Shown here: positions 1 to 64,000 of the stretch, in pieces | How positions within the stretch are numbered: position 1 is the first letter of the stretch | Layout: every line of letters begins with the position of its first letter | Origin: Allocoleopsis franciscana PCC 7113 | Lineage (GTDB): Bacteria > Cyanobacteriota > Cyanobacteriia > Cyanobacteriales > Coleofasciculaceae | Direction: 5' to 3' | DNA length: 64,000 bases | NCBI RefSeq assembly: GCF_000317515.1 | Contig: NC_019738.1 | Span: forward strand, 3,188,001-3,252,000 | Translations under genes and position numbers: made by a program | The notes under the pieces: generated by a model | The model's input: only the letters and a program-made list of their open reading frames with translations | Told to the model about the DNA's origin: nothing | Databases searched by the model: none

Positions 1-277
1 GGGTGACTCAATCGGATGAAGTCTGTGTGCCTTATACCCAGTTATCTTAAAAATAACTTCTACCAAAAAGGAACCTTTTTGTTTCCTTTAAGTCGATCAA
101 TGTGAACACTTCTACCAAGTTGCGGTTTATCGGCAATTCTTACCAATTAGTCATTGGCAATCGCTGAGCTTACCCAACCTTATTTTCCCTTACGCCTTGC
201 CCAATATTCATGACCCAAGTGACTCTGAAAGGATGTCATTGGGTATCCCCTTTTGTTCAAGTTAGAGAGAATTTCCC
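1..277. other. Left-edge non-coding stretch
   Basis: No convincing coding region is seen on either strand. A small A/T-rich inverted repeat at about 67-89 (AAAGGAA pairing with TTTCCTTT) could be a weak terminator for a gene left of the window. The last ~40 bases hold an AGAGAG ribosome-binding motif about 9 nt before the start at 278. Confidence 0.4.
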
Positions 278-946
278 ATGTTAAACCTTAAGTCTTGGAA
301 AACTGGAACGGCTGCTTTCTTGGCACTAACTATTACTAGCAGTGCTGTTACTCCCTTGATCACAACTGCACCTGCTTTGGCTCAGACTCGTTATCCTGAC
401 TCAGAATCTTATAATCGATTTGTTCCCTCTGGCACTGCCATTAAAGTTCGATACGAAAAAGACAAAGTCCTGCTCATGCCGGATGAAAAGGTGCCATTAA
501 CGTTAACAGTGGCAGAAGATGTCGTAGGCAATGACCGCAGAGTTTTAATTCCTAGAGGAAGTGAGATTAAGGGCGAGCTCAGACCGGCTTATCGAGGTAC
601 CCAGTTTGTTGGTAAAGAGCTGACGCTGTATCGCGATCTGGGTAATACGCAAGTCAGACCTTATTATATTAATGTCACTTCCAATGTGGTGACGAGAACC
701 GAAGAAGTGAAGAAGGGAGCCAACACCACTTCAATTTTGACCGGTACCGCGATTGGTGCAGGTGCGGCGGCAGCACTGGCAGCGCTCACAGGAAATCGCT
801 CGATTTCAGCTTTAGAAGTTATAGGTGGTGCCGGTTTGGGTACAATTGGCGGGTGGTTGTTAAACCGGAAAACCGTCAAGATGGTGGCTGTTTATCCAGA
901 ACAAGACTTGGCGGTGAAATTAAGGTCTGATCTGGCTCTGCGTTAA
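278..946 (+). CDS. Secreted conserved protein with glycine-zipper segment
   Basis: 222 residues. An N-terminal signal peptide (hydrophobic stretch to about residue 35, with an A-L-A-Q cleavage-like end) indicates export to the periplasm. Residues 40-140 form a soluble, beta-rich region. Residues 150-195 are rich in Gly and Ala (GTAIGAGAAAALAALTG, then GGAGLGTIGG), a glycine-zipper-like membrane-inserting segment, followed by a short basic tail. Similar signal peptide plus glycine-zipper proteins occur in cyanobacteria without known function. AGAGAG precedes the ATG at a good distance. A strong intrinsic terminator follows at 1056, so it is probably monocistronic. No enzyme motif is visible and I cannot assign a function. 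Confidence 0.75.
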   Translation: MLNLKSWKTGTAAFLALTITSSAVTPLITTAPALAQTRYPDSESYNRFVPSGTAIKVRYEKDKVLLMPDEKVPLTLTVAEDVVGNDRRVLIPRGSEIKGELRPAYRGTQFVGKELTLYRDLGNTQVRPYYINVTSNVVTRTEEVKKGANTTSILTGTAIGAGAAAALAALTGNRSISALEVIGGAGLGTIGGWLLNRKTVKMVAVYPEQDLAVKLRSDLALR

Positions 947-1407
947 AGCCTATCTGTGGTTTGGGTGAAGTATTTACTCTAAAAAATTGCGTTTGATTGA
1001 TACATCGTAGATTGGTTATAGAGGAAACCTTGCCAAACTTAATAGTTGACTTGTGACGGGCTAAATCTGCGATGATTTAGCCCGTTTCTTGATCAGAGGT
1101 AGGTGGTAAATTTAAGAGCGATCGCGAAGTCTTAAATTAAATTAACTGATATGAAGGTATGTGACCACATTCGGTCTGACCAAGACAATTAGTAGGAAAA
1201 AGGCTAAAATGTTCACCATGAACTAATAAGCCAATGTAATAGCTTTTACTCTTCATATACGTTTTTTTTGTAAATATTTTTTTAAAAGTTGAATTTTTCT
1301 GCTTGAGATAGAGTTCACAGCATGGGCTGAGACTAAGCAGAATATTTGACGTGCCCATCAACTAGGAATTCATCTCGTACTCGCTACCGTTGATGAAGAT
1401 CGAACAC
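947..1407. other. Intergenic region before the ABC importer
   Basis: About 460 bases. It contains the terminator of the upstream gene (1056-1090), a HIP1 octamer at 1118-1125, and an A/T-rich stretch around 1260-1300 that probably holds the promoter of the importer operon. Short antisense ORFs here have no recognisable content. Confidence 0.5.
1056..1090 (+). terminator. Intrinsic terminator
   Basis: A perfect 12-bp stem (ACGGGCTAAATC with GATTTAGCCCGT) and a 6-nt loop, followed by TTCTT. It lies about 110 bases after the stop codon at 946. Confidence 0.8.
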
Positions 1408-2661
1408 ATGAAAAAAACCCTCTCGTTTTGGGTTTGCTTACTTTTTTTCCTCCTCGCGTTAACAAGCTGTGGATTTAGGAATTCACAGGAAGGTATTACC
1501 GTAAGGTTAAGTGGTTGGCAAAGCAACCCCAACGAAAAACAGTTACTAGAGCAGGTTTTCAATCAATTTGAAATTCAGCATCCCAATATTAAGGTCAAGC
1601 ATGAAACAATTAATGACCAATATATGGATGTGATTAAAACTCGATTAATTGGTGACGCGGCACCTGATGTTTTTTATTTAGACGCATTTGAAGCTCCCTT
1701 ATTAATGCAATATGGGGTGCTTGAGCCTCTCAACTCTTATATTAATCCAGAGTTTAATCTAAATGACTTCGAGCCTACCTTACTGAAAGCGTTTCAGCTA
1801 GAAGATCGAATTTATGGCTTACCTAAAGATTTCTCCACGCTGGCTCTATTTTACAACAAGAAAGCCTTCCAATCCGCAGGAATCGATCAAGCTCCCAAAA
1901 CCTGGAATGAGTTACGTGAGGCTTCTCAAAAACTGACTCTCGATCAAAATCGAGATGGTAGAAAGGAACAATATGGATTTGGGATTGCTCCCGAACTTTC
2001 GCGCCAATACTTTATGATGACTGCTTTTGGCGGTCGATTAATTGATCGGCAGGAAAACGCAGCATTTTTTACATCAGAGAGCTTAAAAGGTCTGCAATTA
2101 ATCATTGAGCAGTATCGTAAAGATCAGTCTTCTGCTCAACCTTCAGATGTGGGCGCTAGCACAGGAAGTGAAATGTTTGGTCAAGGTAAAGCTGCAATGG
2201 TAATCGAAGGAACTTGGGCGATTCCTTACTTGCAAGAAACATTCCCTCAGCTAGATTTTGCCACCACTGAAGTTCCTACGGTTAACGGCGAAAAAGGAAC
2301 CATGGCCTATACAGTGGCGTATGTTATGAATAAAAAAACTAAGCATAAGGAGGCCGCTTGGAAACTCATTGCTTATTTGACTAATCAAGAAGGTATGAAG
2401 GCTTGGGCAAAAGAAGGACTTGCCCTACCAGCGCGTAAATCCGTTTTAGAAGAACTTGGATATGTTAATAATTCTCTTTATGTTCCCTTTGTCAAAGGTG
2501 CCGATTATGCAACAATTTGGCAAGCCGGAGAGACATTGCCCACAATTTTAACTCACTTTAATAATCAATTTATTAGTGCTTTAATTGGCGAACAATCATT
2601 ACGACAAGCGATGAAAAAAGCACAGCGATCAGCAAATAAAGAAATTCAAGCTGCTAGGTAA
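1408..2661 (+). CDS. Sugar ABC transporter substrate-binding lipoprotein
   Basis: Family 1 extracellular solute-binding protein (MalE/UgpB type) that captures a sugar or related solute in the periplasm for the two permeases downstream. The ATG at 1408 is preferred over the TTG/ATG at 1390/1393 because it gives a compact lipoprotein signal: MKK, a hydrophobic core, then the lipobox L-T-S-C with lipidated Cys at residue 21. The mature part contains the family pattern APDVFYLDAFEAP and a C-terminal region with repeated aromatic residues typical of the sugar-binding cleft. The stop is 31 bp before the first permease gene. The substrate cannot be read from the sequence. No ATPase gene is present, so a shared MsmK/UgpC-type ATPase encoded elsewhere is inferred. 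Confidence 0.9.
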   Translation: MKKTLSFWVCLLFFLLALTSCGFRNSQEGITVRLSGWQSNPNEKQLLEQVFNQFEIQHPNIKVKHETINDQYMDVIKTRLIGDAAPDVFYLDAFEAPLLMQYGVLEPLNSYINPEFNLNDFEPTLLKAFQLEDRIYGLPKDFSTLALFYNKKAFQSAGIDQAPKTWNELREASQKLTLDQNRDGRKEQYGFGIAPELSRQYFMMTAFGGRLIDRQENAAFFTSESLKGLQLIIEQYRKDQSSAQPSDVGASTGSEMFGQGKAAMVIEGTWAIPYLQETFPQLDFATTEVPTVNGEKGTMAYTVAYVMNKKTKHKEAAWKLIAYLTNQEGMKAWAKEGLALPARKSVLEELGYVNNSLYVPFVKGADYATIWQAGETLPTILTHFNNQFISALIGEQSLRQAMKKAQRSANKEIQAAR

Positions 2662-2692
2662 TGTAAGTGTCTAACATACAGGGGAGTCGGTC

Positions 2693-3583
2693 ATGAGGGG
2701 GGTTTGGAAGAAGCAGGGTGTCAGAGAAGCGATCGCGGGCTACTCCTTTATGGCTCCAACGATTATTGTGATGGGTATTTTTGTCATTTTACCCATTACT
2801 TATGCCTTATTTTTAGCTTTTAACAAAATACGGATATTAGGAGATTTTAGCTACCGTTTTATTGGATTTAAAAATTTCATTCGCATGGCATCCGATGAGC
2901 GGGTTTGGATTGCTTTAAAGAATACGGCTGAATATGTATCTATTGTTGTTCCAATTCAAACCATTTTAGCTCTTGTTTTAGCCTTAATTCTCAATTCTCC
3001 GATTAAAGGCAAGAATTTTTTCCGGATTATCTTTTTTCTTCCTACAGTCACGTCGTCAGCCGTTTTAACTTTAATTTTTATGTGGATTTATAACTCTAAT
3101 GGCTTACTCAATAACCTTCTTGCTTTTTTCCATCTACCAACGTACAACTGGCTCGGCGACCCCTCTGTTGCCCTAAAATCCATTATGTTAATGAATATTT
3201 GGTCAACAGCACCTTTTTATATGGTGATTTACTTAGCAGCGTTGCAAGATATTCCAGAGTCCCTTTATGAAGCAGCAACTCTTGACGGAGCAAACCCCTT
3301 TGATCAGTTTGTTTCAATTACACTGCCATTACTTAAACCTGTAACCTTTTTTATTGTTGTGATGGGTGTAATCGGAACCTTTCAGTTGTTTGACCAATCT
3401 TACATTTTTTCCGCTGGATCGGGTGGACCCAATAACTCAACGTTAACAGTTGTACTTTTAATCTATCAATATGCTTTTAAGAGCCTGGATATGGGTTATG
3501 CCGCTGCCTTAGCTTTGATGCTAGCCGGTGTTATTATGCTAGTCACCCTGATTCAGCGTTATTTCTTTAAAGAACAGAACTAA
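2693..3583 (+). CDS. Sugar ABC transporter permease, MalF/UgpA type
   Basis: 296-residue inner-membrane permease with about six transmembrane segments. The EAA loop that docks the ATPase is clear (YEAATLDGANPFDQF then SITLPLLKP, about residues 190-220). It pairs with the next gene to form the heterodimeric channel of a CUT1-type importer. GGGGAG lies upstream of the ATG at good spacing. It is the middle gene of a three-gene operon with 31-bp and 18-bp gaps. Amino-acid content and length match family norms. Confidence 0.93.
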   Translation: MRGVWKKQGVREAIAGYSFMAPTIIVMGIFVILPITYALFLAFNKIRILGDFSYRFIGFKNFIRMASDERVWIALKNTAEYVSIVVPIQTILALVLALILNSPIKGKNFFRIIFFLPTVTSSAVLTLIFMWIYNSNGLLNNLLAFFHLPTYNWLGDPSVALKSIMLMNIWSTAPFYMVIYLAALQDIPESLYEAATLDGANPFDQFVSITLPLLKPVTFFIVVMGVIGTFQLFDQSYIFSAGSGGPNNSTLTVVLLIYQYAFKSLDMGYAAALALMLAGVIMLVTLIQRYFFKEQN

Positions 3584-3601
3584 ATCAGGGAGTCTAATTA
3601 A

Positions 3602-4429
3602 ATGAAAATTTTTAATCGGGTCAGAGGATTACTTTATGTCGGGCTAATTTTATACGCTATTATTACCTTTTTACCTTTTGCTTGGGCACTTTCTGCTTCA
3701 TTCAAACCGCTTTCAGAAATCATGGCAGGCGGTAGTCAGTTTATTCCTCATAATTTAACTTGGGATAATTATAGAACTATCTTTTTTAAAGAACCGTTAT
3801 TCGGACGTTGGTTAATTAATAGTATTATTGTTGCCGCTTTTATTACAGGATTTAATCTCTTATTTAACTCAATGGCAGGCTATGCCTTGGCACGCATCCG
3901 TTTCCCAGGGAATAGTTTGCTGTTTTTTCTAATTCTGGCGGTTTTAATGGTTCCGGGTCAAATTACTTTGATTCCTAGCTATTTGATTCTGAAAAATTTA
4001 GGATGGCTCAATTCTTACCAAGGTTTAATTATTCCTAATGTTGTCAATGCTACCTTTATTTTTATGATGAGACAATTTTTTATTAATTTCCCAAAAGAGT
4101 TAGAAGAAGCTGCCGCACTGGATGGATTAAATCGTTGGGAAACCTTCTTATCTATTGTTTTGCCTTTAGCTAAACCAGCTTTAGCTGCACAAGCCATTTT
4201 TATTTTTATGGGGGCTTGGAATAATTTTTTAATGCCATTAATTATTTTATCTGACCCCGAAATGTTCCCTCTTCCTCTAGGATTAAACACATTCAAGGGG
4301 CAATATATCAGTTATTGGAACTATATTATGGCAGCTTCGATGGTGCTAACGCTGCCGGCCTTAGTTATTTATGCATTTTTTAATCGCTATTTTATCCAAG
4401 GAGTTACTTTTACAGGAAGTAAAGAGTAA
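3602..4429 (+). CDS. Sugar ABC transporter permease, MalG/UgpE type
   Basis: 275 residues, six predicted transmembrane segments, and a canonical EAA motif (LEEAAALDGLNRWETF then SIVLPLAKP, about residues 165-195). It is the second channel subunit of the importer. The ATG is preceded by AGGGAG about 10 nt upstream and lies 18 bp after the previous stop, so co-translation in one operon is likely. The operon ends here without an ATPase gene; the next 490 bases are non-coding. Confidence 0.93.
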   Translation: MKIFNRVRGLLYVGLILYAIITFLPFAWALSASFKPLSEIMAGGSQFIPHNLTWDNYRTIFFKEPLFGRWLINSIIVAAFITGFNLLFNSMAGYALARIRFPGNSLLFFLILAVLMVPGQITLIPSYLILKNLGWLNSYQGLIIPNVVNATFIFMMRQFFINFPKELEEAAALDGLNRWETFLSIVLPLAKPALAAQAIFIFMGAWNNFLMPLIILSDPEMFPLPLGLNTFKGQYISYWNYIMAASMVLTLPALVIYAFFNRYFIQGVTFTGSKE

Positions 4430-4916
4430 AGATAAGTCAGTGATCATCATTCAATATTACTTTTAACGGGCTGAAGGTTGTATATATTCCGCGTTTAGTC
4501 CCTAGACCATATTGGCAGAAATAAGTGACCAGTTGAAAAAGCTCAAAAAGCTTACTGTACAGGCAATATCCCTTCTGCCGTCTGCCTCCTGTCTTCTGCC
4601 TTCCTTGCACTAGATACCCGTGAAGATGGCTTCACAGCAGCCCTGTAAACGCTTAAAGAAACTTTACGTTCGTGGGGGTTTGGTATAGGATCAAGCTGCA
4701 TAAGAGTAAAGCTCATTCTAATAGCTGAGGTACCAAGGTAAAGAATCTGCAAAAATTGACCGAACAAAAACCCCTGATGAGGAGGCAGTTGAGTGGGGCT
4801 TCATGCCTAACTCTCCAATCCGATGTTGATGAATCGCTCATTGCATTCTGGTTCAACAGTGTCTCGTTAGGATTCTACCTTTGACGTTTGACGTTTAATT
4901 TTCACATTTCTAATTT
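4430..4916. other. Intergenic region with degenerate heptad repeat
   Basis: No supported gene. A 7-nt-period pyrimidine-rich repeat lies at 4572-4604 and is annotated separately. No clear terminator for the importer operon was found. The promoter of the MscS gene is presumably in the last 100 bases. Confidence 0.5.
4572..4604. repeat. Degenerate heptanucleotide repeat (STRR-like)
   Basis: Consecutive 7-mers CTTCTGC, CGTCTGC, CTCCTGT, CTTCTGC, CTTCC. The complement resembles the GGCAGAA/GGCAAAA heptads at 43357-43391. Heptanucleotide short tandem repeats are known in filamentous cyanobacterial genomes. Confidence 0.6.
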
Positions 4917-6608
4917 ATGAATCGCTTCTTACGCTTCCCGTCTCTAGTCACTCTAGTTGCCCGGATTGCTGCGGTGGCGATCGCCATCGGGTGTCTATTA
5001 TGGATCGTCCCTGTTTTAGCTCAATCTCAGGATAAAGAGCCTCCATCTGCTGCCATTGTTCTGGATGGACGGCGACTTTTGGAAGTGAGTCAATCTGGAC
5101 GATATAGCGCCCAGGAACGAGCCGATGACGCCAATCGCGTCCTGCAACAAAAAGTTAAAAATGCTGAACCGCGAGTCCCGGTGACGATCGATGAAAGTCA
5201 AAATTTACCGATTATTAAAATAGATGGCGCTCACTTGCTGACGGTTACCCCTGAAGATGCACCCCCTGGACGTTCAGCGAAGGAGCAAGCTGCCATTTGG
5301 GCGGGAAGTTTAGAGCAGGCGATTAAGGAAGCACAAGAACAACGGAGTTTTGCCTATATCCGCAATGCTATTGTGCTCTCGGTGGGGTCAATTTTCTTTG
5401 CAATCGCTTGCAGTTATGCCTTGGGTTGGATTTGGCATCGCTGGCTACAGCCAAGGCTTCCTACGGAGATGACCAATTCAGAAGATACTCATCCGCGCCT
5501 GAATGCAGAGCTTGGCGTACAAATTATCCTCGCTGGCATCCGCCTCGCGCTGTTGGCTTTTACAGTTCTTTACATCACGGATTTATTTCCCCACACACGG
5601 GACTTGAGCCGCAAGATTACCCAGACTCTGGTTGGGAGTGTCGTCTCGAAGCTGATTCCTCTAGGAAACACATCCTATTCCGTTTTAGATGTATTCATTC
5701 TGGTTGGGCTATTTACAGGTGTCGTGCTGCTGGCGGGAACAACCAAAAAGCTACTGCGATCGCGTGTTTTACGGTTTACTGGCTTAAATCGCGCCGCTCA
5801 GGAAACCGTCGCTCAAGTCGCAACCTATGGTCTGATTTTCCTCGGCACGATTGTCGTGCTGCAACTGTGGGGATTGGACTTAAGTTCTCTCACCATCGTC
5901 GCTAGCGTCGTGGGTGTGGGGATTGGTTTGGGATTGCAGGGAATTGCCAAGGAATTTATCAGTGGGTTGGTACTGATTTTTGAGCGTCCGATTCGAGTGG
6001 GAGACTTTGTCAATGTCGGTGAATTGATGGGAACGGTAGAACGCATCAGCGTTCGCAGCACGGAACTTCGGACTCTTGATGAACTCTCAATCATCATTCC
6101 CAATTCCCGCTTTCTCGAAGCCGAAGTCATCAACTGGACTCATCACAGTCCTGTATCACGGTTAAAAGTACCCGTGGGTGTCGCTTATGGCTCAAACCTG
6201 ACTGTAGTTCGCAGCGCTTTGATTGATGCCGCCAAAGAACATGCGGATGTACTCGCTGAACCGACTCCCAGAGTTTTCTTTAAGGGATTTGGCGATAACT
6301 CGCTCAATTTTGAGTTGTTAATTTGGATTTCCGAACCCCGTCAGCAGTTCCGCATTAAGAGTGATATTTACTTTCGGATTGAGGCGATTCTGCGCCATCG
6401 TAACGTTGAAATTCCCTTTCCTCAGCGAGATTTACACGTCCGTTCTGGCAGCTTGCCCTTGGAAGTCCCTCCCCAGTTAGCAGAATCCTTCGCCCTGCTC
6501 TCTCACAATTTGGCTAAGTGGCTAGAATATCAGTCAACGATCGGAAGTCAGGATCATCGTAACCGTAACGGTACACCGGATACAGAACAGTTTCGCAACC
6601 GTCAGTAG
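4917..6608 (+). CDS. MscS-family mechanosensitive channel
   Basis: 563 residues. An N-terminal signal or first membrane segment (residues 10-35) precedes a ~100-residue periplasmic region. Further membrane helices lie at about 150-175, 205-225, 260-280 and 305-330. The pore-lining and beta domains follow: the glycine-rich GVGIGLGLQGIAKEF, then FERPIRVGDFV and the IPNS motif (about 330-420), which are hallmarks of MscS. It releases osmolytes on hypo-osmotic shock. It is longer than E. coli MscS (286 aa), like other cyanobacterial MscS-like proteins with N-terminal extensions. The C-terminal 60 residues are polar and probably disordered. It converges on the LCP gene with only 18 bp between stops. 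Confidence 0.92.
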   Translation: MNRFLRFPSLVTLVARIAAVAIAIGCLLWIVPVLAQSQDKEPPSAAIVLDGRRLLEVSQSGRYSAQERADDANRVLQQKVKNAEPRVPVTIDESQNLPIIKIDGAHLLTVTPEDAPPGRSAKEQAAIWAGSLEQAIKEAQEQRSFAYIRNAIVLSVGSIFFAIACSYALGWIWHRWLQPRLPTEMTNSEDTHPRLNAELGVQIILAGIRLALLAFTVLYITDLFPHTRDLSRKITQTLVGSVVSKLIPLGNTSYSVLDVFILVGLFTGVVLLAGTTKKLLRSRVLRFTGLNRAAQETVAQVATYGLIFLGTIVVLQLWGLDLSSLTIVASVVGVGIGLGLQGIAKEFISGLVLIFERPIRVGDFVNVGELMGTVERISVRSTELRTLDELSIIIPNSRFLEAEVINWTHHSPVSRLKVPVGVAYGSNLTVVRSALIDAAKEHADVLAEPTPRVFFKGFGDNSLNFELLIWISEPRQQFRIKSDIYFRIEAILRHRNVEIPFPQRDLHVRSGSLPLEVPPQLAESFALLSHNLAKWLEYQSTIGSQDHRNRNGTPDTEQFRNRQ

Positions 6609-6626
6609 TGGTTTGTGGATCAGCGA

Positions 6627-7679
6627 TTAACTTTGATCAAAATATTGTGACATCAATTCCTGAATGCGGCTGTAATCGGGTATCCAATAACTGATATGGT
6701 TCCGCCCCAGGCTATTAGCCTCACCGGGTACCGTTAACATTTGTACGTTTGAGCGGTCTATTTTGACGGAAAAACCCACCAGCGCCAGTAATTCCTCGAC
6801 GCTTAAATTGCTGTCTAAATTCGATTGAACCACCGAGAGGATTTGGGGAAATCGGGTCACCGTTACAGGATTGAGCGCCTGTTCCATCAACGCACGCATC
6901 ACCAGATGCTGTCGCTCAATCCGACCAATATCTCCTAACCCATCCTGACGAAAGCGCAGCAATTGTAGGGTCTGATCTCCATTGAGGTGCTGTTTTCCTT
7001 TCTTCAGGTTGATATACAGGTGTTGAGCGTCATCTTTGTACTTCATGTCCTTAGGCACATCAACCATAACGCCCCCTAAAGCATCTACCAGTTTTTCCAC
7101 ACCCTCAACGTTCACGCGCAGATAGCGGTCAATTTGCACCCCATCGAGCAACTGACTGACTAATTTAGCGCTAGCGGCTGGGCCACCGTTAATATTGGAC
7201 GCATTAATCTTAATCACACCGACCCCATCCATCTCCACACGGGTATCGCGAGGAATTGAGAGCACGGTCATTTTTTCAGTTTTGGGGTCAAACCGGACTA
7301 AAAGCATTACATCCGATAAACCGTCGAAAGAGTTAACCTGCGCCTGATAACTCAGATTTTGGGCATCGGTAGGAGGATTGCGAACGTCAGTGGTCAAAAC
7401 GCTCATTCCCATCACTAAAACATTGACGGGTCGGGTCAACTCTGGCAATCGTAAATTGCTACGGGTTAGGCTGCCAGTTTTACTAAAAATTGCTGCTTCG
7501 TCTTGAGTCAAATGCTTTTGCAGCAAAGGTGTTAAGGAAAACGATACGGCTAACAGGGCACCGACTGTCGCTGACAACATTGCCACTCCACTGAAGCCAC
7601 ATCCGAGCCAGAACCAATTTCGTGCATGAGGGGCTGTTGACACTTTAGAGTTTTTATGGTCAATTTTCTGACTGGTCAC
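6627..7679 (-). CDS. LytR-CpsA-Psr (LCP) family cell-wall glycopolymer ligase
   Basis: 350 residues, with a GTG start chosen because AAGGAA sits 6 nt upstream. One N-terminal transmembrane helix (about 24-50) is followed by the extracytoplasmic LCP domain (about 85-320). Conserved LCP arginines are visible in SIPRDTRV and in LRFRQDGLGDIGRIERQ. Family members transfer undecaprenyl-linked polymers to peptidoglycan; in cyanobacteria the acceptor and donor are less clear. It stands alone, with no polysaccharide genes adjacent, so its polymer cannot be inferred. It converges with the MscS gene. Confidence 0.9.
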   Translation of the reverse strand: MTSQKIDHKNSKVSTAPHARNWFWLGCGFSGVAMLSATVGALLAVSFSLTPLLQKHLTQDEAAIFSKTGSLTRSNLRLPELTRPVNVLVMGMSVLTTDVRNPPTDAQNLSYQAQVNSFDGLSDVMLLVRFDPKTEKMTVLSIPRDTRVEMDGVGVIKINASNINGGPAASAKLVSQLLDGVQIDRYLRVNVEGVEKLVDALGGVMVDVPKDMKYKDDAQHLYINLKKGKQHLNGDQTLQLLRFRQDGLGDIGRIERQHLVMRALMEQALNPVTVTRFPQILSVVQSNLDSNLSVEELLALVGFSVKIDRSNVQMLTVPGEANSLGRNHISYWIPDYSRIQELMSQYFDQS

Positions 7680-8199
7680 TGATTTCCTTACACAAAAACG
7701 AGCAGTTGGGTCTTAATCCTGTATTCCCTAAGTTGGGATGGGGATGCCGACGAAGGTTGATGAAGTACGAGTGAGGACGCCCAGCGTCCTACTTTACTAT
7801 TCCATGACTTCCCTAACTGAGCAGGAAGTAATAGTAGTTCTCTCGTGAGACAGCTCGAATCGTTCGCTTTTGGACGAAATTAGCCTCAGATCTTGCACCG
7901 ATCAATCTTTAGAGGCCGATTGATCCGATCAATGATGACGTTGAGCCATCGCATTTATACAATACCTGCCCCAAGGTCTGTAAAGTTATTAAACATTTTC
8001 TTGCTCCACAAAAGTAAATTTTGTAGTGTTAGATACAGAAATAATCTTATCTTTTCGTATTTCACGTGGGACTTGCCTGAGCCAAGCTAAACGTGACAGC
8101 CAGATTCCCCTAGACTTTGTCTCTTCGCTGGCTCGCTGACGTTGCGCTCACGGGCAAAGCTGCCCGCCCCATCAGAAGATAATTTAAGGAAAAACCGTG
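7680..8199. other. 520-bp non-coding region
   Basis: It separates the divergent LCP gene and the 86-residue gene and must hold both promoters. A compact inverted repeat AGGACGC-CCA-GCGTCCT lies at 7774-7790. No RNA gene or convincing small ORF was recognised. Confidence 0.5.
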
Positions 8200-8460
8200 A
8201 TGAAGCTCGATTGTTATCAACCAGAAGTGAGACTACCGCAGCGCTTGTATCCACAGTATTGGTCTAGCAAGCCTGAAGTGAACACCATAGAGTCAGAATG
8301 CCCATCTTCAACTTGGGTGAAACTTCAAGAATGCCCTAGTCCCTATAGCCATGACGAAGCGTTGCTATTGTGTCAGCACTCGGACACTGAATGGATGGCT
8401 TGGGTTCCAGACTATGGCGAAATAGTCCTCCATCAGTCTCAATTTAGCGAAATTGAATGA
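8200..8460 (+). CDS. Small conserved protein of unknown function
   Basis: 86 residues from the ATG at 8200, which has AAGGA at ideal spacing; a GTG one codon upstream is less likely. The protein is acidic and rich in Trp and Tyr, with no signal peptide or membrane helix. The C-terminal half (SHDEALLLCQ, then WMAWVPDYGEIVL) looks like a small compact fold seen in uncharacterised cyanobacterial proteins. A bidirectional hairpin terminator separates it from the convergent thrB. No function can be assigned. Confidence 0.65.
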   Translation: MKLDCYQPEVRLPQRLYPQYWSSKPEVNTIESECPSSTWVKLQECPSPYSHDEALLLCQHSDTEWMAWVPDYGEIVLHQSQFSEIE

Positions 8461-8489
8461 AGTGGCTTGTGAGTGAGTCTAAGTGTGAA

Positions 8490-8523
8490 AACGGTCTTGT
8501 CTGTGGCACAAGACCGTTCTTAG
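8490..8523. terminator. Bidirectional intrinsic terminator
   Basis: A perfect 11-bp stem AACGGTCTTGT / ACAAGACCGTT with a 7-nt loop (8490-8518) lies between two convergent stop codons. T-rich flanks are weak but present (TTCTTA on the + side, TTTTCAC on the - side). Confidence 0.8.
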
Positions 8524-8528
8524 TAACA

Positions 8529-9479
8529 TTAAGCATTGGTCATAATTCTTACACCTTGGGTGTCCAGCGAGAGCGATCGCACTTGGGCGGCAATTCCCTC
8601 TTCCTGCCAAGCCGTTGTCATGGCGGTGGCAACCGTTGGGGCCGAGGCGGCATCAGCAACAGCCAAAAGGGTAGGACCGGCACCACTAATCACCATGCCA
8701 TAAGCCCCAGCGGCTAAAGCGGCAGACTGGACAGCATCATAGCCGGGAATTAACGCCTTACGATAAGGTTGATGGATGCGATCGTGAAGAGCAACTTGCA
8801 ACCAATCGCCTCGCCCCGTCTCCAATCCCCGCACCAGTAAACCCAGATGGGCGGTATTAAAAATCGCATCGGCACGGCTGTAATCAGATGGCAATACCCG
8901 ACGCGCCTGTGCCGTAGAGAGTTCAAAATCGGGAATCGCCACCACCGGCACTAGATTGGAGTGCCAGGGAATGTCACAAATCTCCCATGCTTTCATCGCT
9001 TCTTTCCCCTCCACGGCAAGACAGCATCCTCCCAAAAACGCAGGGACGGCATTATCTGGGTGTCCTTCCATGGCGATCGCTAATTGCATCACTTCCATCT
9101 GATTCAGAGGTTCCCCTGCCAGTTGGTTAGCCGCAACTAACCCCGCCACAATTGCCGTGGCTGAACTTCCCAATCCCCGCGCCAGTGGCACACCCAGCTC
9201 AATTTCGATGGTTACAGGTGGGGGGGTTTGACTCAAGTGCTGGTAAAAATGGAGCAATGATTGGTAAACCAGGTTATTCTCATCCGTAATCACTCGCTCT
9301 TGTTCAGCACCTGTAACAGTAATTCGAGGTGTTGCACCACTCCCTGCATCGGCGGCATCGAGGCGGGTAAATTTGAATTGGTTATACAGTGTCAATGCTG
9401 CCCCAATACAGTCAAATCCTGGCCCCAGGTTAGAGGTAGTGGCGGGAACCGTAACGGAGACAGAAGAGACAAGGGACAT
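8529..9479 (-). CDS. thrB: Homoserine kinase
   Basis: 316 residues. It phosphorylates L-homoserine to O-phosphohomoserine, the step before threonine synthase. It is a GHMP-kinase family member: N-terminal PATTSNLGPGFDCIG (substrate region), the ATP-binding loop PLARGLGSSATA around residue 95, and the C-terminal GHMP motif GMVISGAGPTLLAV. The ATG at 9479 is preferred over an upstream TTG at 9512 because it gives the usual family length and N-terminus. The end overlaps no gene and shares a terminator with the small gene at 8200. The threonyl-tRNA synthetase gene is 3 kb away but not in an operon with it. Confidence 0.95.
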   Translation of the reverse strand: MSLVSSVSVTVPATTSNLGPGFDCIGAALTLYNQFKFTRLDAADAGSGATPRITVTGAEQERVITDENNLVYQSLLHFYQHLSQTPPPVTIEIELGVPLARGLGSSATAIVAGLVAANQLAGEPLNQMEVMQLAIAMEGHPDNAVPAFLGGCCLAVEGKEAMKAWEICDIPWHSNLVPVVAIPDFELSTAQARRVLPSDYSRADAIFNTAHLGLLVRGLETGRGDWLQVALHDRIHQPYRKALIPGYDAVQSAALAAGAYGMVISGAGPTLLAVADAASAPTVATAMTTAWQEEGIAAQVRSLSLDTQGVRIMTNA

Positions 9480-9609
9480 AATTGATTCCAATCCGTAGAA
9501 GTCAGTCAACAATCCCTGAGAATACCATTATGTGGAATTAAAGTTGAGCAGGATTTGAGCCTCCAACTAGCCAGGAGTGCCCCATGCCAGAAAGACTGCC
9601 ATCTGCCTC

Positions 9610-10947
9610 TTAGGAGTCTGGACTCACATCTTGGCTAGTGCCCTTAATGTGGCGTTCGTACCAATTAATCAAAGGTGTGGCACTAATCCCATGCAAAATG
9701 ACGGAAATGACGACAATAATGTAAGTAATCCAAGCAAGCCGTTCTCCAATTTCTCCTTCTAAACCTTTACCAAATGCATAGGTTAAGTAATACAGAGAAC
9801 CTACGCCACGAATTCCAAACCATCCAAATAGCCAACGGGTTGGGGGTGGGATGCGACTGCCTAGCATACTTATCCACACACCAATAGGTCGAATCACAAA
9901 TAGCAATAAGCCAGCTACTAATAGGGCTTCACCCGCATACTTAATCATAGGGGCAACTAGCAGCAGAGAACCCAAAATCAAAATGGTTCCTACCTCTAGT
10001 AGCTTTTCAACTCGCTCCGTAAATTCCAATTGAGCAATGCGCTTTTTGGGGTTGTGGTAATAACTCGCTTGAACCGTTACTCCGGCTACAAAAACGGCAA
10101 GAAATCCATAACCGTTGACTAATTCGGTTAAGGAGTAAGTGAGTAAAATCGTACTGAGGGCAACAAAATCCTCCATCAAATTATCAACTTCTCGGAAGCG
10201 TTGGACTTGTTTGTCAACCCAGACAATTGCTTTGGCAACTAAAATTCCCATCACAATACCCGATGCAATTGCCCAAACCAAGTCCACCGCTACCCATTGT
10301 TTAAACCAATTGTCCCAGTTGCTATCTTTGAGCCAATAAATCCCGAAATAGACAAAGGGGAACGCCAACGCATCATTTAAACCCCCTTCGGAAGTCAGTC
10401 CAAATCGCAATTCATCCTGATCCTTAACATTGGCAAGCTGTACTTCGGAAGCTAAGACAGGGTCAGTGGGTGCTAGAATTGCTCCCAGCAAAACAGCGGC
10501 TCCCCAGTCGAAACCCATTAGCCAATGACAGAAGGCAGCAATGGCGAAAATCGAAATCGGCATCAAAAAGCCAATTAGCCGCGCTGTCGTCTGCCATGCC
10601 CATAGCTTGAAGGGGCGATTCATCTTGAGACCACAGCCAAAGACTGAGATAATTACCACTAACTCTGTGAGACGTTCCAAAAATTCAGCATCCGGGCGTA
10701 ATTGAATCAGTTTAACGCCGTAGGGGCCGAGGAAAATTCCCACAACCAGGTAGATGAGAGCGTAGGACAAAGGTAAACGAGAAATCCAACCAGAACCTAA
10801 AGTGACGCCAAGCAACAGTAAGCCAATTACAAGCAGATCGAGAATGTAAATATTCACAAGTGTGGGAGGGAAACTCAGAAACCGCAGGGCTAATTTCCTG
10901 AGCGTTGATGGGTATTCTCTTGTGAGCTTATCGCCTGGGCTTTTCAC
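9610..10947 (-). CDS. Na+/H+ (K+/H+) antiporter, CPA1/NhaP type
   Basis: 445 residues with about 12 transmembrane helices from residue 30 to 430. The CPA core is visible: GAILAPTDPVLASEV with the paired ATDP motif, and the preceding GFDWGAAVLLG. It exchanges cytoplasmic Na+ or K+ for protons, for pH and salt homeostasis. The apparent start is GTG; no better Met lies before the first helix. The family usually has a long cytoplasmic tail in eukaryotes, but this one ends shortly after the last helix, as bacterial NhaP-like proteins often do. Monocistronic by context. Confidence 0.9.
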   Translation of the reverse strand: MKSPGDKLTREYPSTLRKLALRFLSFPPTLVNIYILDLLVIGLLLLGVTLGSGWISRLPLSYALIYLVVGIFLGPYGVKLIQLRPDAEFLERLTELVVIISVFGCGLKMNRPFKLWAWQTTARLIGFLMPISIFAIAAFCHWLMGFDWGAAVLLGAILAPTDPVLASEVQLANVKDQDELRFGLTSEGGLNDALAFPFVYFGIYWLKDSNWDNWFKQWVAVDLVWAIASGIVMGILVAKAIVWVDKQVQRFREVDNLMEDFVALSTILLTYSLTELVNGYGFLAVFVAGVTVQASYYHNPKKRIAQLEFTERVEKLLEVGTILILGSLLLVAPMIKYAGEALLVAGLLLFVIRPIGVWISMLGSRIPPPTRWLFGWFGIRGVGSLYYLTYAFGKGLEGEIGERLAWITYIIVVISVILHGISATPLINWYERHIKGTSQDVSPDS

Positions 10948-11125
10948 TCTACATCAGCTTACAGTTAGATTTCTTAACAATATGTTTTGGTATAGGCTGC
11001 AACTTTTTGCTGACGCAGTCGTTTGGACGGTAAGACGAACTGACGGTAATACTGAAAGAGTGTATTTCTCTTTCTCAAAACTAAGTAGCGGCTGCTAGCT
11101 TAGTATTCTTTCGTGGAGATGCTGA

Positions 11126-11494
11126 ATGTGGGTCGTTAATGTTATTTTAATTCTGACGGCGATCGCTGTTATGGGTTGGCTGCTTTGGAGCTATGGCGGG
11201 GAACTAAATAAAGCCCTAGGTATTTTCTGTACGGGAGGTCAATCAGTCCTGTTTGCCCTGGGCGTTCTCCTGGTTGAAGCCCTAAAAGCTGCGGTTATTT
11301 CTGCTGTTGTTGGTGCGGCGTCTTATGGTATTTTTTATGTCGCACGTGCTCCACAATCTACTACGAAATCAGCCGCGATTAGTGTTGCGGCTTTTGCCTT
11401 TACCTTGCTTATGCTCAAAGCTTTATGGGAAAACTTGAATAACTTGCGCTGGAGTATCCGCAACGAAATTCGCAATCGCTATCGCAGGCGGTAA
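11126..11494 (+). CDS. Small membrane protein of unknown function
   Basis: 122 residues with about three hydrophobic segments (3-22, 38-70, 85-102) and a strongly basic C-terminus (RNEIRNRYRRR), which suggests the tail is cytoplasmic. A GGAG motif lies 7 nt before the ATG, supporting translation. It is transcribed away from the antiporter gene across a 178-bp divergent intergenic region. No domain recognised. Confidence 0.65.
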   Translation: MWVVNVILILTAIAVMGWLLWSYGGELNKALGIFCTGGQSVLFALGVLLVEALKAAVISAVVGAASYGIFYVARAPQSTTKSAAISVAAFAFTLLMLKALWENLNNLRWSIRNEIRNRYRRR

Positions 11495-11595
11495 TTCAAT
11501 CCTTAAAAAGTTTGGAGGTTTTCCATCTGGATTGACGAAAGCCCCGTCCTCACTTCAGCCCCAGTCAGCAAGATCAGGGCGGGGCGGCTGTTCAC

Positions 11596-11931
11596 TCAAC
11601 CTTCTTCCTGTCTCTCCGTCGGGGTTCCTGGAGACGAATTAAATAAGGCGTCTAACCGTTCACGGGCGTCGTCAACAGACATGGAACGCATCACCAACAG
11701 CGGTTCATTGATGGGATTGCCGGTTTCATCTAATAGTTCCGGGTGTGGCACACTTTTATATCGAGAGCGAGAAGCCATCAGGGGCGATTGACCCCAATCT
11801 GTAGATGACGATCCTGGATGCGAATAACGGCGTTGAGAATCCATACTTACAGTGAATAGGCTGCGAAGTAAATTCCCAATCGCCAAAAACGCTATGACTG
11901 TAAAGGCGACAAGATAAAGCAGGTGTAACAT
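11596..11931 (-). CDS. DUF2973-like single-pass membrane protein
   Basis: 111 residues from the ATG at 11931, preceded by GGAGG at 8 nt; the in-frame TTG at 11946 overlaps that SD and is rejected. One N-terminal helix (MLHLLYLVAFTVIAFLAIGN) is followed by a polar tail with a conserved-looking end (SVDDARERLDALFNSSP). This pattern fits the cyanobacteria-specific DUF2973 family; the assignment is from memory and could be confused with a sister family. It lies downstream of the DUF2605-like gene on the same strand, a pairing I recall as common in cyanobacteria. Function unknown. Confidence 0.7.
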   Translation of the reverse strand: MLHLLYLVAFTVIAFLAIGNLLRSLFTVSMDSQRRYSHPGSSSTDWGQSPLMASRSRYKSVPHPELLDETGNPINEPLLVMRSMSVDDARERLDALFNSSPGTPTERQEEG

Positions 11932-12062
11932 AGTTTCGTCCTCCAAACTAAATAGTTTTCCTGTAAAGCTCTTGACTAGATAGTGGATAAGAAATGATTT
12001 TTTTAATCTGTAGTTAGTTCAGCTTATCACTGGTCAGCTAGATTTTTGCTCAATCCTGGGGA

Positions 12063-12437
12063 TCAAGGTTGGCTCTCATCTGCAATATCCGTCGGGGCTG
12101 AGGTGAGGCGGCTAGCACGCCACTGCGTTCCCACTTGCCAGCACTCGCTCACCAACCGATGCCAGGGTACCAGTGTGGCAGTTTCAATCCCCACTTGACC
12201 ATCAGTGGCTTGAAACAGCATCTGAGCGGTACTCACTTCCTGCTGAGCTGTTCTGACTCGTGCCAGGAGTTCGGATTGTTGCTCCTCACTCAAAAAAGGC
12301 AAATCTTCCGTTTCTAATAACGAGCGCGATCGCGAAAACCAATACTGGAAATCTTCTAATAGAGGTTGCAATACCGACTTCAGTAATTCCTGTTCGGATG
12401 GTTGAGATTGATGCATAAATTTAACAAAATTTTTCAT
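12063..12437 (-). CDS. DUF2605-like protein
   Basis: 124 residues, all soluble and helical. The core SEQELLKSVLQPLLEDFQYW followed by FSRSRSLLE fits the cyanobacterial DUF2605 family as I remember it. The start at 12437 is uncertain; a second ATG at 12416 would remove seven residues, and neither has a strong ribosome-binding site. It is divergent from thrS across a 146-bp gap and followed by the DUF2973-like gene 131 bp downstream. No biochemical role known. Confidence 0.7.
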   Translation of the reverse strand: MKNFVKFMHQSQPSEQELLKSVLQPLLEDFQYWFSRSRSLLETEDLPFLSEEQQSELLARVRTAQQEVSTAQMLFQATDGQVGIETATLVPWHRLVSECWQVGTQWRASRLTSAPTDIADESQP

Positions 12438-12583
12438 GTAAATCTTATCTTAACGCTCTTTACATTTCTTTACAAGCTGAACAGATTTCTTGAGACTCCC
12501 AGTAAGCGCCATTGGAAAAGTAAGCTCTGTATCATAGAGGCAGAGAGAATTAATCATTTTTTTAAAGACAGAAAAGCTATTCA

Positions 12584-14413
12584 ATGGAACAGTCATCCAT
12601 GCCCAACATAGAAGCTCCAGAGCAGCCTGAAAAAATTCATCTGCCCCGCACCAGCGAATCCGAGTCCTTAAAAAAGATTCGCCACACAACCTCCCATATC
12701 ATGGCGATGGCGGTGCAGAAGCTCTTTCCCAAGGCACAGGTGACGATCGGGCCTTGGATTGAGAATGGCTTTTATTACGACTTCGATATCCCAGAGTCGT
12801 TTACCGAGCAAGACCTGAAGGCGATCAAAAAAGAGATGATCAAAATCATCAATCGTAAGTTGCCGGTGATTCGGGAAGAAGTCAGTCGGGAGGAAGCTCA
12901 ACGTCGCATTCAGGAAATTAATGAGCCTTACAAACTGGAAATCCTCGAAGGACTCCAAGAACCCATTACGATTTATCACTTAGGTGACCAATGGTGGGAT
13001 TTATGTGCTGGCCCCCATCTGGAAAATACCCAAGAGTTGCACCCAAAAGCTTTTGACTTAGAAAGTGTGGCAGGTGCTTACTGGCGAGGCGATGCCACCA
13101 AAGCCCAGTTGCAGCGAATTTATGGCACTGCTTGGGAAACACCACAGCAATTAACAGAATATAAGCGCCGTAAAGAAGAGGCTCTCAAACGCGATCACCG
13201 TAAACTGGGTAAAGAACTGGGACTGTTTATCTTTTCCGATCAAGTGGGGCCGGGATTACCCCTGTGGACGCCCAAAGGGACGGTACTCCGCAGTCTTCTG
13301 GAAGACTTTTTGAAGCAAGAACAGCTCAAACGGGGCTATCAGCAAGTCGTAACCCCCCATATCGGCAGAGTTGATCTGTTTAAAACCTCTGGACACTGGC
13401 AAAAATACAAAGAAGACTTGTTCCCAATGATGGGAGAGTCGGAAGATGAGGGGTTTGTGCTCAAGGCGATGAATTGTCCCTTCCATATCCAAATTTATAA
13501 GAATGAGTTGCGCTCTTACCGAGAGCTGCCAATGCGCCTTGCGGAATTTGGTACGGTTTATCGCTATGAGCAATCGGGGGAACTAGGAGGCTTAACACGG
13601 GTACGAGGATTCACTCAGGATGACTCCCATTTGTTTGTCATGCCAGAACAGTTGGATGCGGAATTTTTGAGTGTGGTGGATTTAACCCTGTCCGTATTCA
13701 AAACGTTAAAATTGTCCAATTTTAGAGCGCGTTTAAGTTTCCGCGACCCCAATTCTGATAAATATATTGGCTCGGATGAGGCGTGGAGCAAGGCAGAAAA
13801 TGCCATCCGTCGTGCTGTAGAAACCTTGGGAATGGAGCACTTTGAAGGCATCGGGGAAGCGGCTTTCTATGGGCCAAAACTCGATTTTATCTTCCGGGAT
13901 GCTCTGGATCGCGAATGGCAACTGGGTACAGTTCAAGTGGATTACAACCTGCCAGAGCGCTTTGATTTAGAGTATGTTGCCGAAGATGGGACTCGCAAAC
14001 GTCCTGTGATGATTCACCGTGCACCCTTTGGTTCACTGGAACGACTGATTGGGATTTTAATTGAGGAGTATGCCGGTGATTTCCCCTTCTGGTTAGCGCC
14101 GGTGCAGGTGCGAATTGTCCAAGTGAGTGATGCCTTTTTATCCTATGCCAAAGACGTGGTGAGCAAGATGCGAAGCGTGGGGATTCGTGCGGAAGTTGAT
14201 ACGAGTGGCGATCGCTTACCCAAACAAATTCGCAATGCAGAGAAGGAAAAAATTCCCGTCATGGCTGTTGTGGGTGAGAAGGAGGTAGAGTCTAATACCC
14301 TCAGTATTCGTGTCCGTGGTGCAGGGGGACAATCTAAAGATTTAGGCGCTATCTCTGTTGTCGAGGTGATGGAGAGAATGCAAGAGGCGATTGCGGCGCA
14401 CAGCAACTTCTAA
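12584..14413 (+). CDS. thrS: Threonyl-tRNA synthetase (TGS-less form)
   Basis: 609 residues; it charges tRNA-Thr with threonine. The protein begins directly at the N2 editing domain: HTTSH (about residues 33-37) and CAGPHL supply the zinc-type editing motif that removes serine. The catalytic core carries the Zn ligand Cys in MNCPFH, class II motif 2 (FGTVYRYEQSGELGGLTRVRGF split across two segments) and the second ligand region MIHRAPFGSLERL. The C-terminal anticodon-binding domain is complete. E. coli ThrRS (642 aa) has an extra N-terminal TGS domain, absent here, as in other cyanobacterial ThrRS. A strong terminator follows at 14583. Confidence 0.96.
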   Translation: MEQSSMPNIEAPEQPEKIHLPRTSESESLKKIRHTTSHIMAMAVQKLFPKAQVTIGPWIENGFYYDFDIPESFTEQDLKAIKKEMIKIINRKLPVIREEVSREEAQRRIQEINEPYKLEILEGLQEPITIYHLGDQWWDLCAGPHLENTQELHPKAFDLESVAGAYWRGDATKAQLQRIYGTAWETPQQLTEYKRRKEEALKRDHRKLGKELGLFIFSDQVGPGLPLWTPKGTVLRSLLEDFLKQEQLKRGYQQVVTPHIGRVDLFKTSGHWQKYKEDLFPMMGESEDEGFVLKAMNCPFHIQIYKNELRSYRELPMRLAEFGTVYRYEQSGELGGLTRVRGFTQDDSHLFVMPEQLDAEFLSVVDLTLSVFKTLKLSNFRARLSFRDPNSDKYIGSDEAWSKAENAIRRAVETLGMEHFEGIGEAAFYGPKLDFIFRDALDREWQLGTVQVDYNLPERFDLEYVAEDGTRKRPVMIHRAPFGSLERLIGILIEEYAGDFPFWLAPVQVRIVQVSDAFLSYAKDVVSKMRSVGIRAEVDTSGDRLPKQIRNAEKEKIPVMAVVGEKEVESNTLSIRVRGAGGQSKDLGAISVVEVMERMQEAIAAHSNF

Positions 14414-14925
14414 AGGAAAAGGAAACCCGTATTTTGCTTGTTTCTTTTGAGTTTTTTCCATGTCATCGTTCCCATTACTGAGTTCGATTACTGACTACAG
14501 GTAGAGGAAGCAAGAACTGGATAGTGAGTATTTTTGTAACGTACTGATGAATAGTACTATTGCTCCTTCTTGACCATTCACAAGCTCTAGCTCCGCGTGC
14601 TAGGGCTTTTTATGTGAGAATCTAAAAAAATATCACACTCAAGACATATACCGAAAGCCATATAGCACGTTCTATCCTCTGTTTGATGGCTCAAACTGTT
14701 TAACAGCTAAACATGCGGGTGGTAGAACAGCTAAAGACAAAAAAGCTCGTGGGTGATCGACGGCAAGCATTGGCTGTGGGTGTGGGGGTTGGTTTGTAGA
14801 TAGAGTGGGACAAGCCAAAGCGTTGCCTAAGTTTGAACCGTCAGGATTGATGAATTGAGTATTTCCCAAATGAAGATTGAGTGGCTGGTGATCGCTTCTT
14901 ATGGAAGGAGCGAGGAGAACCAAAT
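14414..14925. other. 512-bp non-coding region between thrS and the hybrid kinase
   Basis: It contains the thrS terminator (14583-14611) and the presumed promoter of the large kinase. A reverse ORF within it shows no recognisable protein features. No RNA gene was seen. Confidence 0.5.
14583..14611 (+). terminator. Intrinsic terminator of thrS
   Basis: A nine-base-pair stem AGCTCTAGC / GGCTAGGGCT-type pairing (one T-G wobble) with loop TCCGCGT, then a run of five T. Classic rho-independent layout on the + strand. Confidence 0.85.
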
Positions 14926-17900
14926 ATGTTGAAAGTAATCCGTTCCCAACCGCGTGCCTATGTGATCGCCTTCTTGGCTTGGGCGATCGCACTCGGACTG
15001 ACTTGGGTGCTCGAACCCCTGATGTCACCGACTATTTTCGCCTTGTTTTACCCCGCCGTGATGGTTAGCTCTCTGTATGGAGGTTTGCCATCCGGACTGC
15101 TATCGATCCTGTTGGCGGCGTTAGCCACTAAATACTTTTTTCTGCCACCCTTATATTCCCTGGCTTTTACCAGCGCGAGTAACCTGTTCCGGTTTACGGT
15201 ACTCCTACTGGTGGCGCTGATGATCAGTTTAGTGAGTACGGAGCTTCTCAGGGCAAAGCAACGCATGGAGCTGAGTTTGTCGAGACTACGCCGCAGCGAG
15301 GAGCAATACCGCCTGATTGTCGAGACAACCAACGAAGGCGTTTGGTTGGTTGATGAACAAGCCCGAACCACTTATGTTAACGCCCAGATGGCTCGGCTAC
15401 TAGGCTACAGTATTCAAGACATGCTGGGACGTTCCGCCTTCGACTATATCTACGAGAAAGACAGGGCGGAAGCGGAACGTCTGATGGAGCGACGTAGACA
15501 GGGCATTTCTGAGGAACTTGAGTTTTGTCTGCGTTGCCAAGACGGCTCCCCCATCTGGGTCAACTGCAATGTAAACTCCATGCTCAGTGACAACGGTAAA
15601 TGCTTTGCCATGCTGGCTATGGTGACTGATGTAACTGAGCGCAAGCGCACGGAAAAGCGCCAACGTGTACAGTATGCAGTGACTCGCATCCTAGCCGAAG
15701 CCACCACCCTGGCAGATGCCCTGCCCACCATCCTGCAATCTTTGTGTGAAAGTTTGGGATGGCAAGTGGGTATGATTTGGAGTCTAGACCGTCAAGGGAA
15801 TTTGCTGCGTTTCGTCGAGAGTTGGCATACACCGACAATTAATGTAGAAGAGTTTACCCAAATCAATCAACAGGCGACATTTGCCCCTGGAATTGGCTTA
15901 CCCGGTCGCATTTGGGCCAGTGGTCAACCGGCCTGGATTTCTCATCTCGTTGAAGATAATAACTTTCCTAGAGTCGAATTGGCGGCTAAAGCCGGATTAC
16001 AGGGGGCATTAGGGTTTCCCATCCGGTTGGATCACGAAATTGTAGGGGTAATCGAGTGCTTCAGCGACACCGTGCAGGAGCCGGATCAAGACTTGCTTCA
16101 GATGATGATGAGTATTGGTAGCCAGATGGGTCAGTTTATGGAACGCAAACGTTCCGAGGAGGCACTCGCTGAAAACCAAGCATTATTTTTGAGCTTCATG
16201 AATAACATCCCTGGAACCGCCTTCATCAAAGACGAGCAGGGGCGTTATCTCTATACCAATCCGGTCGCAGAGAAACTGGTCAATTGTCCGCCACAGGCAC
16301 TGGTCGGCAAGACCGATTTCGACATTTTGCCCACCGAAGTGGCACAGCAGGTACGAGAGAACGATCGGGCGGTTCTTGCCGCTGACGAACCCAAGGAAAT
16401 CGTGGAAGCATTACCCCAGGAGGATGGCATACATTATTGGATGTCCTTGAGGTTTCCCTTCAAAGATGGCTCTGGAAAGCAGAGGCTTGCAGGCATGTCC
16501 TTTGACATCAGCGATCGCCAACGAGCCGAAGACCAGATTGGAACACTTAACAAAGATTTAAATCGCCGTGTTAATGAGCTGCAAACGTTGCTGGATGTGA
16601 TTCCAATGGGGATTGGGATTGCCCTAAAGCCAGACTGTCGGGATATTCGGATGAACCCGGCTTTTGCTGAATGGTTGAAGTTACCGAGTTACACCAATGG
16701 CTCGACCAGCCAACCCAACGCCGAACAACTTCCCTATCGAGTGTACCGTCAAGGTCAAGAACTTCCTCCCCAAGAGCAACCAATCCAATATGCGGCAGCT
16801 CATGGTGTCATCGTTCGGAATGTAGAGATTGAGATTGTACATGATGACGGAAGAGTCTTGCATCTGTTGGCGAACGCGGCACCCTTGTTGGATGAAGAGG
16901 GGCAGGTGAGAGGATGCGTCGGAGCCTTTCTCGACATCAGCGAGCGCAAGCAAGCGGAAGAATCTCTACGTGCCAGTGAGAATCTGTATCGTACCTTAAG
17001 CGAAGCGGTACCAGACTTTATTTGGTCTTGCAATGCTCAAGGTCAACTCGACTTCGTCAACTCGCGCTGGTTAGAGTATGCGGGGATGACCGTTGAAGAC
17101 ATGAATACAGGGGGCTTCGAGCAGGTTTATCACCCAGAGGATTTATCAGGAGCAATGGAACAATGGAACCAAGCGATATACCAGGGAGAACCCTTTGAAA
17201 CCGAGTCTCGATTTCGAGGCAAGGATGGGGTGTATCGATGGTTTATGGTTCGTGCCGTACCCCTGAAAGACGCACAAGGAAACATCCTCAAATGGATTGG
17301 CGTTACGACAGACATTCACGAGCGCAAACAAACCGAAGAGGCACTCAGCCAGAGTGAAGAGCGACTGCGCGTCGCCCTGAAGCACTCACCCATCAGTGTA
17401 TTTAACCAAGACCGAGAGTTACGCTATACCTGGAAATATGGCTCCGATTTTGAGGACGAGGTTGAAGATATACTCGGTAAACGCGATATCGACTTACTCA
17501 CTGGCGCTGACGCCGAGATTCTGACCCAAATCAAACGCCAAGTCCTGGAAACGGGCATGGGCACGCGTCAAGAGGTCAAGATTAGCCTACACGGGCAAGA
17601 CTGGTATTATGACCTGACGGTGGAGCCTTTGCGGGATGCCAAGAACCAAATCATCGGCATCACTTGTGCCGCGATCGACATTTCCGAGCGCAAGCAGGCA
17701 CAGATGAAACTGCAAAAGAGTGAAACCGTCCTCCATGCCTTTCTGGCCAGTTCGCCGGTCGGTCTGGCTTTTTTGGATCGCGACCTGCGTTACATTCATG
17801 CCAATCAGGCGCTTGCCGCCATTAACGGTATACCGTTGAGCGAACACTTGGGTCGCACCCTAGGGGACGTTCTGCCCCAATGGGCACCCCAACTGGCACC

Positions 17901-20676
17901 GATCTTGCACAGAGTAATGCAGACTCAAGAGCCTTTGTTAAACCAGGAGATCAGTGGCGAACTCAATCAACCTGGAGTACACCGACATTGTTTAGTAAGC
18001 TACTATCCTGTCTGTTTACCCGATGGTCAAGTCTTGGGTGTTGGTGTTACCTCCATGGATGTGACACAGAGCAAGCGGGTTGAGCAGGCATTGCGCGAGA
18101 GTGAGTCGCTGTTTCGTCGGATGGCAGATGGTGCTCCGGTATTTATCTGGATGTCCGGCTTGGATGGGCATTGTACCTATTTCAATCAGCCTTGGTTGGA
18201 CTTTGTGGGGCAAACGTTGGAGGAGGCTGTAACCCTGGGCTGGCCTGATGGTATTCATCCTGATGATACAGAGTATTGTTTAGAAACTTATCTCTCGGCC
18301 TTTAACGCCCGCCAGCGTTTCCAGATCGAGTATCGCCACCGACGCCAAGATGGTGAATATCGTTGGCTGTTGGATGAGGGAGTGCCTTTATTTAATGAAG
18401 AGGGCAGATTTGCGGGTTACATTGGCTCTGGCATCGATATTACGGAGCGCCGGCAAACTGAAAAAGCACAGCATTATCTGGCAGAAGCGAGTCGCGTTCT
18501 TTCTAGTTCACTCGATTATCAAACGACTCTAGCAAGTATTGCCCAACTGACGGTTCCTGAGTTAGCGGACTGGTGTACTGTCCACTTAATTGCAGAAGAT
18601 GGCTCCCTACAACCACTGGTAACGGCTCACGTCAATCCTGCCAAAATCGCCTGGGCGAACCAAAATAATCAAAAGTATCCTGTTGATCCTAATGACGTGC
18701 GTGGTGTAGCTCAGGTGTTACGCACAGGGCAATCGGAATTCTACCCTGATATTCCCGATCACCTGTTGGTGGAAGCCGCCCGTGATCAGGAACACTTGCA
18801 AATTCTCCGGGAGGTCGGCTTCAAGTCGGTGATGATTGTACCCTTGTTGACTCGTGGACGAACTGTAGGCACGATCTCTTTTGTGGCGGCTGAATCGGGT
18901 CGTCAATATGACTCAACGGATCTGGCACTAGCCGAAGAACTGGCGCGTCGTGCCGCTCTCGCCGTAGAAAATGCCCGACTCTATCAACAAGCGCAGCAGG
19001 CACGCCAAACGGCTGAACAAGCGGCTGATGTCACTGCACGTCTCCAATCCATCACCGCTGCGTTCTCAGAAGCCCTGACTCTGGATCAAGTCGCTGAAGT
19101 CGTTGTGAATCAAGGCATAGCGGCTCTGGGGGTGAGCGCTGGTTTTGTAGCACTGCTCACGGACAACGATACGTCTCTGGAAATTGTGAAAAGTGTCGGT
19201 TTGCCTGAACATGTTATAGAGGATTGGAAGTCTTTTTCGATTACTGCCCCCGTGCCCATGGCAGAACTGGCACGGACGGGGCAACCCATTTTCCTGGAGA
19301 ATATTGCAGCTTGTCCCACCCAGTATCCGATTGTGGCTTGTGTCGCCAAGAGTACAGGATATCAAGCTTTCGCTTGCATCCCCTTGACGGTCGAGGGACG
19401 GACGTTAGGGGGAATGAGTTTTAGCTTTGCCTGTGCGACCTCTTTTAGTCCAGAAGACCGTGCCTTTATGTTGACATTAGGACACTTGTGTGGTCAGGCC
19501 ATTGCCAGGGCACGCCTTTATGAAGCGGAGCAACGTGCTAGGACGGAGGCTGAAGCGGCGAATCGGATTAAGGATGAGTTTCTGGCGATTCTCTCCCATG
19601 AGTTGCGATCGCCCCTGAACCCCATTCTAGGCTGGACAAGGTTACTACGGTCACGCAAGTTTGATGAAAAAGCCACGGATCGAGCCTTGGAAATCATTGA
19701 GCGCAATGCTAAGTTACAAACCCAACTGATTGAAGATTTGTTGGATGTGTCTCGGATTTTGCGCGGTAAATTGGTCTTGAATGAGAGTCCCGTCAATTTG
19801 GTTTCCACCATTGAAGCGGCACTGGAAACGGTGCGATTAGCCGCCCAAACCAAGGAAATTCAAATTCAGACTGTGTTCGAGGCGAATGCGGGTCAGGTGT
19901 CAGGGGATGCCAATCGTTTACAGCAAGTAATTTGGAATCTGCTCTCCAACGCGATTAAGTTTACACCGTCCGGGGGACGGGTGGAGGTGCGCGTCGAGCA
20001 AGTTGGCTCACAGGTGCAAATCCATGTTCAGGATACAGGAAAAGGCATTAGTCCAGAGTTTTTGCCCTATGTCTTTGAGTACTTCCGTCAAGAGAACAGC
20101 AGCACTACCCGACAGTTTGGCGGACTAGGGTTAGGACTTGCGATCGTGCGCTATCTTACTGAGTTGCATGGTGGGTCTGTCCATGCTGAAAGTTTAGGAG
20201 AGGGGTTGGGGTCAACTTTTACGGTGACGCTGCCCTTGATGGGGACGCAGGCGGAAGTCATCCCAGAACCGATGCCATCACGGGGTGCGGCTGACCTTGA
20301 TGGATTGCGGATCTTAATGGTGGATGATGAAACCGATATCCGAGAGTTAGTGGCTTTTATTTTACAGCAGTCGGGGGCTGAAGTGACGGTTGCAGCATCT
20401 GCCGAAGAGGCTCTTGCTGCCTTAAATCAATCTGTGCCCGATGTCTTGCTCTCGGATATTGGGATGCCAGATCTCGATGGCTATATGCTGATGCGTCAGG
20501 TGAGGACGTTTTCCGCCCAACAGGGAGGGCAGATTCCGGCGATCGCGCTAACGGCCTATGCGGGAGAATATAATCAGCAGCAGGCATTGCAAGCTGGGTT
20601 TCAACTTCACATTTCTAAACCGGTGGAACCGGAAGAACTGGTTAGAGCGATCGCTCGTTTGGTGGGACGTGGTTAA
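14926..20676 (+). CDS. Giant hybrid sensor histidine kinase (4TM, ~7 PAS, 3 GAF, HisKA, HATPase, REC)
   Basis: 1,916 residues from the ATG at 14926, which has GGAG 8 nt upstream; the GTG at 14881 lacks support. Order: KdpD-like four-helix membrane module (DUF4118-like, residues 10-105); PAS at ~124; GAF at ~245-400; PAS at ~415, 550, 681, 806, 928 and 1055; GAF at ~1182-1345 and ~1371-1530; HisKA with SHELRSPLNP and phospho-acceptor His1558; HATPase with N box NLLSNAIKF (~1667) and GLGLGLAIV; C-terminal receiver with acidic pair DDE and phospho-acceptor Asp1844 (LLSDIGMPDLDG). The PAS and GAF domains should integrate several cytoplasmic signals; none has an obvious bilin-binding Cys. The output is phosphotransfer within its own receiver, with no DNA-binding domain. 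No partner regulator is adjacent. Confidence 0.93.
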   Translation: MLKVIRSQPRAYVIAFLAWAIALGLTWVLEPLMSPTIFALFYPAVMVSSLYGGLPSGLLSILLAALATKYFFLPPLYSLAFTSASNLFRFTVLLLVALMISLVSTELLRAKQRMELSLSRLRRSEEQYRLIVETTNEGVWLVDEQARTTYVNAQMARLLGYSIQDMLGRSAFDYIYEKDRAEAERLMERRRQGISEELEFCLRCQDGSPIWVNCNVNSMLSDNGKCFAMLAMVTDVTERKRTEKRQRVQYAVTRILAEATTLADALPTILQSLCESLGWQVGMIWSLDRQGNLLRFVESWHTPTINVEEFTQINQQATFAPGIGLPGRIWASGQPAWISHLVEDNNFPRVELAAKAGLQGALGFPIRLDHEIVGVIECFSDTVQEPDQDLLQMMMSIGSQMGQFMERKRSEEALAENQALFLSFMNNIPGTAFIKDEQGRYLYTNPVAEKLVNCPPQALVGKTDFDILPTEVAQQVRENDRAVLAADEPKEIVEALPQEDGIHYWMSLRFPFKDGSGKQRLAGMSFDISDRQRAEDQIGTLNKDLNRRVNELQTLLDVIPMGIGIALKPDCRDIRMNPAFAEWLKLPSYTNGSTSQPNAEQLPYRVYRQGQELPPQEQPIQYAAAHGVIVRNVEIEIVHDDGRVLHLLANAAPLLDEEGQVRGCVGAFLDISERKQAEESLRASENLYRTLSEAVPDFIWSCNAQGQLDFVNSRWLEYAGMTVEDMNTGGFEQVYHPEDLSGAMEQWNQAIYQGEPFETESRFRGKDGVYRWFMVRAVPLKDAQGNILKWIGVTTDIHERKQTEEALSQSEERLRVALKHSPISVFNQDRELRYTWKYGSDFEDEVEDILGKRDIDLLTGADAEILTQIKRQVLETGMGTRQEVKISLHGQDWYYDLTVEPLRDAKNQIIGITCAAIDISERKQAQMKLQKSETVLHAFLASSPVGLAFLDRDLRYIHANQALAAINGIPLSEHLGRTLGDVLPQWAPQLAPILHRVMQTQEPLLNQEISGELNQPGVHRHCLVSYYPVCLPDGQVLGVGVTSMDVTQSKRVEQALRESESLFRRMADGAPVFIWMSGLDGHCTYFNQPWLDFVGQTLEEAVTLGWPDGIHPDDTEYCLETYLSAFNARQRFQIEYRHRRQDGEYRWLLDEGVPLFNEEGRFAGYIGSGIDITERRQTEKAQHYLAEASRVLSSSLDYQTTLASIAQLTVPELADWCTVHLIAEDGSLQPLVTAHVNPAKIAWANQNNQKYPVDPNDVRGVAQVLRTGQSEFYPDIPDHLLVEAARDQEHLQILREVGFKSVMIVPLLTRGRTVGTISFVAAESGRQYDSTDLALAEELARRAALAVENARLYQQAQQARQTAEQAADVTARLQSITAAFSEALTLDQVAEVVVNQGIAALGVSAGFVALLTDNDTSLEIVKSVGLPEHVIEDWKSFSITAPVPMAELARTGQPIFLENIAACPTQYPIVACVAKSTGYQAFACIPLTVEGRTLGGMSFSFACATSFSPEDRAFMLTLGHLCGQAIARARLYEAEQRARTEAEAANRIKDEFLAILSHELRSPLNPILGWTRLLRSRKFDEKATDRALEIIERNAKLQTQLIEDLLDVSRILRGKLVLNESPVNLVSTIEAALETVRLAAQTKEIQIQTVFEANAGQVSGDANRLQQVIWNLLSNAIKFTPSGGRVEVRVEQVGSQVQIHVQDTGKGISPEFLPYVFEYFRQENSSTTRQFGGLGLGLAIVRYLTELHGGSVHAESLGEGLGSTFTVTLPLMGTQAEVIPEPMPSRGAADLDGLRILMVDDETDIRELVAFILQQSGAEVTVAASAEEALAALNQSVPDVLLSDIGMPDLDGYMLMRQVRTFSAQQGGQIPAIALTAYAGEYNQQQALQAGFQLHISKPVEPEELVRAIARLVGRG

Positions 20677-21011
20677 TGGCAGAATCTAGCTTCTTCCCCT
20701 TGATAGGACTTCATAGGGGAAGAGGGAATCTCGAATCTATTTGCATTAGAATGATTTTTTTAACGCAGAGGGCGCAGTGGGAGACGCAGAGGTACGCAGA
20801 GGTTTTTGAAGAATCCGATGCCAGTGGAAATGAGCTCAATGCTTGGAGATGCATCTAATACCAAGTTGCAGTCAAAGATAGTAGATAGGGAGACAAGGAA
20901 GACAAGGAAGACAAGGGGGAGAGAAAATACTGCGTTTGAACGCAACTTGGTATAAATCTCCCTTCAAAAGGGTAACTTTGAACCTGTTAACCTAACTTTC
21001 AATATCGTCTC
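20677..21011. other. Intergenic region with repetitive sequence
   Basis: Between convergent genes. It holds a GCAGAGG-rich stretch at about 20764-20803 (repeated ACGCAGAGG units, a motif common in cyanobacterial spacers) and a MITE-like inverted-repeat element at 20858-20953. Confidence 0.55.
20858..20953. repeat. MITE-like element with ~19-bp terminal inverted repeats
   Basis: The left end ATACCAAGTTGCAGTCAAA (20858-20876) and right end TTTGAACGCAACTTGGTAT (20935-20953) are inverted copies with 17 of 19 matches by eye. The 58-bp interior carries tandem GACAAGGAA units. No transposase is inside. Similar short elements are common in cyanobacterial spacers. Confidence 0.65.
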
Positions 21012-24000
21012 TTAAGGACAGGTGGTTACATTTGTAAAGCTCTCGATCGCTGGCGCAAAATCGACGGTACCGGTGTTGTTCGTACTGACACTATCGCGAT
21101 CGCTAACTTGGAAGGTTCCAGCATTTCGCTGTAACACGAAATTTGTGTTGCTGTTATTGCCATTGAGCCTGACGCAGAAGGTTTTAGTGGCGTTCATTAC
21201 GGCATAGAAACCAGGAATCATGTTGTTTTGCAGGATGTTGAACTGAACATCAGCGCTAACCTGACTATCGCTATTGGCTTGCATAAAAATGCCCTGACCC
21301 GCACTATTACTCACAGTGTTTTTGTTAATGTTGATGTTCTGTTGAGCAATTCCATTGGCTTGGGTGAAAATGCCCTGACCTCCCTGACCTTGACTATCAA
21401 CCGTTGTGCCGTTAATCGTGCTGTTGGTAATGGCAACTTGTTGAGTGCTATTGTTACTGGCTTGCACGAAAATGCCCTGTCCTGCACTGTTATTGACACT
21501 GGTGTTGTTGATGATGAATGTTTGTCGGGTGGTCGGTTCTGTGAGTTGGCTTGAAGCGGAAACGAAAATCCCCTGTCCTGCACTGTTACTGACTTGAGTA
21601 CCCTCAATATTAAAGTTCTGCTGTGCGCCGCCATTGGCTTGGGTGAAAATGCCCTGTCCTCCGTTACCTTTGCTGTCAACCGTTGTGCCGTTAATCGTGC
21701 TGTTGGTAATGGCAAATTGCTGCGTGCTGTTGGTAATGGCAAATTGCTGCGTGCTATTGCCATTGGCCTGAAAGAATACGCCCTGACCTTTGCTATTAGT
21801 GACACTGTTGCCATTGAGGTTAACGGTTTGTTGGCTGGTGGGTTCCTCTGCTGTGCTAGAGGTGGAAAAGAACATACCCTGACCCGCACTATCACTGACT
21901 TGCGTGCTGTTCACCGTCAACTGCTGCTGTGCACCGCCATTGGTTTGAGCAAATAGTCCTTGCCCCCCTTCGCCTTTGCTGTCAAGCGCTGTGCTTTTAA
22001 TCGTGCCATTTGCGATCGCAACAATTTGTTGACTATTGTTATTCGCCTGTAAAAAGACAGCCTGACCCGCACTATTACTCACATTGGTGCCGTTGAGGGT
22101 AATATTCTGTCGGCTTTGGGGTTCTGAAGCTTGGCTAGAGGTGGAGAAGAAGACACCTTGACCCGCACTGTTGCTGACTTGGCTGTTGTCAACGGTTATT
22201 TGCTGCTGTGCACCGCTATTGGCTTGGGCGAACAAACCTTGTCCTCCTTCACCTTTGCTATCGCGAGTCGTACCGTTAATCGTGCCATTAGCGATCGCAA
22301 ATTGCTGTTGGCTATTGTTATTCGCCTGAAGGAAAACACCCTGACCCGTGCTATTGCTTACACTCGTGCCATTCAGGGTAACAGTTTGTCGGCTTTGGGG
22401 TTCATCCACTTTGCTAAACGCGGAAACAAAAATGCCTTGCCCCGCACTCTCACTGACTTTGGTGCTGTCAAGTTGTACCGTTTGTTGTGCGCCGCTATTG
22501 GCTTGGGCGAACAGTCCTTGTCCCCCCTCACCTTTGCTGTCACGGGTTGTGCCGTTAATGGTGCCGTTAGCGATCGCAACATCCTGTCGGCTATTGTTAT
22601 TCCCTTGCAGGAAAATACCCTGACTGATGCTATTACTTACACTCGTACCAGTGAGAGTAACATTTTGTCGGCTTTGGGGTTCATCCACTTTGCTAAATGC
22701 AGAAACAAAAATCCCCTGATTGGCACTGTCACTAACTTGAGTATTCTCAAGTTTCACAGTTTGTTGGGCACCGCTATTAGCCTGGGCGAATAGTCCCTGT
22801 CCTCCCTCACCTTGGCTGTCAACCGTTGTACGGCTAATCGTGCTATTAGCGATCGCAACATTTTGCCGGCTATTGTTATTGGTCTGAAGGAAAATGCCCT
22901 GACCAACGCTATTGCTTACCGTGTTACTGTTGGCGGTGAATTTCTGTTGAGCATTCTCAGAGGCTTGGACGAAAATCCCCTGGCGACCACTATCACTAAT
23001 TGTGTTGCTATTGACATTTAATTCTTGTTGTGTATTGCCAGAAGCGGAAACAAAAATACCCCCAAGACGGCTTCCTGTGACGGTATTGTTGGCAATTAAA
23101 CTGGTGCCAGCGACATCGGTGAGGTTAATTCCCTGTTCGCTGGGATTGGTGATGCGGTTGTCTCGAACCGTGACATTTTGGATACTGATGCCTTGGATGG
23201 CGCTACCCGTTGCATTGGTAATTGCAAATCCTGACAGCGTTGTATTATTCCCCAAAGTGACAGTTCCATTCACCACAGGAAACCCCCCACTCCCCGACAA
23301 CGGCAACTGTAAAGTACTGAATCCTACCGTATCAATCCTTTGCGCTACGGCGGTGGATAGCACAGATACACCATCCGGAATTTTGAACGCCTCAATTCCC
23401 GGATTTGTCCCAGCCTGCACATACACAATCTCACCCGACTGAGCCAGGTTCAGTCCATCCTGTACCGTCCCCGAAGGATTTTCAAACGTACCATCCCCCG
23501 CCCCTGTTCCCAAGGTGACGTGTCGAAACACAAAAGGGGCACCTGTCTTGGGATTGGTGGCAACAACGGTATCATTCTTGGCTTGCTCATCCACCGTAAT
23601 CGCGGCCTTGCGTTCGACCGATTCTCCTAGGCGAGCCAGTACACTGGATTTATCTACACCACGAGGTCGGGTTCCTGGAACGTTGACTCCTAAACTCAGA
23701 ACCACCTTGGTGTCGAAGGTTGGGTCATGTTGTATCGATAAACCCAATCTCAAGGTATCGGTAGGACGTGCTTCCAACCGTCCTCTGACGCCGAAACCGC
23801 TATCACTCCCCTGTGCGCTGTAGTAATATACCCCGGCGTAGCCTCGCAAGTCTCCGTCGCCGAGGCGTAGCAATCGTCCACCCGCTTCCACATCAACTCC
23901 AGCCATTGCCGCCTCAAACTGCGTCGTCCGATTCAAGAGCAAAAAGTTTTGCTGGAAGAAGGGATTGGATATGGATTCAGCCATCTTTTCACGGGTATTA

Positions 24001-24473
24001 CCGATAGGAAGGTATCCATTGATTCGCAAATCCCAAGCGTCACTGAGTCGTTCAAAACCCCCACCGATTTGGTGAAACAGAGTGTTACCCGTGTCGCGGA
24101 CATCATAAGAGAGGTAACCGCCCAGAATTTTGTTTTGATCTGAGCTATAAAATCGCTTCCCTAGTATTAGGTTAGTGCCAATATTGGAGTCAGTAAAAAA
24201 GAGTACTTTTCCTTCCAAGAAAGTGAGATTATTTCCCGGATTTTGTTGGATTGGGAAAAAGCCTTCCAGACTAAAAAATGGCTCTTGGTAACCAGCACCC
24301 GTGGTCGTAAAGCCTGCGCCGACGCGGGGGCGAATTTTTAGATCAGCCGCTTGACCACTTGATGAAGGTAATGGAGTGGTAGTTTCAGTATCACTCGTTT
24401 GTGCAACCACAGGAGAGGTTAATGTTTGAGAAAGCATTAACCCGACGCAGATCGCCTGTGCTGACTTTTTCAT
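21012..24473 (-). CDS. Inverse-autotransporter-like outer-membrane protein with repetitive beta-helix passenger
   Basis: 1,153 residues. A Sec signal peptide (to about residue 25) is followed by a region resembling the intimin/invasin inverse autotransporter beta-barrel domain (about 45-275: RPRVGAGFTTTGAGYQEPFF, then LEGKVLFFTDSNIGTNLILG). Next come a linker and a right-handed parallel beta-helix (about 310-1075) rich in N, S, Q and G. From ~525 the helix consists of about five and a half 93-residue units, each with two rungs (GQGIFLQANNNS... and GGQGLFAQANSGAQQ...). The C-terminal ~80 residues contain two Cys. It is likely exported to the cell surface as an adhesin or structural fibre. No SD is obvious before the ATG. 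Alternative reading: a NosD-like beta-helix protein with an unrelated porin-like N-terminus. Confidence 0.8.
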   Translation of the reverse strand: MKKSAQAICVGLMLSQTLTSPVVAQTSDTETTTPLPSSSGQAADLKIRPRVGAGFTTTGAGYQEPFFSLEGFFPIQQNPGNNLTFLEGKVLFFTDSNIGTNLILGKRFYSSDQNKILGGYLSYDVRDTGNTLFHQIGGGFERLSDAWDLRINGYLPIGNTREKMAESISNPFFQQNFLLLNRTTQFEAAMAGVDVEAGGRLLRLGDGDLRGYAGVYYYSAQGSDSGFGVRGRLEARPTDTLRLGLSIQHDPTFDTKVVLSLGVNVPGTRPRGVDKSSVLARLGESVERKAAITVDEQAKNDTVVATNPKTGAPFVFRHVTLGTGAGDGTFENPSGTVQDGLNLAQSGEIVYVQAGTNPGIEAFKIPDGVSVLSTAVAQRIDTVGFSTLQLPLSGSGGFPVVNGTVTLGNNTTLSGFAITNATGSAIQGISIQNVTVRDNRITNPSEQGINLTDVAGTSLIANNTVTGSRLGGIFVSASGNTQQELNVNSNTISDSGRQGIFVQASENAQQKFTANSNTVSNSVGQGIFLQTNNNSRQNVAIANSTISRTTVDSQGEGGQGLFAQANSGAQQTVKLENTQVSDSANQGIFVSAFSKVDEPQSRQNVTLTGTSVSNSISQGIFLQGNNNSRQDVAIANGTINGTTRDSKGEGGQGLFAQANSGAQQTVQLDSTKVSESAGQGIFVSAFSKVDEPQSRQTVTLNGTSVSNSTGQGVFLQANNNSQQQFAIANGTINGTTRDSKGEGGQGLFAQANSGAQQQITVDNSQVSNSAGQGVFFSTSSQASEPQSRQNITLNGTNVSNSAGQAVFLQANNNSQQIVAIANGTIKSTALDSKGEGGQGLFAQTNGGAQQQLTVNSTQVSDSAGQGMFFSTSSTAEEPTSQQTVNLNGNSVTNSKGQGVFFQANGNSTQQFAITNSTQQFAITNSTINGTTVDSKGNGGQGIFTQANGGAQQNFNIEGTQVSNSAGQGIFVSASSQLTEPTTRQTFIINNTSVNNSAGQGIFVQASNNSTQQVAITNSTINGTTVDSQGQGGQGIFTQANGIAQQNININKNTVSNSAGQGIFMQANSDSQVSADVQFNILQNNMIPGFYAVMNATKTFCVRLNGNNSNTNFVLQRNAGTFQVSDRDSVSTNNTGTVDFAPAIESFTNVTTCP
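21230..22903 (-). repeat. Tandem ~279-bp coding repeats in the autotransporter passenger
   Basis: Equivalent positions recur at 21358, 21637, 21943, 22222, 22501 and 22780. All spacings are 279 bp except one of 306, which is explained by a 27-bp internal duplication. Each unit encodes 93 residues. Units keep the reading frame and differ by scattered substitutions. Confidence 0.9.
21696..21749 (-). repeat. Perfect 27-bp tandem duplication inside the repeat region
   Basis: Two identical 27-bp copies (21696-21722 and 21723-21749) encode a doubled nine-residue NSTQQFAIT. It is the only length change among the 279-bp units and looks recent. Confidence 0.9.
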
Positions 24474-24594
24474 AAATTAAAGATGTCGTGGAGAGTACTC
24501 TGACTCCTACTACATCAATAGCTAACGTCATCAGGCTAAAGAGAGATGAAATCGGTAAAAAGATGGTGAAGTTTTGCCTGTATGATACAGCAAA

Positions 24595-24613
24595 GGCACG
24601 ATATTATCGTGCC
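24595..24613. repeat. Short palindrome GGCACGATA-T-TATCGTGCC
   Basis: A perfect 9-bp palindrome around one central base, followed by CCTACAAAAG. GGGCACG...CGTGCCCCTAC palindromes recur in cyanobacterial spacers. Here it lies between the autotransporter start and the end of the pentapeptide gene and could also act as the terminator of the latter. Confidence 0.5.
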
Positions 24614-24707
24614 CCTACAAAAGATGGAATTTTACTCAATTGAAAACAACCAGAGTCGGGTGAGAGTGGCTCACCTTACCGATTGAATTCTAGTGTTGAA
24701 ATTTTTG

Positions 24708-25355
24708 TTACTTAGGCGTTCCTGGACAATCGCGATTCGACACTTTTCCATTCCAGCCAATCGTCCTACACACGGTAACTTCGTCCCACTTGATGCCCTT
24801 AATTTTAGCGCCTCTTAGGTCAGCACCTGAAAAGTTGGCACCTTTGAAAATGGCATCAGAAAGGTCAGCGTCCCTTAAGTTGGCACCTGAAAAATTGGCA
24901 CCTGAAAGATTAGCTTTTCTGAGTTGAGCTACAGTCATATTGGCACCACTCAGGTCGGCATTGGTCAAGTCGGCAGAGTCCAAAGTTGCATACTTTAGAT
25001 CGGCATTTCTCAAGCTGGCACCGTCCATACTAGCGGCTCTGAAGGCGGCACCCCAAAGCGTTGCGCCCGTTAGCGTCGCACCCTCTAGGCTAGAATCGGT
25101 CAAGTTAGCACGGGTTAGGTCGGCATTGGTCAGATTAATATTCGATAGGTTGGAACGGGTCAAGTCGCTATGTTTCAGCATTCCCCCAGAAAAATCTGCA
25201 CCGCTGAGGTTAATCCCTCGGAGGTTGCATCTCAGGCATGACCTGCTGGAGCGGAGAATGCTCAATTGGTAGGGGTTTTCAGCGTGAGTGGGTGTCCCCG
25301 TCGCCATCCATAAGGGAGCTAAAAGCAAACCAGTAATCAGAAGTTTGAGTTTCAT
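24708..25355 (-). CDS. Secreted pentapeptide-repeat protein
   Basis: 215 residues from the ATG at 25355; a GTG six codons upstream would place polar residues before the signal peptide. The signal peptide (MKLKLLITGLLLAPLW, ending T-H-A) indicates export. About residues 40-195 are pentapeptide repeats of the A(D/N)Lxx type (e.g. LSGADFSG, LTNADLTRANL, LSGANFSGANL), giving a right-handed quadrilateral helix. Two Cys pairs flank the repeats (SCLRCNL near the start; VCRTIG and DCPGTPK near the end) and could form disulfides in the periplasm. Cyanobacteria have many such proteins, mostly without known function. Confidence 0.9.
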   Translation of the reverse strand: MKLKLLITGLLLAPLWMATGTPTHAENPYQLSILRSSRSCLRCNLRGINLSGADFSGGMLKHSDLTRSNLSNINLTNADLTRANLTDSSLEGATLTGATLWGAAFRAASMDGASLRNADLKYATLDSADLTNADLSGANMTVAQLRKANLSGANFSGANLRDADLSDAIFKGANFSGADLRGAKIKGIKWDEVTVCRTIGWNGKVSNRDCPGTPK

Positions 25356-25480
25356 GTTTTTAGATTGGGTCACTTACTTAATTCAGTCAGACTGGCACGA
25401 AATCGTCAGTGTTTCAATTAGTAGTCACCCTCAAATTTCTTCCTGGCAGGAAATACTCAACCCTCGTCCTGGTTTTTTGA

Positions 25481-26479
25481 TCAAGTGGAGCCTGACAATA
25501 TCCGGTTACGCACACTAACAGCCGTATCGGGAAAGTCGCTAAATAGGCCGTCAATGCCCAACTTGAAAAACTGCTCATATTCTGCCTCACTGTTTCCATT
25601 GTAGTCGGGAGCAAGATACTGCTGTTCATTCCGAAATGTCCAGGGATGCACCTTTAACCCAACGGCATGAGCATCGTCAATTAAAGAGGTAGGCGGTTGC
25701 AGCCGTTTTTTCTGATTCGTGGGTACAACTAACCTTTTATCGGGACCAATTGCATCAGCATATTGGGCAATCTTCGCTAATTCTTCCGGAGTGGTTAAAT
25801 CAGCATAGGTGCGAGAGTCACCCTTCACCATCAAATCATACGGTTGCTGCTCACCGTGAGCCAGTAACTGTACCAAAGGTAAATGGGTCATCTGATTCAA
25901 CTGTTTGAGGTTTTCTACTTCAAAGGATTGAATGAAGATGGGGTCGTGTTGGCTGGTGTAACCGTTGGCTTCTAGAAGCGCGACTAAAGGCTCTTCGAGT
26001 GAAAGATTGATGGATTTGAAGTAGGTAGGATGCTTCGTTTCTGGATAGATACCGATCGCACGTCCTGTCTCGGTACTGCTTTTTTTGACTAAATCAATTA
26101 TCTCTTGTAGCGTTGGGATTTCCAAGTCACCATCGAAGGCACGATTCCGGAAAGGCAAGCGCTCTTTTGTTCGCAGCGTTTTAAGTTCTGCCAGGGTGAA
26201 ATCTTCTGTGAACCAACCGATGACTTCTTGACCATCAATGATTTTAGTCGTTTTGCGGTTAGCAAACTCTCTCGCGTCGCTGACATTCGTTGTCTCAGAA
26301 ATATCATTTTCATGACGAGCGACTAGGACACCGTCTTTGGTGGAGACGATATCGGGTTCAATATAGTCAGCTCCCATCTGAATCGCCAACTCATAGGACG
26401 CGAGGGTATGCTCTGGGCAGTAGCCACAGGCTCCTCGATGCCCAATCACAATGGGGAGTTTGCTGATATTAATAGGCAT
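25481..26479 (-). CDS. Glycerophosphodiester phosphodiesterase
   Basis: 332 residues; it hydrolyses glycerophosphodiesters to glycerol-3-phosphate and an alcohol. Motifs: catalytic HRGACG with following PEHTLASY (residues 14-27), the metal-binding EPD (about 41-43) and the second catalytic His in ARHEND (about 55). The long insertion after the first motifs and the C-terminal [10 protein letters not shown] resemble GlpQ-type enzymes. No signal peptide is apparent, unlike E. coli GlpQ, so a cytoplasmic location is possible. It is on the same strand as the pentapeptide gene 125 bp downstream; co-transcription is uncertain. Confidence 0.92.
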
Positions 26480-26597
26480 TTGAATGGGTTTTCTCGGTTG
26501 GTGTCGGAGGTGTCACTTGAGGAATGGGAAATCTTTCCGCTATGACCTATGACCCCAGACCCATAACCCAGAGGGATAAGAGTTACAATTGATTCAC

Positions 26598-26939
26598 TCA
26601 GGATGCTTCACCATGAAAAGGTTTTTGCACGATCGCTCCCCCATTGTAAGCAATTGACCACTCGCCATTCACACTGAAACACAGATCTAGACCTAAGTTA
26701 TGGGCTTTGACGGCATAGTAGCGATACCCAATCATCAAGGCATTGCGTAAGGCTTCGCTGAAACATTCAATCCGGAGGGCACGATATTGCAACAAAACTC
26801 CCAAGCTATTTCTTACTTTGTAAGTGTCGATGATGATGTCGCATGGCTTCATCGCTTCTCTGTGAAGCCCATCTAGGGAATCAAGCCATAATGCAATTAC
26901 TCGATGGTCTAGTTGGGCTGTCAGGGTCTGATTATCCAT
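26598..26939 (-). CDS. Hypothetical protein
   Basis: 113 residues, no signal peptide or membrane helix. Mixed alpha/beta composition, with ALRNALMIGYRYYAVKAHNLGLDLCF as the most conserved-looking stretch (given in two halves: ALRNALMIGYRYY and AVKAHNLGLDLCF). It is 118 bp upstream of the GDPD gene on the same strand. The codon use looks normal for the window, but no family was recognised, so existence rests on ORF length and composition. Confidence 0.5.
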   Translation of the reverse strand: MDNQTLTAQLDHRVIALWLDSLDGLHREAMKPCDIIIDTYKVRNSLGVLLQYRALRIECFSEALRNALMIGYRYYAVKAHNLGLDLCFSVNGEWSIAYNGGAIVQKPFHGEAS

Positions 26940-27516
26940 AATTCGGAAAATGTCTTGGAGTGAAGAGCGTCAATTTTTTGTCATCTATCTAATGGATGAT
27001 ATTACAAAAAGTAGCCATTTGTCTCTAGAGAGGAGCTGACGGCATAAGGTATTGAGGATGTATCCTGAACCGAAGGAGCGAACTGTATCCTGCGCTTCAG
27101 GGAGGTTCAGTAATTTATAAAAACTTCATAAAGAATTTACAAAAACTTCATAAAAGTCTGCCCGCCTTACTCCCTGTTTTGGCGTCAAGTGGAAACAGAG
27201 GCAATGCCTTATTGTGTGGAAAATAATATCTCCATAGCTATCGGGTGAGGAACTCCAGGAAATTGACGAGATCGGACGGCTGGTTACTGACCATCTAGAC
27301 AATAATCCGGTTATGTGGGGCTGGGATTCGTGAAAACAATTATGCTAGGGTATTTATCGAGCAATGGATTCGCCTGAAGGCCATGTTGTACCTTATTGAC
27401 AGGCTTCTCACCGAATCAAAGTCCCCATTTGGCTTGTTGTTCTGCCCATTTCCTCCGATTAACACTCTTGTTAATCAAAAGATCGCTGTCAGTCTTGAAT
27501 GTTGATAAGTAAGTAG
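26940..27516. other. 577-bp region upstream of rpsU
   Basis: No supported gene. It contains a 22-bp direct repeat at 27112-27155 (annotated separately) and probably a long rpsU leader. No known riboswitch or RNA family was recognised. Confidence 0.5.
27112..27155. repeat. Two tandem 22-bp A/T-rich direct repeats
   Basis: AATTTAtAAAAACTTCATAAAG is followed directly by AATTTAcAAAAACTTCATAAAA; the copies differ at two positions, with a 22-bp period (two helical turns). Located ~360 bp upstream of rpsU, where it could be an operator. Confidence 0.6.
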
Positions 27517-27693
27517 ATGACTCAGGTACTTGTTGGTCAAAACGAAGGTATTGATTCAGCATTGCGTCGATTTAAGCGTCAAGTCTCCAAAGCTGGGATT
27601 TTGACAGAAATCAGGCGGCATCGCCATTTTGAAACTCCCATTGAAAAACGTAAGCGCAAGGAAATTGCACGCCGGAAGAAGCGCTGGCGTTAG
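27517..27693 (+). CDS. rpsU: 30S ribosomal protein S21
   Basis: 58 residues. The translation begins [19 protein letters not shown], continues with the S21 core ([20 protein letters not shown]) and ends in a strongly basic tail ([15 protein letters not shown]), all diagnostic of S21. It binds the 30S platform near the anti-Shine-Dalgarno region of 16S rRNA. The ribosome-binding site is weak (AAGTAAGTAG before the ATG). It stands alone. Its position overlaps a longer out-of-frame ORF that is not real. Confidence 0.95.
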
Positions 27694-27838
27694 CTCGTTG
27701 ATGGATTATGAAAACGGTTTTTGTTCCGTGCTGTGTTGGATATTGCTGCGGCAGGAGGGGGTCTTAGAGAGGCACGAACCTGGTAGATTACTAGGTCGAT
27801 GCCATCCGACAAAAGAAAACATTTAGGGTTTACGATGA

Positions 27839-27864
27839 TGAAGACGTGCACGGGCACGTCTTCA
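27839..27864. terminator. Hairpin overlapping the stop codon of the PAS kinase
   Basis: A perfect 11-bp stem TGAAGACGTGC / GCACGTCTTCA with a 4-nt ACGG loop. The TCA at 27862-27864 is the reverse complement of the kinase stop. No T-tract follows on the minus strand, so it may protect the mRNA 3' end rather than terminate. Confidence 0.55.
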
Positions 27865-29547
27865 CAGTTGAATCGGAATTTCTATCCTAAATTCCGTTCC
27901 TTGGTTGGGTACGGAGATACATTGCAACTGACCTCCATGTTTTTCAACGACAATTTGATAACTGATGGATAGCCCTAAACCCGTACCTTTGCCTACGGGT
28001 TTTGTAGTGAAGAAGGGGTGAAAGATCTGGCTCCTAACCTCTTCTTGCATCCCAGAGCCATTGTCGATAATCCGGATAACAACCCGTGGCTCAGTCACTT
28101 TCCCGTCTCGTGCATCACTCTCGAGCAGTTCTGTACAAATTCGGATGACTTTGGGGGATTCCCTTGGGGAGAACATCGACACAATGTCCGTCTCCTGGGT
28201 ACAGGCTGAGGCTGGAGTTGGGCTAGACGCACTCGCTCGTGTTTCGCGATCGCTAACCCCAATACACCCATGTCGCCACATTGGCGTGCCAGAGCAGTTC
28301 TTCAGAGAATAAGCTTGGTTATTGCTAGAGCTATTGCCCTTTATCGGCTTGTAATGTTCTTCAACATCTGTATCTGTTTGTGCACACAGCGTTGGGGGGC
28401 AATCTTCCAAGGCATCAACCGCATTGCACAGCAAATTCATAAACACTTGGTTCAAAAGACCGGCGTAGCCCTTGATTGGGGGCAATTCCCCGTATTCTTT
28501 AACAACGGCAATTCCCGGATTGTCCCCTTTGGGCTTGAGCCGATTGTTGATAATTAACAGTGTGCTATCAATTCCTTTGTGAATATCCACCTGCGTCATC
28601 TGGGATTCATCAATCCGGGAAAAGCTTCGCAAAGACTGAACAATCTGACGAATGCGATCGGCTCCCAACTGCATTGAGGATAAGGTTTTGGGGAAATCTT
28701 CAACCAAGAACTCTAAATCGATCGCCTCTGCTCTGGCTTGAATTTCAGGTTCTGGCTGGGGATAGTGCTTGACGTACAATCGGAGCAGATCTAATAAATC
28801 ATCAACATATTGAGTCGCAGGAATCAGGTTACCACAAACAAAGTTAACTGGATTGTTAATTTCATGAGCAACACCTGCTACTAACTGCCCTAAGTTGCAC
28901 ATTTTTTCGTTGTGAATCAACTGGGCTTGAGTTTGTTGTAGCTTTGTCAACGTCTGTTTCAATTGTTCAGCTTTGGCTCTCAGTTGAGCTTCTGCTCGCT
29001 GCGAAGCTTCCTCCGCTAACTTTCGCTGAGTGATATCTGTAACAAAGCCCTCGTAGTATAGCAACGTACCATCCTCAGCACGCACAGCTCGTGCATTTTC
29101 CGAAATCCAGATGATACTGCCGTCTTTTCGATAAACCTGAGACTCAAAGTCAGATACCACATCACACGTGTAGAGTTGCTCAATAAATTCCTGACGGCGG
29201 TTCGGATCAGTGTAAAGCTGCTGCCCGATATTCGTTAAATTTTTGAGCAATGCGTCGGCTGATTCGTAGCCGTAAATACGTGCTAGCGCCGGGTTACAGG
29301 CTAAGTAGTATCCCTCAGGCGTTGTTTGAAAGATTCCTTCAACTGCGTTTTCAAAGATACTGCGATACTTCTGTTCCGCTTGCCGCAGAGCCTCTTCCAC
29401 CCGTTGACGCTCAGCAATTTGATGAGCTAGTTCGTGATTAGCGCGTTTCAATTGCTTTGTCCGCTCGACAAGGTTGTTGTGGACTTTCTCATAGTACTCT
29501 ACCCGGTTGGCAGAGCTAGCTGACAAATTGTCACGGCTTAGGAACAT
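27862..29547 (-). CDS. PAS-domain sensor histidine kinase
   Basis: 561 residues, cytoplasmic. An N-terminal coiled coil (15-60), one PAS domain (about 58-178, ending DITQRK), and a second coiled coil (180-215) lead to the H box GVAHEINNP with phospho-acceptor His228. The N box (NLLCNAVDAL, 371-380), G1 (DNGSGM, 495-500), F box (FFTTK) and G2 (GTGLGLSIS) of the HATPase are present. About 115 residues separate N box and G1, far more than usual, because of a low-complexity Ser/Thr/Cys-rich insert (~385-485). There is no receiver domain and no adjacent response regulator. A CRP-type palindrome lies 154 bp upstream of the start. Its architecture resembles the kinase at 60029 without the sensor membrane part. 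Confidence 0.9.
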   Translation of the reverse strand: MFLSRDNLSASSANRVEYYEKVHNNLVERTKQLKRANHELAHQIAERQRVEEALRQAEQKYRSIFENAVEGIFQTTPEGYYLACNPALARIYGYESADALLKNLTNIGQQLYTDPNRRQEFIEQLYTCDVVSDFESQVYRKDGSIIWISENARAVRAEDGTLLYYEGFVTDITQRKLAEEASQRAEAQLRAKAEQLKQTLTKLQQTQAQLIHNEKMCNLGQLVAGVAHEINNPVNFVCGNLIPATQYVDDLLDLLRLYVKHYPQPEPEIQARAEAIDLEFLVEDFPKTLSSMQLGADRIRQIVQSLRSFSRIDESQMTQVDIHKGIDSTLLIINNRLKPKGDNPGIAVVKEYGELPPIKGYAGLLNQVFMNLLCNAVDALEDCPPTLCAQTDTDVEEHYKPIKGNSSSNNQAYSLKNCSGTPMWRHGCIGVSDRETRASASSPTPASACTQETDIVSMFSPRESPKVIRICTELLESDARDGKVTEPRVVIRIIDNGSGMQEEVRSQIFHPFFTTKPVGKGTGLGLSISYQIVVEKHGGQLQCISVPNQGTEFRIEIPIQL

Positions 29548-29700
29548 GGCTCATTTGCTGAAGTCTCTAGCCCACCTCCAACATCATTCAACCTTTCGGT
29601 CACCTGCTGGGTGATGCAGTACATCTACATTTTGTGACATTTAACATCCCTAGCTAGTGACGGTTATCTGTCGTGCTTGTGATTTAAATTTACATTATAT

Positions 29701-29716
29701 GTGATTCAAATCACAG
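29701..29716. promoter_or_regulatory. Perfect CRP/SyCRP1-type binding site
   Basis: TGTGATTCAAATCACA matches the cAMP receptor protein consensus TGTGA-N6-TCACA with 7-bp symmetric arms. It is 154 bp upstream of the PAS-kinase start. A half-site TGTGATTTAAATTTA starts about 22 bp before it. SyCRP1 in Synechocystis recognises the same core. Confidence 0.65.
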
Positions 29717-29868
29717 CAATATTTTTTCAAAAGTATGTATGTAAAAACGTTTTTGAGTTCGCTGACACCATGATGACAAATTTTTAAGGGGAAAACAAAA
29801 AAAGTCACCCCGTACCTATCTGTATTAATTATTTGTGTCAACGATATTACTAAGCGTCATGGTGTAGG

Positions 29869-29903
29869 GGAATGGCACTCGCGTTTAATGCAAGTGCCAT
29901 TCC
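29869..29903 (-). terminator. Hairpin downstream of the 48-aa gene
   Basis: Arms GGAATGGCACT and AGTGCCATTCC pair perfectly (11 bp) around a 13-nt loop, 37 bp after the stop at 29940. No T-run is visible, so termination is probable but not certain. Confidence 0.5.
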
Positions 29904-29939
29904 TGTATAGTCTAAGGGACATTGCTCAGGAATCTCGGC

Positions 29940-30086
29940 TCATTCCTGTTGTGGTAAAGCGATATTTTCTCCCGACATGGCATGACGAGCAATGTTACCT
30001 AAAGGGTAGCCCGCCAATAAACCAATCACCAAACAGCCGCTGACAATAGCAGCCGTAAGCACTGTAGTATGACGTTCTTCTTCCAT
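29940..30086 (-). CDS. 48-residue single-pass membrane protein
   Basis: MEEERHTTVLTAAIVSGC begins a protein with one hydrophobic helix (about residues 8-28) and a short polar tail ending MSGENIALPQQE. AAGGAG lies 7 nt before the ATG, one of the best ribosome-binding sites in the window, and a hairpin follows the stop. It is too short for a standard ORF cut-off. The acidic N-terminus and single helix resemble small photosynthetic or membrane-complex subunits, but no known Psb/Pet/Ndh sequence was recognised. Confidence 0.75.
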   Translation of the reverse strand: MEEERHTTVLTAAIVSGCLVIGLLAGYPLGNIARHAMSGENIALPQQE

Positions 30087-30424
30087 TGATAGTTCTCCTT
30101 AATAATAAAGGTATCAAAATATATGCAATGGCTGGCAGTAAAGCTGCACAGTGGGACTTTCAAATTCATCTTAAATAAAAGGCGATCGCACAAGTTAAAC
30201 TCGGAAGCGATCGCCCCACCAATCAGGTCAGGAGTCTTATGGCTTTAGTCACAGCACCAGCCCTACGCATTGCTCAACACTGTTCTCTTTTAAGCAATAC
30301 TCTTATCGGTAATACAATCTATACAGTCAGATTAGCGGCTAGTATTAACAGTGACTTATATCGGAAGAAAGAGTTTATGTGACATTTCTTTGTTATTCAG
30401 GATACAAAGATTCATCAGCAAGCA
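30087..30424. other. 338-bp intergenic region
   Basis: It contains two HIP1 octamers arranged as inverted arms (GGCGATCGC at 30181 and GCGATCGCC near 30207), able to form a hairpin. Otherwise no gene or RNA recognised; the promoter of the 48-aa gene should lie near 30100-30150. Confidence 0.45.
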
Positions 30425-30961
30425 CTATGGCTGTTGAAGCTTTTTGATATCGATAACTTCCCATTGTACCACATCCTCCCATCCTTTCACTTGATTTTGA
30501 GTGGAGATGGCTCTCACTTCGTTAAAACATACTTCAGATTTGGGTAGACTTAACCGGGTTATTAACTTTTTCTTGATTTCTTCGCTGAGATATTGATAAA
30601 TTAAGCTCAAATGAGGATTAAGCGCAAACTCAGATGGATGTTTTGAACAATTATGGATAGTTTCTGATATCTGAGTGAGAAGGGGATTTTGGTAAAATTG
30701 TACGAATAATGTCTTGGTAAATTGGTCTGTATAGAGGAGTTGATCGACTCTTAAACTAAAACTCTGAATCCCCTGTATGGCATTTCCCAGCAGTTCAGCC
30801 GGAGATTCTTCGGGGGTATATTCACCCGAATAAATGGTGACATGGGGCGTAAACACGGGAGCGTCATATTCTTGGGCAAGATTATCTATGATGTCCTGGA
30901 AAAACGCTTTGTCCTCTTCGGATGGAATCAGCCAAAATGAGACTTTAGTTTTCAATGGCAT
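30425..30961 (-). CDS. 2H-family phosphoesterase (LigT/cyclic phosphodiesterase-like)
   Basis: 178 residues with the two H-x-T/S-x motifs of the 2H superfamily: TPHVTIY (about residues 38-44) and NPHLSLIY (about 116-123). Their histidines form the catalytic pair. Family members open 2',3'-cyclic nucleotides or ligate RNA 2'-5' ends; the short length and single domain suggest a cyclic phosphodiesterase-like enzyme. AGGAG sits immediately before the ATG, unusually close. RtcA, another RNA-end enzyme acting on 3'-phosphates, is the next gene in the same direction (131 bp apart), so both may act on RNA termini; this link is inference. Confidence 0.85.
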   Translation of the reverse strand: MPLKTKVSFWLIPSEEDKAFFQDIIDNLAQEYDAPVFTPHVTIYSGEYTPEESPAELLGNAIQGIQSFSLRVDQLLYTDQFTKTLFVQFYQNPLLTQISETIHNCSKHPSEFALNPHLSLIYQYLSEEIKKKLITRLSLPKSEVCFNEVRAISTQNQVKGWEDVVQWEVIDIKKLQQP

Positions 30962-31091
30962 ACTCCTGTAAAAATGATGATTTTAAGTCATTTCTGAAAT
31001 AAACATTAACTTAAAGTATTAGCGGGTGCGTTACACTTCGTTAACGCACTCTACAGATTTAAAATTAACTTTATAGAGTAGAGCGATCGCA

Positions 31092-32153
31092 TCACTTCAC
31101 GACAGGTGCAACAGTAACAATCTGATTCTCTTGATTGATAGTGACTTTGGCTAATCCAAATTGCTCGATCACCCAAGCATTTGTTGTCAGGTGCGTGGTA
31201 ATTTCAGCCACTTGGTACTGACTTGCCTCTGATGCCAAAGCCGCTGGTAAGAGTAATTGATCGCCTAGAAACTGATCGACGGGTGCCCCATTGGCATGAA
31301 AATCTAGCAACTCTTCAGTCGCGATTTCTGCCACACGTTCGGCAGGCAGTCCGATTTCTCCCACAGCACCAAATCCAGACTGACTGTACTCGTATTCAGC
31401 CGTCAGAAAGATGCCTGCTCCTGGCCCCACACCTCGCTCTCGCACAGGCTGCACTTTACCTTTTAGATGGGCTTGTTGCAACAAATTTTCCGCCCGCATC
31501 GCCATCCGTTGGGGGATATGGGAAGGAAGTTCTGTCACGACGGCTAACCCCCGCACCTGCTGCAAGTCTCCTCGCTTGAGTAAGTGAAGACCCCTTAGAG
31601 GCGATGTGGGGTTATCGCCAGCGCCAGTTACCCGCAATTCCACCTCACCACCCCCTCGCGGATACCAACCCCAAGCACGAACCTGCACCTGTGCTTGCAC
31701 CCCCATCTGTTTCAGGGTGGGCAGATAAACTTGTTCGATATAGGTGATGGGTGGACTCCAGGACACATGAGTTCCTCCCTTGAGAGTTACCACTGAGTTA
31801 CCCTTGGCGAGTGCGAGGGGTAGCAGGATGGTTTGCAAAATCAATGTGACGGCACCCGCTGAGCCTGCGCCTGTGGTTTCGGTAACATCAAAGGTGTAAT
31901 ATCCAGCCACGGCGGGACAACTGGGAATAAATTCCAGTGTCATGGAACCGAGGGCATCTCCCTGCACTTCGGCTTGGCAGATGGTAGCTGCTGCCCTTAC
32001 ACCGGTTAAGTGTTGAATGGCTAATCCTGGCTTTTTGCGACCTGCACGGATGCGATCGATGCGAATGGGTTGGCCTGTAATAGCAGCTAGGCTGAGGGAG
32101 GTACGTAAGATTTGACCGCCGCCCTCACCGTAGGAGCCGTCGATGTGAAGCAT
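31092..32153 (-). CDS. rtcA: RNA 3'-terminal phosphate cyclase
   Basis: 353 residues from the ATG at 32153; the ORF extends 50 codons upstream, but those residues do not resemble the family, which starts near (I/H)DGSYGEGGGQILRTSL. It converts an RNA 3'-phosphate to a 2',3'-cyclic phosphate using ATP. Recognisable motifs: DGSYGEGGGQILR, IRAGRKKPGL, HVSWSPPITYIE, and the catalytic-His region VDQFLGDQLLLP near residue 300. No RtcB or RtcR gene is adjacent. The upstream 150 bases may be leader sequence. Confidence 0.92.
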   Translation of the reverse strand: MLHIDGSYGEGGGQILRTSLSLAAITGQPIRIDRIRAGRKKPGLAIQHLTGVRAAATICQAEVQGDALGSMTLEFIPSCPAVAGYYTFDVTETTGAGSAGAVTLILQTILLPLALAKGNSVVTLKGGTHVSWSPPITYIEQVYLPTLKQMGVQAQVQVRAWGWYPRGGGEVELRVTGAGDNPTSPLRGLHLLKRGDLQQVRGLAVVTELPSHIPQRMAMRAENLLQQAHLKGKVQPVRERGVGPGAGIFLTAEYEYSQSGFGAVGEIGLPAERVAEIATEELLDFHANGAPVDQFLGDQLLLPAALASEASQYQVAEITTHLTTNAWVIEQFGLAKVTINQENQIVTVAPVVK

Positions 32154-32315
32154 ATTAGCTATATTATGGTCTTTATGGCTGGTTTTTGCGCTTTGTGTCC
32201 ACTGTAAGGGTATCTTCACAGCAACGCCAAGGGCATACGCCGCTAGTGGGGTAATTGGGGAAGGTGCGATCGCCTCCGAGACTTTGCCAGTTGCACGCTT
32301 CACACGACAGAATCC

Positions 32316-32576
32316 TCAGTAATAATAGCTAGCAAAACAATCAAATATCTCATTTATTTCATCGATATGCTTATCGCCAAATTTTTTTCCTAGCCGATAT
32401 CCTAGATTATGCCAAGTTAGTTTTTTGAGGGTATTTTCTGTATAGATTTTGTCCCTTACTGTAGCATCTTCCCATCCCGCTTTAAATTGGCCTCGACGGA
32501 GATTATCGGGGGGTTGGCGAACATCGTCTTCATATACCATTTCGGATATTAACTTTTTACAGGTATGCATATCCAT
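32316..32576 (-). CDS. Small hypothetical protein
   Basis: 86 residues from the ATG at 32576 (AGGGA about 11 nt upstream); a TTG at 32612 is less likely. Soluble, charged, ending KHIDEINEIFDCFASYYY. The middle (KKLTWHNLGYRLGKKFG) looks like a short conserved motif I have seen in proteins linked to restriction or HNH loci, but I cannot name the family. It sits 163 bp from rtcA and next to the toxin-antitoxin patch. Confidence 0.55.
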   Translation of the reverse strand: MDMHTCKKLISEMVYEDDVRQPPDNLRRGQFKAGWEDATVRDKIYTENTLKKLTWHNLGYRLGKKFGDKHIDEINEIFDCFASYYY

Positions 32577-32739
32577 AAAGCTTAGTTCCCTAGTAGTAAG
32601 AAAACTGTTCAATGGGGTTTATCAGGTTCGAGTGTCCCAACGAAAAACTCTGACATCCTCCGCCCACTACAATCATGCGATCGCAGGTAATACAGCTCTA
32701 ACAGGCGAATCAACGAGAATCCGCTGGAGATGAGTAGCA

Positions 32740-33198
32740 CTATTCATTCGCCTTCCAGCATTCTAGTTTCAGATTTCTTACTTGATTCATCACTCGAAAA
32801 TCTCCATCTTCTGAAACAATTATTAGATTGTGTTGTATTGCTGTGCAGGCTATCCACAAATCGTTAATTCGTACACCTGCCTCTTTAATGTCAAAATTCC
32901 TGCGTTTTACTCTTTCTCTTGGTGCAAACGTATCGAATATATCAGCGTGGAATTTACCGTAAATTCTAGATGTTTCTTCGTCTATGGGATAAATTCTCAA
33001 TCTTTTTACAAATGCCTCAAGCAAGGCTAGATTTTCTTGCTTCCTTTGAGATTTTTCGATCATTGTCATCAGTTCACCATAGACGATTGTATTTATAGCA
33101 ATCTCACTGTCTACCATGAGTGACTCTAGCTTTTGAATAACCCGTACATCCCTTTGAACAAGAACGAAGCTACAGTGATTTGTGTCTAGCAGATACAC
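32740..33198 (-). CDS. vapC: PIN-domain toxin, VapC family
   Basis: 152 residues, GTG start (MYLLDTNHC). The four acidic PIN positions are present: Asp5 in LLDTN, Glu in VVYGELMT-like INTIVYGELM (about 42), Asp in RINDLWIACTA (about 113) and Asp in SEDGDF (about 131). Such toxins are Mg-dependent RNases that cleave tRNA or rRNA. A ~20-residue basic loop (PRERVKRRNFDIKEAG) precedes the third acidic residue, common in cyanobacterial VapC. It follows the antitoxin-tailed gene by 26 bp, forming the expected antitoxin-toxin operon order. Confidence 0.88.
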   Translation of the reverse strand: MYLLDTNHCSFVLVQRDVRVIQKLESLMVDSEIAINTIVYGELMTMIEKSQRKQENLALLEAFVKRLRIYPIDEETSRIYGKFHADIFDTFAPRERVKRRNFDIKEAGVRINDLWIACTAIQHNLIIVSEDGDFRVMNQVRNLKLECWKANE

Positions 33199-33224
33199 CG
33201 GAATTTTACCTAAATTAAACGTTC

Positions 33225-33965
33225 TTATTTCCTAGTCCGATTGACATATTCCAAGCACTCCTCAAAATCATTCCCCGCCCAACTAGGTGCGATTTCGAGC
33301 CAATTTAATAACTCTCCAACAGTGTGTTTTTTCTCCTTTTTGTAATTATAAATCTGCCATAGTACACCCCTTGAGGTATTCTTAAGAGCCGTTAGGTAGT
33401 TGACTACCTCTTGCGAAATGCCAGGTTGCTCAGGCTGAAGAGTTGGATCGGAAAGAATTGCTAATGGTATTTTTTTGACAATCTCTATCAACCAGTCAGG
33501 AGAGAAGAAAATATACTGTTCTAAGACTTCTGACAACTTAACCATTCCCGTATACAGTTTCCCCGCTTGGTCTACTAGATATTTATCATCAAATGCCTGA
33601 AGCATATACTCCTGAGCGATGAGCAGTCTTTTAAATCCCTCCATATATTTTTCCTCAGTTTCCAGCTTTTTAACTACTCTACTGGGGAGGAAATCATTGT
33701 ATTTGGTTTTGAGTTGGTTAGAGAGCGTTTGATACTCCCCAAAGAAGATTTCGATCTTCTCTCCAAGATTTCCTGTTGACTTTATACGCTCGGAAATCTC
33801 TACGAGTTTCATTAAGTCATCTAGAATTTCCTCTCTAGAGAATTGACCTTCGCCAGATTCATACAACTGTTCTAATAGTATCTTTGCGGAATCCAAACTG
33901 TTAATAATGTTTTCGCTATTCTTCTCTGAGAGTGACCTGATTGAATCTTCTGTTGCTGTAAGCAT
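33225..33965 (-). CDS. Large protein with antitoxin-like C-terminal tail
   Basis: 246 residues; AGGGA lies 8 nt before the ATG. Residues 1-190 are mostly helical and match nothing I recognise. The last ~30 residues (GELLNWLEIAPSWAGNDFEE, then CLEYVNRTRK) strongly resemble the toxin-wrapping tail of small cyanobacterial VapB-type antitoxins (W-x-G-D-D-F-E-E-x-L pattern). It is directly upstream of vapC (26 bp). Ordinary antitoxins of this type are 60-90 residues, so this looks like a fusion of a larger domain to an antitoxin tail. The role of the N-terminal part (DNA binding, sensing, or a second partner) is not readable from the sequence. Confidence 0.7.
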   Translation of the reverse strand: MLTATEDSIRSLSEKNSENIINSLDSAKILLEQLYESGEGQFSREEILDDLMKLVEISERIKSTGNLGEKIEIFFGEYQTLSNQLKTKYNDFLPSRVVKKLETEEKYMEGFKRLLIAQEYMLQAFDDKYLVDQAGKLYTGMVKLSEVLEQYIFFSPDWLIEIVKKIPLAILSDPTLQPEQPGISQEVVNYLTALKNTSRGVLWQIYNYKKEKKHTVGELLNWLEIAPSWAGNDFEECLEYVNRTRK

Positions 33966-33980
33966 AATGAGATTCCCTAA

Positions 33981-34109
33981 CTAAGGACTTATGAAAGAAA
34001 GAAGTTGAGGTATAAATTTGACATAGGAAGTGAGGACATCATAGCCCAGTCTGCTCAGTTCCATCACGACATCCATTGGACAGTTCTCATTGGAGTAGAA
34101 CTTAACCAT
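33981..34109 (-). pseudogene. Truncated DUF5615 (PIN-like) toxin gene
   Basis: The 5' end is intact: MVKFYSNENCPMDVVMELSR followed by LGYDVLTSY, the typical first ~30 residues of DUF5615 PIN-like proteins (normally ~110-120 aa). The match then stops and the frame ends after unrelated residues (VKFIPQLLSFISP). The ATG overlaps the last codons of the DUF433 gene (ATGG inside GGGGATGGTTAA), the usual translational coupling of this pair. The remaining ~80 codons, including catalytic residues, are gone; the next gene starts only 16 bp after the stop, so the loss may have come with insertion of the vapC module. Confidence 0.75.
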
Positions 34110-34428
34110 CCCCGTCCTCATCAAGAGCAGCAATAGCGCGATCGCCTTCCTCTCGGTGCTGTTCGTAGTATGCCCAGGCAGCAGATAGATCGCTAGACGT
34201 AAGGCTGGGATAGTTTCGCAATAATTCCTCATCATCTGCTCCCTGCTGGCGGAAAGCAACCAACGTCCAGACAGGGATGCGCGTGTTGCGAATGCGGGGT
34301 TGTCCACCACATACACCTGCCGTCACTTGGATTGACTTGCTTCTTAGTTGTTCAAACAGCAAGGTGCGTTCCTCTGGGGTGAGGGATTCGATAATCTGCA
34401 CCAGTGAATTAACCAGTTGCGTGTTCAT
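34102..34428 (-). CDS. DUF433 family antitoxin-like protein
   Basis: 108 residues. The DUF433 core is clear from about residue 36: GVCGGQPRIRNTRIPVWTLV, then DEELLRNYPSLTSSDLSAAW, a small winged-helix-like fold. The N-terminal 30 residues (LVQIIESLTPEERTLLFEQL) form a helix hairpin seen in cyanobacterial versions. DUF433 genes normally precede a DUF5615 PIN-like toxin and are thought to be the antitoxin. Here the partner is truncated (33981-34109), so this is now an orphan antitoxin. Confidence 0.85.
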   Translation of the reverse strand: MNTQLVNSLVQIIESLTPEERTLLFEQLRSKSIQVTAGVCGGQPRIRNTRIPVWTLVAFRQQGADDEELLRNYPSLTSSDLSAAWAYYEQHREEGDRAIAALDEDGDG

Positions 34429-34688
34429 CGGCTTTTACCCAAGTTTTATCCCCCTAACAATTGAACCGTGCGATAGTGAAGCACTACTGCTATCAACAGA
34501 TCGCATTCCTCTCCTCAAATACCCAACCACCCGTAAGCGTCGTTACCCCTGTTCCCTACAGAGACTTTACAACTGAATTACAGGCGCGATCGCATTATCC
34601 CAGCCCAGAACTTAAGATGGCAACTGAACGTCACTATTCCAAGTCCTCATGTCCCATCAGGACAAACGTATATTTGTAAGGTTTACGG

Positions 34689-35735
34689 ATGACACACGAA
34701 GAATTACTCGTACTGATTGAACAAGCCGCCAACGACAAAGTAACATCACTTGACCTCCACAACCATCAACTGACGACACTACCCGCAGAAATTGGCAATC
34801 TCACCCATCTCACCAGACTATCCCTCTACGGAAACCAACTAGGGATGCTACCACCCGAAATCGGTCAACTCACCAATCTCAAAGAGCTAGATCTCAGCGG
34901 CAATCAACTCAAAGCACTGCCCGAAGAAATTGGCAATCTCACTAATCTGACTGATCTATGCCTCGATAACAATCAACTCACCGCACTACCCAAAGAAATT
35001 GGCAATCTCACTAATCTGACAGGGCTATCTTTGGACAGCAATCAACTAACAGCCTTGCCCGAAGAGATTGGCAAACTCATCAATCTCACCCGGCTATCTC
35101 TTTATAGCAATCGACTGACAGGACTCCCCAAAGAAATTGGCAATCTCACCCATTTAAACCGTTTATCCTGCGATAATAATCAATTGATGACTTTGCCCAA
35201 GGAAATTGGGAATTTCATCAATTTAACAGGTCTATCTCTGGATAACAATCAACTTAGAGAACTACCCCAAGACATTGGCAATCTCACCAATCTCACCCGA
35301 TTATCGATCGATAACAATAAACTCACATCGCTGCCCAAAGAAATTGGTAATCTCACTAATCTGACCCAGCTATCTCTGGATAACAATAAACTCACAGAAC
35401 TGCTCAAAGAAATTGGCAATCTCACCCATTTAACGGCCTTAGCGATCGACAGCAATCAACTCAAATCCCTGCCTGAAGAGATGGGTCAACTCATCAATTT
35501 GACGACTCTATCTCTCTACAAAAATCAACTGAGTTCATTACCTACAGCCATTGGTAATCTTACCCATTTAACCAAACTCTCTCTCTACAGTAATCAATTA
35601 ACAGCACTCCCTAAAGAAATTGGAATTTTGACGAATCTAACCAGTCTATCTCTCGACAATAATCCACTCACTTCACCTCCATCTGAAATTATTCAGCAAG
35701 GAACTCAGGCTATTTTGGCCTATCTTCGGCAGTGA
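34689..35735 (+). CDS. Leucine-rich-repeat protein, 14 repeats
   Basis: 348 residues composed almost wholly of 14 LRRs with a 23-residue period (consensus GNLTNLTxLSLDNNQLTxLP then KEI). After the last LRR it ends EIIQQGTQAILAYLRQ, the segment that in cyanobacterial ROCO proteins links LRRs to the Roc GTPase; here a TGA follows at once. There is no signal peptide, so the protein is cytoplasmic. LRRs form curved protein-binding surfaces. AAGG lies about 8 nt upstream of the ATG. A hairpin (35766-35785) follows. Whether it is a complete adaptor or a remnant of a ROCO gene is open; reading through the stop does not reveal a GTPase. Confidence 0.9.
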   Translation: MTHEELLVLIEQAANDKVTSLDLHNHQLTTLPAEIGNLTHLTRLSLYGNQLGMLPPEIGQLTNLKELDLSGNQLKALPEEIGNLTNLTDLCLDNNQLTALPKEIGNLTNLTGLSLDSNQLTALPEEIGKLINLTRLSLYSNRLTGLPKEIGNLTHLNRLSCDNNQLMTLPKEIGNFINLTGLSLDNNQLRELPQDIGNLTNLTRLSIDNNKLTSLPKEIGNLTNLTQLSLDNNKLTELLKEIGNLTHLTALAIDSNQLKSLPEEMGQLINLTTLSLYKNQLSSLPTAIGNLTHLTKLSLYSNQLTALPKEIGILTNLTSLSLDNNPLTSPPSEIIQQGTQAILAYLRQ

Positions 35736-35765
35736 TTGTCGAATCGTGTGACCATTAGCTTTAAA

Positions 35766-35785
35766 CCCCTAGATTCATCTAGGGG
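35766..35785. terminator. Hairpin between convergent LRR and dnaJ-like genes
   Basis: CCCCTAGAT and ATCTAGGGG pair around a two-base loop (7-bp stem with a hexaloop in practice), flanked by AAA and GTCGTTT. It could terminate both genes. Similar AAACCCCTAG hairpins also occur at ends of IS200/IS605 elements, but no element is present here. Confidence 0.55.
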
Positions 35786-35831
35786 GTCGTTTCATCATGG
35801 ATATTACTTACCTCCGCCTTCAGTTAATTTC

Positions 35832-36854
35832 TTAAAGCCGAACTTGTGGCAAATCCTTGCGAGGATTATAGCTGCGGTTGGCGCGAATTTTTTCGTAGTA
35901 ATCTCGCTCTATGGGCGTCAGATCTTTCGGCGGTACAATCACAATCCGCACTAGCTGGTCACTCCGTCCGCCCTTAGGACGAGGCCAGCCTTTCCCACGC
36001 AGCCGTAAGGATTGACCCGAACGGATGCCCGCAGGAACATTCACATTCACTGTGCCATCGGGTGTTGGTACTTCAATAGATGCTCCTAAGACAGCTTCAT
36101 CTGGCGTCACAGGCACTTCACAAATCAGATTATCGCCATCGAACTGGAAGAAAGAGTGAGGTTTGAGTTCTACATCCAGGTACAAATCGCCCCGTTGCTG
36201 GTTGTAAGAATTGACCTGTCCTTTGCCTCGAACTCGAATCCGGCTGCCTAGTTTCGCCCCAGGCGGAATGCGAACATCGATCACTTCAGTCCCCAAGTTC
36301 AAACGTTTCTGAACCCCGTGGAACGCCTCAGACCAGCTCAGAGAGAGGGTTGCTTGCCGATCGCCACCGGCTCCCGTTGTGTTATTCTCAACACCTGAGT
36401 AGTCATTAAATCCACCGAAGCCACCAAAATCGTTAAACCCGGTAGAGCCACCTGTGCCTGTGCGATAGGTATAAGTCCGACGGTTGCTTCCACCTGCGCC
36501 CGTGTTAAAGCGACCCAGCAATTCGTTGATAAACTCATCAAAGCTGCCATACTGGCTAAAGTCAAAGCCGTTGGGATCTACTCCGACTCCACCACCACCA
36601 CTAGGCCATCCTTGTCCGGCTTGCCTCCAATACTGACCAAATTGATCATATTTTTGGCGTTTTTCTGTATCCGATAATACCTCGTAGGCTTCACTAACTT
36701 CTTTAAAGCGAGCCTCTGCTTGTTTATCACCAGGGTTCATGTCCGGGTGGTACTTTCGAGCGAGCCGTCGATAGGACTTTTTGATTTCATCCGCACTGGC
36801 GGTTTTAGTGAGTCCGAGGATGGCGTAATAGTCTTTAAAGTCGGTCGCAGCCAT
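35832..36854 (-). CDS. DnaJ/CbpA-like co-chaperone (type II)
   Basis: 340 residues. The N-terminal J domain (5-70) carries the HPD motif in KYHPDMNPG that stimulates Hsp70. A Gly/Phe/Asn-rich linker (about 85-165) follows, then the C-terminal client-binding beta domains (about 170-330: [48 protein letters not shown]). The Cys-rich zinc finger of type I DnaJ is missing, so it is CbpA/DnaJ type II. GGAG precedes the ATG. No hsp70 is adjacent. Confidence 0.93.
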
Positions 36855-36976
36855 GAAGGGTTTCTCCTTTACTCTTAATAATTTAGTTTAAGTTTTGTCC
36901 TATCCTGACCTCAGGGCGCTGCAACCATTCAAGTCAGCAAATTGTCCAGGTAGAATAGGGTTGATATACCTCAAAG

Positions 36977-37510
36977 CTAGGGTAACAAAGCTGTCAAAGG
37001 TATTGAGTTCGGTTCTTTCTCATCCAGGCGATCGCAATTTCCACACCTTGCCGATGAGTAACACATTAGGTAATCAAATCCTTCTTCCTGTGTGGGCGGA
37101 GCGCTCAGCAGTGAGGCGTGCATCTGCAAAATCACTTCTTCTGGAACCTGGCGCTTTCGCCTTTGATTTCGTTCCAAACACAGTACTAGGGGTGTATCTA
37201 ACCATACACCAATCAGACGGGTAAAACCGACCTCACGCGCTAGGGCGATCGCTTCTTTTCGGTAACGTTGCACCGCATGAGTCGCATCATAAATCGTCAG
37301 GGGCGAAACAGCCACAGCCTGACGCATTTGCTCTTGTACCTGATGCCATACCAATAACCAGGAGCCTTGAACCTCTTCAGACCCGAACAATTGAGCGCGG
37401 ATAGAATCGGTCGAAATTAGATGACGTTCAGGACATTCAACCAATAGTTTACGAGCCAGCGTAGATTTACCGCTCCCAGGAAGCCCTATCAGCAGAATCA
37501 GCTTGGTCAT
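36977..37510 (-). CDS. P-loop kinase, polynucleotide-kinase-like
   Basis: 177 residues. Walker A GLPGSGKST at 9-17, a DSIR motif after the first strand (TDSIRAQLFG), YDATHA (about 94-99) as the substrate-side acidic motif, and a lid-like ERNQRRKRQVPEEV stretch are typical of the AAA_33 / T4 Pnk-like kinase group, which phosphorylates small nucleotides or sugars. The C-terminus has an unusual Cys pair (ARCGNCDRLDE). The substrate cannot be inferred. It is 122 bp upstream of the dnaJ-like gene on the same strand; no clear operon signal. Confidence 0.8.
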   Translation of the reverse strand: MTKLILLIGLPGSGKSTLARKLLVECPERHLISTDSIRAQLFGSEEVQGSWLLVWHQVQEQMRQAVAVSPLTIYDATHAVQRYRKEAIALAREVGFTRLIGVWLDTPLVLCLERNQRRKRQVPEEVILQMHASLLSAPPTQEEGFDYLMCYSSARCGNCDRLDEKEPNSIPLTALLP

Positions 37511-37627
37511 TGAGTTGAAATTGATTCAGATGGTTCGCCTAGCGTTCCCTAAAGGAAAAATTGACAGGTTGAAGGAATCCATTCACATCTTGCATCACCC
37601 CCCGACGCTCCTCATCCTCGAATCTAG

Positions 37628-37662
37628 CTCCCTCCCCTAATTAAGGAGAGGGCTGGGGAGGG
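37628..37662. repeat. CCCTCCCC...GGGGAGGG dispersed repeat
   Basis: CTCCCTCCCC-TAATTAAGGA-GAGGG-CT-GGGGAGGG forms an imperfect stem. This type of C/G-rich palindrome is spread through many cyanobacterial genomes. A related sequence lies inside the coding region at 56125-56168. Here it is in the spacer after glgC and could help end its transcript. Confidence 0.6.
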
Positions 37663-37779
37663 TAAAAGGACTTGGTGCCAGATCTGAGTCAATTGAACTT
37701 GTAAAAGTTCCAACCGCTCTTTTAACGTTCAACGGATTGACCTTACAACCTGTAATACCCATTCATTGAAGACTCAGGG

Positions 37780-39069
37780 CTAAATGATTGTCCCATCCGG
37801 AATTACAGCATTTTTGAACACGACAATAATGCCGTTACGGATGAAAAAGCCTTGATTCTCCCGCTCTGCTTCCTCCACTCTATCTTTATTGATAATTTGC
37901 ACATCGCAGCCAATGCGAGCGTTTTTATCAATAATCGCACGGCGAATCGTTGAGTTGGAACCAATCCCTAGGGGAACTCTGGTGGTGTCACAGTCAGATT
38001 GCCGCTCGGCGAACGGTTCATAGAAGTCTGCCCCCATAATCAAGGTATCTTCAATGATGCAACCCGCTTCAACCCGCGAACGAATTCCCAGCACAGAATG
38101 GTTAATCCGACATTGTTTGAGAATGCAGCCTTCCCCAATCATGGATTCCGTTACTTGGCAATCTAAAAGCTTAGTCGGAGGCAAGTAACGGGCGCGAGTG
38201 TAGATAGGAGCTCGCTCCTCATAAAAGCTAAAGGGTGGGCGCGGTTGCTGAGTCAGTGCTAGGTTCGCCTCGTAGAAGGACTCAATTGTTCCAATGTCTT
38301 CCCAATAACCGTTATAGAGATAGGCTTGAACGTTATAGTCCTTGGCTGAAGCCGGGATAATTTCTTTACCAAAATCGGTTTGATCGGGAGATTTATTCAG
38401 CAAATCGATTAAAACATCTCTTTTGAAGACATAAATCCCCATTGAAGCGATGTAGGGCATTTTTTGTGCCTGTTCAGCGTCTAAGCCCAGTGTGGTTGTA
38501 TCCACCTGCATTTTTTTCAGGGCATCCCCTTTGGGCTTTTCGCTAAAATCAACGATTCGACCTGTATGATCAATTTTCATCAGACCAAAATCTGATGCCC
38601 GTTTCTCGTCAATGGGGACAACGGAGAGGGTGATATCTGCGTTCGTGTCGCGATGACGTTCGACAAATAAGCGATAGTCCATCCGGTAGAGATGATCACC
38701 GGATAAAATCAGGAACTCATCAACTTCCCACTCCTCCATCAGCCAAAGGTATTGACGCACGGCGTCGGCAGTACCTTGGAACCAACTGGGATTTTCTGCC
38801 GTCTGTTGAGCGGCGAGGACTTCAACAAACCCGTCACTGAAGCCAGCAAAGTTGTAGGTACGGGCTAGGTGGCGATTCAGGGAAGCTGAGTTAAATTGGG
38901 TCAGAACGTAGATTTTCAGGATATCTGAGTTAATACAGTTACTGACTGGAATATCAATCAGGCGATACTTCCCGGCTAAGGGTACAGCCGGTTTAGCCCG
39001 CAGTTTGGTTAGGGGATAAAGGCGTGTCCCTGCACCACCTCCGAGAATAATTCCTAAGACTCTTTTCAC
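37780..39069 (-). CDS. glgC: Glucose-1-phosphate adenylyltransferase
   Basis: 429 residues; it makes ADP-glucose from glucose-1-phosphate and ATP, the committed step of glycogen synthesis. A GTG start ([20 protein letters not shown]) has GAGAGG 6 nt upstream. Nucleotide-binding [21 protein letters not shown], the catalytic region [11 protein letters not shown] (about 121-131), and the glucose-binding EKP (about 178) are present. The C-terminal left-handed beta-helix carries the allosteric region ([26 protein letters not shown] in two parts). Cyanobacterial GlgC is activated by 3-phosphoglycerate and inhibited by phosphate. Length is standard. Confidence 0.97.
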
Positions 39070-39226
39070 AAATAACCTCTCGACTGCAAGTAAATTGTTA
39101 AGTTTAGTGTGCGATTCTAAGTAACAGATGGCAAGGGGGAACAGGGGATAAAAGGCTGAAGTTCAGCTTGTACACTTCAGACTTGTTTAGTCAAGAGTTA
39201 GAAATGAATTCAAGACTCTTAACGGG

Positions 39227-41350
39227 TTAGTTTGCCATTTCCATTAATATCTTCTGGGCGCATTGCTCGTTGGTTCCGTCAGCCGGATGTCGTTGGATGT
39301 AGCTACCGTCGGGTTGGAGTTCCCAAGCTTGACGGTTATCTGCCATCATGATTGCCAAAATCTCTTGCAGGTCTTTGACAATCTCTGGGTCTTCAATGGG
39401 CACAACGGCCTCTACTCGTCGATCCAGATTACGACGCATCCAGTCTGCACTGCCAATATACACCTCCTCTTTACCTTGATTGTGAAAGTAATAAATCCGT
39501 GAGTGTTCTAAAAAGCGACCGACCACACTAATCACACGAATATTTTCACTGACTCCTGGAAGTCCGGGACGCAGACAGCAAATGCCTCGGACAATTAAGT
39601 CAATTTGAACCCCTGCACGGGAAGCCTCATAGAGAGTGGTAATAATTTGTGGGTCAACCAGAGCATTCATTTTGGCAACGATACGACCCGTTCCACCCTG
39701 TCGGCAATTTTCGATCTCGCGGTTAATCAAAGCCAGGAAGCGATCGCGCAAATTCACTGGCGCGACCAATAACTTCCGATAAGACCGTTGCCGTGAGTAA
39801 CCCGTCAAAAAGTTAAACAAATCGGTTAAATCTGCCCCCAAATCATCCCGACAGCTCAATATACCCAAATCAGTATAAATTCTGGCGGTTTTAGGATTAT
39901 AGTTGCCCGTACCGATGTGAACATAGCGTTTTATTTTGTTGTCGTGCCGACGCACAACTAGGACGACTTTGGTGTGAGTCTTCAACCCCACCAAACCATA
40001 AACAACATGCACCCCTGCTTGTTCTAACTTGCGTGCCCAGAGAATATTGTTCTCTTCATCAAAACGGGCTTTTAGCTCTACAAGTACCGCCACTTGTTTA
40101 CCATTTTCTGCCGCCGAAATCAAGGCGTTGAGAATGGGTGAATCACCGGATGTCCGGTAGAGTGTCATCTTGATGGCGAGCACCCCCGGATCGTGAGCCG
40201 CCTGGGTAATAAACCGCAGCACCGTTCCGGAAAAGGACTGATAGGGATGGTGTAGCAGTAAATCCGCACGGCAAATCACGCTGAATAAATCTTCCTCTTC
40301 CTCTTCTGCTGAGGGGGTTCGCAACCGGGAGGGTACGACGGGGGTCCAAGGGGGGTCTTTGAGTTCCGGGAGTGGCAAATCCATCAAACCCATCAAATCG
40401 CCCAAACCCAGTAAACTGTCTACCTCATAGATATCGCTCTTCTGGAGCTTTAACTCCCGCATCAGCATCTCCCGCACGGTATCGGGCATTGTGACATGAA
40501 TTTCCATCCGCACGACAGAACCGCTAACACGTCGTTTCCTAAGTTCCTGCTCAATCGCCAACAGCAGGTCGTCCGCTTCATCTTCTTCGACGGCTAGGTC
40601 TGCATTGCGGGTAATCCGAAAGGGATGATACTCCAGAATATTCATTCCTGGAAATAGAGATTCCAAGTTATGAGCAATGACTTGTTCTAGAGGCACACCT
40701 GTCCACACGGCGGATCGCTCTTTTTTGCGGTGACGTAACGAGTCAGGCAAAGGCACAAACCGAGGCAAAACTTTAGGCACTTTCACCCGTGCAAATAACT
40801 CTTCTCCCGTGTCTGGATCTTTTACAACCGCAGCCAGATTCAAACTGAGATTGGAAATGTAAGGAAATGGATGGCTGGGGTCAACGGCGAGGGGGGTGAG
40901 AACCGGAAAAATTTGCTCTTCAAAGTAGTTTTGCAGGTAAGTCCGTTGTTCCTGATTCAAGTCCATGTAATCTAAAAAATGGACGCCTTCTCGTGCCAGT
41001 TGCGAGCGCAGGACTTTCTCAAAGTGTTGATGCTGTTCATTGATCAGGGGACGTAATCGATCACTAATGGCCTCCAACTGTTGGCTTGGTGTTCGACCAT
41101 CCGGCGTCAACTTTCTCACATTTGCCTCTAGCTGTTGCTTTAAACCCGCAACACGAACCATGAAGAATTCATCCAGATTCGAGCTAAAAATGCTCATGAA
41201 CTTGAGACGCTCCAACAGAGGCGTCCGGGGGTCTGTGGCTTCATGCAACACCCGATCATTAAACTCTAGCCAACTGAGTTCCCGATTAAAGTAATATTGC
41301 GGGTCACCTAGATTAATGTCCGTGATGGTCGTTTTCGATGATTTAGCCAT
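39227..41350 (-). CDS. ppk: Polyphosphate kinase 1
   Basis: 707 residues from the ATG at 41350. A GTG at 41452 would add 34 residues that do not resemble the family; the usual start is just before FNRELSWLEFN. The enzyme polymerises ATP gamma-phosphate into polyphosphate. It has N, H, C1 and C2 domains. The autophosphorylated His is in RYVHIGTGNYNPKTAR, and the second essential His in SRIYYFHNQG; the tunnel motif IGSADWMRRNLDRRVE follows. A predicted exopolyphosphatase (ppx at 44457) lies 3 kb away, so both directions of polyphosphate turnover are encoded close together. Confidence 0.95.
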   Translation of the reverse strand: MAKSSKTTITDINLGDPQYYFNRELSWLEFNDRVLHEATDPRTPLLERLKFMSIFSSNLDEFFMVRVAGLKQQLEANVRKLTPDGRTPSQQLEAISDRLRPLINEQHQHFEKVLRSQLAREGVHFLDYMDLNQEQRTYLQNYFEEQIFPVLTPLAVDPSHPFPYISNLSLNLAAVVKDPDTGEELFARVKVPKVLPRFVPLPDSLRHRKKERSAVWTGVPLEQVIAHNLESLFPGMNILEYHPFRITRNADLAVEEDEADDLLLAIEQELRKRRVSGSVVRMEIHVTMPDTVREMLMRELKLQKSDIYEVDSLLGLGDLMGLMDLPLPELKDPPWTPVVPSRLRTPSAEEEEEDLFSVICRADLLLHHPYQSFSGTVLRFITQAAHDPGVLAIKMTLYRTSGDSPILNALISAAENGKQVAVLVELKARFDEENNILWARKLEQAGVHVVYGLVGLKTHTKVVLVVRRHDNKIKRYVHIGTGNYNPKTARIYTDLGILSCRDDLGADLTDLFNFLTGYSRQRSYRKLLVAPVNLRDRFLALINREIENCRQGGTGRIVAKMNALVDPQIITTLYEASRAGVQIDLIVRGICCLRPGLPGVSENIRVISVVGRFLEHSRIYYFHNQGKEEVYIGSADWMRRNLDRRVEAVVPIEDPEIVKDLQEILAIMMADNRQAWELQPDGSYIQRHPADGTNEQCAQKILMEMAN

Positions 41351-41593
41351 AATTTTGAGTTGGCTTTGTCCTGTCCCAGATTGATCGCTTGCCGCATCAG
41401 TCAGTTGTTGAGGAGGGTGTGCCAGAGTACGCTGCACCAGATAGCGCGCCACAACGCCTGATCTCCTAGTGGGTTCACTAGGGGTTGCGACTTCATAGTA
41501 CCCTGAACTGAAGCGTTCTAGAACTTATTTTGAAAATGAGTGGGAAGGTTAGAAGGTAAGGTTGCAGGTTAAGAATGTTTATTCCTGGTGACT

Positions 41594-41821
41594 TCAAAAA
41601 ACCTCGTCTTCGATACCGTGCCACCATTCACCTAATTTCATTAGATCCTGATGAATATCAGCGAGTCCTGTGGCATATTCTTCGGGTGAAAGTGTTTCTC
41701 GTTGCTCTTGGAGTTTCTTCAATCGGAGTTGCACCAGTAGCCAAGGCTTGGAAATGCTATTTGTGCTTTCGATGTATTGGGCTAAATCTTTACTATCCAT
41801 AACTCTTTGGATGTAACTCAT
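41594..41821 (-). CDS. Small conserved hypothetical protein
   Basis: 75 residues (68 if the second Met at 41800, MDSKDLAQYIESTNS, is used). Helical and charged, with a C-terminal DLMKLGEWWHGIEDEVF. No transmembrane segment. Its composition and codon use look protein-like and similar short proteins are found in other cyanobacteria, as I recall, but with no known role. It lies between ppk and sodB, separated from sodB by a hairpin terminator. Confidence 0.6.
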   Translation of the reverse strand: MSYIQRVMDSKDLAQYIESTNSISKPWLLVQLRLKKLQEQRETLSPEEYATGLADIHQDLMKLGEWWHGIEDEVF

Positions 41822-41828
41822 TGATCAT

Positions 41829-41865
41829 AAAAGACAGCCACGATTTTTTCCCATGACTGTCTTTT
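41829..41865 (-). terminator. Intrinsic terminator downstream of sodB
   Basis: Arms AAAAGACAG and CTGTCTTTT (9 bp, plus an extra CA/TG pair after one mismatch) with a T-run at the distal arm on the minus strand, 110 bp after the sodB stop. Confidence 0.65.
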
Positions 41866-41974
41866 GATTTGATCGCTTGCTCAATGTGAGAGGGAATCGC
41901 GATCGCTCCTAGTACACTGGATGTTGCCGTAGCCCACACGCGATCGCTGAGTGTCCCCTTGTAGTTAACGTTTC

Positions 41975-42574
41975 TTAGGTGGCAGCCATATTCTCGTTAA
42001 CAAAGTCCCAATTAATCAAGTGGTTGATGAAAGCGTCGATGAAGTCGGGACGCTTGTTTTGGTAATCCAAGTAGTAAGCGTGTTCCCAAACATCCAGAGT
42101 TAGCAAAGGAGTTAGCCCTAATGCTAATGGGTTGACGGCATTGGGAGAGTTGGTGATTTTTAGCGTACCATTGTCGAGTACGAGCCAAGCCCAGCCACTG
42201 CCGAACTGGGTAGCGGCGGCTTTTTTAAACTCTTCTTTGAACTTATCGTAGCCACCTAAGTCCGAATCAATCTTCGCTGCGATCGCACCGGTTGGGGCAC
42301 CGCCGCCACCCTGCTTCATGCCATTCCAGAAGAATGTGTGGTTCCAAGCTTGTGCTGCATTGTTGAAGATGCCACCCTTGGACGAGTCATTGTAGGTTGC
42401 CTTGATCACTTCCTCAATCGACTTATCGGCTAAATCCGTGTCCTTGATCATGTTATTGTAATTGGTCACGTAAGCCGCGTGATGCTTGTCGTGATGGAAC
42501 TCAAACGTCTTAGCAGTGATGTAAGGGTCAAGCGCATCGTAAGCGTATGGTAAAGGGGGAAGTTCGTATCCCAT
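41975..42574 (-). CDS. sodB: Iron superoxide dismutase
   Basis: 199 residues; converts superoxide to H2O2 and O2 in the cytoplasm. It begins MGYELPPLPYAYDALDPY like other FeSODs. Metal ligands: His27 in FEFHHDKHH, His in QAWNHTFFW (about 79), and Asp/His in DVWEHAYYLDY (about 161 and 165). The Fe-type signature AQAWNHTFFWN with Gln-Ala before Trp, and FGSGWAWLV, distinguish it from MnSOD. No signal peptide. It is flanked by a long upstream A/T-rich spacer that should contain its promoter. Confidence 0.97.
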   Translation of the reverse strand: MGYELPPLPYAYDALDPYITAKTFEFHHDKHHAAYVTNYNNMIKDTDLADKSIEEVIKATYNDSSKGGIFNNAAQAWNHTFFWNGMKQGGGGAPTGAIAAKIDSDLGGYDKFKEEFKKAAATQFGSGWAWLVLDNGTLKITNSPNAVNPLALGLTPLLTLDVWEHAYYLDYQNKRPDFIDAFINHLINWDFVNENMAAT

Positions 42575-42831
42575 TTCGGTTCAATCCTCTCAAAACTGCC
42601 TTCTAGCTTAAAGCGAATCGCGAAGCTAGACTCATTGCAAACTTCACGATAATCAGCTTAAATTTCCTATAGCTGATGCCATAAAATTTAACAATATCAT
42701 TGTAGCCCAAAGGCTGTATTGCTCTGAACATAATCCTTCTATATCCAAAGGTAGAAGACTTATTTAAGGCATTCGTGCTGTTAATCGTTAATCAAACTTT
42801 GGGCAATAAGGTTAATCTCATCGAATCAATA

Positions 42832-43338
42832 TTACGGAGTTTTACCACGACGGGTTAAGGCTTGTTTAAGGAATGCGATCGCATCTTTTGGACTTGTCGC
42901 TATCCAAATATGATGGTGCGACAAGTGTTGAAAAAATCGTTGACTTTCTCGGTCTTGTGTCAATAAAACAATGGGTTTATTGGCTTTTAAAGCCAGTGCC
43001 ACTTCAGAGGCGGTGCCAGCCCCCATCCCGCAGGCAATCACCCCATCACTGGAGAGGACATTGATATTATTTCGAGCACTACCCATGTCTGTAAAAATGG
43101 CAATATGAACGGCGTCAGAGACACCGCTATCGCCAGCATCAGGCAGAATACCAACCGTCAGGCCATTGGCAGATTTTGCCCCACGATTGGCAGCGTCCAT
43201 CACACCCACATTTCTGCCCCCCGTCAGGAGTACCCATCCTTCTTGAGCAATCAAGGTACCTATTGTATAGGCATTTTCCCAGTCAGTCTCTGAGGCTCCA
43301 GTTCCTGGCCCCATCACCCCAATGATAATTTTTCTCAT
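42832..43338 (-). CDS. TIGR00725-type LOG/Rossmann-fold protein
   Basis: 168 residues. A Rossmann-like start (IIIGVMGPGTGA), the glycine-rich LLTGGRNVGVMDAANRGA (about 37-54) and CGMGAGTASEVALALKANKP (about 100-119) match the TIGR00725 family, related to LOG and MoCo-carrier proteins. LOG proteins hydrolyse cytokinin nucleotides via GGGxxGxM plus PGGxGTxxE; here the second motif is MGAGTASE, so nucleotide binding is likely but LOG activity is not. Same strand as ubiA, 96 bp downstream. Confidence 0.85.
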   Translation of the reverse strand: MRKIIIGVMGPGTGASETDWENAYTIGTLIAQEGWVLLTGGRNVGVMDAANRGAKSANGLTVGILPDAGDSGVSDAVHIAIFTDMGSARNNINVLSSDGVIACGMGAGTASEVALALKANKPIVLLTQDRESQRFFQHLSHHHIWIATSPKDAIAFLKQALTRRGKTP

Positions 43339-43356
43339 ACGTTAGCGATAGTTATA

Positions 43357-43391
43357 GCAAAAGGCAAAAGGCAGAAGGCAAAAGGCAGAAG
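43357..43391. repeat. Heptanucleotide STRR
   Basis: About five heptads alternating AAAAGGC and AGAAGGC. It lies between ubiA and the TIGR00725 gene. Short tandemly repeated repetitive heptamers are a known feature of filamentous cyanobacteria. Confidence 0.75.
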
Positions 43392-43434
43392 TTAGATGTA
43401 CTCCACTCAATCGAGAACTGCTATAAATAAGACG

Positions 43435-44319
43435 CTAAAAAATAGAGCCAGTAATCATCCCAGCCAGGATAATAAAGCCAATCCAAACATTTTGCCGAAA
43501 AATCTCACCATAAGCCGGTCTGGGAAGGTCTTTTTGGCACAGTCGGGTATATTGCCAAGCCCAAAGTGCGATCGCAATTCCCAATCCTAGCCAAAAACCA
43601 AGATGCAACTGCATCACCACACCTAACCAAGCGAGTAATCCAGCAGTACCCACAAAAAAAACACCCACAGCTTCAGCCGCATAATCACCAAAAAAGATAG
43701 CGCTAGAGTTAATCCCAATCCGCTGATCATCTTCGCGATCGGACATAGCATAAACCGTATCAAAGCCCAATGTCCAAAGCACGGTTGCCCCCCACAGTAT
43801 CCAAGTTGCGGGTTGCAGATTAGCGGTTACGGCACTCCAACTGATGAGAACCGCAAAACCCCAAGCGATGGAAAGGACTAACTGGGGAATGGGAAAGACT
43901 CGCTTGGCGGATGGGTAAAAGACGATGACGGGGACAGCAGCAACGCACAGCCAGAAGGTATAAGAATTGAGATAAAGAGCGAGGACGCCCGCACAACACA
44001 TTGCCACTAAGGTCACAATGATACCCACTTGGATCGAGAGCGCACGAGAGGCGAGGGGGCGATCGCGTGTGCGTTCCACTTGAGGGTCAATATCTCTATC
44101 CCACAAATCATTAATCACACAACCGGCACCACTGGTGGCTAAGGTTCCCAGGATAATCACCCCGACTAAGGGGACAGGAGGTATGCCATTAGCAGCTAGA
44201 AAGACAGCCCACAATGCAGGTACCATCAAAATCAGGCGTCCTGCTGGCTTATCCCATCGCAGGAGTCGAATAATCCTTAGCCAGCTTGGTACAGGGTTTT
44301 GTTGGGGTTGAGTCAGCAT
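43435..44319 (-). CDS. ubiA: 4-hydroxybenzoate polyprenyltransferase (UbiA family)
   Basis: 294 residues, about eight or nine transmembrane helices. The two Asp-rich, Mg-diphosphate-binding motifs are clear: NDLWDRDID (about 66-75) and YAMSDREDDQRIG (about 190-202). In cyanobacteria this enzyme attaches the solanesyl chain to 4-hydroxybenzoate in plastoquinone synthesis. It is divergent from ppx across 137 bp. Length fits the family. Confidence 0.93.
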   Translation of the reverse strand: MLTQPQQNPVPSWLRIIRLLRWDKPAGRLILMVPALWAVFLAANGIPPVPLVGVIILGTLATSGAGCVINDLWDRDIDPQVERTRDRPLASRALSIQVGIIVTLVAMCCAGVLALYLNSYTFWLCVAAVPVIVFYPSAKRVFPIPQLVLSIAWGFAVLISWSAVTANLQPATWILWGATVLWTLGFDTVYAMSDREDDQRIGINSSAIFFGDYAAEAVGVFFVGTAGLLAWLGVVMQLHLGFWLGLGIAIALWAWQYTRLCQKDLPRPAYGEIFRQNVWIGFIILAGMITGSIF

Positions 44320-44456
44320 GGAATAAATTCAGGATGGTTGATTCTTCCCGATGGGGGATTTCTATCTAGGATATAGTGCCTATTTACTTTATTCCCTTTA
44401 AACAGGACTGTTATTCCTAGAGGCTGGGCTGGTGTTTTTAGCTGGAATACAAGGGC

Positions 44457-46109
44457 ATGGTTGATTCCTTAACGAAAGAAAGTTCTATCACAGATTGCAC
44501 TCCTAATCTTGATCAAAACTGCATTCTGGCAGCGATCGACATTGGGACAAATTCGATTCACATGGTGGTTGTGGAGATTGAGCCAACGCTACCGTCATTT
44601 ACGATTATCGCCAGAGAGAAAGAGACAGTACGCTTAGGCGATCGCCATCCCAAAACAGGGGAGTTGACACCAGAAGCCATGGAACGATCGCTCGGTGCTT
44701 TGCAACGTTGCCAAGACTTGGCAAAAAGCTGCAATGCCGAACAAATTGTTGCTGTTGCCACGAGTGCTGTGCGTGAGGCACCGAACGGACGAGCCTTTTT
44801 AAAGCAAATCCAATCAGACTTAGGGTTATTTGTCAACCTCATTTCAGGTCCCGAAGAAGCCCGACGGATTTATTTGGGTGTTCTGTCGGGGATGGAATTC
44901 AACAACCAGCCCCATGCCATTATTGATATTGGTGGTGGTTCGACGGAATTGATTTTGGGGGATAGTCATGAACCCCGTTACCTGAGCAGTACGAAAATAG
45001 GGGCGGTTCGTCTCACGGCTGAGTTTATCACCACTGACCCCATCAGTCTGGGCGAGTTTCAATACTTGCAAGCTTATATCCGGGGGATGTTAGAGCGACC
45101 GGTTGAAGAGTTACTGTCTCATCGGCAACCGGGCGAAGAGCTTCGTTTGGTGGGAACCTCTGGCACGATTGAAACCCTGGCAACCCTGCACGCGAGAGAA
45201 AAGCTGGGAACGGTGCCAAATACCCTCAACGGCTACCAAATGAGTCGCAAAGACCTCAAAGAAATGGTCAAGCGCTTAGCCTCAATGAGTTGCGCGGAAC
45301 GGGGAGCCATCTCAGGGATGTCAGATCGACGCTCAGAAATTATTGTGGCAGGGGCAATAATTTTAGTGGAAGCGATGACAATGCTGGGGGTTGAGTGCTT
45401 GATGATTGGTGAACGGGCACTCCGAGAAGGGATGATTGTTGACTGGATGCTCAGCCACGGATTGATTGAAGACCGACTGCGCTATCAAGGTTCAGTACGC
45501 GAACGGAGCGTTTTGAAAATTGCTCAAAAATATCAGGTGAATTCGGAATATAGCCAGCGAGTTGCTAACTTGGTTTTGAGTTTGTTTAATCAAACCAAAG
45601 GCCATCTCCATGACTGGGATTGTGAAGAACGGGAACTGCTGTGGGCGGCAGCGATTTTGCACAACTGTGGATTATATGTGAATCATTCGGCTCACCATAA
45701 GCACTCTTATTATCTAATTCGCCACGCTGAACTTTTGGGTTTTCTGGAAACCGAAATTGAAATCATTGCCAATCTAGCGCGTTATCATCGACGGAGTACA
45801 CCCAAGAAAAAGCACGAAAATTATAGCAATTTATCCAGTAAAAAGCATCGGCAACTCGTGTGTCAGCTCAGTGCGTTGTTACGTTTAGCGGTGGCTCTTG
45901 ACCGCCGACAAATTGGCGCGATCGCACGAGTGCAGTGTGAGTATCGTCCGCATGAAAAAGAACTTCATCTGCGTCTATTTCCTGCTCAACCCGAAGATGA
46001 TTGCGCGTTGGAACTGTGGAGTTTGAATTACAAAAAAGGCGTTTTTGAAGAGGAATTTGGTGTTAAGTTAGTGGCAACTTTGGAATCGGCACCAGTGACA
46101 GTCAGTTAA
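44457..46109 (+). CDS. ppx: Exopolyphosphatase / pppGpp phosphatase (Ppx/GppA)
   Basis: 550 residues. It removes terminal phosphates from polyphosphate or pppGpp. ASKHA-fold motifs: [17 protein letters not shown] (P-loop 1, about 23-40), [12 protein letters not shown] (about 101), [13 protein letters not shown] (about 160) and [12 protein letters not shown] (about 238). The C-terminal HD-like domain (about 345-510) contains [18 protein letters not shown] with several His. Plain Ppx is ~500 aa; this length includes the HD-like domain as in E. coli Ppx. Its stop overlaps the stop of the first WD40 gene by 8 bp (convergent, no terminator seen). Confidence 0.93.
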
Positions 46110-49100
46110 TCTTAGATTGAGCTGTGACTCCATCGCAAAGATCGCGCTCAACTGGGTCAACTTGAGCATTCATCTTGAGATAATCCCGCACGCGATCGCA
46201 AGCATAAGCGAGTTCATCGAGTTTGAGAATTCGCTCCATATCCCACAAAATCACCGTGCGATCGTCTCCAGCAGAGGCAATTTGTTTACCATCGGGACTA
46301 AACGCCACCCCCCAAACGTTTCCCTCATGTCCGGTTAGCGTTGTTATTTCTGTTCCGTCTATCTTCCAGAGCTTGAGTACGCCAGTGGAGCCTCCAGTCA
46401 CCAGCATTTGACCGTCTGGACTGAAATCAACTGCCATCACACCTCTCGTATTTCCCTTGAGGGTTTTGAGCAACGTGCCATCGCTTGTCCAGAGTTTAAT
46501 CGTGTCATCCCTGCTGGCAGTTGCCAAGGTGCGACCGTCTGGACTGATGGCAACTTTCCAAATCGGGCTGCGATGACCTTTGAGAATCTTGGAAAACCGA
46601 CCGTCAAGACTCCACAACCGAGCAGTAGTGTCGCTACTGGCTGAAACCAGCCTCTGTCCGTCAGGGGTAAAGTCTACATCGTAAACCCTAGCTTGATGTC
46701 CTTGGAACGTTTTCAACAAAGTGCCGTCTGGCTTCCACAGTTTCACGGTTTTATCGTTGCTGGCAGAAGCAAGTAGGCGACCATCTGGACTTGCAGCGAT
46801 ATCCCAAACTCCCGCGCTATGCCCTGTTATGGTTTTCAGCAGCTTCCCGTCGAACTGCCAGAATTTCAGTGTTTTGTCTTCACTAGCCGCAGCGAGGATG
46901 GGCGCAGCATTGGCAGAACTCGCCCCTTGGAGGAAAGCAGTGCCGTAAACGGTAGCCTTGTTTCCGGCAAACGTTTTCAGCAACGTGCCATCTCGCGCCC
47001 ACAGTTTGAAGCTGCCATCTGAACTCGCTGAAACTAGTATCTTACCTTCGGGACTGAAACCCACATCCCAAATGGTTCCGCCATGTCCGTAAAGGACTTT
47101 CGAGAAAGGACTGATTGGGTTCCACAGTCGAGCGGTATTGTCATCGCTAACGGAGACAACGATTTTACTGTTAGGAATAAAGGTAACGGCTCGAATTCCC
47201 GATTGATGCCCTTTGAGGGTTTTCAACAACGTCCCATCCGGATTCCAAAGGTTGATGATTTGGTCAGCACCAGTCGAAGCAATCATATCGCCTGCTGTGC
47301 TGACAGCAATTTCAAACACTTCCGAACTGTGACTGCTAAGAGTACGTAGCAGCGTTCCATCAGGTTGCCAGAGTTTAACCGTATTGTCAGCGCTGGCAGA
47401 GACAAGGGTGGGTCGTTTTGTGCCGTTTTTGTCGGCAAGTAAGGCGAACTCAACGTCCCAAACGGTGGCGCTGTGTCCTTCCAGGGTTCTCAACAGTTCA
47501 CCATCGAGAGTCCAGACTTTGACTGTACCGTCTGCGCTGCTAGAGGCGAACAGGTTGCCATCCGGACTAAAGGCAACACCCCAAACCCCTCCTTGATGTC
47601 CTGCTAGAGTTTTGAGCAATTTGCCATCAATACTCCACAAACGAATGGTGCTGTCTTCGCTGGCGGAGGCGATACGCTTACCGTCAGGACTCACAGCAAT
47701 CGCCCATATCGCCGCATTATGTCCCTGAAAAGTTTTGAGCAGTTTGCCTTCCCGACTCCACAGATAAATGCTGCCATCCACACTGGATGTTATTAGGCGC
47801 TGGCTGTCGGGAGTAAAACGGAGGGCGTAGACGCTGCTAACTTTGTGCTCAAGAGTATACAACAAGGTACCATCTCGTTGCCAAAGCTTAGCTGTTTGGT
47901 CGCCGCCGCCGGTGGCGATGAGTTGTCCATCTGGGCTAGCATCAACGGCCAGAACCGGGCTGGAATGCCCCGACAGGCGATTGAATTCGGCTGTTCCATA
48001 GATGGCTTGTTGCAGCACTTGTTGCACTTGAGATTGCAACTGGGGGCTGGAATTAGGGAGACTGTCGAGCCTGCGTCTTGCTTTGATGGCAGTTACGAGA
48101 GCATCTAATCGCTGTTGAGAAGCAAATTGCCCTGTGGAGGAGGTGGTGAGGGCTTGAATTTCGCTGATACGGGCTTGCTGCTCACTCGTGAGGGCGCGAT
48201 GATATTGCCAGAGGGCGAGAAGGCTAGATGCGATCGCAACGATTAATAACCCACTCAACGCCCCAATAAACCTTCGCTGTCGCTTTGCTGTTTTTCGCTC
48301 TAACACTAACCGCTTGTGTTCTTCTGCCAGTCGGGCTTCTACTTCCTTAGCTCGTTCTGCCTCCAATGCCAGTTGTACTTCCAGCCTGTCTAATTCTTGA
48401 GAAGCGGCTAAAAATTGATAATCCAAATTGCTTAAACTTTTGCCCTGTGCCCAAGTTTGAGCATCTTTGAGGGCTTGTCCCCTGAGAAGACGTGAAGCAT
48501 CCTGTTGTTTTGAAGCAATCCAAGCATCGAAAGCTTGAGAGTAAGGGCGCACAGACGCTAATTGTTCTTTTACCCATTCCCAATCGAATACCTTCTGATA
48601 AATGGGGTTTTTCACCTTGAGGAAACCTTGCTGTTTCTCCACCAAACCCGACAGCAGCAGTTCCATTTGCTCTGGCGAGTCATCGCTGCCAATTTCCCCT
48701 CGTTGTAAGATTTGTTGATAGATGCCGAGTAATCGAGCCGCACGTTGAGAGTTGCTCAAAATGCGATCGCGTATTGTCCTCAAATGCTCCGGCTCATCTT
48801 GAGATTCCCAGTTGTCAATGATGCGCCGGACTACCAACTGTTCCACCCAACGTGCCTCATCCCCAGCAAGAATTACGCTGACGCGATTGGTTGCCATCAA
48901 GGTAAGCTGGCACAACTTTTGTGTTAAAAACGGTTGTCCCCCTGTCCAGCGCAAAATTTCAGCTAACAAGGCATCTGGCTGACTGGCAATCTTCTTTAAT
49001 CCCGGCATCAGGGGGATGGCTTCGTCTAACGAAAATCCCTTGAGTTCTATTGCCCGTCCGATATTAAACGGTGTACGATTTTTGTCGGCAATTAAATCTG

Positions 49101-49668
49101 GCGGTGTTGCTACTCCCAACAGGGCAAACGTCAGCCGTTTGTAGCTTGACTTTTGAGCGCGTTTGTTGTATATAGCCCTAATTAGGGCAAAGAAATCGTC
49201 CGTCGGGAAGTCTAAACTGAGTAGACTATCAATTTCATCGATAAAAATTACGACATTTTGCTGAATTTCAACGAGCAAGACGGTTTCGAGAAATTCACTC
49301 AGGCGATTGACTAAGGATAAGTGGGTGCGATCGCGCCACCAAGCTCGTAAATTAAAGTCAAGCTGGAAACTGCTGCCCAGAGAACCGACAACAGAGGCAT
49401 ACCATTGTTCTGGCGTCACCTCTTGAGTACCAATGGCTGTGATATCAATGACTCCGCAGCGAATACCTTCCGCTTGCAAACGGTGCATCGTCTGTACCCA
49501 AAGCGATGATTTACCCATTTGCCGGGAGTTGAGGACATAGCAAAACTCACCTCTAAGTAGCGCCTCATACAACTGATCATCAGCTTGACGCCTGACATAA
49601 CTAGGCGCATCAAGCGGTAAACTCCCGCCAACTTGATATTCATAGGATGGGCTTTGGGCAGTGAGCAT
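46102..49668 (-). CDS. AAA_35 ATPase-WD40 membrane protein (paralogue 1)
   Basis: 1,188 residues. Residues 1-330 form an AAA_35-type ATPase: QMGKSSL Walker A at 50-56, [10 protein letters not shown] Walker B at 138-147, sensor-like [11 protein letters not shown], and a winged-helix tail (about 250-370). A coiled coil (about 410-465) precedes one transmembrane helix (about 470-490). Fourteen WD40 blades (about 560-1150) could build two seven-bladed propellers; each has a GH...WD-like end (e.g. [15 protein letters not shown]). A ~35-residue conserved tail follows ([12 protein letters not shown]). No signal peptide, so the propeller may lie in the periplasm or cytoplasm depending on orientation. 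A STAND-like scaffold or sensor is likely; no catalytic effector is fused. Confidence 0.9.
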
Positions 49669-49700
49669 GATGGGAGAAAGGGGAAACGGAACGTTTTTAA

Positions 49701-52700
49701 CTACTGTGCAGCGTTGTGAGTTTTGACTCCATCACACAGGTGGCGATCGCTTTCCTCCACATCTGCATTCGTTTGCAAATAATCCCGCACCCAATCACAT
49801 CCATACTGGAGGAAATTGAGCTGGAAAATTCGCTCTAAATTCCACAAAATTGCGGTTCTATCCTGACTTGCTGAGGCGATTAACGTCCCATCAGGGCTAA
49901 ACGCAACTCCGAACACCCCATCGCTATGCCCCTTTAAGGTTTCAAGCTCTTTACCGTCGTAGCTCCAAAGTTTGACTGTGCCGTCGAAACTGGCTGAAGC
50001 GATCATCTTGCCATCAGGACTAAATGCTACTGCGAACACCCCATTTTTGTGTCCCTTCAAGGTTCTGATTTCTGTACCGTCGCGCCGCCAAAGTCTCACC
50101 ATGTTATCCATACCTGCTGAAGCTAGCGTCTTGCCATCAGGCGTCAATGCCACTCCAGCCACCTGACGGCGATGACTTTTTAACGTGGAAAGAAGCCTGT
50201 AGCTGGGCTTTCCAGATGCGATGGCATTATCCCACTGCCAAAGTTTGACTGTGCCGTCCACGCTAGCTGAAGCAATGAGCTTGCCGTCAGGGCTAAAGAT
50301 AACTCCGTTAACGTGATCGGTATGCCCTTGGAGAGTTGCCAATTGGGTGCCGTCAATCTTCCAGACTTTGACGGTTCTGTCCTCACCCGCCGAGGCGAGT
50401 GACTGTCCATCTGGATGGAAATCAACGGCGAAGACTCTACCTTGATGTCCAGTAAACGTGTGGAGTAAGGTTCCATCCAGCCGCCACAACCGAACAGTGC
50501 TGTCATACCCGCCTGTAGCAATGGTGTCTCCCTTTGGGCTGAAATCTACTCCGAAAAGTTTATCGGCTTGTTTGGGGAACGTGCGAATTAAGCTACCATC
50601 CAGCCGCCAAAGTTTAACGGTATTGTCACGACTAGCAGTGGCAATGGTCTTACCATCAGGACTAAATTTTACGGTGTAAATTGATGCTTGATGTCCGTTG
50701 AGAGTCTGGAGCAAACTATCATCAAGTTTCCAGAGTGCGATCGGGCCATCCCAACTAGATGAGGCGAGAATTTGCCCGTCAGGACTCCAAGTCACTCCAG
50801 AGACAACATCCTTGGCGACTAGCAGGGTTTTTACCAGAGTCCCGTCAAGCTGCCAAAGTTTAACTGTTCTGTCTAGACTTGCCGAGGCAAGCAAATGACC
50901 TTGAGGGTTAAAAGCGATTTTGCCTACTGCATCGCTGTGTCCAGTTAGGGTTTGGACTAACGTGCCGTCAAGGTGCCAAAGTTTGACTGTTTTATCCCAA
51001 CTCGCCGAGGCGATGAGATTTCCTTGAGGGCTGAAGGCAACATTTTTAACTCTATCCGTATGTCCCGTCAGGGTTCTTATCAGTTGACCGTCTGTACTCC
51101 AGAGTTTAATGGTTTTATCTTTAGAAGCAGATGCAATAATTTGACTGTCCGGGCTAAAGGCAACGCTGTCAACTTCATCTGTATGTCCGGTAAGAGTGAA
51201 GAGCAGTTTGCCGTCTGTACTCCAGAGTTTAATGGTTTTATCTTTAGAAGCAGATGCAATAATTTGATTGTTGGGAGCGATCGCTACTTGTGTAACCTCT
51301 TTGGTATGTCCTTTTAAGGTGTGCCACAAGGTATAACTCGGCTTTGGGTTTAGTGATTGTGTACTCTTTTTGCGCCAAAGTTTAACGGTGTTATCCCCAG
51401 AACCCGAAGCAATTAGATCCCCTCTGGGGCTAAATCCAACTCCCCAAACCGCCTTGTCGTGCCCTTTAAGCGTTCCCAACTTTGTACCGTCTTTTTTCCA
51501 AAGATCGATGGTTTTGTCGGCAGACGCTGAGGCAATGAGTTCGCCATCAGGACTGAACGTTACATCATTAACTACATTGTTATGCCCGGATAACTGGTTA
51601 TATTCAACCGCTCCATAAACAGCCTGATGCAGAGACTCCTTAACTGAGTTCTGGATATCTGCGTCTGCAACACCTAACTTTTGCAATCGTCGCTGTGCTG
51701 TGATGGCTTGTACTAGTGCGTCTAACTTTTGATTGGAGGCGAATAGAGCTTCGGAAGATTTGGCGATCGCTTTTATCTCGCTTACAGCAGTTTGCCGATA
51801 CTGAACATAAACCCCTAGCCCCAATGCACAGGCTAGAATTAATGTCATACTTTCCACAACAAGCAAAAACCGTTGCCGCCTGGAACTTTTTTTCTCTAGT
51901 GCTAATCTTTTTTGTTCCTCTGTTAGTCTGGCTTCAACTTCTTTAGCCCGTTCTGCTTCCAATGCTAGCTGCACTTCTGTTCTGTCTAATTCTTCAGAAG
52001 CCGCTAAAAACTGATAATCCAAATCGCTCAAACTTTTTCCCCGCGCCCAGACTTGAGCATCTTTGAGAGCTTGTCCCCGTAATAGCCGCGATTCATCAGT
52101 TTGTTTAGTAGCAATCCAAGCATTGATGGCTTGAGAGTAGGGACGTAGAGAAGCTAATTGTTCTTCTAGCCATGAACAATCGAATACCTTCTGATAAATG
52201 GGGTTTTTCACCTTCAGGAAACCCTGCTGTTTCTCCACCAAACCCGACAGCAGCAGTTCCATTTGCTCTCGTGAGTCATCGGTGGGAATTTCCCCCCGTT
52301 GTAAGATTTGTTGATAAATGCCGAGTAATCTAGCAGCGCGTTGCTCACTTCTTAAAATGCGATCGCGTATTGTCCTCAAATGCTCTGGTTCATCTTGAGA
52401 TTCCCAGTTCTCAATGATGCGCTCTTGCACTAACTGCTCAATGAATTTTCGATTTGGGATGCCCTCTTTTTTAAGGGCGGATTTTAGATTGGGAATGTCC
52501 CCCTTCTCCCCCGCCTCAACCACTAACCGACACAACTTTTGTGTCAGAAACGGCTGTCCCCCTGTCCAGCGCAAAATTTCAGCTAACAAGGCTTCTGGCT
52601 GACTGGTAATATCCTTTAATCCACCCATTAGGGGCATGGCTTCATGTAACGAAAATCCCTTGAGTTCTATTGCCCGTCCAATGTTAAATGGTGTGCGATT

Positions 52701-53288
52701 TTTGTCGGCAATTAAATCTGACGGTGTTGCTACTCCTAACAGGGCAAAGGTGACGCGTTTATAGCTTGACTTTTGAGCGCGTTTGTTATAGCAGACTCGG
52801 ATGAACGCAAAAAAATCGTCCGTTGGAAAGTCTAAGCTGATTAAACTGTCAATTTCATCAATAAAAATTACGACATTTTGCTGAATTTCCTCCAGTAAGA
52901 TGGTTTCGATAAACTCACTGAAGCGATTAACAAGGGATAAGTGGGTGCGATCGCGCCACCAAGCTCGTAAATTAAAATTAAGCTGGAAACTGCTGGCTAA
53001 AGAACCGATAACCGAGGCATACCACTGTTCTGGCGTTATCTCTTGAGTACCAATCGCTGTTAAATCAATCGCGCCACAGCAAACGCCGACAGCCTGCAAA
53101 CGGTGCATCGCCTGCACCCACAGAGAAGACTTGCCCATCTGCCGCGAGTTGAGGACGTAGCAAAACTCACTTCTTAAAAGTGCCTGGTATAGCTCTTCAT
53201 CAGCTTGACGCCTGACATAACTTGGGGCATCAAGCGGTAGACTCCCGCCGACTTGATATTCATAGAATGGACTTTGGGCGGTGAGCAT
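49701..53288 (-). CDS. AAA_35 ATPase-WD40 membrane protein (paralogue 2)
   Basis: 1,195 residues with the same order as its neighbours: AAA_35 domain (Walker A QMGKSSL at about 50; Walker [16 protein letters not shown]), winged-helix region ([19 protein letters not shown]), coiled coil, a transmembrane helix of different sequence ([15 protein letters not shown]), and 14 WD40 blades. The blades differ most from paralogues 1 and 3: inserts occur in blades 2 and 11 instead of 5 and 9, and blades 3 and 4 are nearly identical to each other ([18 protein letters not shown]), showing a recent internal duplication. The gap to paralogue 1 is 32 bp, to paralogue 3 89 bp. Confidence 0.9.
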
Positions 53289-53377
53289 GATGAGACAAAA
53301 GGTAAAAGATAAAAGTCACGCCTTAAAAACTTAAAGGTTGGTTGTAAATGCGCTCCCTACCTCGCTGAGGTTAAATT

Positions 53378-56300
53378 TCATTTCTTTGATTGTGTCGCCC
53401 TGTGAGTTTTAACTTTATCGCACAGATGCCTGTCCTCCTCCTTGACTTCAGCATTTGTTCGCAGATAATCCCGAACGCGATCGCAAGCATAAGCGAGTTC
53501 ATCGAGTTTGAGAATTCGCTGCACATCCCACAAAATAATGGTGCGATCGTCCCCAACAGAGGCAATCTGTTTCCCATCGGGACTAAACGCCACCCCCCAA
53601 ACGTTTCCTTCATGTCCAGTTAGCGCGGTTATTTCTGTACCGTCAATTTTCCAGAGTTTGACTGCGCCAGATGCGCCTCCCGCCACCAGCATTTGACCGT
53701 CTAGACTGAAATCAACTGCCATCATGCCTCTAGTATTTCCCTTGATGGTTTTGATCAACGCGCCATCGCTTGTCCAAAGTTTAATCGTGTCATCCATGCT
53801 GGCAGTTGCCAAAGTGCGACCGTCTGGACTGACAGCCACTTCCCAAACCCCACTGCCATGACCTTTCAAAGTCTTGGAAAAGCGACCGTCCAAACTCCAC
53901 AACCGAGCTGTACCATCTGCACTGACGGAAACCAGCCTCTTTCCGTCGGGGGTAAAGTCCACATCGTAAACCCTAGCCTGATGACCTGCGAACGTTCTCA
54001 AGCTCGTGCCGTCTTTGTTCCACAGTTTCACAGTACTGTCGTCACTTGCAGAAGCGAGTAGCTGACCGTCTGGACTGGCGGAGATATCCCAAACGTTCGC
54101 CCCATGTCCTGTTATAGTTTTCAGCAGCGTCCCGTCAAACTGCCAGAGTTTAATGGTTTTATCTGTACCTGCGGAAGCGAGTACAGGCGAGATATCTTCT
54201 TTGGCAAAGTTCGTAGGGGAGACGAAAGCAACGGAGTAAACGGGAGCCTTGTATCCCGCAAAAGACTTCAGCAACGTACCGTCTTGTGCCCACAGTTTGA
54301 AGCTGCCATCCGAACTGGCTGAAGCGATCATCTGACCTTTGGGGGAGAAGTCCACATCCCAAACGACACCGCTATGTCCGTGTAGGACTTTCGAGAAAGG
54401 GTTTGTCGGGTTCCAGAGCCGGACGGTACTGTCGTCGCTGACTGAGACAGCGATTTGAGTGTTGGGAATAAAGGTAAGGCCGCGAATTCCAGATTGATGC
54501 CCTTTGAGGATTTTCAAAAGCGTCCCGTCCGGCTTCCAGAGGTTGATGGTTCCGTCGGCGCTGGCGGAAGCAATGACATTGCCTGAATCGCTGACGGCAA
54601 TTTCCAACACTTCTGAACTGTGACCCCTGAGAGTAGAGAGCAGCGTTCCGTCGAGTTGCCAGATTTTAACTGTGTTGTCAGCGCTGGCAGAGAGCATAGC
54701 GAGACGTTTTGTGCCGTCACTATCTGCAAGGAAGGCGAACTTAACGTCCCAAACAGCACCCGCGTGTCCTTTCAGAGTTCTCACCAGTTTGCCGTCTTTT
54801 GTCCAGACCTTGACCGTACCGTCTGTACTGCCAGAGGCGAGCAGGTTTCCATTCGGACTGAAAGCAAGACCCCAAACCCCACCTTGATGTCCCCTTAGTG
54901 TCTCGATCAGTTTGCCATCAAAGTCCCACAGGCGAATCGTGCTGTCTTCGCTGCTGGTGGCAATGCGATTGCCGCCGGGACTGACGGCTATGTCCCATAT
55001 CGCAGCGCTGTGTGCCTGAAAGGTTTTGAGCAGCTTGCCGTCCCGACTCCACAGATAAATGTTGCCGTCCATGCTGGATGTGACTAGGCGCTGGCTGTCG
55101 GGACTGAATTTAAGCCCGAAGACAGCAGCTGGGTGTTGCAGGTTGTGGAGCAGCGCACCGTCGCGTTGCCACAGCTTGACTGTTCGGTCACTGCCTCCGG
55201 TGGCGATGAGTTGGGCGTCTGGGCTGACATCAAGGCCCAGAACCATGCTGGCATGTCCCGATAGGCGATTGAATTCTGCGGTTCCGTAGATGGCTTGTTG
55301 CAGCGCTTGCCGAACTTGAGATTGCAACTGAGAGCTGGAATTAGGGAGGCTGTCGAGCCTGCGTCTGGCTTTGATGGCAGTTACGAGGGCGTCTAATCGC
55401 TGTTGGGAGGCGAATTGCCCTGTGGAGGAGGAAGTGAGGGCTTGAATTTCGCTCTGGGCGGCGCGGTGATATTGCCAGAGGGCGAAAATGGCGGATGCGA
55501 TCGCAACCATTAATACCCCACTCAATGCCCCAATAAACCTTCGCTGTCGCTTTGCTGTCTCTCGCTCAAAGACTAGCCGCTTGCGCTCCTCTGCAAGTCT
55601 TGCTTCCACCTCTCTTAGCCTCGCTGCTTCCAGCGTTTGCTGCACTTCCAGCCTGTCTAATTCTTGAGAAGCGGCTAAAAATTGATAGTCCAAATCGCTT
55701 AAACTTTTTCCCTGCGCCCACTCCAGGGCATCTTTTAGGGCTTGTCCCCTCAGAAGGCGCGAAGCATCCTGCCTTTGGGAAGCTATCCAAGCATCCAAGG
55801 CTTGAGAGTAGGGACGCAGGGACGCTAATTGTTCTTCTAGCCATGAATAATCGAATACCTTCTGATAAATGAGGTTTTTCACCTTCAGGAAACCCTGCTG
55901 TTTCTCCACCAAACCCGACAGCAGCAGTTCCATTTGCTCTGGCGAGTCATCGGTGGGAATTTCCCCTCGTTGCAAGATTTGTTGATAGATGCCGAGTAAT
56001 CGAGCCGCACGTTGGGAGTTGCTCAAAATGCGATCGCGTATTGTCCTCAAATGCTCTGGTTCATCTTGAGTTTCCCAATTATTGATGATGCGCTCTTGCA
56101 CCAACTGCTCAATGAATTTTCGATTTTGTCCCTCCCTTGATAAGGGGGGGGTGGGGGGGTATGATTTGGGATTGGGAATGTTTCCCTCTCTTCCCGCCTC
56201 AACTACTAACCGACACAACTTTTGAGTTAAAAACGGTTGTCCCCCCGTCCAGTGCAAAATCTCAGTTAATAAGACTTCGGGTTGGCTGGCAATCTCCTTT

Positions 56301-56971
56301 AATCCACCCAGGAGGGGCATGGCTTCGTGTAACTCAAATCCTTTGAGTTCTATTGCCCGTCCGATATTAAACGGTGTACGATTTTTGTCTGCCATCAAAT
56401 CTGGCGGTGTTGCTACTCCCAACAAGGCAAACGTCAGCCGTTTGTATGTTGACTTTTGAGCGCGTTTGTTATAGCAAGCTCTAATCAGCGCAAAAAAATC
56501 GTCCATCGGGAAGTCTAAGCTGAGTAGACTATCGATTTCATCAATAAAAATTACGACATTTTGCTGAATTTCTAGGAGTAAGATGGTTTCGATAAATTCA
56601 CTTAGGCGGCTGACTAGGGATAAGTGAGTGCGATCGCGCCACCAAGCTCGTAAATTAAATTGGAGTTGGAAGCTATTGGTGAGAGAACCAATCACTGAGG
56701 CATACCATTGTTCTGGCGTCACCTCTTGAGTGCCAATGGCTGTGATATCAATGACTCCGCAGCGAATACCTTCCGCTTGCAAACGGTGCATCGTCTGTAC
56801 CCAAAGCGATGATTTACCCATTTGCCGGGAGTTGAGGACGTAACAAAATTCACCCCTAAGTAATGCCTCGTACAACTGATCATCAGCTTGACGCCTGACA
56901 TAACTAGGCGCATCAAGCGGTAAACTCCCACCAACTTGATACTCATAAGATGGACTTTGAGCGGTGAGCAT
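53378..56971 (-). CDS. AAA_35 ATPase-WD40 membrane protein (paralogue 3)
   Basis: 1,197 residues. The first 93 residues are identical to paralogue 1 by eye. The middle segment after the ATPase (LCRLVVEAG... [13 protein letters not shown]) is like paralogue 2, not 1. The membrane helix and the 14 WD40 blades, including the extended blades 5 and 9, are again like paralogue 1. A 13-residue proline-rich insert ([13 protein letters not shown], about residues 272-284) is encoded by a dispersed repeat (56125-56168) within the reading frame. It is the first gene of the tandem set in transcription order. Same inferred role as paralogue 1. Confidence 0.9.
56125..56168 (-). repeat. G/C-rich dispersed repeat inserted in frame in paralogue 3
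   Basis: CCCTCCCTTGATAAGGGGG followed by a G-rich run. It is translated as [10 protein letters not shown] on the minus strand, the well-known peptide face of a cyanobacterial intergenic palindrome. Paralogue 1 lacks it; paralogue 2 has a different short palindrome (GCCCTCTTTTTTAAGGGC) at the equivalent site. Confidence 0.75.
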
Positions 56972-57181
56972 GATGACGCAAAAGGTAAAAAGTAAAAGTC
57001 AAATCTTACACTGGCGATTGGAAATGACAGTCAATTCAATCTAACATCAGGGTTATTTCTAGTTATTCAAAATAAGAAATTTTTTACATAGTGTAAGATC
57101 GGTTTAGTCGCTACAACTAGAAGCGGATAAGCTTTGGGTATTCTGTCACTACTTCACGCCTACACCAACTGAGGAAAAACA

Positions 57182-57784
57182 ATGACGACGCTGCTAATTC
57201 AAACGATGAGTGTCCCACTGACGGTCAATCTTCCTGCTATCAAATCGATGAGTGTTGAACAATTTTACGAATTCTGTCTAGCCAATCGCGATTTGAGAAT
57301 TGAGCGTACTGCCAGTGGGGAAGTTATCATTATGCCGCCAGCTTTTTCAGATACAGGTAATCGAAACCTTAAAATTGCTCAGCAACTTGCGAACTGGGCA
57401 GAACAAGATGGCACAGGCGAAACGTTTGACTCCAGTGCAGGCTTTACTCTGCCGAATGGGGCAACTCGCTCCCCTGATGCCTCGTGGATTAAACTAGAGC
57501 GATGGAATGCTTTAACTGAAGAACAAAAAGCCTCATTTGCTCCGATTTGTCCAGACTTTGTGATTGAATTACGGTCTTCTAGCGATACTCTTAGTGGATT
57601 GCAAAAGAAGATGCAGGAATATATTGACAACGGTGCATCACTGGGATTGTTGATTGACCGCAAGAACCGAAAAGTTTATCTCTACCGTCCCAATCAAGAA
57701 CCGGAAATCTTGGATAATCCCGAAACAGTGAGTGGCGATCCAGAGTTACCAGGATTAGTCTTGCGGATGGCAAAAATCTGGTGA
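57182..57784 (+). CDS. Uma2-family (DUF820) putative endonuclease
   Basis: 200 residues. Uma2 pattern: MSVEQFYEFCLANRDLRIER, EVIIMPPAFSDTGNRN, SPDASWI (acidic metal site), CPDFVIELRSSSDTL (the D...ExK-type PD-(D/E)XK core), then MQEYIDNGASLGLLIDRKNR and VYLYRP. These proteins are very abundant in cyanobacteria, predicted nucleases of unknown target. It is on the opposite strand between WD40 paralogue 3 and the AAA_35-cyclase gene; the ATG follows GAGGAAAAACA. It may be a mobile or accessory insertion in the cluster. Confidence 0.9.
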   Translation: MTTLLIQTMSVPLTVNLPAIKSMSVEQFYEFCLANRDLRIERTASGEVIIMPPAFSDTGNRNLKIAQQLANWAEQDGTGETFDSSAGFTLPNGATRSPDASWIKLERWNALTEEQKASFAPICPDFVIELRSSSDTLSGLQKKMQEYIDNGASLGLLIDRKNRKVYLYRPNQEPEILDNPETVSGDPELPGLVLRMAKIW

Positions 57785-57835
57785 TTGATATCATTTTTAT
57801 AGAGTTAAAAGCTTAAAGAGTAATTGCCCATTCCA

Positions 57836-57880
57836 TCACAACAGATGTCTGTCCTCTTCCTTCACGTCGGCATTTGTCCG
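57836..57880 (-). pseudogene. Tail remnant of a fourth WD40 paralogue
   Basis: The minus strand reads [13 protein letters not shown] then a frameshift stop, matching the C-terminus of paralogue 3 ([16 protein letters not shown]). At DNA level 34 of 40 bases match by eye (57841-57880). One inserted T after CATCTGT breaks the frame. It begins 4 bp after the stop codon of the AAA_35-cyclase gene. Confidence 0.75.
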
Positions 57881-57884
57881 CGTT

Positions 57885-59726
57885 TTAGAACGTCAGTTGA
57901 TAAAGTGGCATCGGTTCTTCAATTCCCTCGAATTGCTCTTGTTTTATTTCAATGGGTAGTAAGGGAAGATAACTTTTGACGGCATCATAAACAACCTGAG
58001 AAATACAAATATCACCCGGAGCAATTTCAGCTTGTAGACGAGTAGCAATATTCACTCCAGGCCCAGTAACATCGATGCAATTGAAAATAACATCTCCTAG
58101 ATGAATGCCAATTCGATAAGTGAGGATGGGTTCAGTGGTACCTTCAGCAATTTTCCTGAAGGCTAGTTGAATTTCTTGGGCGCAGTTGACAGCATTAATG
58201 GTACTGGGAAAATAAATTAATAACCCATCTCCAGTAGATTTAAGAATTTGGCCTTCATATTGTTGACCTAACTGAGTTATGAACTGAAAGTTTTGGTAGA
58301 GTAAATTCTGCGTTTCTTCTGGGTCAGTACCCATCATTTCCGCCAATTCTACCACATTGATGGAAACAATCGTGGCGAGGCGATGTTCTTGGAGTAAATT
58401 TAACTGCAATTGGCTGAGGTGTTCGCTAAAATATCGACGGTACAAATCCCAACTAGGTACAACCTGCCCATTGACAAACCGCACCAGTCCCATACTGTGC
58501 AATTTAAACCCCTGTATGGGATCTAATTTCACAGGAGTGGGTGACATCACAACCCGTGTCAATGCGGTTACGAGATCGGGATACTGTTGAACATTCCACA
58601 ATTGTCGTCGCAAATAGTCTCTATAAATGCCATTTTCAGAGGTGGCGGTTGCTAATAACTGTTCTAGGGTGATGTCTTTGCCGCTAATGTGATACAGCGC
58701 TATATGCACCAGATAAGGATTTCCTCCAATCAACTCCATTAGGCGTTCTACTTCCTCAGTTTTCCAATCGAGTTGATGCCGAGTTGCTAAATCTTGGACT
58801 TGCAGTGGAGTAAACTCTGGCAAATCAATGGATAACCCTACATTAAAGGGGGATTGATTAACGTTAAGGGGGATATAAACTTCTGTGGAATGAACGATGA
58901 TTAACCGTAACTTTTGCCAAATCATGCTACTTTGCTCTGGATATTTAGCTTTCTGATACCAAGTTCGGAGCAATCCAAAAAAATCGGTAGCAATTTTGGG
59001 GTAATTGAACACTACATCCACTTCATCTAATGCCAAAACGACCGGACGATCAATTTCGGCTAACAAATAATTCTCGAAATAATCGGTGCAGTTGTAATTA
59101 CTGCCAAATACCTCATCCCAATACTCGTTTAATCGATTGGGGAGTTCCAAACGCCGAGTGACAACGGCACAAAACCACCGCAAAAATTGGCTTAAAGTCG
59201 TGAAAAGATCGGCATCAGCCAGTTGCAAGCTTAACGTTACTGTTTTAAAATCTTGTGTAATTGCCTCATCGAGAATCCTGACCATCAAAGAAGTTTTGCC
59301 CATTTGCTTAGGCGCTTTAATCCGAATCAAAGCTCCCGGTTGTAAGATGGCTTCATCGCAAAGTTGCTCAATGGGAGGACGCTCTATATAAAAAGGAGAA
59401 TTGAGAGGAACGTAACCTTTGACCATGATACTGGAGCGACTCTCACTCTCATTGGAATCAGGTTGAGTATAATCATCAACATTCAGCGTCAGATTAAACG
59501 TGCTGAAGTAGGACTCCAAGCTTTGTCGATCTACAGCAGCTTGGCGGCGTTGTACCTTAGCAATGGTATTGGGACTCATTTGTGTCCGTTCACCGATTTG
59601 TTCTAAAGTGTAGGGAACGCCATTGTTGTCTTCCATTTCCGACTGGCGCTGTGCCCTCTGTAAGCGCTGCCAACCTCGATACGTGAGAATGACACCTCGC
59701 TTACGCTTGGGGAGTTGACTTTTCAT
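57885..59726 (-). CDS. AAA_35 protein with degenerate class III cyclase domain
   Basis: 613 residues from the ATG at 59726 (TTG at 59759 disfavoured). Residues 1-90: basic start (KSQLPKRKRG) and a helix-turn-helix-like module (YTLEQIGERTQMSPNTIAKV). Residues 105-420: AAA_35 domain with Walker A QMGKTSL near 140 and VVLALDEVD as Walker B. Residues 440-605: class III nucleotidyl cyclase homology domain. The substrate Lys and second metal Asp are kept (LKSTGDGLLIYF), as are Asn/Arg of GPGVNIATRL. However, the first metal Asp is Asn457 (IVSINVVELAE), so catalysis is doubtful; it may bind nucleotides only. Same strand as the WD40 paralogues and part of the same AAA_35 cluster. Confidence 0.85.
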   Translation of the reverse strand: MKSQLPKRKRGVILTYRGWQRLQRAQRQSEMEDNNGVPYTLEQIGERTQMSPNTIAKVQRRQAAVDRQSLESYFSTFNLTLNVDDYTQPDSNESESRSSIMVKGYVPLNSPFYIERPPIEQLCDEAILQPGALIRIKAPKQMGKTSLMVRILDEAITQDFKTVTLSLQLADADLFTTLSQFLRWFCAVVTRRLELPNRLNEYWDEVFGSNYNCTDYFENYLLAEIDRPVVLALDEVDVVFNYPKIATDFFGLLRTWYQKAKYPEQSSMIWQKLRLIIVHSTEVYIPLNVNQSPFNVGLSIDLPEFTPLQVQDLATRHQLDWKTEEVERLMELIGGNPYLVHIALYHISGKDITLEQLLATATSENGIYRDYLRRQLWNVQQYPDLVTALTRVVMSPTPVKLDPIQGFKLHSMGLVRFVNGQVVPSWDLYRRYFSEHLSQLQLNLLQEHRLATIVSINVVELAEMMGTDPEETQNLLYQNFQFITQLGQQYEGQILKSTGDGLLIYFPSTINAVNCAQEIQLAFRKIAEGTTEPILTYRIGIHLGDVIFNCIDVTGPGVNIATRLQAEIAPGDICISQVVYDAVKSYLPLLPIEIKQEQFEGIEEPMPLYQLTF

Positions 59727-59891
59727 CGTAAATTGCTCAGCCTGCTTAAAATCAAACAAATCTTTCTTAGTTGATTTATTGTCCCACCCATTAGAGGGTA
59801 GAGTAATCTTGATTCAGGAAGCCGACAAAAATACCTCCGCCATTTTTGCCGTGTTTTCCAGCCCAAAGTGCGCTGTTATTTGGGGACTAGC

Positions 59892-59925
59892 TTAAGTTGA
59901 CTTGTTAAGTTGACTTGTTAAGTTG
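59892..59925. repeat. 13-bp tandem repeat upstream of the ethylene-receptor-like gene
   Basis: TTAAGTTGACTTG occurs twice in tandem (59892-59904, 59905-59917), followed by a partial copy TTAAGTTG. It lies 104-137 bp before the ATG at 60029 and could be an operator. Confidence 0.7.
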
Positions 59926-60028
59926 CAATCTTTCGTTGAAAACCTCTTCCGATGAATGCAAACTATTATTAGTTTCTGTAGGGGTATCTGCCTTCTGACA
60001 TAAGTTAAAAACTTTTAACATCATCACC

Positions 60029-62968
60029 ATGGTATTAGCGGAATTTTTTATTCCTCACGGGCATTGCTATCTTTGGAAATCTGAGCTGGTCAGCTTACAC
60101 ATTGTGTCAGATGCCTTGACAGCGGTGGCTTATTACTCAATCCCGTTGACCCTCAGCTATTTCGTACTCAAGAGACAAGATGTACCTTTCAACTGGATTT
60201 TCCTGCTGTTTGGTGCGTTCATCGTTTCTTGTGGCACAACCCACATTATGGAAATTTGGACACTGTGGCATCCGGACTATTGGCTATCGGGGTGGATCAA
60301 AGCCTTTGCGGCTGTCGTCTCATTATATACAGCGTTTGAACTCGTTTCCTTACTTCCCCAAGCCCTGGCAATGCCCAGCGCTGCTCAATTTGAAGCGGTG
60401 AAAAGCGAAATTAAAGAACGCCTGCGAGCCGAAGCCGAACTTCAGCAGGCAATTGTCAAACTGAAGCAAGAAATGGCTGAGCGTCAGCAGGCAGAGAAGG
60501 CACTGCGAGAGAGTGAAGAACGCTTACAGCTAGCTTTAGAAGGTAGTGCTTTGGGGTGGTGGGATTGGAATATCACCACGGGGCAAACCTATTTTGACTC
60601 CTCTTGGAAGAGAATGCTGGGGTACGAGGTAGAGGAGATTGACAATAATTACGAATCCTGGAAGCAGCTAATGCATCCCCAGGATAAGCCGAGGGTAATG
60701 GAGGTTTTACATGCCTATCTTCGAGAGACACTTCCGCTTTACGAAGTAGAATTTCGGATGCGCTCCAAGTCTGGGCAGTGGAAGTGGATTCTGATTCACG
60801 GTAAGGTTTTCGAGCGCGATGAATCAGGTGCGCCTGTGCGAATGCTCGGTACCCAAAAAGATATCAGCGATCGCAAATTGGCACAGGAACGACTCAGGCA
60901 TAGTGAAGCTAACCTGGCAACAGCCCAAAAAATTGCCCATATCGGCAACTGGGAATTTGATGTAGTCAGTGGGGAAATTACCTGGTCAGAAGAGAAATTT
61001 CGCATTCTGGGTCTTGACCCAACCCAACCCGAACCCCAGTACGCCGAACTGCTCGAAAAGATTCATCCCGATGACCGAAAGTTATTTCAACAAGCGACCT
61101 CACAAGCGCTGGCATTCGGGACAGGCTACGAACTTGACTATCGAGTTGTGCGCCCTGATGGTCAAGTCCGGTACATCGAGGGAAGAGGAGAAGCGGTTGT
61201 TAATGAGCAAGGGCAGGTGATTCGACTGTTTGGAACCGCCTTGGATATCACCGATCGCAAACGGGTAGAAGAAGCCTTGCAGGAGAGCGTACAGCGAGAA
61301 CGAGCGATCGCCAGAGCGATTCAAAGAATGCGCCAAACATTAGATATTGAAGCGATTTTTAGTGCCACAACCGAGGAATTGCGGCAGTTAATGAACTGCG
61401 ATCGCGTTTTGATCTATCGTTTCAATCCTGATTGGAGTGGAGAGATTGTCTCCGAGTCTGTGGGGAGTGAGTGGATTTCGCTGTTGCAGGAGCAAGTTCA
61501 TCACCCCCATCTGGCACAGAAGACTCTAGAAGATGATCGCTGTGCTGTGAAAAAATTCGATAGTGCCGCAGGACGCGAAAGCGTTCTTAGTCATGCTTGC
61601 CCAGTGCAGGATACTTATCTTCAAGAAACCCAAGGTGGTGCATACAGTCAAGGTGCAAGTTATGCCGTAGTCCAAGACATTTACCAAGCCGGGTTTCACG
61701 ATTGTTACATCAACCTGTTAGAGCAATTTCAAGCTAGAGCCTATATCATTGTCCCTATTTTCTGTGGCTCTAAACTTTGGGGATTGCTGGCAACTTATCA
61801 AAACTCTGGCTCCCGCCAATGGAAAACAACAGAAACCAATGTGGTAGTCGAGATTGGCAATCAGTTGGGGGTCGCCTTGCAGCAAGCTGAATTATTAGCG
61901 AAGGTGCAAAAGCAGTCAGAAGCTCTACAACAATCAACCCAGCGAGAGCGAGACAAAGCCACTCAACTTAAATTGACTTTAGAGGAATTGAGACACACCC
62001 AATCTCAATTAATTCAAACTGAAAAAATGTCAAGTTTGGGGCAAATGGTGGCGGGAGTTGCCCACGAAATTAACAATCCTGTCTGCTTTATCTTAGGTAA
62101 TCTTGCTCCTGCTAAAGAATACTTTCAAGATGCGCTAAGACTGATTCAACTTTACCAGGAAACGTACCCGAATCCTACACCAGCTATTCAAGAATTGGCG
62201 TATGAGATCGACTTACAATTTCTCAGAGAAGATTGGTCAAAACTGATGCATTCTATGCAAGTGGGGGCTGAACGGATTGAAGCCATTGTGCGATCGCTCA
62301 AGACGTTCTCTAGATTGAATGAATCAGAATTAAAACCTGTAGATATCCATGAAGGCATTGACAATACTTTACTGATTTTGCAATCTCGACTGAGGGCAGA
62401 AGGCGATCGCCCCGAAATTAAGGTGATTAAAGACTACGGTTCCCTGCCCAAAGTCACTTGTTATGCCAGTCAGTTGAATCAGGTGTTCATGAATCTGATA
62501 GATAATGCAATTGACGCTCTAGAAAACCAACCTTCGCCACGAGTAATTACCATCCACACTTCCTTGATGGGTGGGGATTCAGGCACAAGAAAAGGGGGTA
62601 ATTTAACCCATCCTTTACGCAAAAATTCCCCCAATTCCCAAGCTTTAAGTTCTAATAATCAATGGGTGATGATTCGGATTACTGACAATGGTTCTGGGAT
62701 GCACAAAGAAGTGCAGCAAAAAATATTTGACCCATTTTTTACAACGAAGTCTGTAGGAAAGGGGACGGGATTAGGATTATCAATCAGCCATCAAATTATC
62801 GTAGAAAAACACCAGGGTCAACTCAAATGCCTTTCTGTTCCAGGAAAAGGGACAGAGTTGATTGTAGAGATTCCTGTCAGCGGTCAAACGGGTACCACTC
62901 ACAATCGATTCCCCCTTCAAGAATCTAATTATAAAGACCGTTATTGTCTCACCGTTTTTGAAGATTGA
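60029..62968 (+). CDS. Ethylene-receptor-like histidine kinase with PAS and CBCR-like GAF
   Basis: 979 residues. The N-terminal three-helix domain (about 20-115) matches the ethylene-binding domain of plant ETR1 and Synechocystis Slr1212: Asp28 in SDALTAVAYYSIP, and Cys68 and His72 in SCGTTH equal the copper-binding Cys65/His69 of ETR1. A coiled coil (115-165), two PAS domains (about 165-285 and 290-415), and a GAF domain (about 425-620) follow. The GAF has the phytochrome/cyanobacteriochrome pattern DIYQAGFHDCYINLLEQFQ with Cys559 at the chromophore position, followed by Tyr where most have His. The kinase core has AHEINNP (H box), NLIDNAIDAL, DNGSGM and GTGLGLSIS. There is no receiver. It probably senses ethylene and possibly light. 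A tandem 13-bp repeat lies upstream. Confidence 0.92.
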   Translation: MVLAEFFIPHGHCYLWKSELVSLHIVSDALTAVAYYSIPLTLSYFVLKRQDVPFNWIFLLFGAFIVSCGTTHIMEIWTLWHPDYWLSGWIKAFAAVVSLYTAFELVSLLPQALAMPSAAQFEAVKSEIKERLRAEAELQQAIVKLKQEMAERQQAEKALRESEERLQLALEGSALGWWDWNITTGQTYFDSSWKRMLGYEVEEIDNNYESWKQLMHPQDKPRVMEVLHAYLRETLPLYEVEFRMRSKSGQWKWILIHGKVFERDESGAPVRMLGTQKDISDRKLAQERLRHSEANLATAQKIAHIGNWEFDVVSGEITWSEEKFRILGLDPTQPEPQYAELLEKIHPDDRKLFQQATSQALAFGTGYELDYRVVRPDGQVRYIEGRGEAVVNEQGQVIRLFGTALDITDRKRVEEALQESVQRERAIARAIQRMRQTLDIEAIFSATTEELRQLMNCDRVLIYRFNPDWSGEIVSESVGSEWISLLQEQVHHPHLAQKTLEDDRCAVKKFDSAAGRESVLSHACPVQDTYLQETQGGAYSQGASYAVVQDIYQAGFHDCYINLLEQFQARAYIIVPIFCGSKLWGLLATYQNSGSRQWKTTETNVVVEIGNQLGVALQQAELLAKVQKQSEALQQSTQRERDKATQLKLTLEELRHTQSQLIQTEKMSSLGQMVAGVAHEINNPVCFILGNLAPAKEYFQDALRLIQLYQETYPNPTPAIQELAYEIDLQFLREDWSKLMHSMQVGAERIEAIVRSLKTFSRLNESELKPVDIHEGIDNTLLILQSRLRAEGDRPEIKVIKDYGSLPKVTCYASQLNQVFMNLIDNAIDALENQPSPRVITIHTSLMGGDSGTRKGGNLTHPLRKNSPNSQALSSNNQWVMIRITDNGSGMHKEVQQKIFDPFFTTKSVGKGTGLGLSISHQIIVEKHQGQLKCLSVPGKGTELIVEIPVSGQTGTTHNRFPLQESNYKDRYCLTVFED

Positions 62969-62972
62969 ATGA

Positions 62973-62993
62973 TTTTGAGTCTGACTCTCAAAA
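62973..62993. terminator. Hairpin between convergent kinase and cyclase genes
   Basis: TTTTGAG and CTCAAAA form a 7-bp stem around TCTGACT. The A/T ends give T-runs on both strands, so it can serve both genes. Confidence 0.6.
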
Positions 62994-63021
62994 ACCGTAA
63001 AAATGGCTCAATTTAAAAAGT

Positions 63022-64000
63022 TTAGTTTACCTTTCTTCCTGTGAGCCAATAAGTCATCATTTTTCCCTTGCCTTTGATTATAATAGAACCCCGTTCCTCT
63101 AACTCAAACTGGTCTTTCAAGCGCTGATAAGTCTGATCAGTCACTTGAATTTTTCCTGGAATTCCAGACGATTCCATCCGGGATGCCACATTCACAGCAT
63201 CGCCCCATAAGTCATAAATAAACTTGTTGATCCCAATCACTCCAGCCACCACAGGACCGGTATTAATACCAATACGGATTTGGAAGGATTCACCTTGCTC
63301 GATTTGGAAACGATCAATAGCTTGTTGCATATCCAACGCCATGTGTGCGATCGCCTCAGCATGATAATCGCTGGGTACCGGTAAACCCCCCACTACCATG
63401 TAGGCATCTCCTATAGTTTTAATTTTTTCTACCTTATATTTCTGAGCAATATGGTCAAATTTAGAAAAAATCTGATTGAGTAAATTCACCAGTTCAATGG
63501 GTGGCAGACGAGTGGAAAGAGGAGTAAAACCAACAATATCAGCAAATAGAATAGTGACATCCTCAAAACTCTCCGCAATCGGTGCCGCACCACTCTGCTT
63601 TTCTAACGTCGGTTGCTCTTGTTTCAAGCGATTAGCAATTAGTTTGGGTAGAATATTGAGTAATAAACGCTCAGATTTGTCTTGTTCTAAACGTAATGCC
63701 TCTTCTGCCTGTTTGCGATCGGTGATGTCACGCGCAACCCATAAAATTGAGGTTTCTGCAATAGGCGAAATACCAGCAGAAAACCAAACTTCTTTTTCTC
63801 CTAAGAATAAGCTGTAATCAAAATTGATCGTCTGTTGAGTATCTAAAGCTAACCGGATTCTTTTCAACCACTCTTCTGCTCTCTCATCTGAAAAAAATTG
63901 TTCAATCGTTTGACCGATTGCGTCAACACCGGGTTCGTATAACCGATCGGGATTTGTGGGTGCAATTTCTATATTTCCGATTTCATTTTCTTGAATATCG
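63022..64000 (-). CDS. PAS-containing adenylate cyclase (partial, runs off right edge)
   Basis: At least 325 residues. The frame stays open from the TTG at 63867 to the end of the window, so the true start is outside. The upstream part (IEIAPTNPDRLYEPGV, then IGQTIEQFFSDERAEEWL) belongs to a PAS domain ending DITDRK. A signalling helix (LEQDKSERLLLNILPKLIAN) leads to a complete class III cyclase domain. It has both metal Asps (LFADIVGFT and KTIGDAYM), the adenine-specifying Lys (KIKTIGDAY) and Asp (LWGDAVNVASRM), and the transition-state Asn and Arg. It is therefore predicted to make cAMP. A CRP-type site is present at 29701 in this window. Confidence 0.92.
   Translation of the reverse strand, partial: DIQENEIGNIEIAPTNPDRLYEPGVDAIGQTIEQFFSDERAEEWLKRIRLALDTQQTINFDYSLFLGEKEVWFSAGISPIAETSILWVARDITDRKQAEEALRLEQDKSERLLLNILPKLIANRLKQEQPTLEKQSGAAPIAESFEDVTILFADIVGFTPLSTRLPPIELVNLLNQIFSKFDHIAQKYKVEKIKTIGDAYMVVGGLPVPSDYHAEAIAHMALDMQQAIDRFQIEQGESFQIRIGINTGPVVAGVIGINKFIYDLWGDAVNVASRMESSGIPGKIQVTDQTYQRLKDQFELEERGSIIIKGKGKMMTYWLTGRKVN

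Follow-up and report, generated by a model that had tools for sequence, protein, structure and literature searches.

The closest published idea that we found to the gene pair analysed here is nSTAND2, a mobile operon of two genes that both encode STAND NTPases, for which a hetero-multimer has been proposed (Kaur et al. 2021; PMC8195603, Fig. 6C). In that paper, the operon is placed near CR-ATPases and DAP3, the NTP-binding motifs of its effector partner are described as eroded, and GT4 or HEPN domains serve as effectors. The same text cites Leipe et al. (2004) for the Npun2340/2341 family of the MNS clade, which is named after two adjacently numbered Nostoc genes; no pairing logic is given for this family in the consulted passages of PMC8195603. 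Descriptions of paired AAA_35 (PF14516) genes were not found in the searched literature, outside which most subscription journals lie, and such a pair is apparently undescribed. Here, we analysed a locus of Allocoleopsis franciscana with AAA_35 proteins of two kinds, type A with an output domain and type B with a sensor. We consider it fairly likely that the locus is one copy of a widespread cyanobacterial two-protein STAND switch, in which B senses and A executes.

Like nSTAND2, the AAA_35 pair comprises two STAND proteins, one of them with variable effectors. It differs from nSTAND2 in that both proteins are AAA_35 and in that type A proteins keep Walker A (107/107) and have lost Walker B in only about 20% of cases; moreover, it uses TIR, CHAT, trypsin, kinase, cyclase or HTH domains as effectors and its partner carries a sensor. 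Pfam assigned AAA_35, and no nSTAND2 match was among its results, a comparison that presupposes an nSTAND2 model in Pfam. That the Npun2340/2341 family may be identical with AAA_35 is only a lead. Classical NLR/STAND proteins (Avs, NACHT and NB-ARC with WD40; PMC10907252) also combine effector, STAND ATPase and repeat sensor, but in one chain, whereas here two chains each contain an ATPase and the sensor is predicted to lie outside the membrane. Plant sensor-helper NLR pairs (PMC9528088, PMC9975940) likewise have linked ATPases, with several sensors sharing one helper; they are, however, cytoplasmic and built from unrelated domains, and the likeness is one of analogy only. The MoxR-vWA ternary and EAD-coupled conflict systems (PMC7159879, PMC8195603) overlap in effector repertoire and are enriched in multicellular bacteria, but no MoxR, vWA or VMAP gene was seen within the AAA_35 pair, which would be coupled via AAA_35 itself.

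The window, i.e. the whole 64,000-nucleotide stretch of DNA that was analysed, corresponds to C1:3188001-3252000 of the 8-Mb genome (nine-contig assembly). Four AAA_35 genes with open reading frames lie on its minus strand and are transcribed in the order A, B3, B2, B1. The type B genes B1 (46102-49668; 1188 aa), B2 (49701-53288; 1195 aa) and B3 (53378-56971; 1197 aa) had been described from the sequence alone as three tandem genes of about 3.6 kb with an AAA_35 ATPase, a coiled coil, a membrane helix and 14 WD40 blades, and Pfam, a local WD40 model and AF2 agree with this description. With a cut-off of 27 bits, AAA_35 scored 108.5 in B1 and 108.6 in B3 among the Pfam matches listed; B2 exceeded the cut-off with 101.2 bits at C1:3240512-3241246 in the genome search. 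The domain spans 48568-49632 in B1 (residues 13-367, predicted to be cytoplasmic), 52164-53252 in B2 (genome profile search) and 55835-56935 in B3. Hydropathy indicates one hydrophobic helix per protein at residues ~468-498 (48211-48267 in B1, 51810-51866 in B2 and 55478-55534 in B3), which in B1 is flanked within 16 residues by eight K/R on the N side and two on the C side. Pfam found 13-14 WD40 stretches in each of the three proteins and the local model exactly 14 blades (46240-47994 in B1, predicted to be periplasmic; 49836-51599 in B2; 53525-55282 in B3), all devoid of cysteine; the blades presumably form two 7-blade propellers. For B1, AF2 (mean pLDDT 86) modelled the ATPase followed by helices, a long coiled-coil helix, the membrane helix and propeller strands.

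The fourth gene on the same strand (57885-59759) encodes the type A protein of 624 aa, which consists of a helix-turn-helix-like N-terminus, AAA_35 and a degenerate class III cyclase according to Pfam, an AF2 model (pLDDT 86) and its position in the A clade. Its start is a TTG at 59759, with an alternative in-frame ATG at 59726. For the N-terminal domain (59460-59702; AF2 helices at residues 27-44, 52-59, 63-70 and 78-87) Pfam names no family; in other A proteins, GerE, HTH_26 or sigma r4 is found there. The ATPase (58422-59420; residues 114-446) scored 494 bits for AAA_35 and contains Walker A KAPKQMGKTS, Walker B LALDEVD and GGNP. In a fold search with the whole A model, it resembled the archaeal structure 2qen (Walker-type ATPase PABY2304; Z 21.0, 309 residues, rmsd 4.3, 12% identity), which we take to be a STAND ATPase with winged helix from the MNS clade; as this search returned mostly cyclases, structural neighbours of AAA_35 beyond 2qen were barely probed. 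The AAA_35 proteins of the window show the P-loop (GK[ST]), Walker B (hydrophobic-D[DE]) and GxP motif of STAND NTPases, and the model of A also shows a STAND-type fold.

The cyclase-like domain of this gene (57888-58394), also recognised in the sequence-only reading, was borne out by a Guanylate_cyc match in Pfam (E 1e-9) and by a class III cyclase fold (PDB match 5d0e, Z 25.6, 162 residues, rmsd 1.8). An active class III cyclase was defined by two metal Asp, a base-binding Lys and a catalytic Asn and Arg. In the alignment, the window protein has Asn for the first metal Asp and keeps the remaining active-site residues; with this replacement the domain is probably catalytically dead. In the same-genus copy, the catalytic Asn is lost too, an Asp aligned at the second metal position is missing at L028, L036 and L037, and the active sites at L039, L040 and L042 look intact. 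Production of cAMP or cGMP by the window protein was rejected on these residues, and the nucleotide-signalling role ascribed to it earlier is not supported in that form. It also differs from Pycsar, which consists of PycC and an effector gene: PycC was matched only at E 1.3e-4 with an incomplete active site, and no effector gene of the Pycsar kind adjoins the A gene.

Between A and B3, on the plus strand, lies the Uma2 family gene noted before (57182-57784; PF05685, E 4e-43). The gene is real, but its proposed membership in the cluster did not hold. The A. franciscana genome contains 88 Uma2 copies, and among five Uma2-like ORFs over all loci, detected with a profile built from a single sequence and thus less sensitive than Pfam, only that of the window is located between A and B; the same-genus locus L115 has none. 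Given the 88 copies and the missing co-localisation in relatives, we ruled out Uma2 as a system component and regard it as a bystander. As it separates A from B3 on the opposite strand, co-transcription in the window is not assured.

The genome contains 25 AAA_35 matches, of which eight are strong (~450-510 bits) and most others score ~90-110 bits. The strong matches are type A proteins, in which an output domain is followed by a C-terminal AAA_35, and the weaker ones are type B, usually with an N-terminal AAA_35 followed by another domain. In a joint tree, A and B formed two clades with 0/121 sequences misplaced (support 0.986), and this includes a pair from a Chloroflexota plasmid. Type A proteins (n = 76) have a median of 111 aa before AAA_35 and 4.5 after it, type B proteins (n = 65) a median of 12 aa before and 778 after. 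The Walker A GK is kept in 107/107 A and 103/104 B proteins. Walker B Asp and Glu are both kept in 105/106 B proteins; in A, Asp is found in 86/107 and Glu in 84/107. B is therefore the stricter ATPase, with Walker B near-invariant there and lost in about a fifth of A. All copies in the window have Walker A and Walker B intact. The GxP motif after the ATPase core reads GG[HNQ]P in A and GGQP in B, with Pro kept in 106/107 A and 105/106 B proteins. At L133, a single reading frame joins a B-type AAA_35, CHAT and the first ~198 positions of an A-type AAA_35, the A part being short.

We propose that two genes divide between them the effector-ATPase-sensor chain of a classical NLR-type protein and that each of them keeps AAA_35. 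B would bind a ligand and exchange its nucleotide, the AAA_35 domains of A and B would assemble jointly, and assembly would turn on the output of A. In the window, one A would serve three membrane-anchored B proteins with predicted periplasmic 14-blade WD40 sensors; its output would most likely run via the helix-turn-helix-like domain (gene regulation) or via nucleotide binding by the pseudo-cyclase, and not via synthesis of cyclic nucleotides. Support for the two-protein switch was computed from the subfamilies, their linkage, complementary architecture and co-evolution, from sensor divergence accompanied by ATPase homogenisation, and from topology signatures. If A and B do assemble via their ATPases, the arrangement would be a modular sensor-helper system by analogy with plant NLR pairs, and its sensors as well as its executioners (TIR, CHAT, protease, kinase, transcription factor) would be exchangeable. 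Such a system would account for the large group of 'AAA-like domain' genes in cyanobacteria to which no role has been assigned, with a testable partner for most of them, and would let periplasmic signals reach STAND effectors across the membrane.

Where the sensor is located was assessed with membrane helices called by hydropathy only. In 22 WD40-type B proteins, the number of K/R within 16 residues of the helix averages 4.9 on the N side versus 2.5 on the C side. Across 47 helix-bearing B proteins, the WD40 part contains 0.88 Cys per 1000 residues versus 14.2 in the AAA part, and 46 of the 47 have a C-tail with exactly two Cys; helix-less B proteins (n = 10) have 6.2 Cys per 1000 on average, and the tail pair is missing in four of them. 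Because of this distribution of cysteines and charges, we predict the WD40 propellers to lie outside the membrane, and the pattern fits a putative periplasmic propeller closed by a disulfide. WD40 propellers in the periplasm would be unusual. Other sensors of B proteins besides 14xWD40 are 3xGAF, CHASE2, TPR and HisKA-HATPase, with at least five WD40 blades in 35/65 B proteins. Some B proteins have an N-terminal response-regulator or kinase part.

A transducer of environmental or envelope signals, in which a membrane-bound B relays a periplasmic signal to a DNA- or nucleotide-binding A, comes close to an even chance in our estimate without quite reaching it. Such a function agrees with the sensors that are predicted to be periplasmic (CHASE2, and WD40 with its tail disulfide), with helix-turn-helix outputs, with the GGDEF-like C-terminus of A at L071, L072, L081 and L086 (alignment read by eye) and with purifying selection on the sensor (see below). 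It is harder to reconcile with the TIR, CHAT and trypsin-like outputs of close relatives, which are unusual in housekeeping signalling.

Across genomes, the outputs of A comprise GerE, HTH_26, a sigma-region-4-like HTH, TIR, CHAT, Trypsin_2+TIR, CHAT+TIR, a Ser/Thr kinase and a cyclase. The conflict-type effectors among them, all found in A partners outside the window, suggest an anti-phage or abortive-infection system, in which B would detect an invader cue and A would kill or arrest the cell, as do the integrases, transposase and toxin-antitoxin pair next to plasmid-borne pairs and the patchy copy number, with 0-19 AAA_35 matches per surveyed genome, mainly in larger cyanobacterial genomes. 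We regard this function as possible but rather doubtful, as CHASE2, GAF and HisKA sensors belong to ordinary signalling and the window copy is without an intact killer domain. In addition, PADLOC showed no sign of enrichment beside A-B pairs, with 49 families for 103 neighbours versus 65 families for 95 random ORFs, a comparison that rests on family tallies only and is hence rough. A was without a match in phage records, and a scan of viral contigs, which used few patterns, confirmed none. PADLOC also matched B1-B3 to HEAT-ARM_XIII; these matches were dismissed as uninformative because they lie on the WD40 region. The conflict or defence function put forward in the sequence-only reading is partly supported, by the sensors, the multiple copies and the conserved neighbourhood and by the effectors of A partners in other genomes; Uma2, an active cyclase, enrichment in defence islands and phage records do not speak for it.

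The B genes of the window are diverging copies in a genuine array of STAND-like ATPases with repeat sensors, as array and domain comparisons support. Between B1 and B2, identity amounts to 83% in AAA and 44-47% in WD40. When B2 was compared with the same-genus locus L115 at four-fold sites, AAA agreed at 60/114 and WD40 at 240/310 (p = 2e-6), so that the ATPase half of B2 was swapped within the array by gene conversion with its neighbours and the sensor stayed. Similar values were obtained for L126 and one measurable pair of L124 (AAA 0.86-0.92, sensor 0.48-0.51); three other L124 pairs reach 0.61-0.63 in AAA, and at L125 the contrast is weaker (AAA 0.62-0.76 versus sensor 0.47-0.67). The AAA parts of the B proteins at L029, one with a histidine kinase and two with WD40, are 75-79% alike. 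The sensor half could have been spared from conversion merely by its prior excess divergence. Positive selection on WD40 was considered and found unsupported, with pairwise ortholog dN/dS of about 0.19-0.29; judged by these ratios, the sensor is under purifying selection. Differences along the blade are scattered over several positions (0.36-0.46 at -30, -27, -14 and -7 relative to the blade Trp), which does not suffice to locate a binding face. At L115, the flanking genes are those of the window, and an A gene is accompanied by two B genes, with a 201-bp gap between A and B2; the locus lacks B3, a B1-like duplicate, and it is simpler to assume that the window gained B3 and Uma2. More tentatively than the two-protein switch as such, we propose an undescribed architecture of bacterial receptors, widespread in occurrence, in which the halves of an NLR-like STAND switch, an extracytoplasmic double-WD40 receptor and a cytoplasmic effector, are joined by paired AAA_35 domains, arrays share one output and gene conversion keeps the ATPase docking half alike.

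Linkage of A and B was determined in 15 genomes (14 near-complete genomes and the nine-contig assembly of the window). A B gene is located within 10 kb of 36/50 A genes and within 5 kb of 33/50; random placement yields 0.57 A genes with B within 6 kb, with a maximum of five in 2000 trials. A second set comprised 76 A genes; B lies within 8 kb of 61 of these and is downstream on the same strand in 56 cases, among which 38 have a distance of <200 bp and 11 an overlap with A. The 15-genome set is the cleaner test because much of the second was collected through its similarity to the window A. A conserved neighbourhood in relatives, on which the sequence-only reading depended, is thus present for A-B but lacking for Uma2. 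ATPase distances of 30 cognate pairs correlate with Spearman r = 0.67; shuffling partners within genomes gave a mean of 0.43 (sd 0.075), and 0/2000 shuffles reached 0.67. Linked inheritance alone could be enough to yield matching A and B trees. That A-B adjacency is a functionally meaningless remnant of tandem duplication is very improbable: B genes do form a tandem array and lone genes of both types exist, but the A and B clades separated anciently and are nevertheless together in 36/50 cases across 14 genera, reading frames often overlap and co-evolution is pair-specific. The lone genes comprise the 14/50 A genes with no B within 10 kb, among them L028, a paralogue, and L031, a kinase form, as well as the B genes L033 and L034. 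In Microseira wollei, A and B are 57 bp apart. A-B pairs, some of them with a TIR or CHAT output in Tolypothrix or Nostoc, also occur on plasmids, one of which is a mobilizable plasmid of 39 kb.

The type A gene of the window (57885-59759, minus strand), which encodes an AAA_35 domain followed by a degenerate class III cyclase domain, lies beside a divergent sensor kinase gene (60029-62968) with an ethylene-receptor-like N-terminus (ETR1_N) and PAS, GAF and HATPase domains. Next comes a gene for a PAS and class III cyclase protein (63022-63999) with intact active-site residues, against which those of the degenerate cyclase were compared. At the other end of the cluster, the 3' end of the type B gene B1 overlaps that of a convergent Ppx/GppA gene by 8 bp (46102-46109), an arrangement which recurs in L115, the locus of a same-genus relative. 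Elsewhere in the same genome, outside the cluster, we found short AAA_35 fragments at L035:6258-6776 and L032:18059-18865, which may be relics of B-type and A-type genes.

Across all A loci, the Walker B Asp or Glu was lost in about one fifth of the A proteins, but almost never in B proteins.

In the B protein at L058:6057-12338 (2093 aa), a single full AAA_35 domain comes first, after which the C-terminal region of the B model (about positions 201-354) recurs five more times, spaced roughly 220 aa apart, and WD40 repeats follow. At L133:1584-5444, an N-terminal stretch, a B AAA_35 domain, CHAT and a truncated A AAA_35 domain share a single reading frame.

Two loci are located on Nostoc plasmids. 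At L122:527-9005, the sequence PKQV.NN...SQF.GGLI is common to the N-terminal regions of two A proteins and the adjoining NACHT protein, and it may be an interaction or amyloid-like motif. At L121:6467-9005, a CU044_2847 family gene precedes an A-B pair, whose A protein contains Trypsin_2 and TIR domains.

Follow-up and report, generated by a model that had tools for sequence, protein, structure and literature searches.

At the RGA08 locus of wild banana, an NB-LRR cluster, remnants, unequal recombination and chimeras change the gene copy number between close relatives (PMC3017797). The NWD (NACHT-WD40) family of Podospora anserina, in which exchange of repeats between genes (concerted evolution) has been described, comprises paralogues and pseudogenes, one of them split by an inversion (PMC1805685). 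In cyanobacteria, repetitive WD40 propellers on STAND-type proteins are common, and operon-like NTPase gene pairs occur (PMC9218822).

The locus described here resembles RGA08 in being an array of receptor-like NTPase genes accompanied by remnants and chimeras, but the genes are cyanobacterial and of AAA_35-WD40 type, and two species were compared, whereas those of RGA08 are plant genes with LRRs (PMC3017797). With the NWD family it shares the NTPase-WD40 combination and the presence of paralogues and pseudogenes (PMC1805685); it differs in that the remnant here is a 3' tail, apparently left after a near-complete deletion. The proteins are NTPase-WD40 proteins of a cyanobacterium, as are those of PMC9218822, but that work concerns blade amplification, whereas gene loss and orphan tails are the features here. 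By analogy with the NTPase-WD40 and NB-LRR families, a sensor-like role may be proposed for the array, of which a literature search found no published description. The locus is a well-supported instance of ordinary birth-and-death in a STAND-like WD40 family, and reveals no new mechanism.

Organization of the array

The window is a 64,000-nucleotide stretch of the genome of Allocoleopsis franciscana PCC 7113 (NC_019738.1, positions 3,188,001 to 3,252,000), in whose numbering coordinates are given unless a contig or locus is named. Three genes, P1 (46102-49668), P2 (49701-53288) and P3 (53378-56971), lie in tandem on the minus strand. All are AAA_35-WD40 genes as defined by an AAA_35 domain (PF14516) followed by WD40 repeats; for P3 the E values are 3.6e-31 and 1.6e-145, respectively. 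Upstream of P3 is a minus-strand HTH-AAA_35-cyclase gene of 624 codons (57885-59759; AAA_35, E 1.8e-148; Guanylate_cyc, E 1e-9), and between the two a Uma2-family gene on the plus strand (57182-57784; PF05685, E 4e-43) converges with the cyclase gene. The four-fold identity between the bodies of P3 and P1 is 0.672-0.746, compared with 0.737 for the P1 orthologues of the two species. The approximately 30 bases preceding the starts of P2 and P3 (53289-53320 and 56972-57003) are nearly identical, and the sequences farther upstream are unrelated.

The fragment behind the cyclase gene

A fragment (57841-57881, minus strand) situated where the Uma2 and cyclase genes converge resembles the 3' end of a WD40 gene and corresponds to about 14-16 codons (~40-50 bases). 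In a local alignment of minus-strand positions 57884-57785 with P3, 57881-57841 matched 53462-53422 at 35 of 41 bases, ungapped, with a score of 52, while 400 Markov-simulated fragments aligned with all three WD40 genes gave a maximum of 31 (mean 21.5, SD 2.2). The match of 34/40 between minus-strand 57841-57880 and the end of P3, on which a preliminary description of this DNA had been based, is thus far above chance. The assignment to P3 in particular is not supported. Over the 40-base stretch, the end of another AAA_35-WD40 gene of this genome (G000:C1:6650271) is also identical at 34 positions, compared with 27 for P2 and 20 for P1, and in a genome-wide DNA search the tail and the end of that gene were 85% identical over 41 bases (E = 2e-6). 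The tail differs from P3 and from the other gene at different sites, and the tie identifies it as a tail of the family rather than of P3 specifically.

The stop codon of the cyclase gene, TAA, occupies 57887-57885, and the tail begins 3-4 bases beyond it, as had been described. Translation of the minus strand gives 14 residues, followed by leucine and a stop; this is owing to an extra T, likewise reported earlier, which lies in a TT at about 57840-57841. From the sequence and the tail alignment, the extra T and the TGTGATGGA that follows it are placed at 57831-57842 on the minus strand, and past the extra T TGTGATGGA encodes the C-D-G ending of the WD40 family in the next frame. This fits a one-base insertion. 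The fragment is thus homologous to the 3' coding end of intact family members; most of the rest of the gene is missing, only 3 bases separating the fragment from the cyclase stop, and the frame is broken. The remnant is most likely without function. The suggestion that it is fused to the cyclase gene finds no support. A readable extension of the cyclase was rejected, as the tail lies behind the stop and its frame is +1 to that of the cyclase.

The preliminary description had also named an unrelated dispersed repeat as the finding that would count against a lost gene. In a search of two whole genomes, the WD40 tail of the 6650271 gene was the sole significant match; the next best (E 0.17) was an orphan WD40 tail in the same-genus genome G001, and the other matches listed covered 14-22 bases, which is chance level. 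As both the significant and the next-best match in these two genomes are WD40 tails, a dispersed or mobile repeat was rejected.

Comparison with related genomes

The same-genus comparison was made with one genome (G001, the sister). Here, the cyclase gene is followed after ~200 bases by the WD40 genes sP2 and sP1, and the locus lacks the tail, the Uma2 gene and P3. sP1 is the orthologue of P1, including its 5' flank. sP2 (L040:13709-17284) is a mosaic, in which a distinct AAA_35 head is joined near codon 450 to a body orthologous to that of P2. Up to alignment column ~455, most windows give an identity between sP2 and P2 of 0.53-0.90; past that column, the windows displayed give 0.89-0.98. The four-fold identity of the two heads is 0.528 (0.44-0.62), compared with 0.778 (0.74-0.82) for the bodies. 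A tree of AAA_35 heads places that of sP2 outside the clade of P1, sP1, P2 and P3 (ingroup support 100/99). In addition, the 5' flank of sP2 is unrelated to that of P2 and matches none of those of the other array genes. The missing tail and genes and the chimeric sP2 agree with the earlier view of a cluster in flux.

The simplest reading of these differences is an ancestor in which the gene immediately following the cyclase gene had a head of a fourth lineage. Alternatively, gene conversion may have overwritten the P2 head in this genome, the sister gene being the original P2. The heads of P2 and P3 have a four-fold identity of 0.652 (0.57-0.73), which would place their split at about the species split, consistent with conversion; however, orthologues have values of 0.70-0.78, and the split of the heads is possibly somewhat earlier.

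A WD40 gene thus occupies the position behind the cyclase gene in the sister, but with the body of P2. An intact fourth gene at the exact locus was found in no genome, the genus being represented by G001 alone besides A. franciscana. The preliminary description had proposed that sister strains be searched at this junction for such a gene, with the cyclase gene absent or elsewhere; a WD40 gene is indeed present, but the cyclase gene is neither absent nor displaced.

In Microseira wollei NIES-4236, an intact AAA_35-WD40 gene with a tail of the same type lies ~110 bases behind a cyclase homologue. In the metagenome-assembled genome UBA11372, an AAA_35 gene that runs off the contig begins ~50 bases behind a cyclase relative, and an AAA_35 gene likewise comes next after the cyclase gene in Laspinema sp. 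D2d, in an uncultured member of the Oscillatoriales, and in genomes G051 and G038. This suggests that a WD40 gene is normally located directly behind this cyclase. The cyclase tree contains three supported pairs, namely the window gene with its G001 orthologue, a pair of paralogues, and the Microseira and UBA genes; it does not settle the order of the pairs, so that the Microseira cyclase may be the orthologue of the window gene or of its paralogue. The neighbourhood of a second cyclase paralogue in this genome (G000:C1:4614896, 65%) was considered and set aside: it contains neither a WD40 gene nor a tail, and the next gene is ~40 bp away.

Proposed history of the locus

As the cyclase gene is directly followed by a WD40 gene in both G001 and Microseira, such a gene has very probably been lost here, in keeping with the fourth WD40 gene postulated earlier. 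Given the usual arrangement in relatives, the remnant can be ascribed to ordinary gene-family turnover. In the reconstruction that we consider probable, the ancestral array would have had the order cyclase, an AAA_35-WD40 gene termed P4, P3, P2, P1. In the lineage of this genome, a deletion starting immediately behind the cyclase stop would have spared only about the last 16 codons of P4, which form the tail with its one-base insertion. In the other lineage, P4 and P2 would have recombined near codon 450, which joined the head of P4 to the body of P2 and removed everything between the two joining points.

Since the gene at this position in the sister combines a P2 body with an AAA_35 head of another lineage, the two species may have kept opposite ends of one gene, its end in this genome and perhaps its start in the other. 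We infer this common origin of the tail and the sP2 head, the tail being too short to be placed in a tree or joined to the head. The order of events and the mechanism of deletion are proposed on the same footing; the breakpoint is unreadable because the parental sequence is gone. The comparison within the genus documents loss and reshuffling in a bacterial sensor-like NTPase-WD40 array, and suggests that short tails can mark lost members when NTPase-WD40 repertoires are compared.

The main competing explanation is that the cyclase gene and P2 were separated by the insertion of a segment comprising a truncated WD40 end, the Uma2 gene and P3, so that no fourth gene ever existed and the sister arrangement would be ancestral. 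These three elements are exactly what the sister lacks, and the split of P3 from P1 is only about as old as that of the species. However, P3 is P1-like, which makes most of the segment look home-grown, and no donor with the order tail-Uma2-WD40 was present among the loci examined. In addition, the differences between sP2 and P2 in the head and the 5' flank would be left unexplained. We regard such an insertion as unlikely, though it deserves more weight than the explanations that follow.

The tail could also be filler from the repair of a break, copied over a short length from the WD40 end of P3 or of the 6650271 gene. Its shortness, its location at a junction and its equal similarity to two genes are consistent with this, as is the recurrence of orphan tails at other breakpoints (see below). 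An identity of 85% to either gene is not that of a recent copy, however, and the position behind the cyclase gene is the expected place of a WD40 gene; filler of this kind is improbable.

Replacement of the body of the fourth gene by the cyclase gene, originally proposed as an alternative to its deletion, has in its favour that the remnant starts 3-4 bases past the cyclase stop. It can practically be dismissed: the cyclase gene and its upstream neighbour form one continuous alignment with the sister (88% over 5.1 kb), the gene has a long-standing paralogue and relatives of its own, those in Microseira and UBA11372 are likewise directly followed by an AAA_35 gene, and its AAA_35 domain shares only ~26% identity with the AAA_35 domains of the WD40 genes. 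The cyclase gene, 88.9% identical to its G001 orthologue at the nucleotide level (four-fold identity 0.767), is on these sequence comparisons an old resident of the locus. The probable history thus remains loss of P4 from behind an undisturbed cyclase gene.

Orphan tails and heads elsewhere

A WD40 tail of the last ~20 codons stands isolated in G001 (L092:3183-3245). At the same place in the A. franciscana genome is an intact WD40 gene of 938 codons (L185:5437-8253), with an N-terminus that appears TIR-like by eye; the identity between the genomes is ~90% or higher in both flanks. Loss of a WD40 body leaving the tail has therefore very probably occurred elsewhere in the genus.

Other tails and heads were recovered as search matches, which do not amount to a census, and several short-frame matches at contig ends were set aside. 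In G001, an orphan WD40 tail is located behind an ABC-transporter-like gene (L093:1125-1178), and the corresponding spacer of the A. franciscana genome (~78 bases) contains neither tail nor gene. Another (L088:1589-1708) lies at the breakpoint of a rearrangement that distinguishes the two genomes, its flanks mapping ~68 kb apart and in opposite orientation in A. franciscana; on one side there, the adjoining gene (L183:2163-6137) contains WD40 repeats and ends without such a tail. A further orphan WD40 tail is present in L087 of G001. Also in G001 are two apparent orphan AAA_35 heads with open frames (C16:109075-109233, 124 codons; C7:120457-120615, 114 codons), so it is not evident that tails alone tend to be kept. 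It would be surprising if the conserved C-terminal segment proved to be a preferred boundary of deletion or recombination and the tails systematic footprints of lost sensor genes; were this so, past arrays could be read from orphan WD40 tails.

Displaced tails also occur next to WD40 genes. In G002, a tail (L090:1358-1441) directly follows the stop of a WD40 gene that ends in a POTRA-like segment (PF07244, E 4e-5), as if this segment had been inserted ahead of the tail. In G020, a WD40 gene (L086, near 1614-1706) has its conserved tail out of frame with the body.
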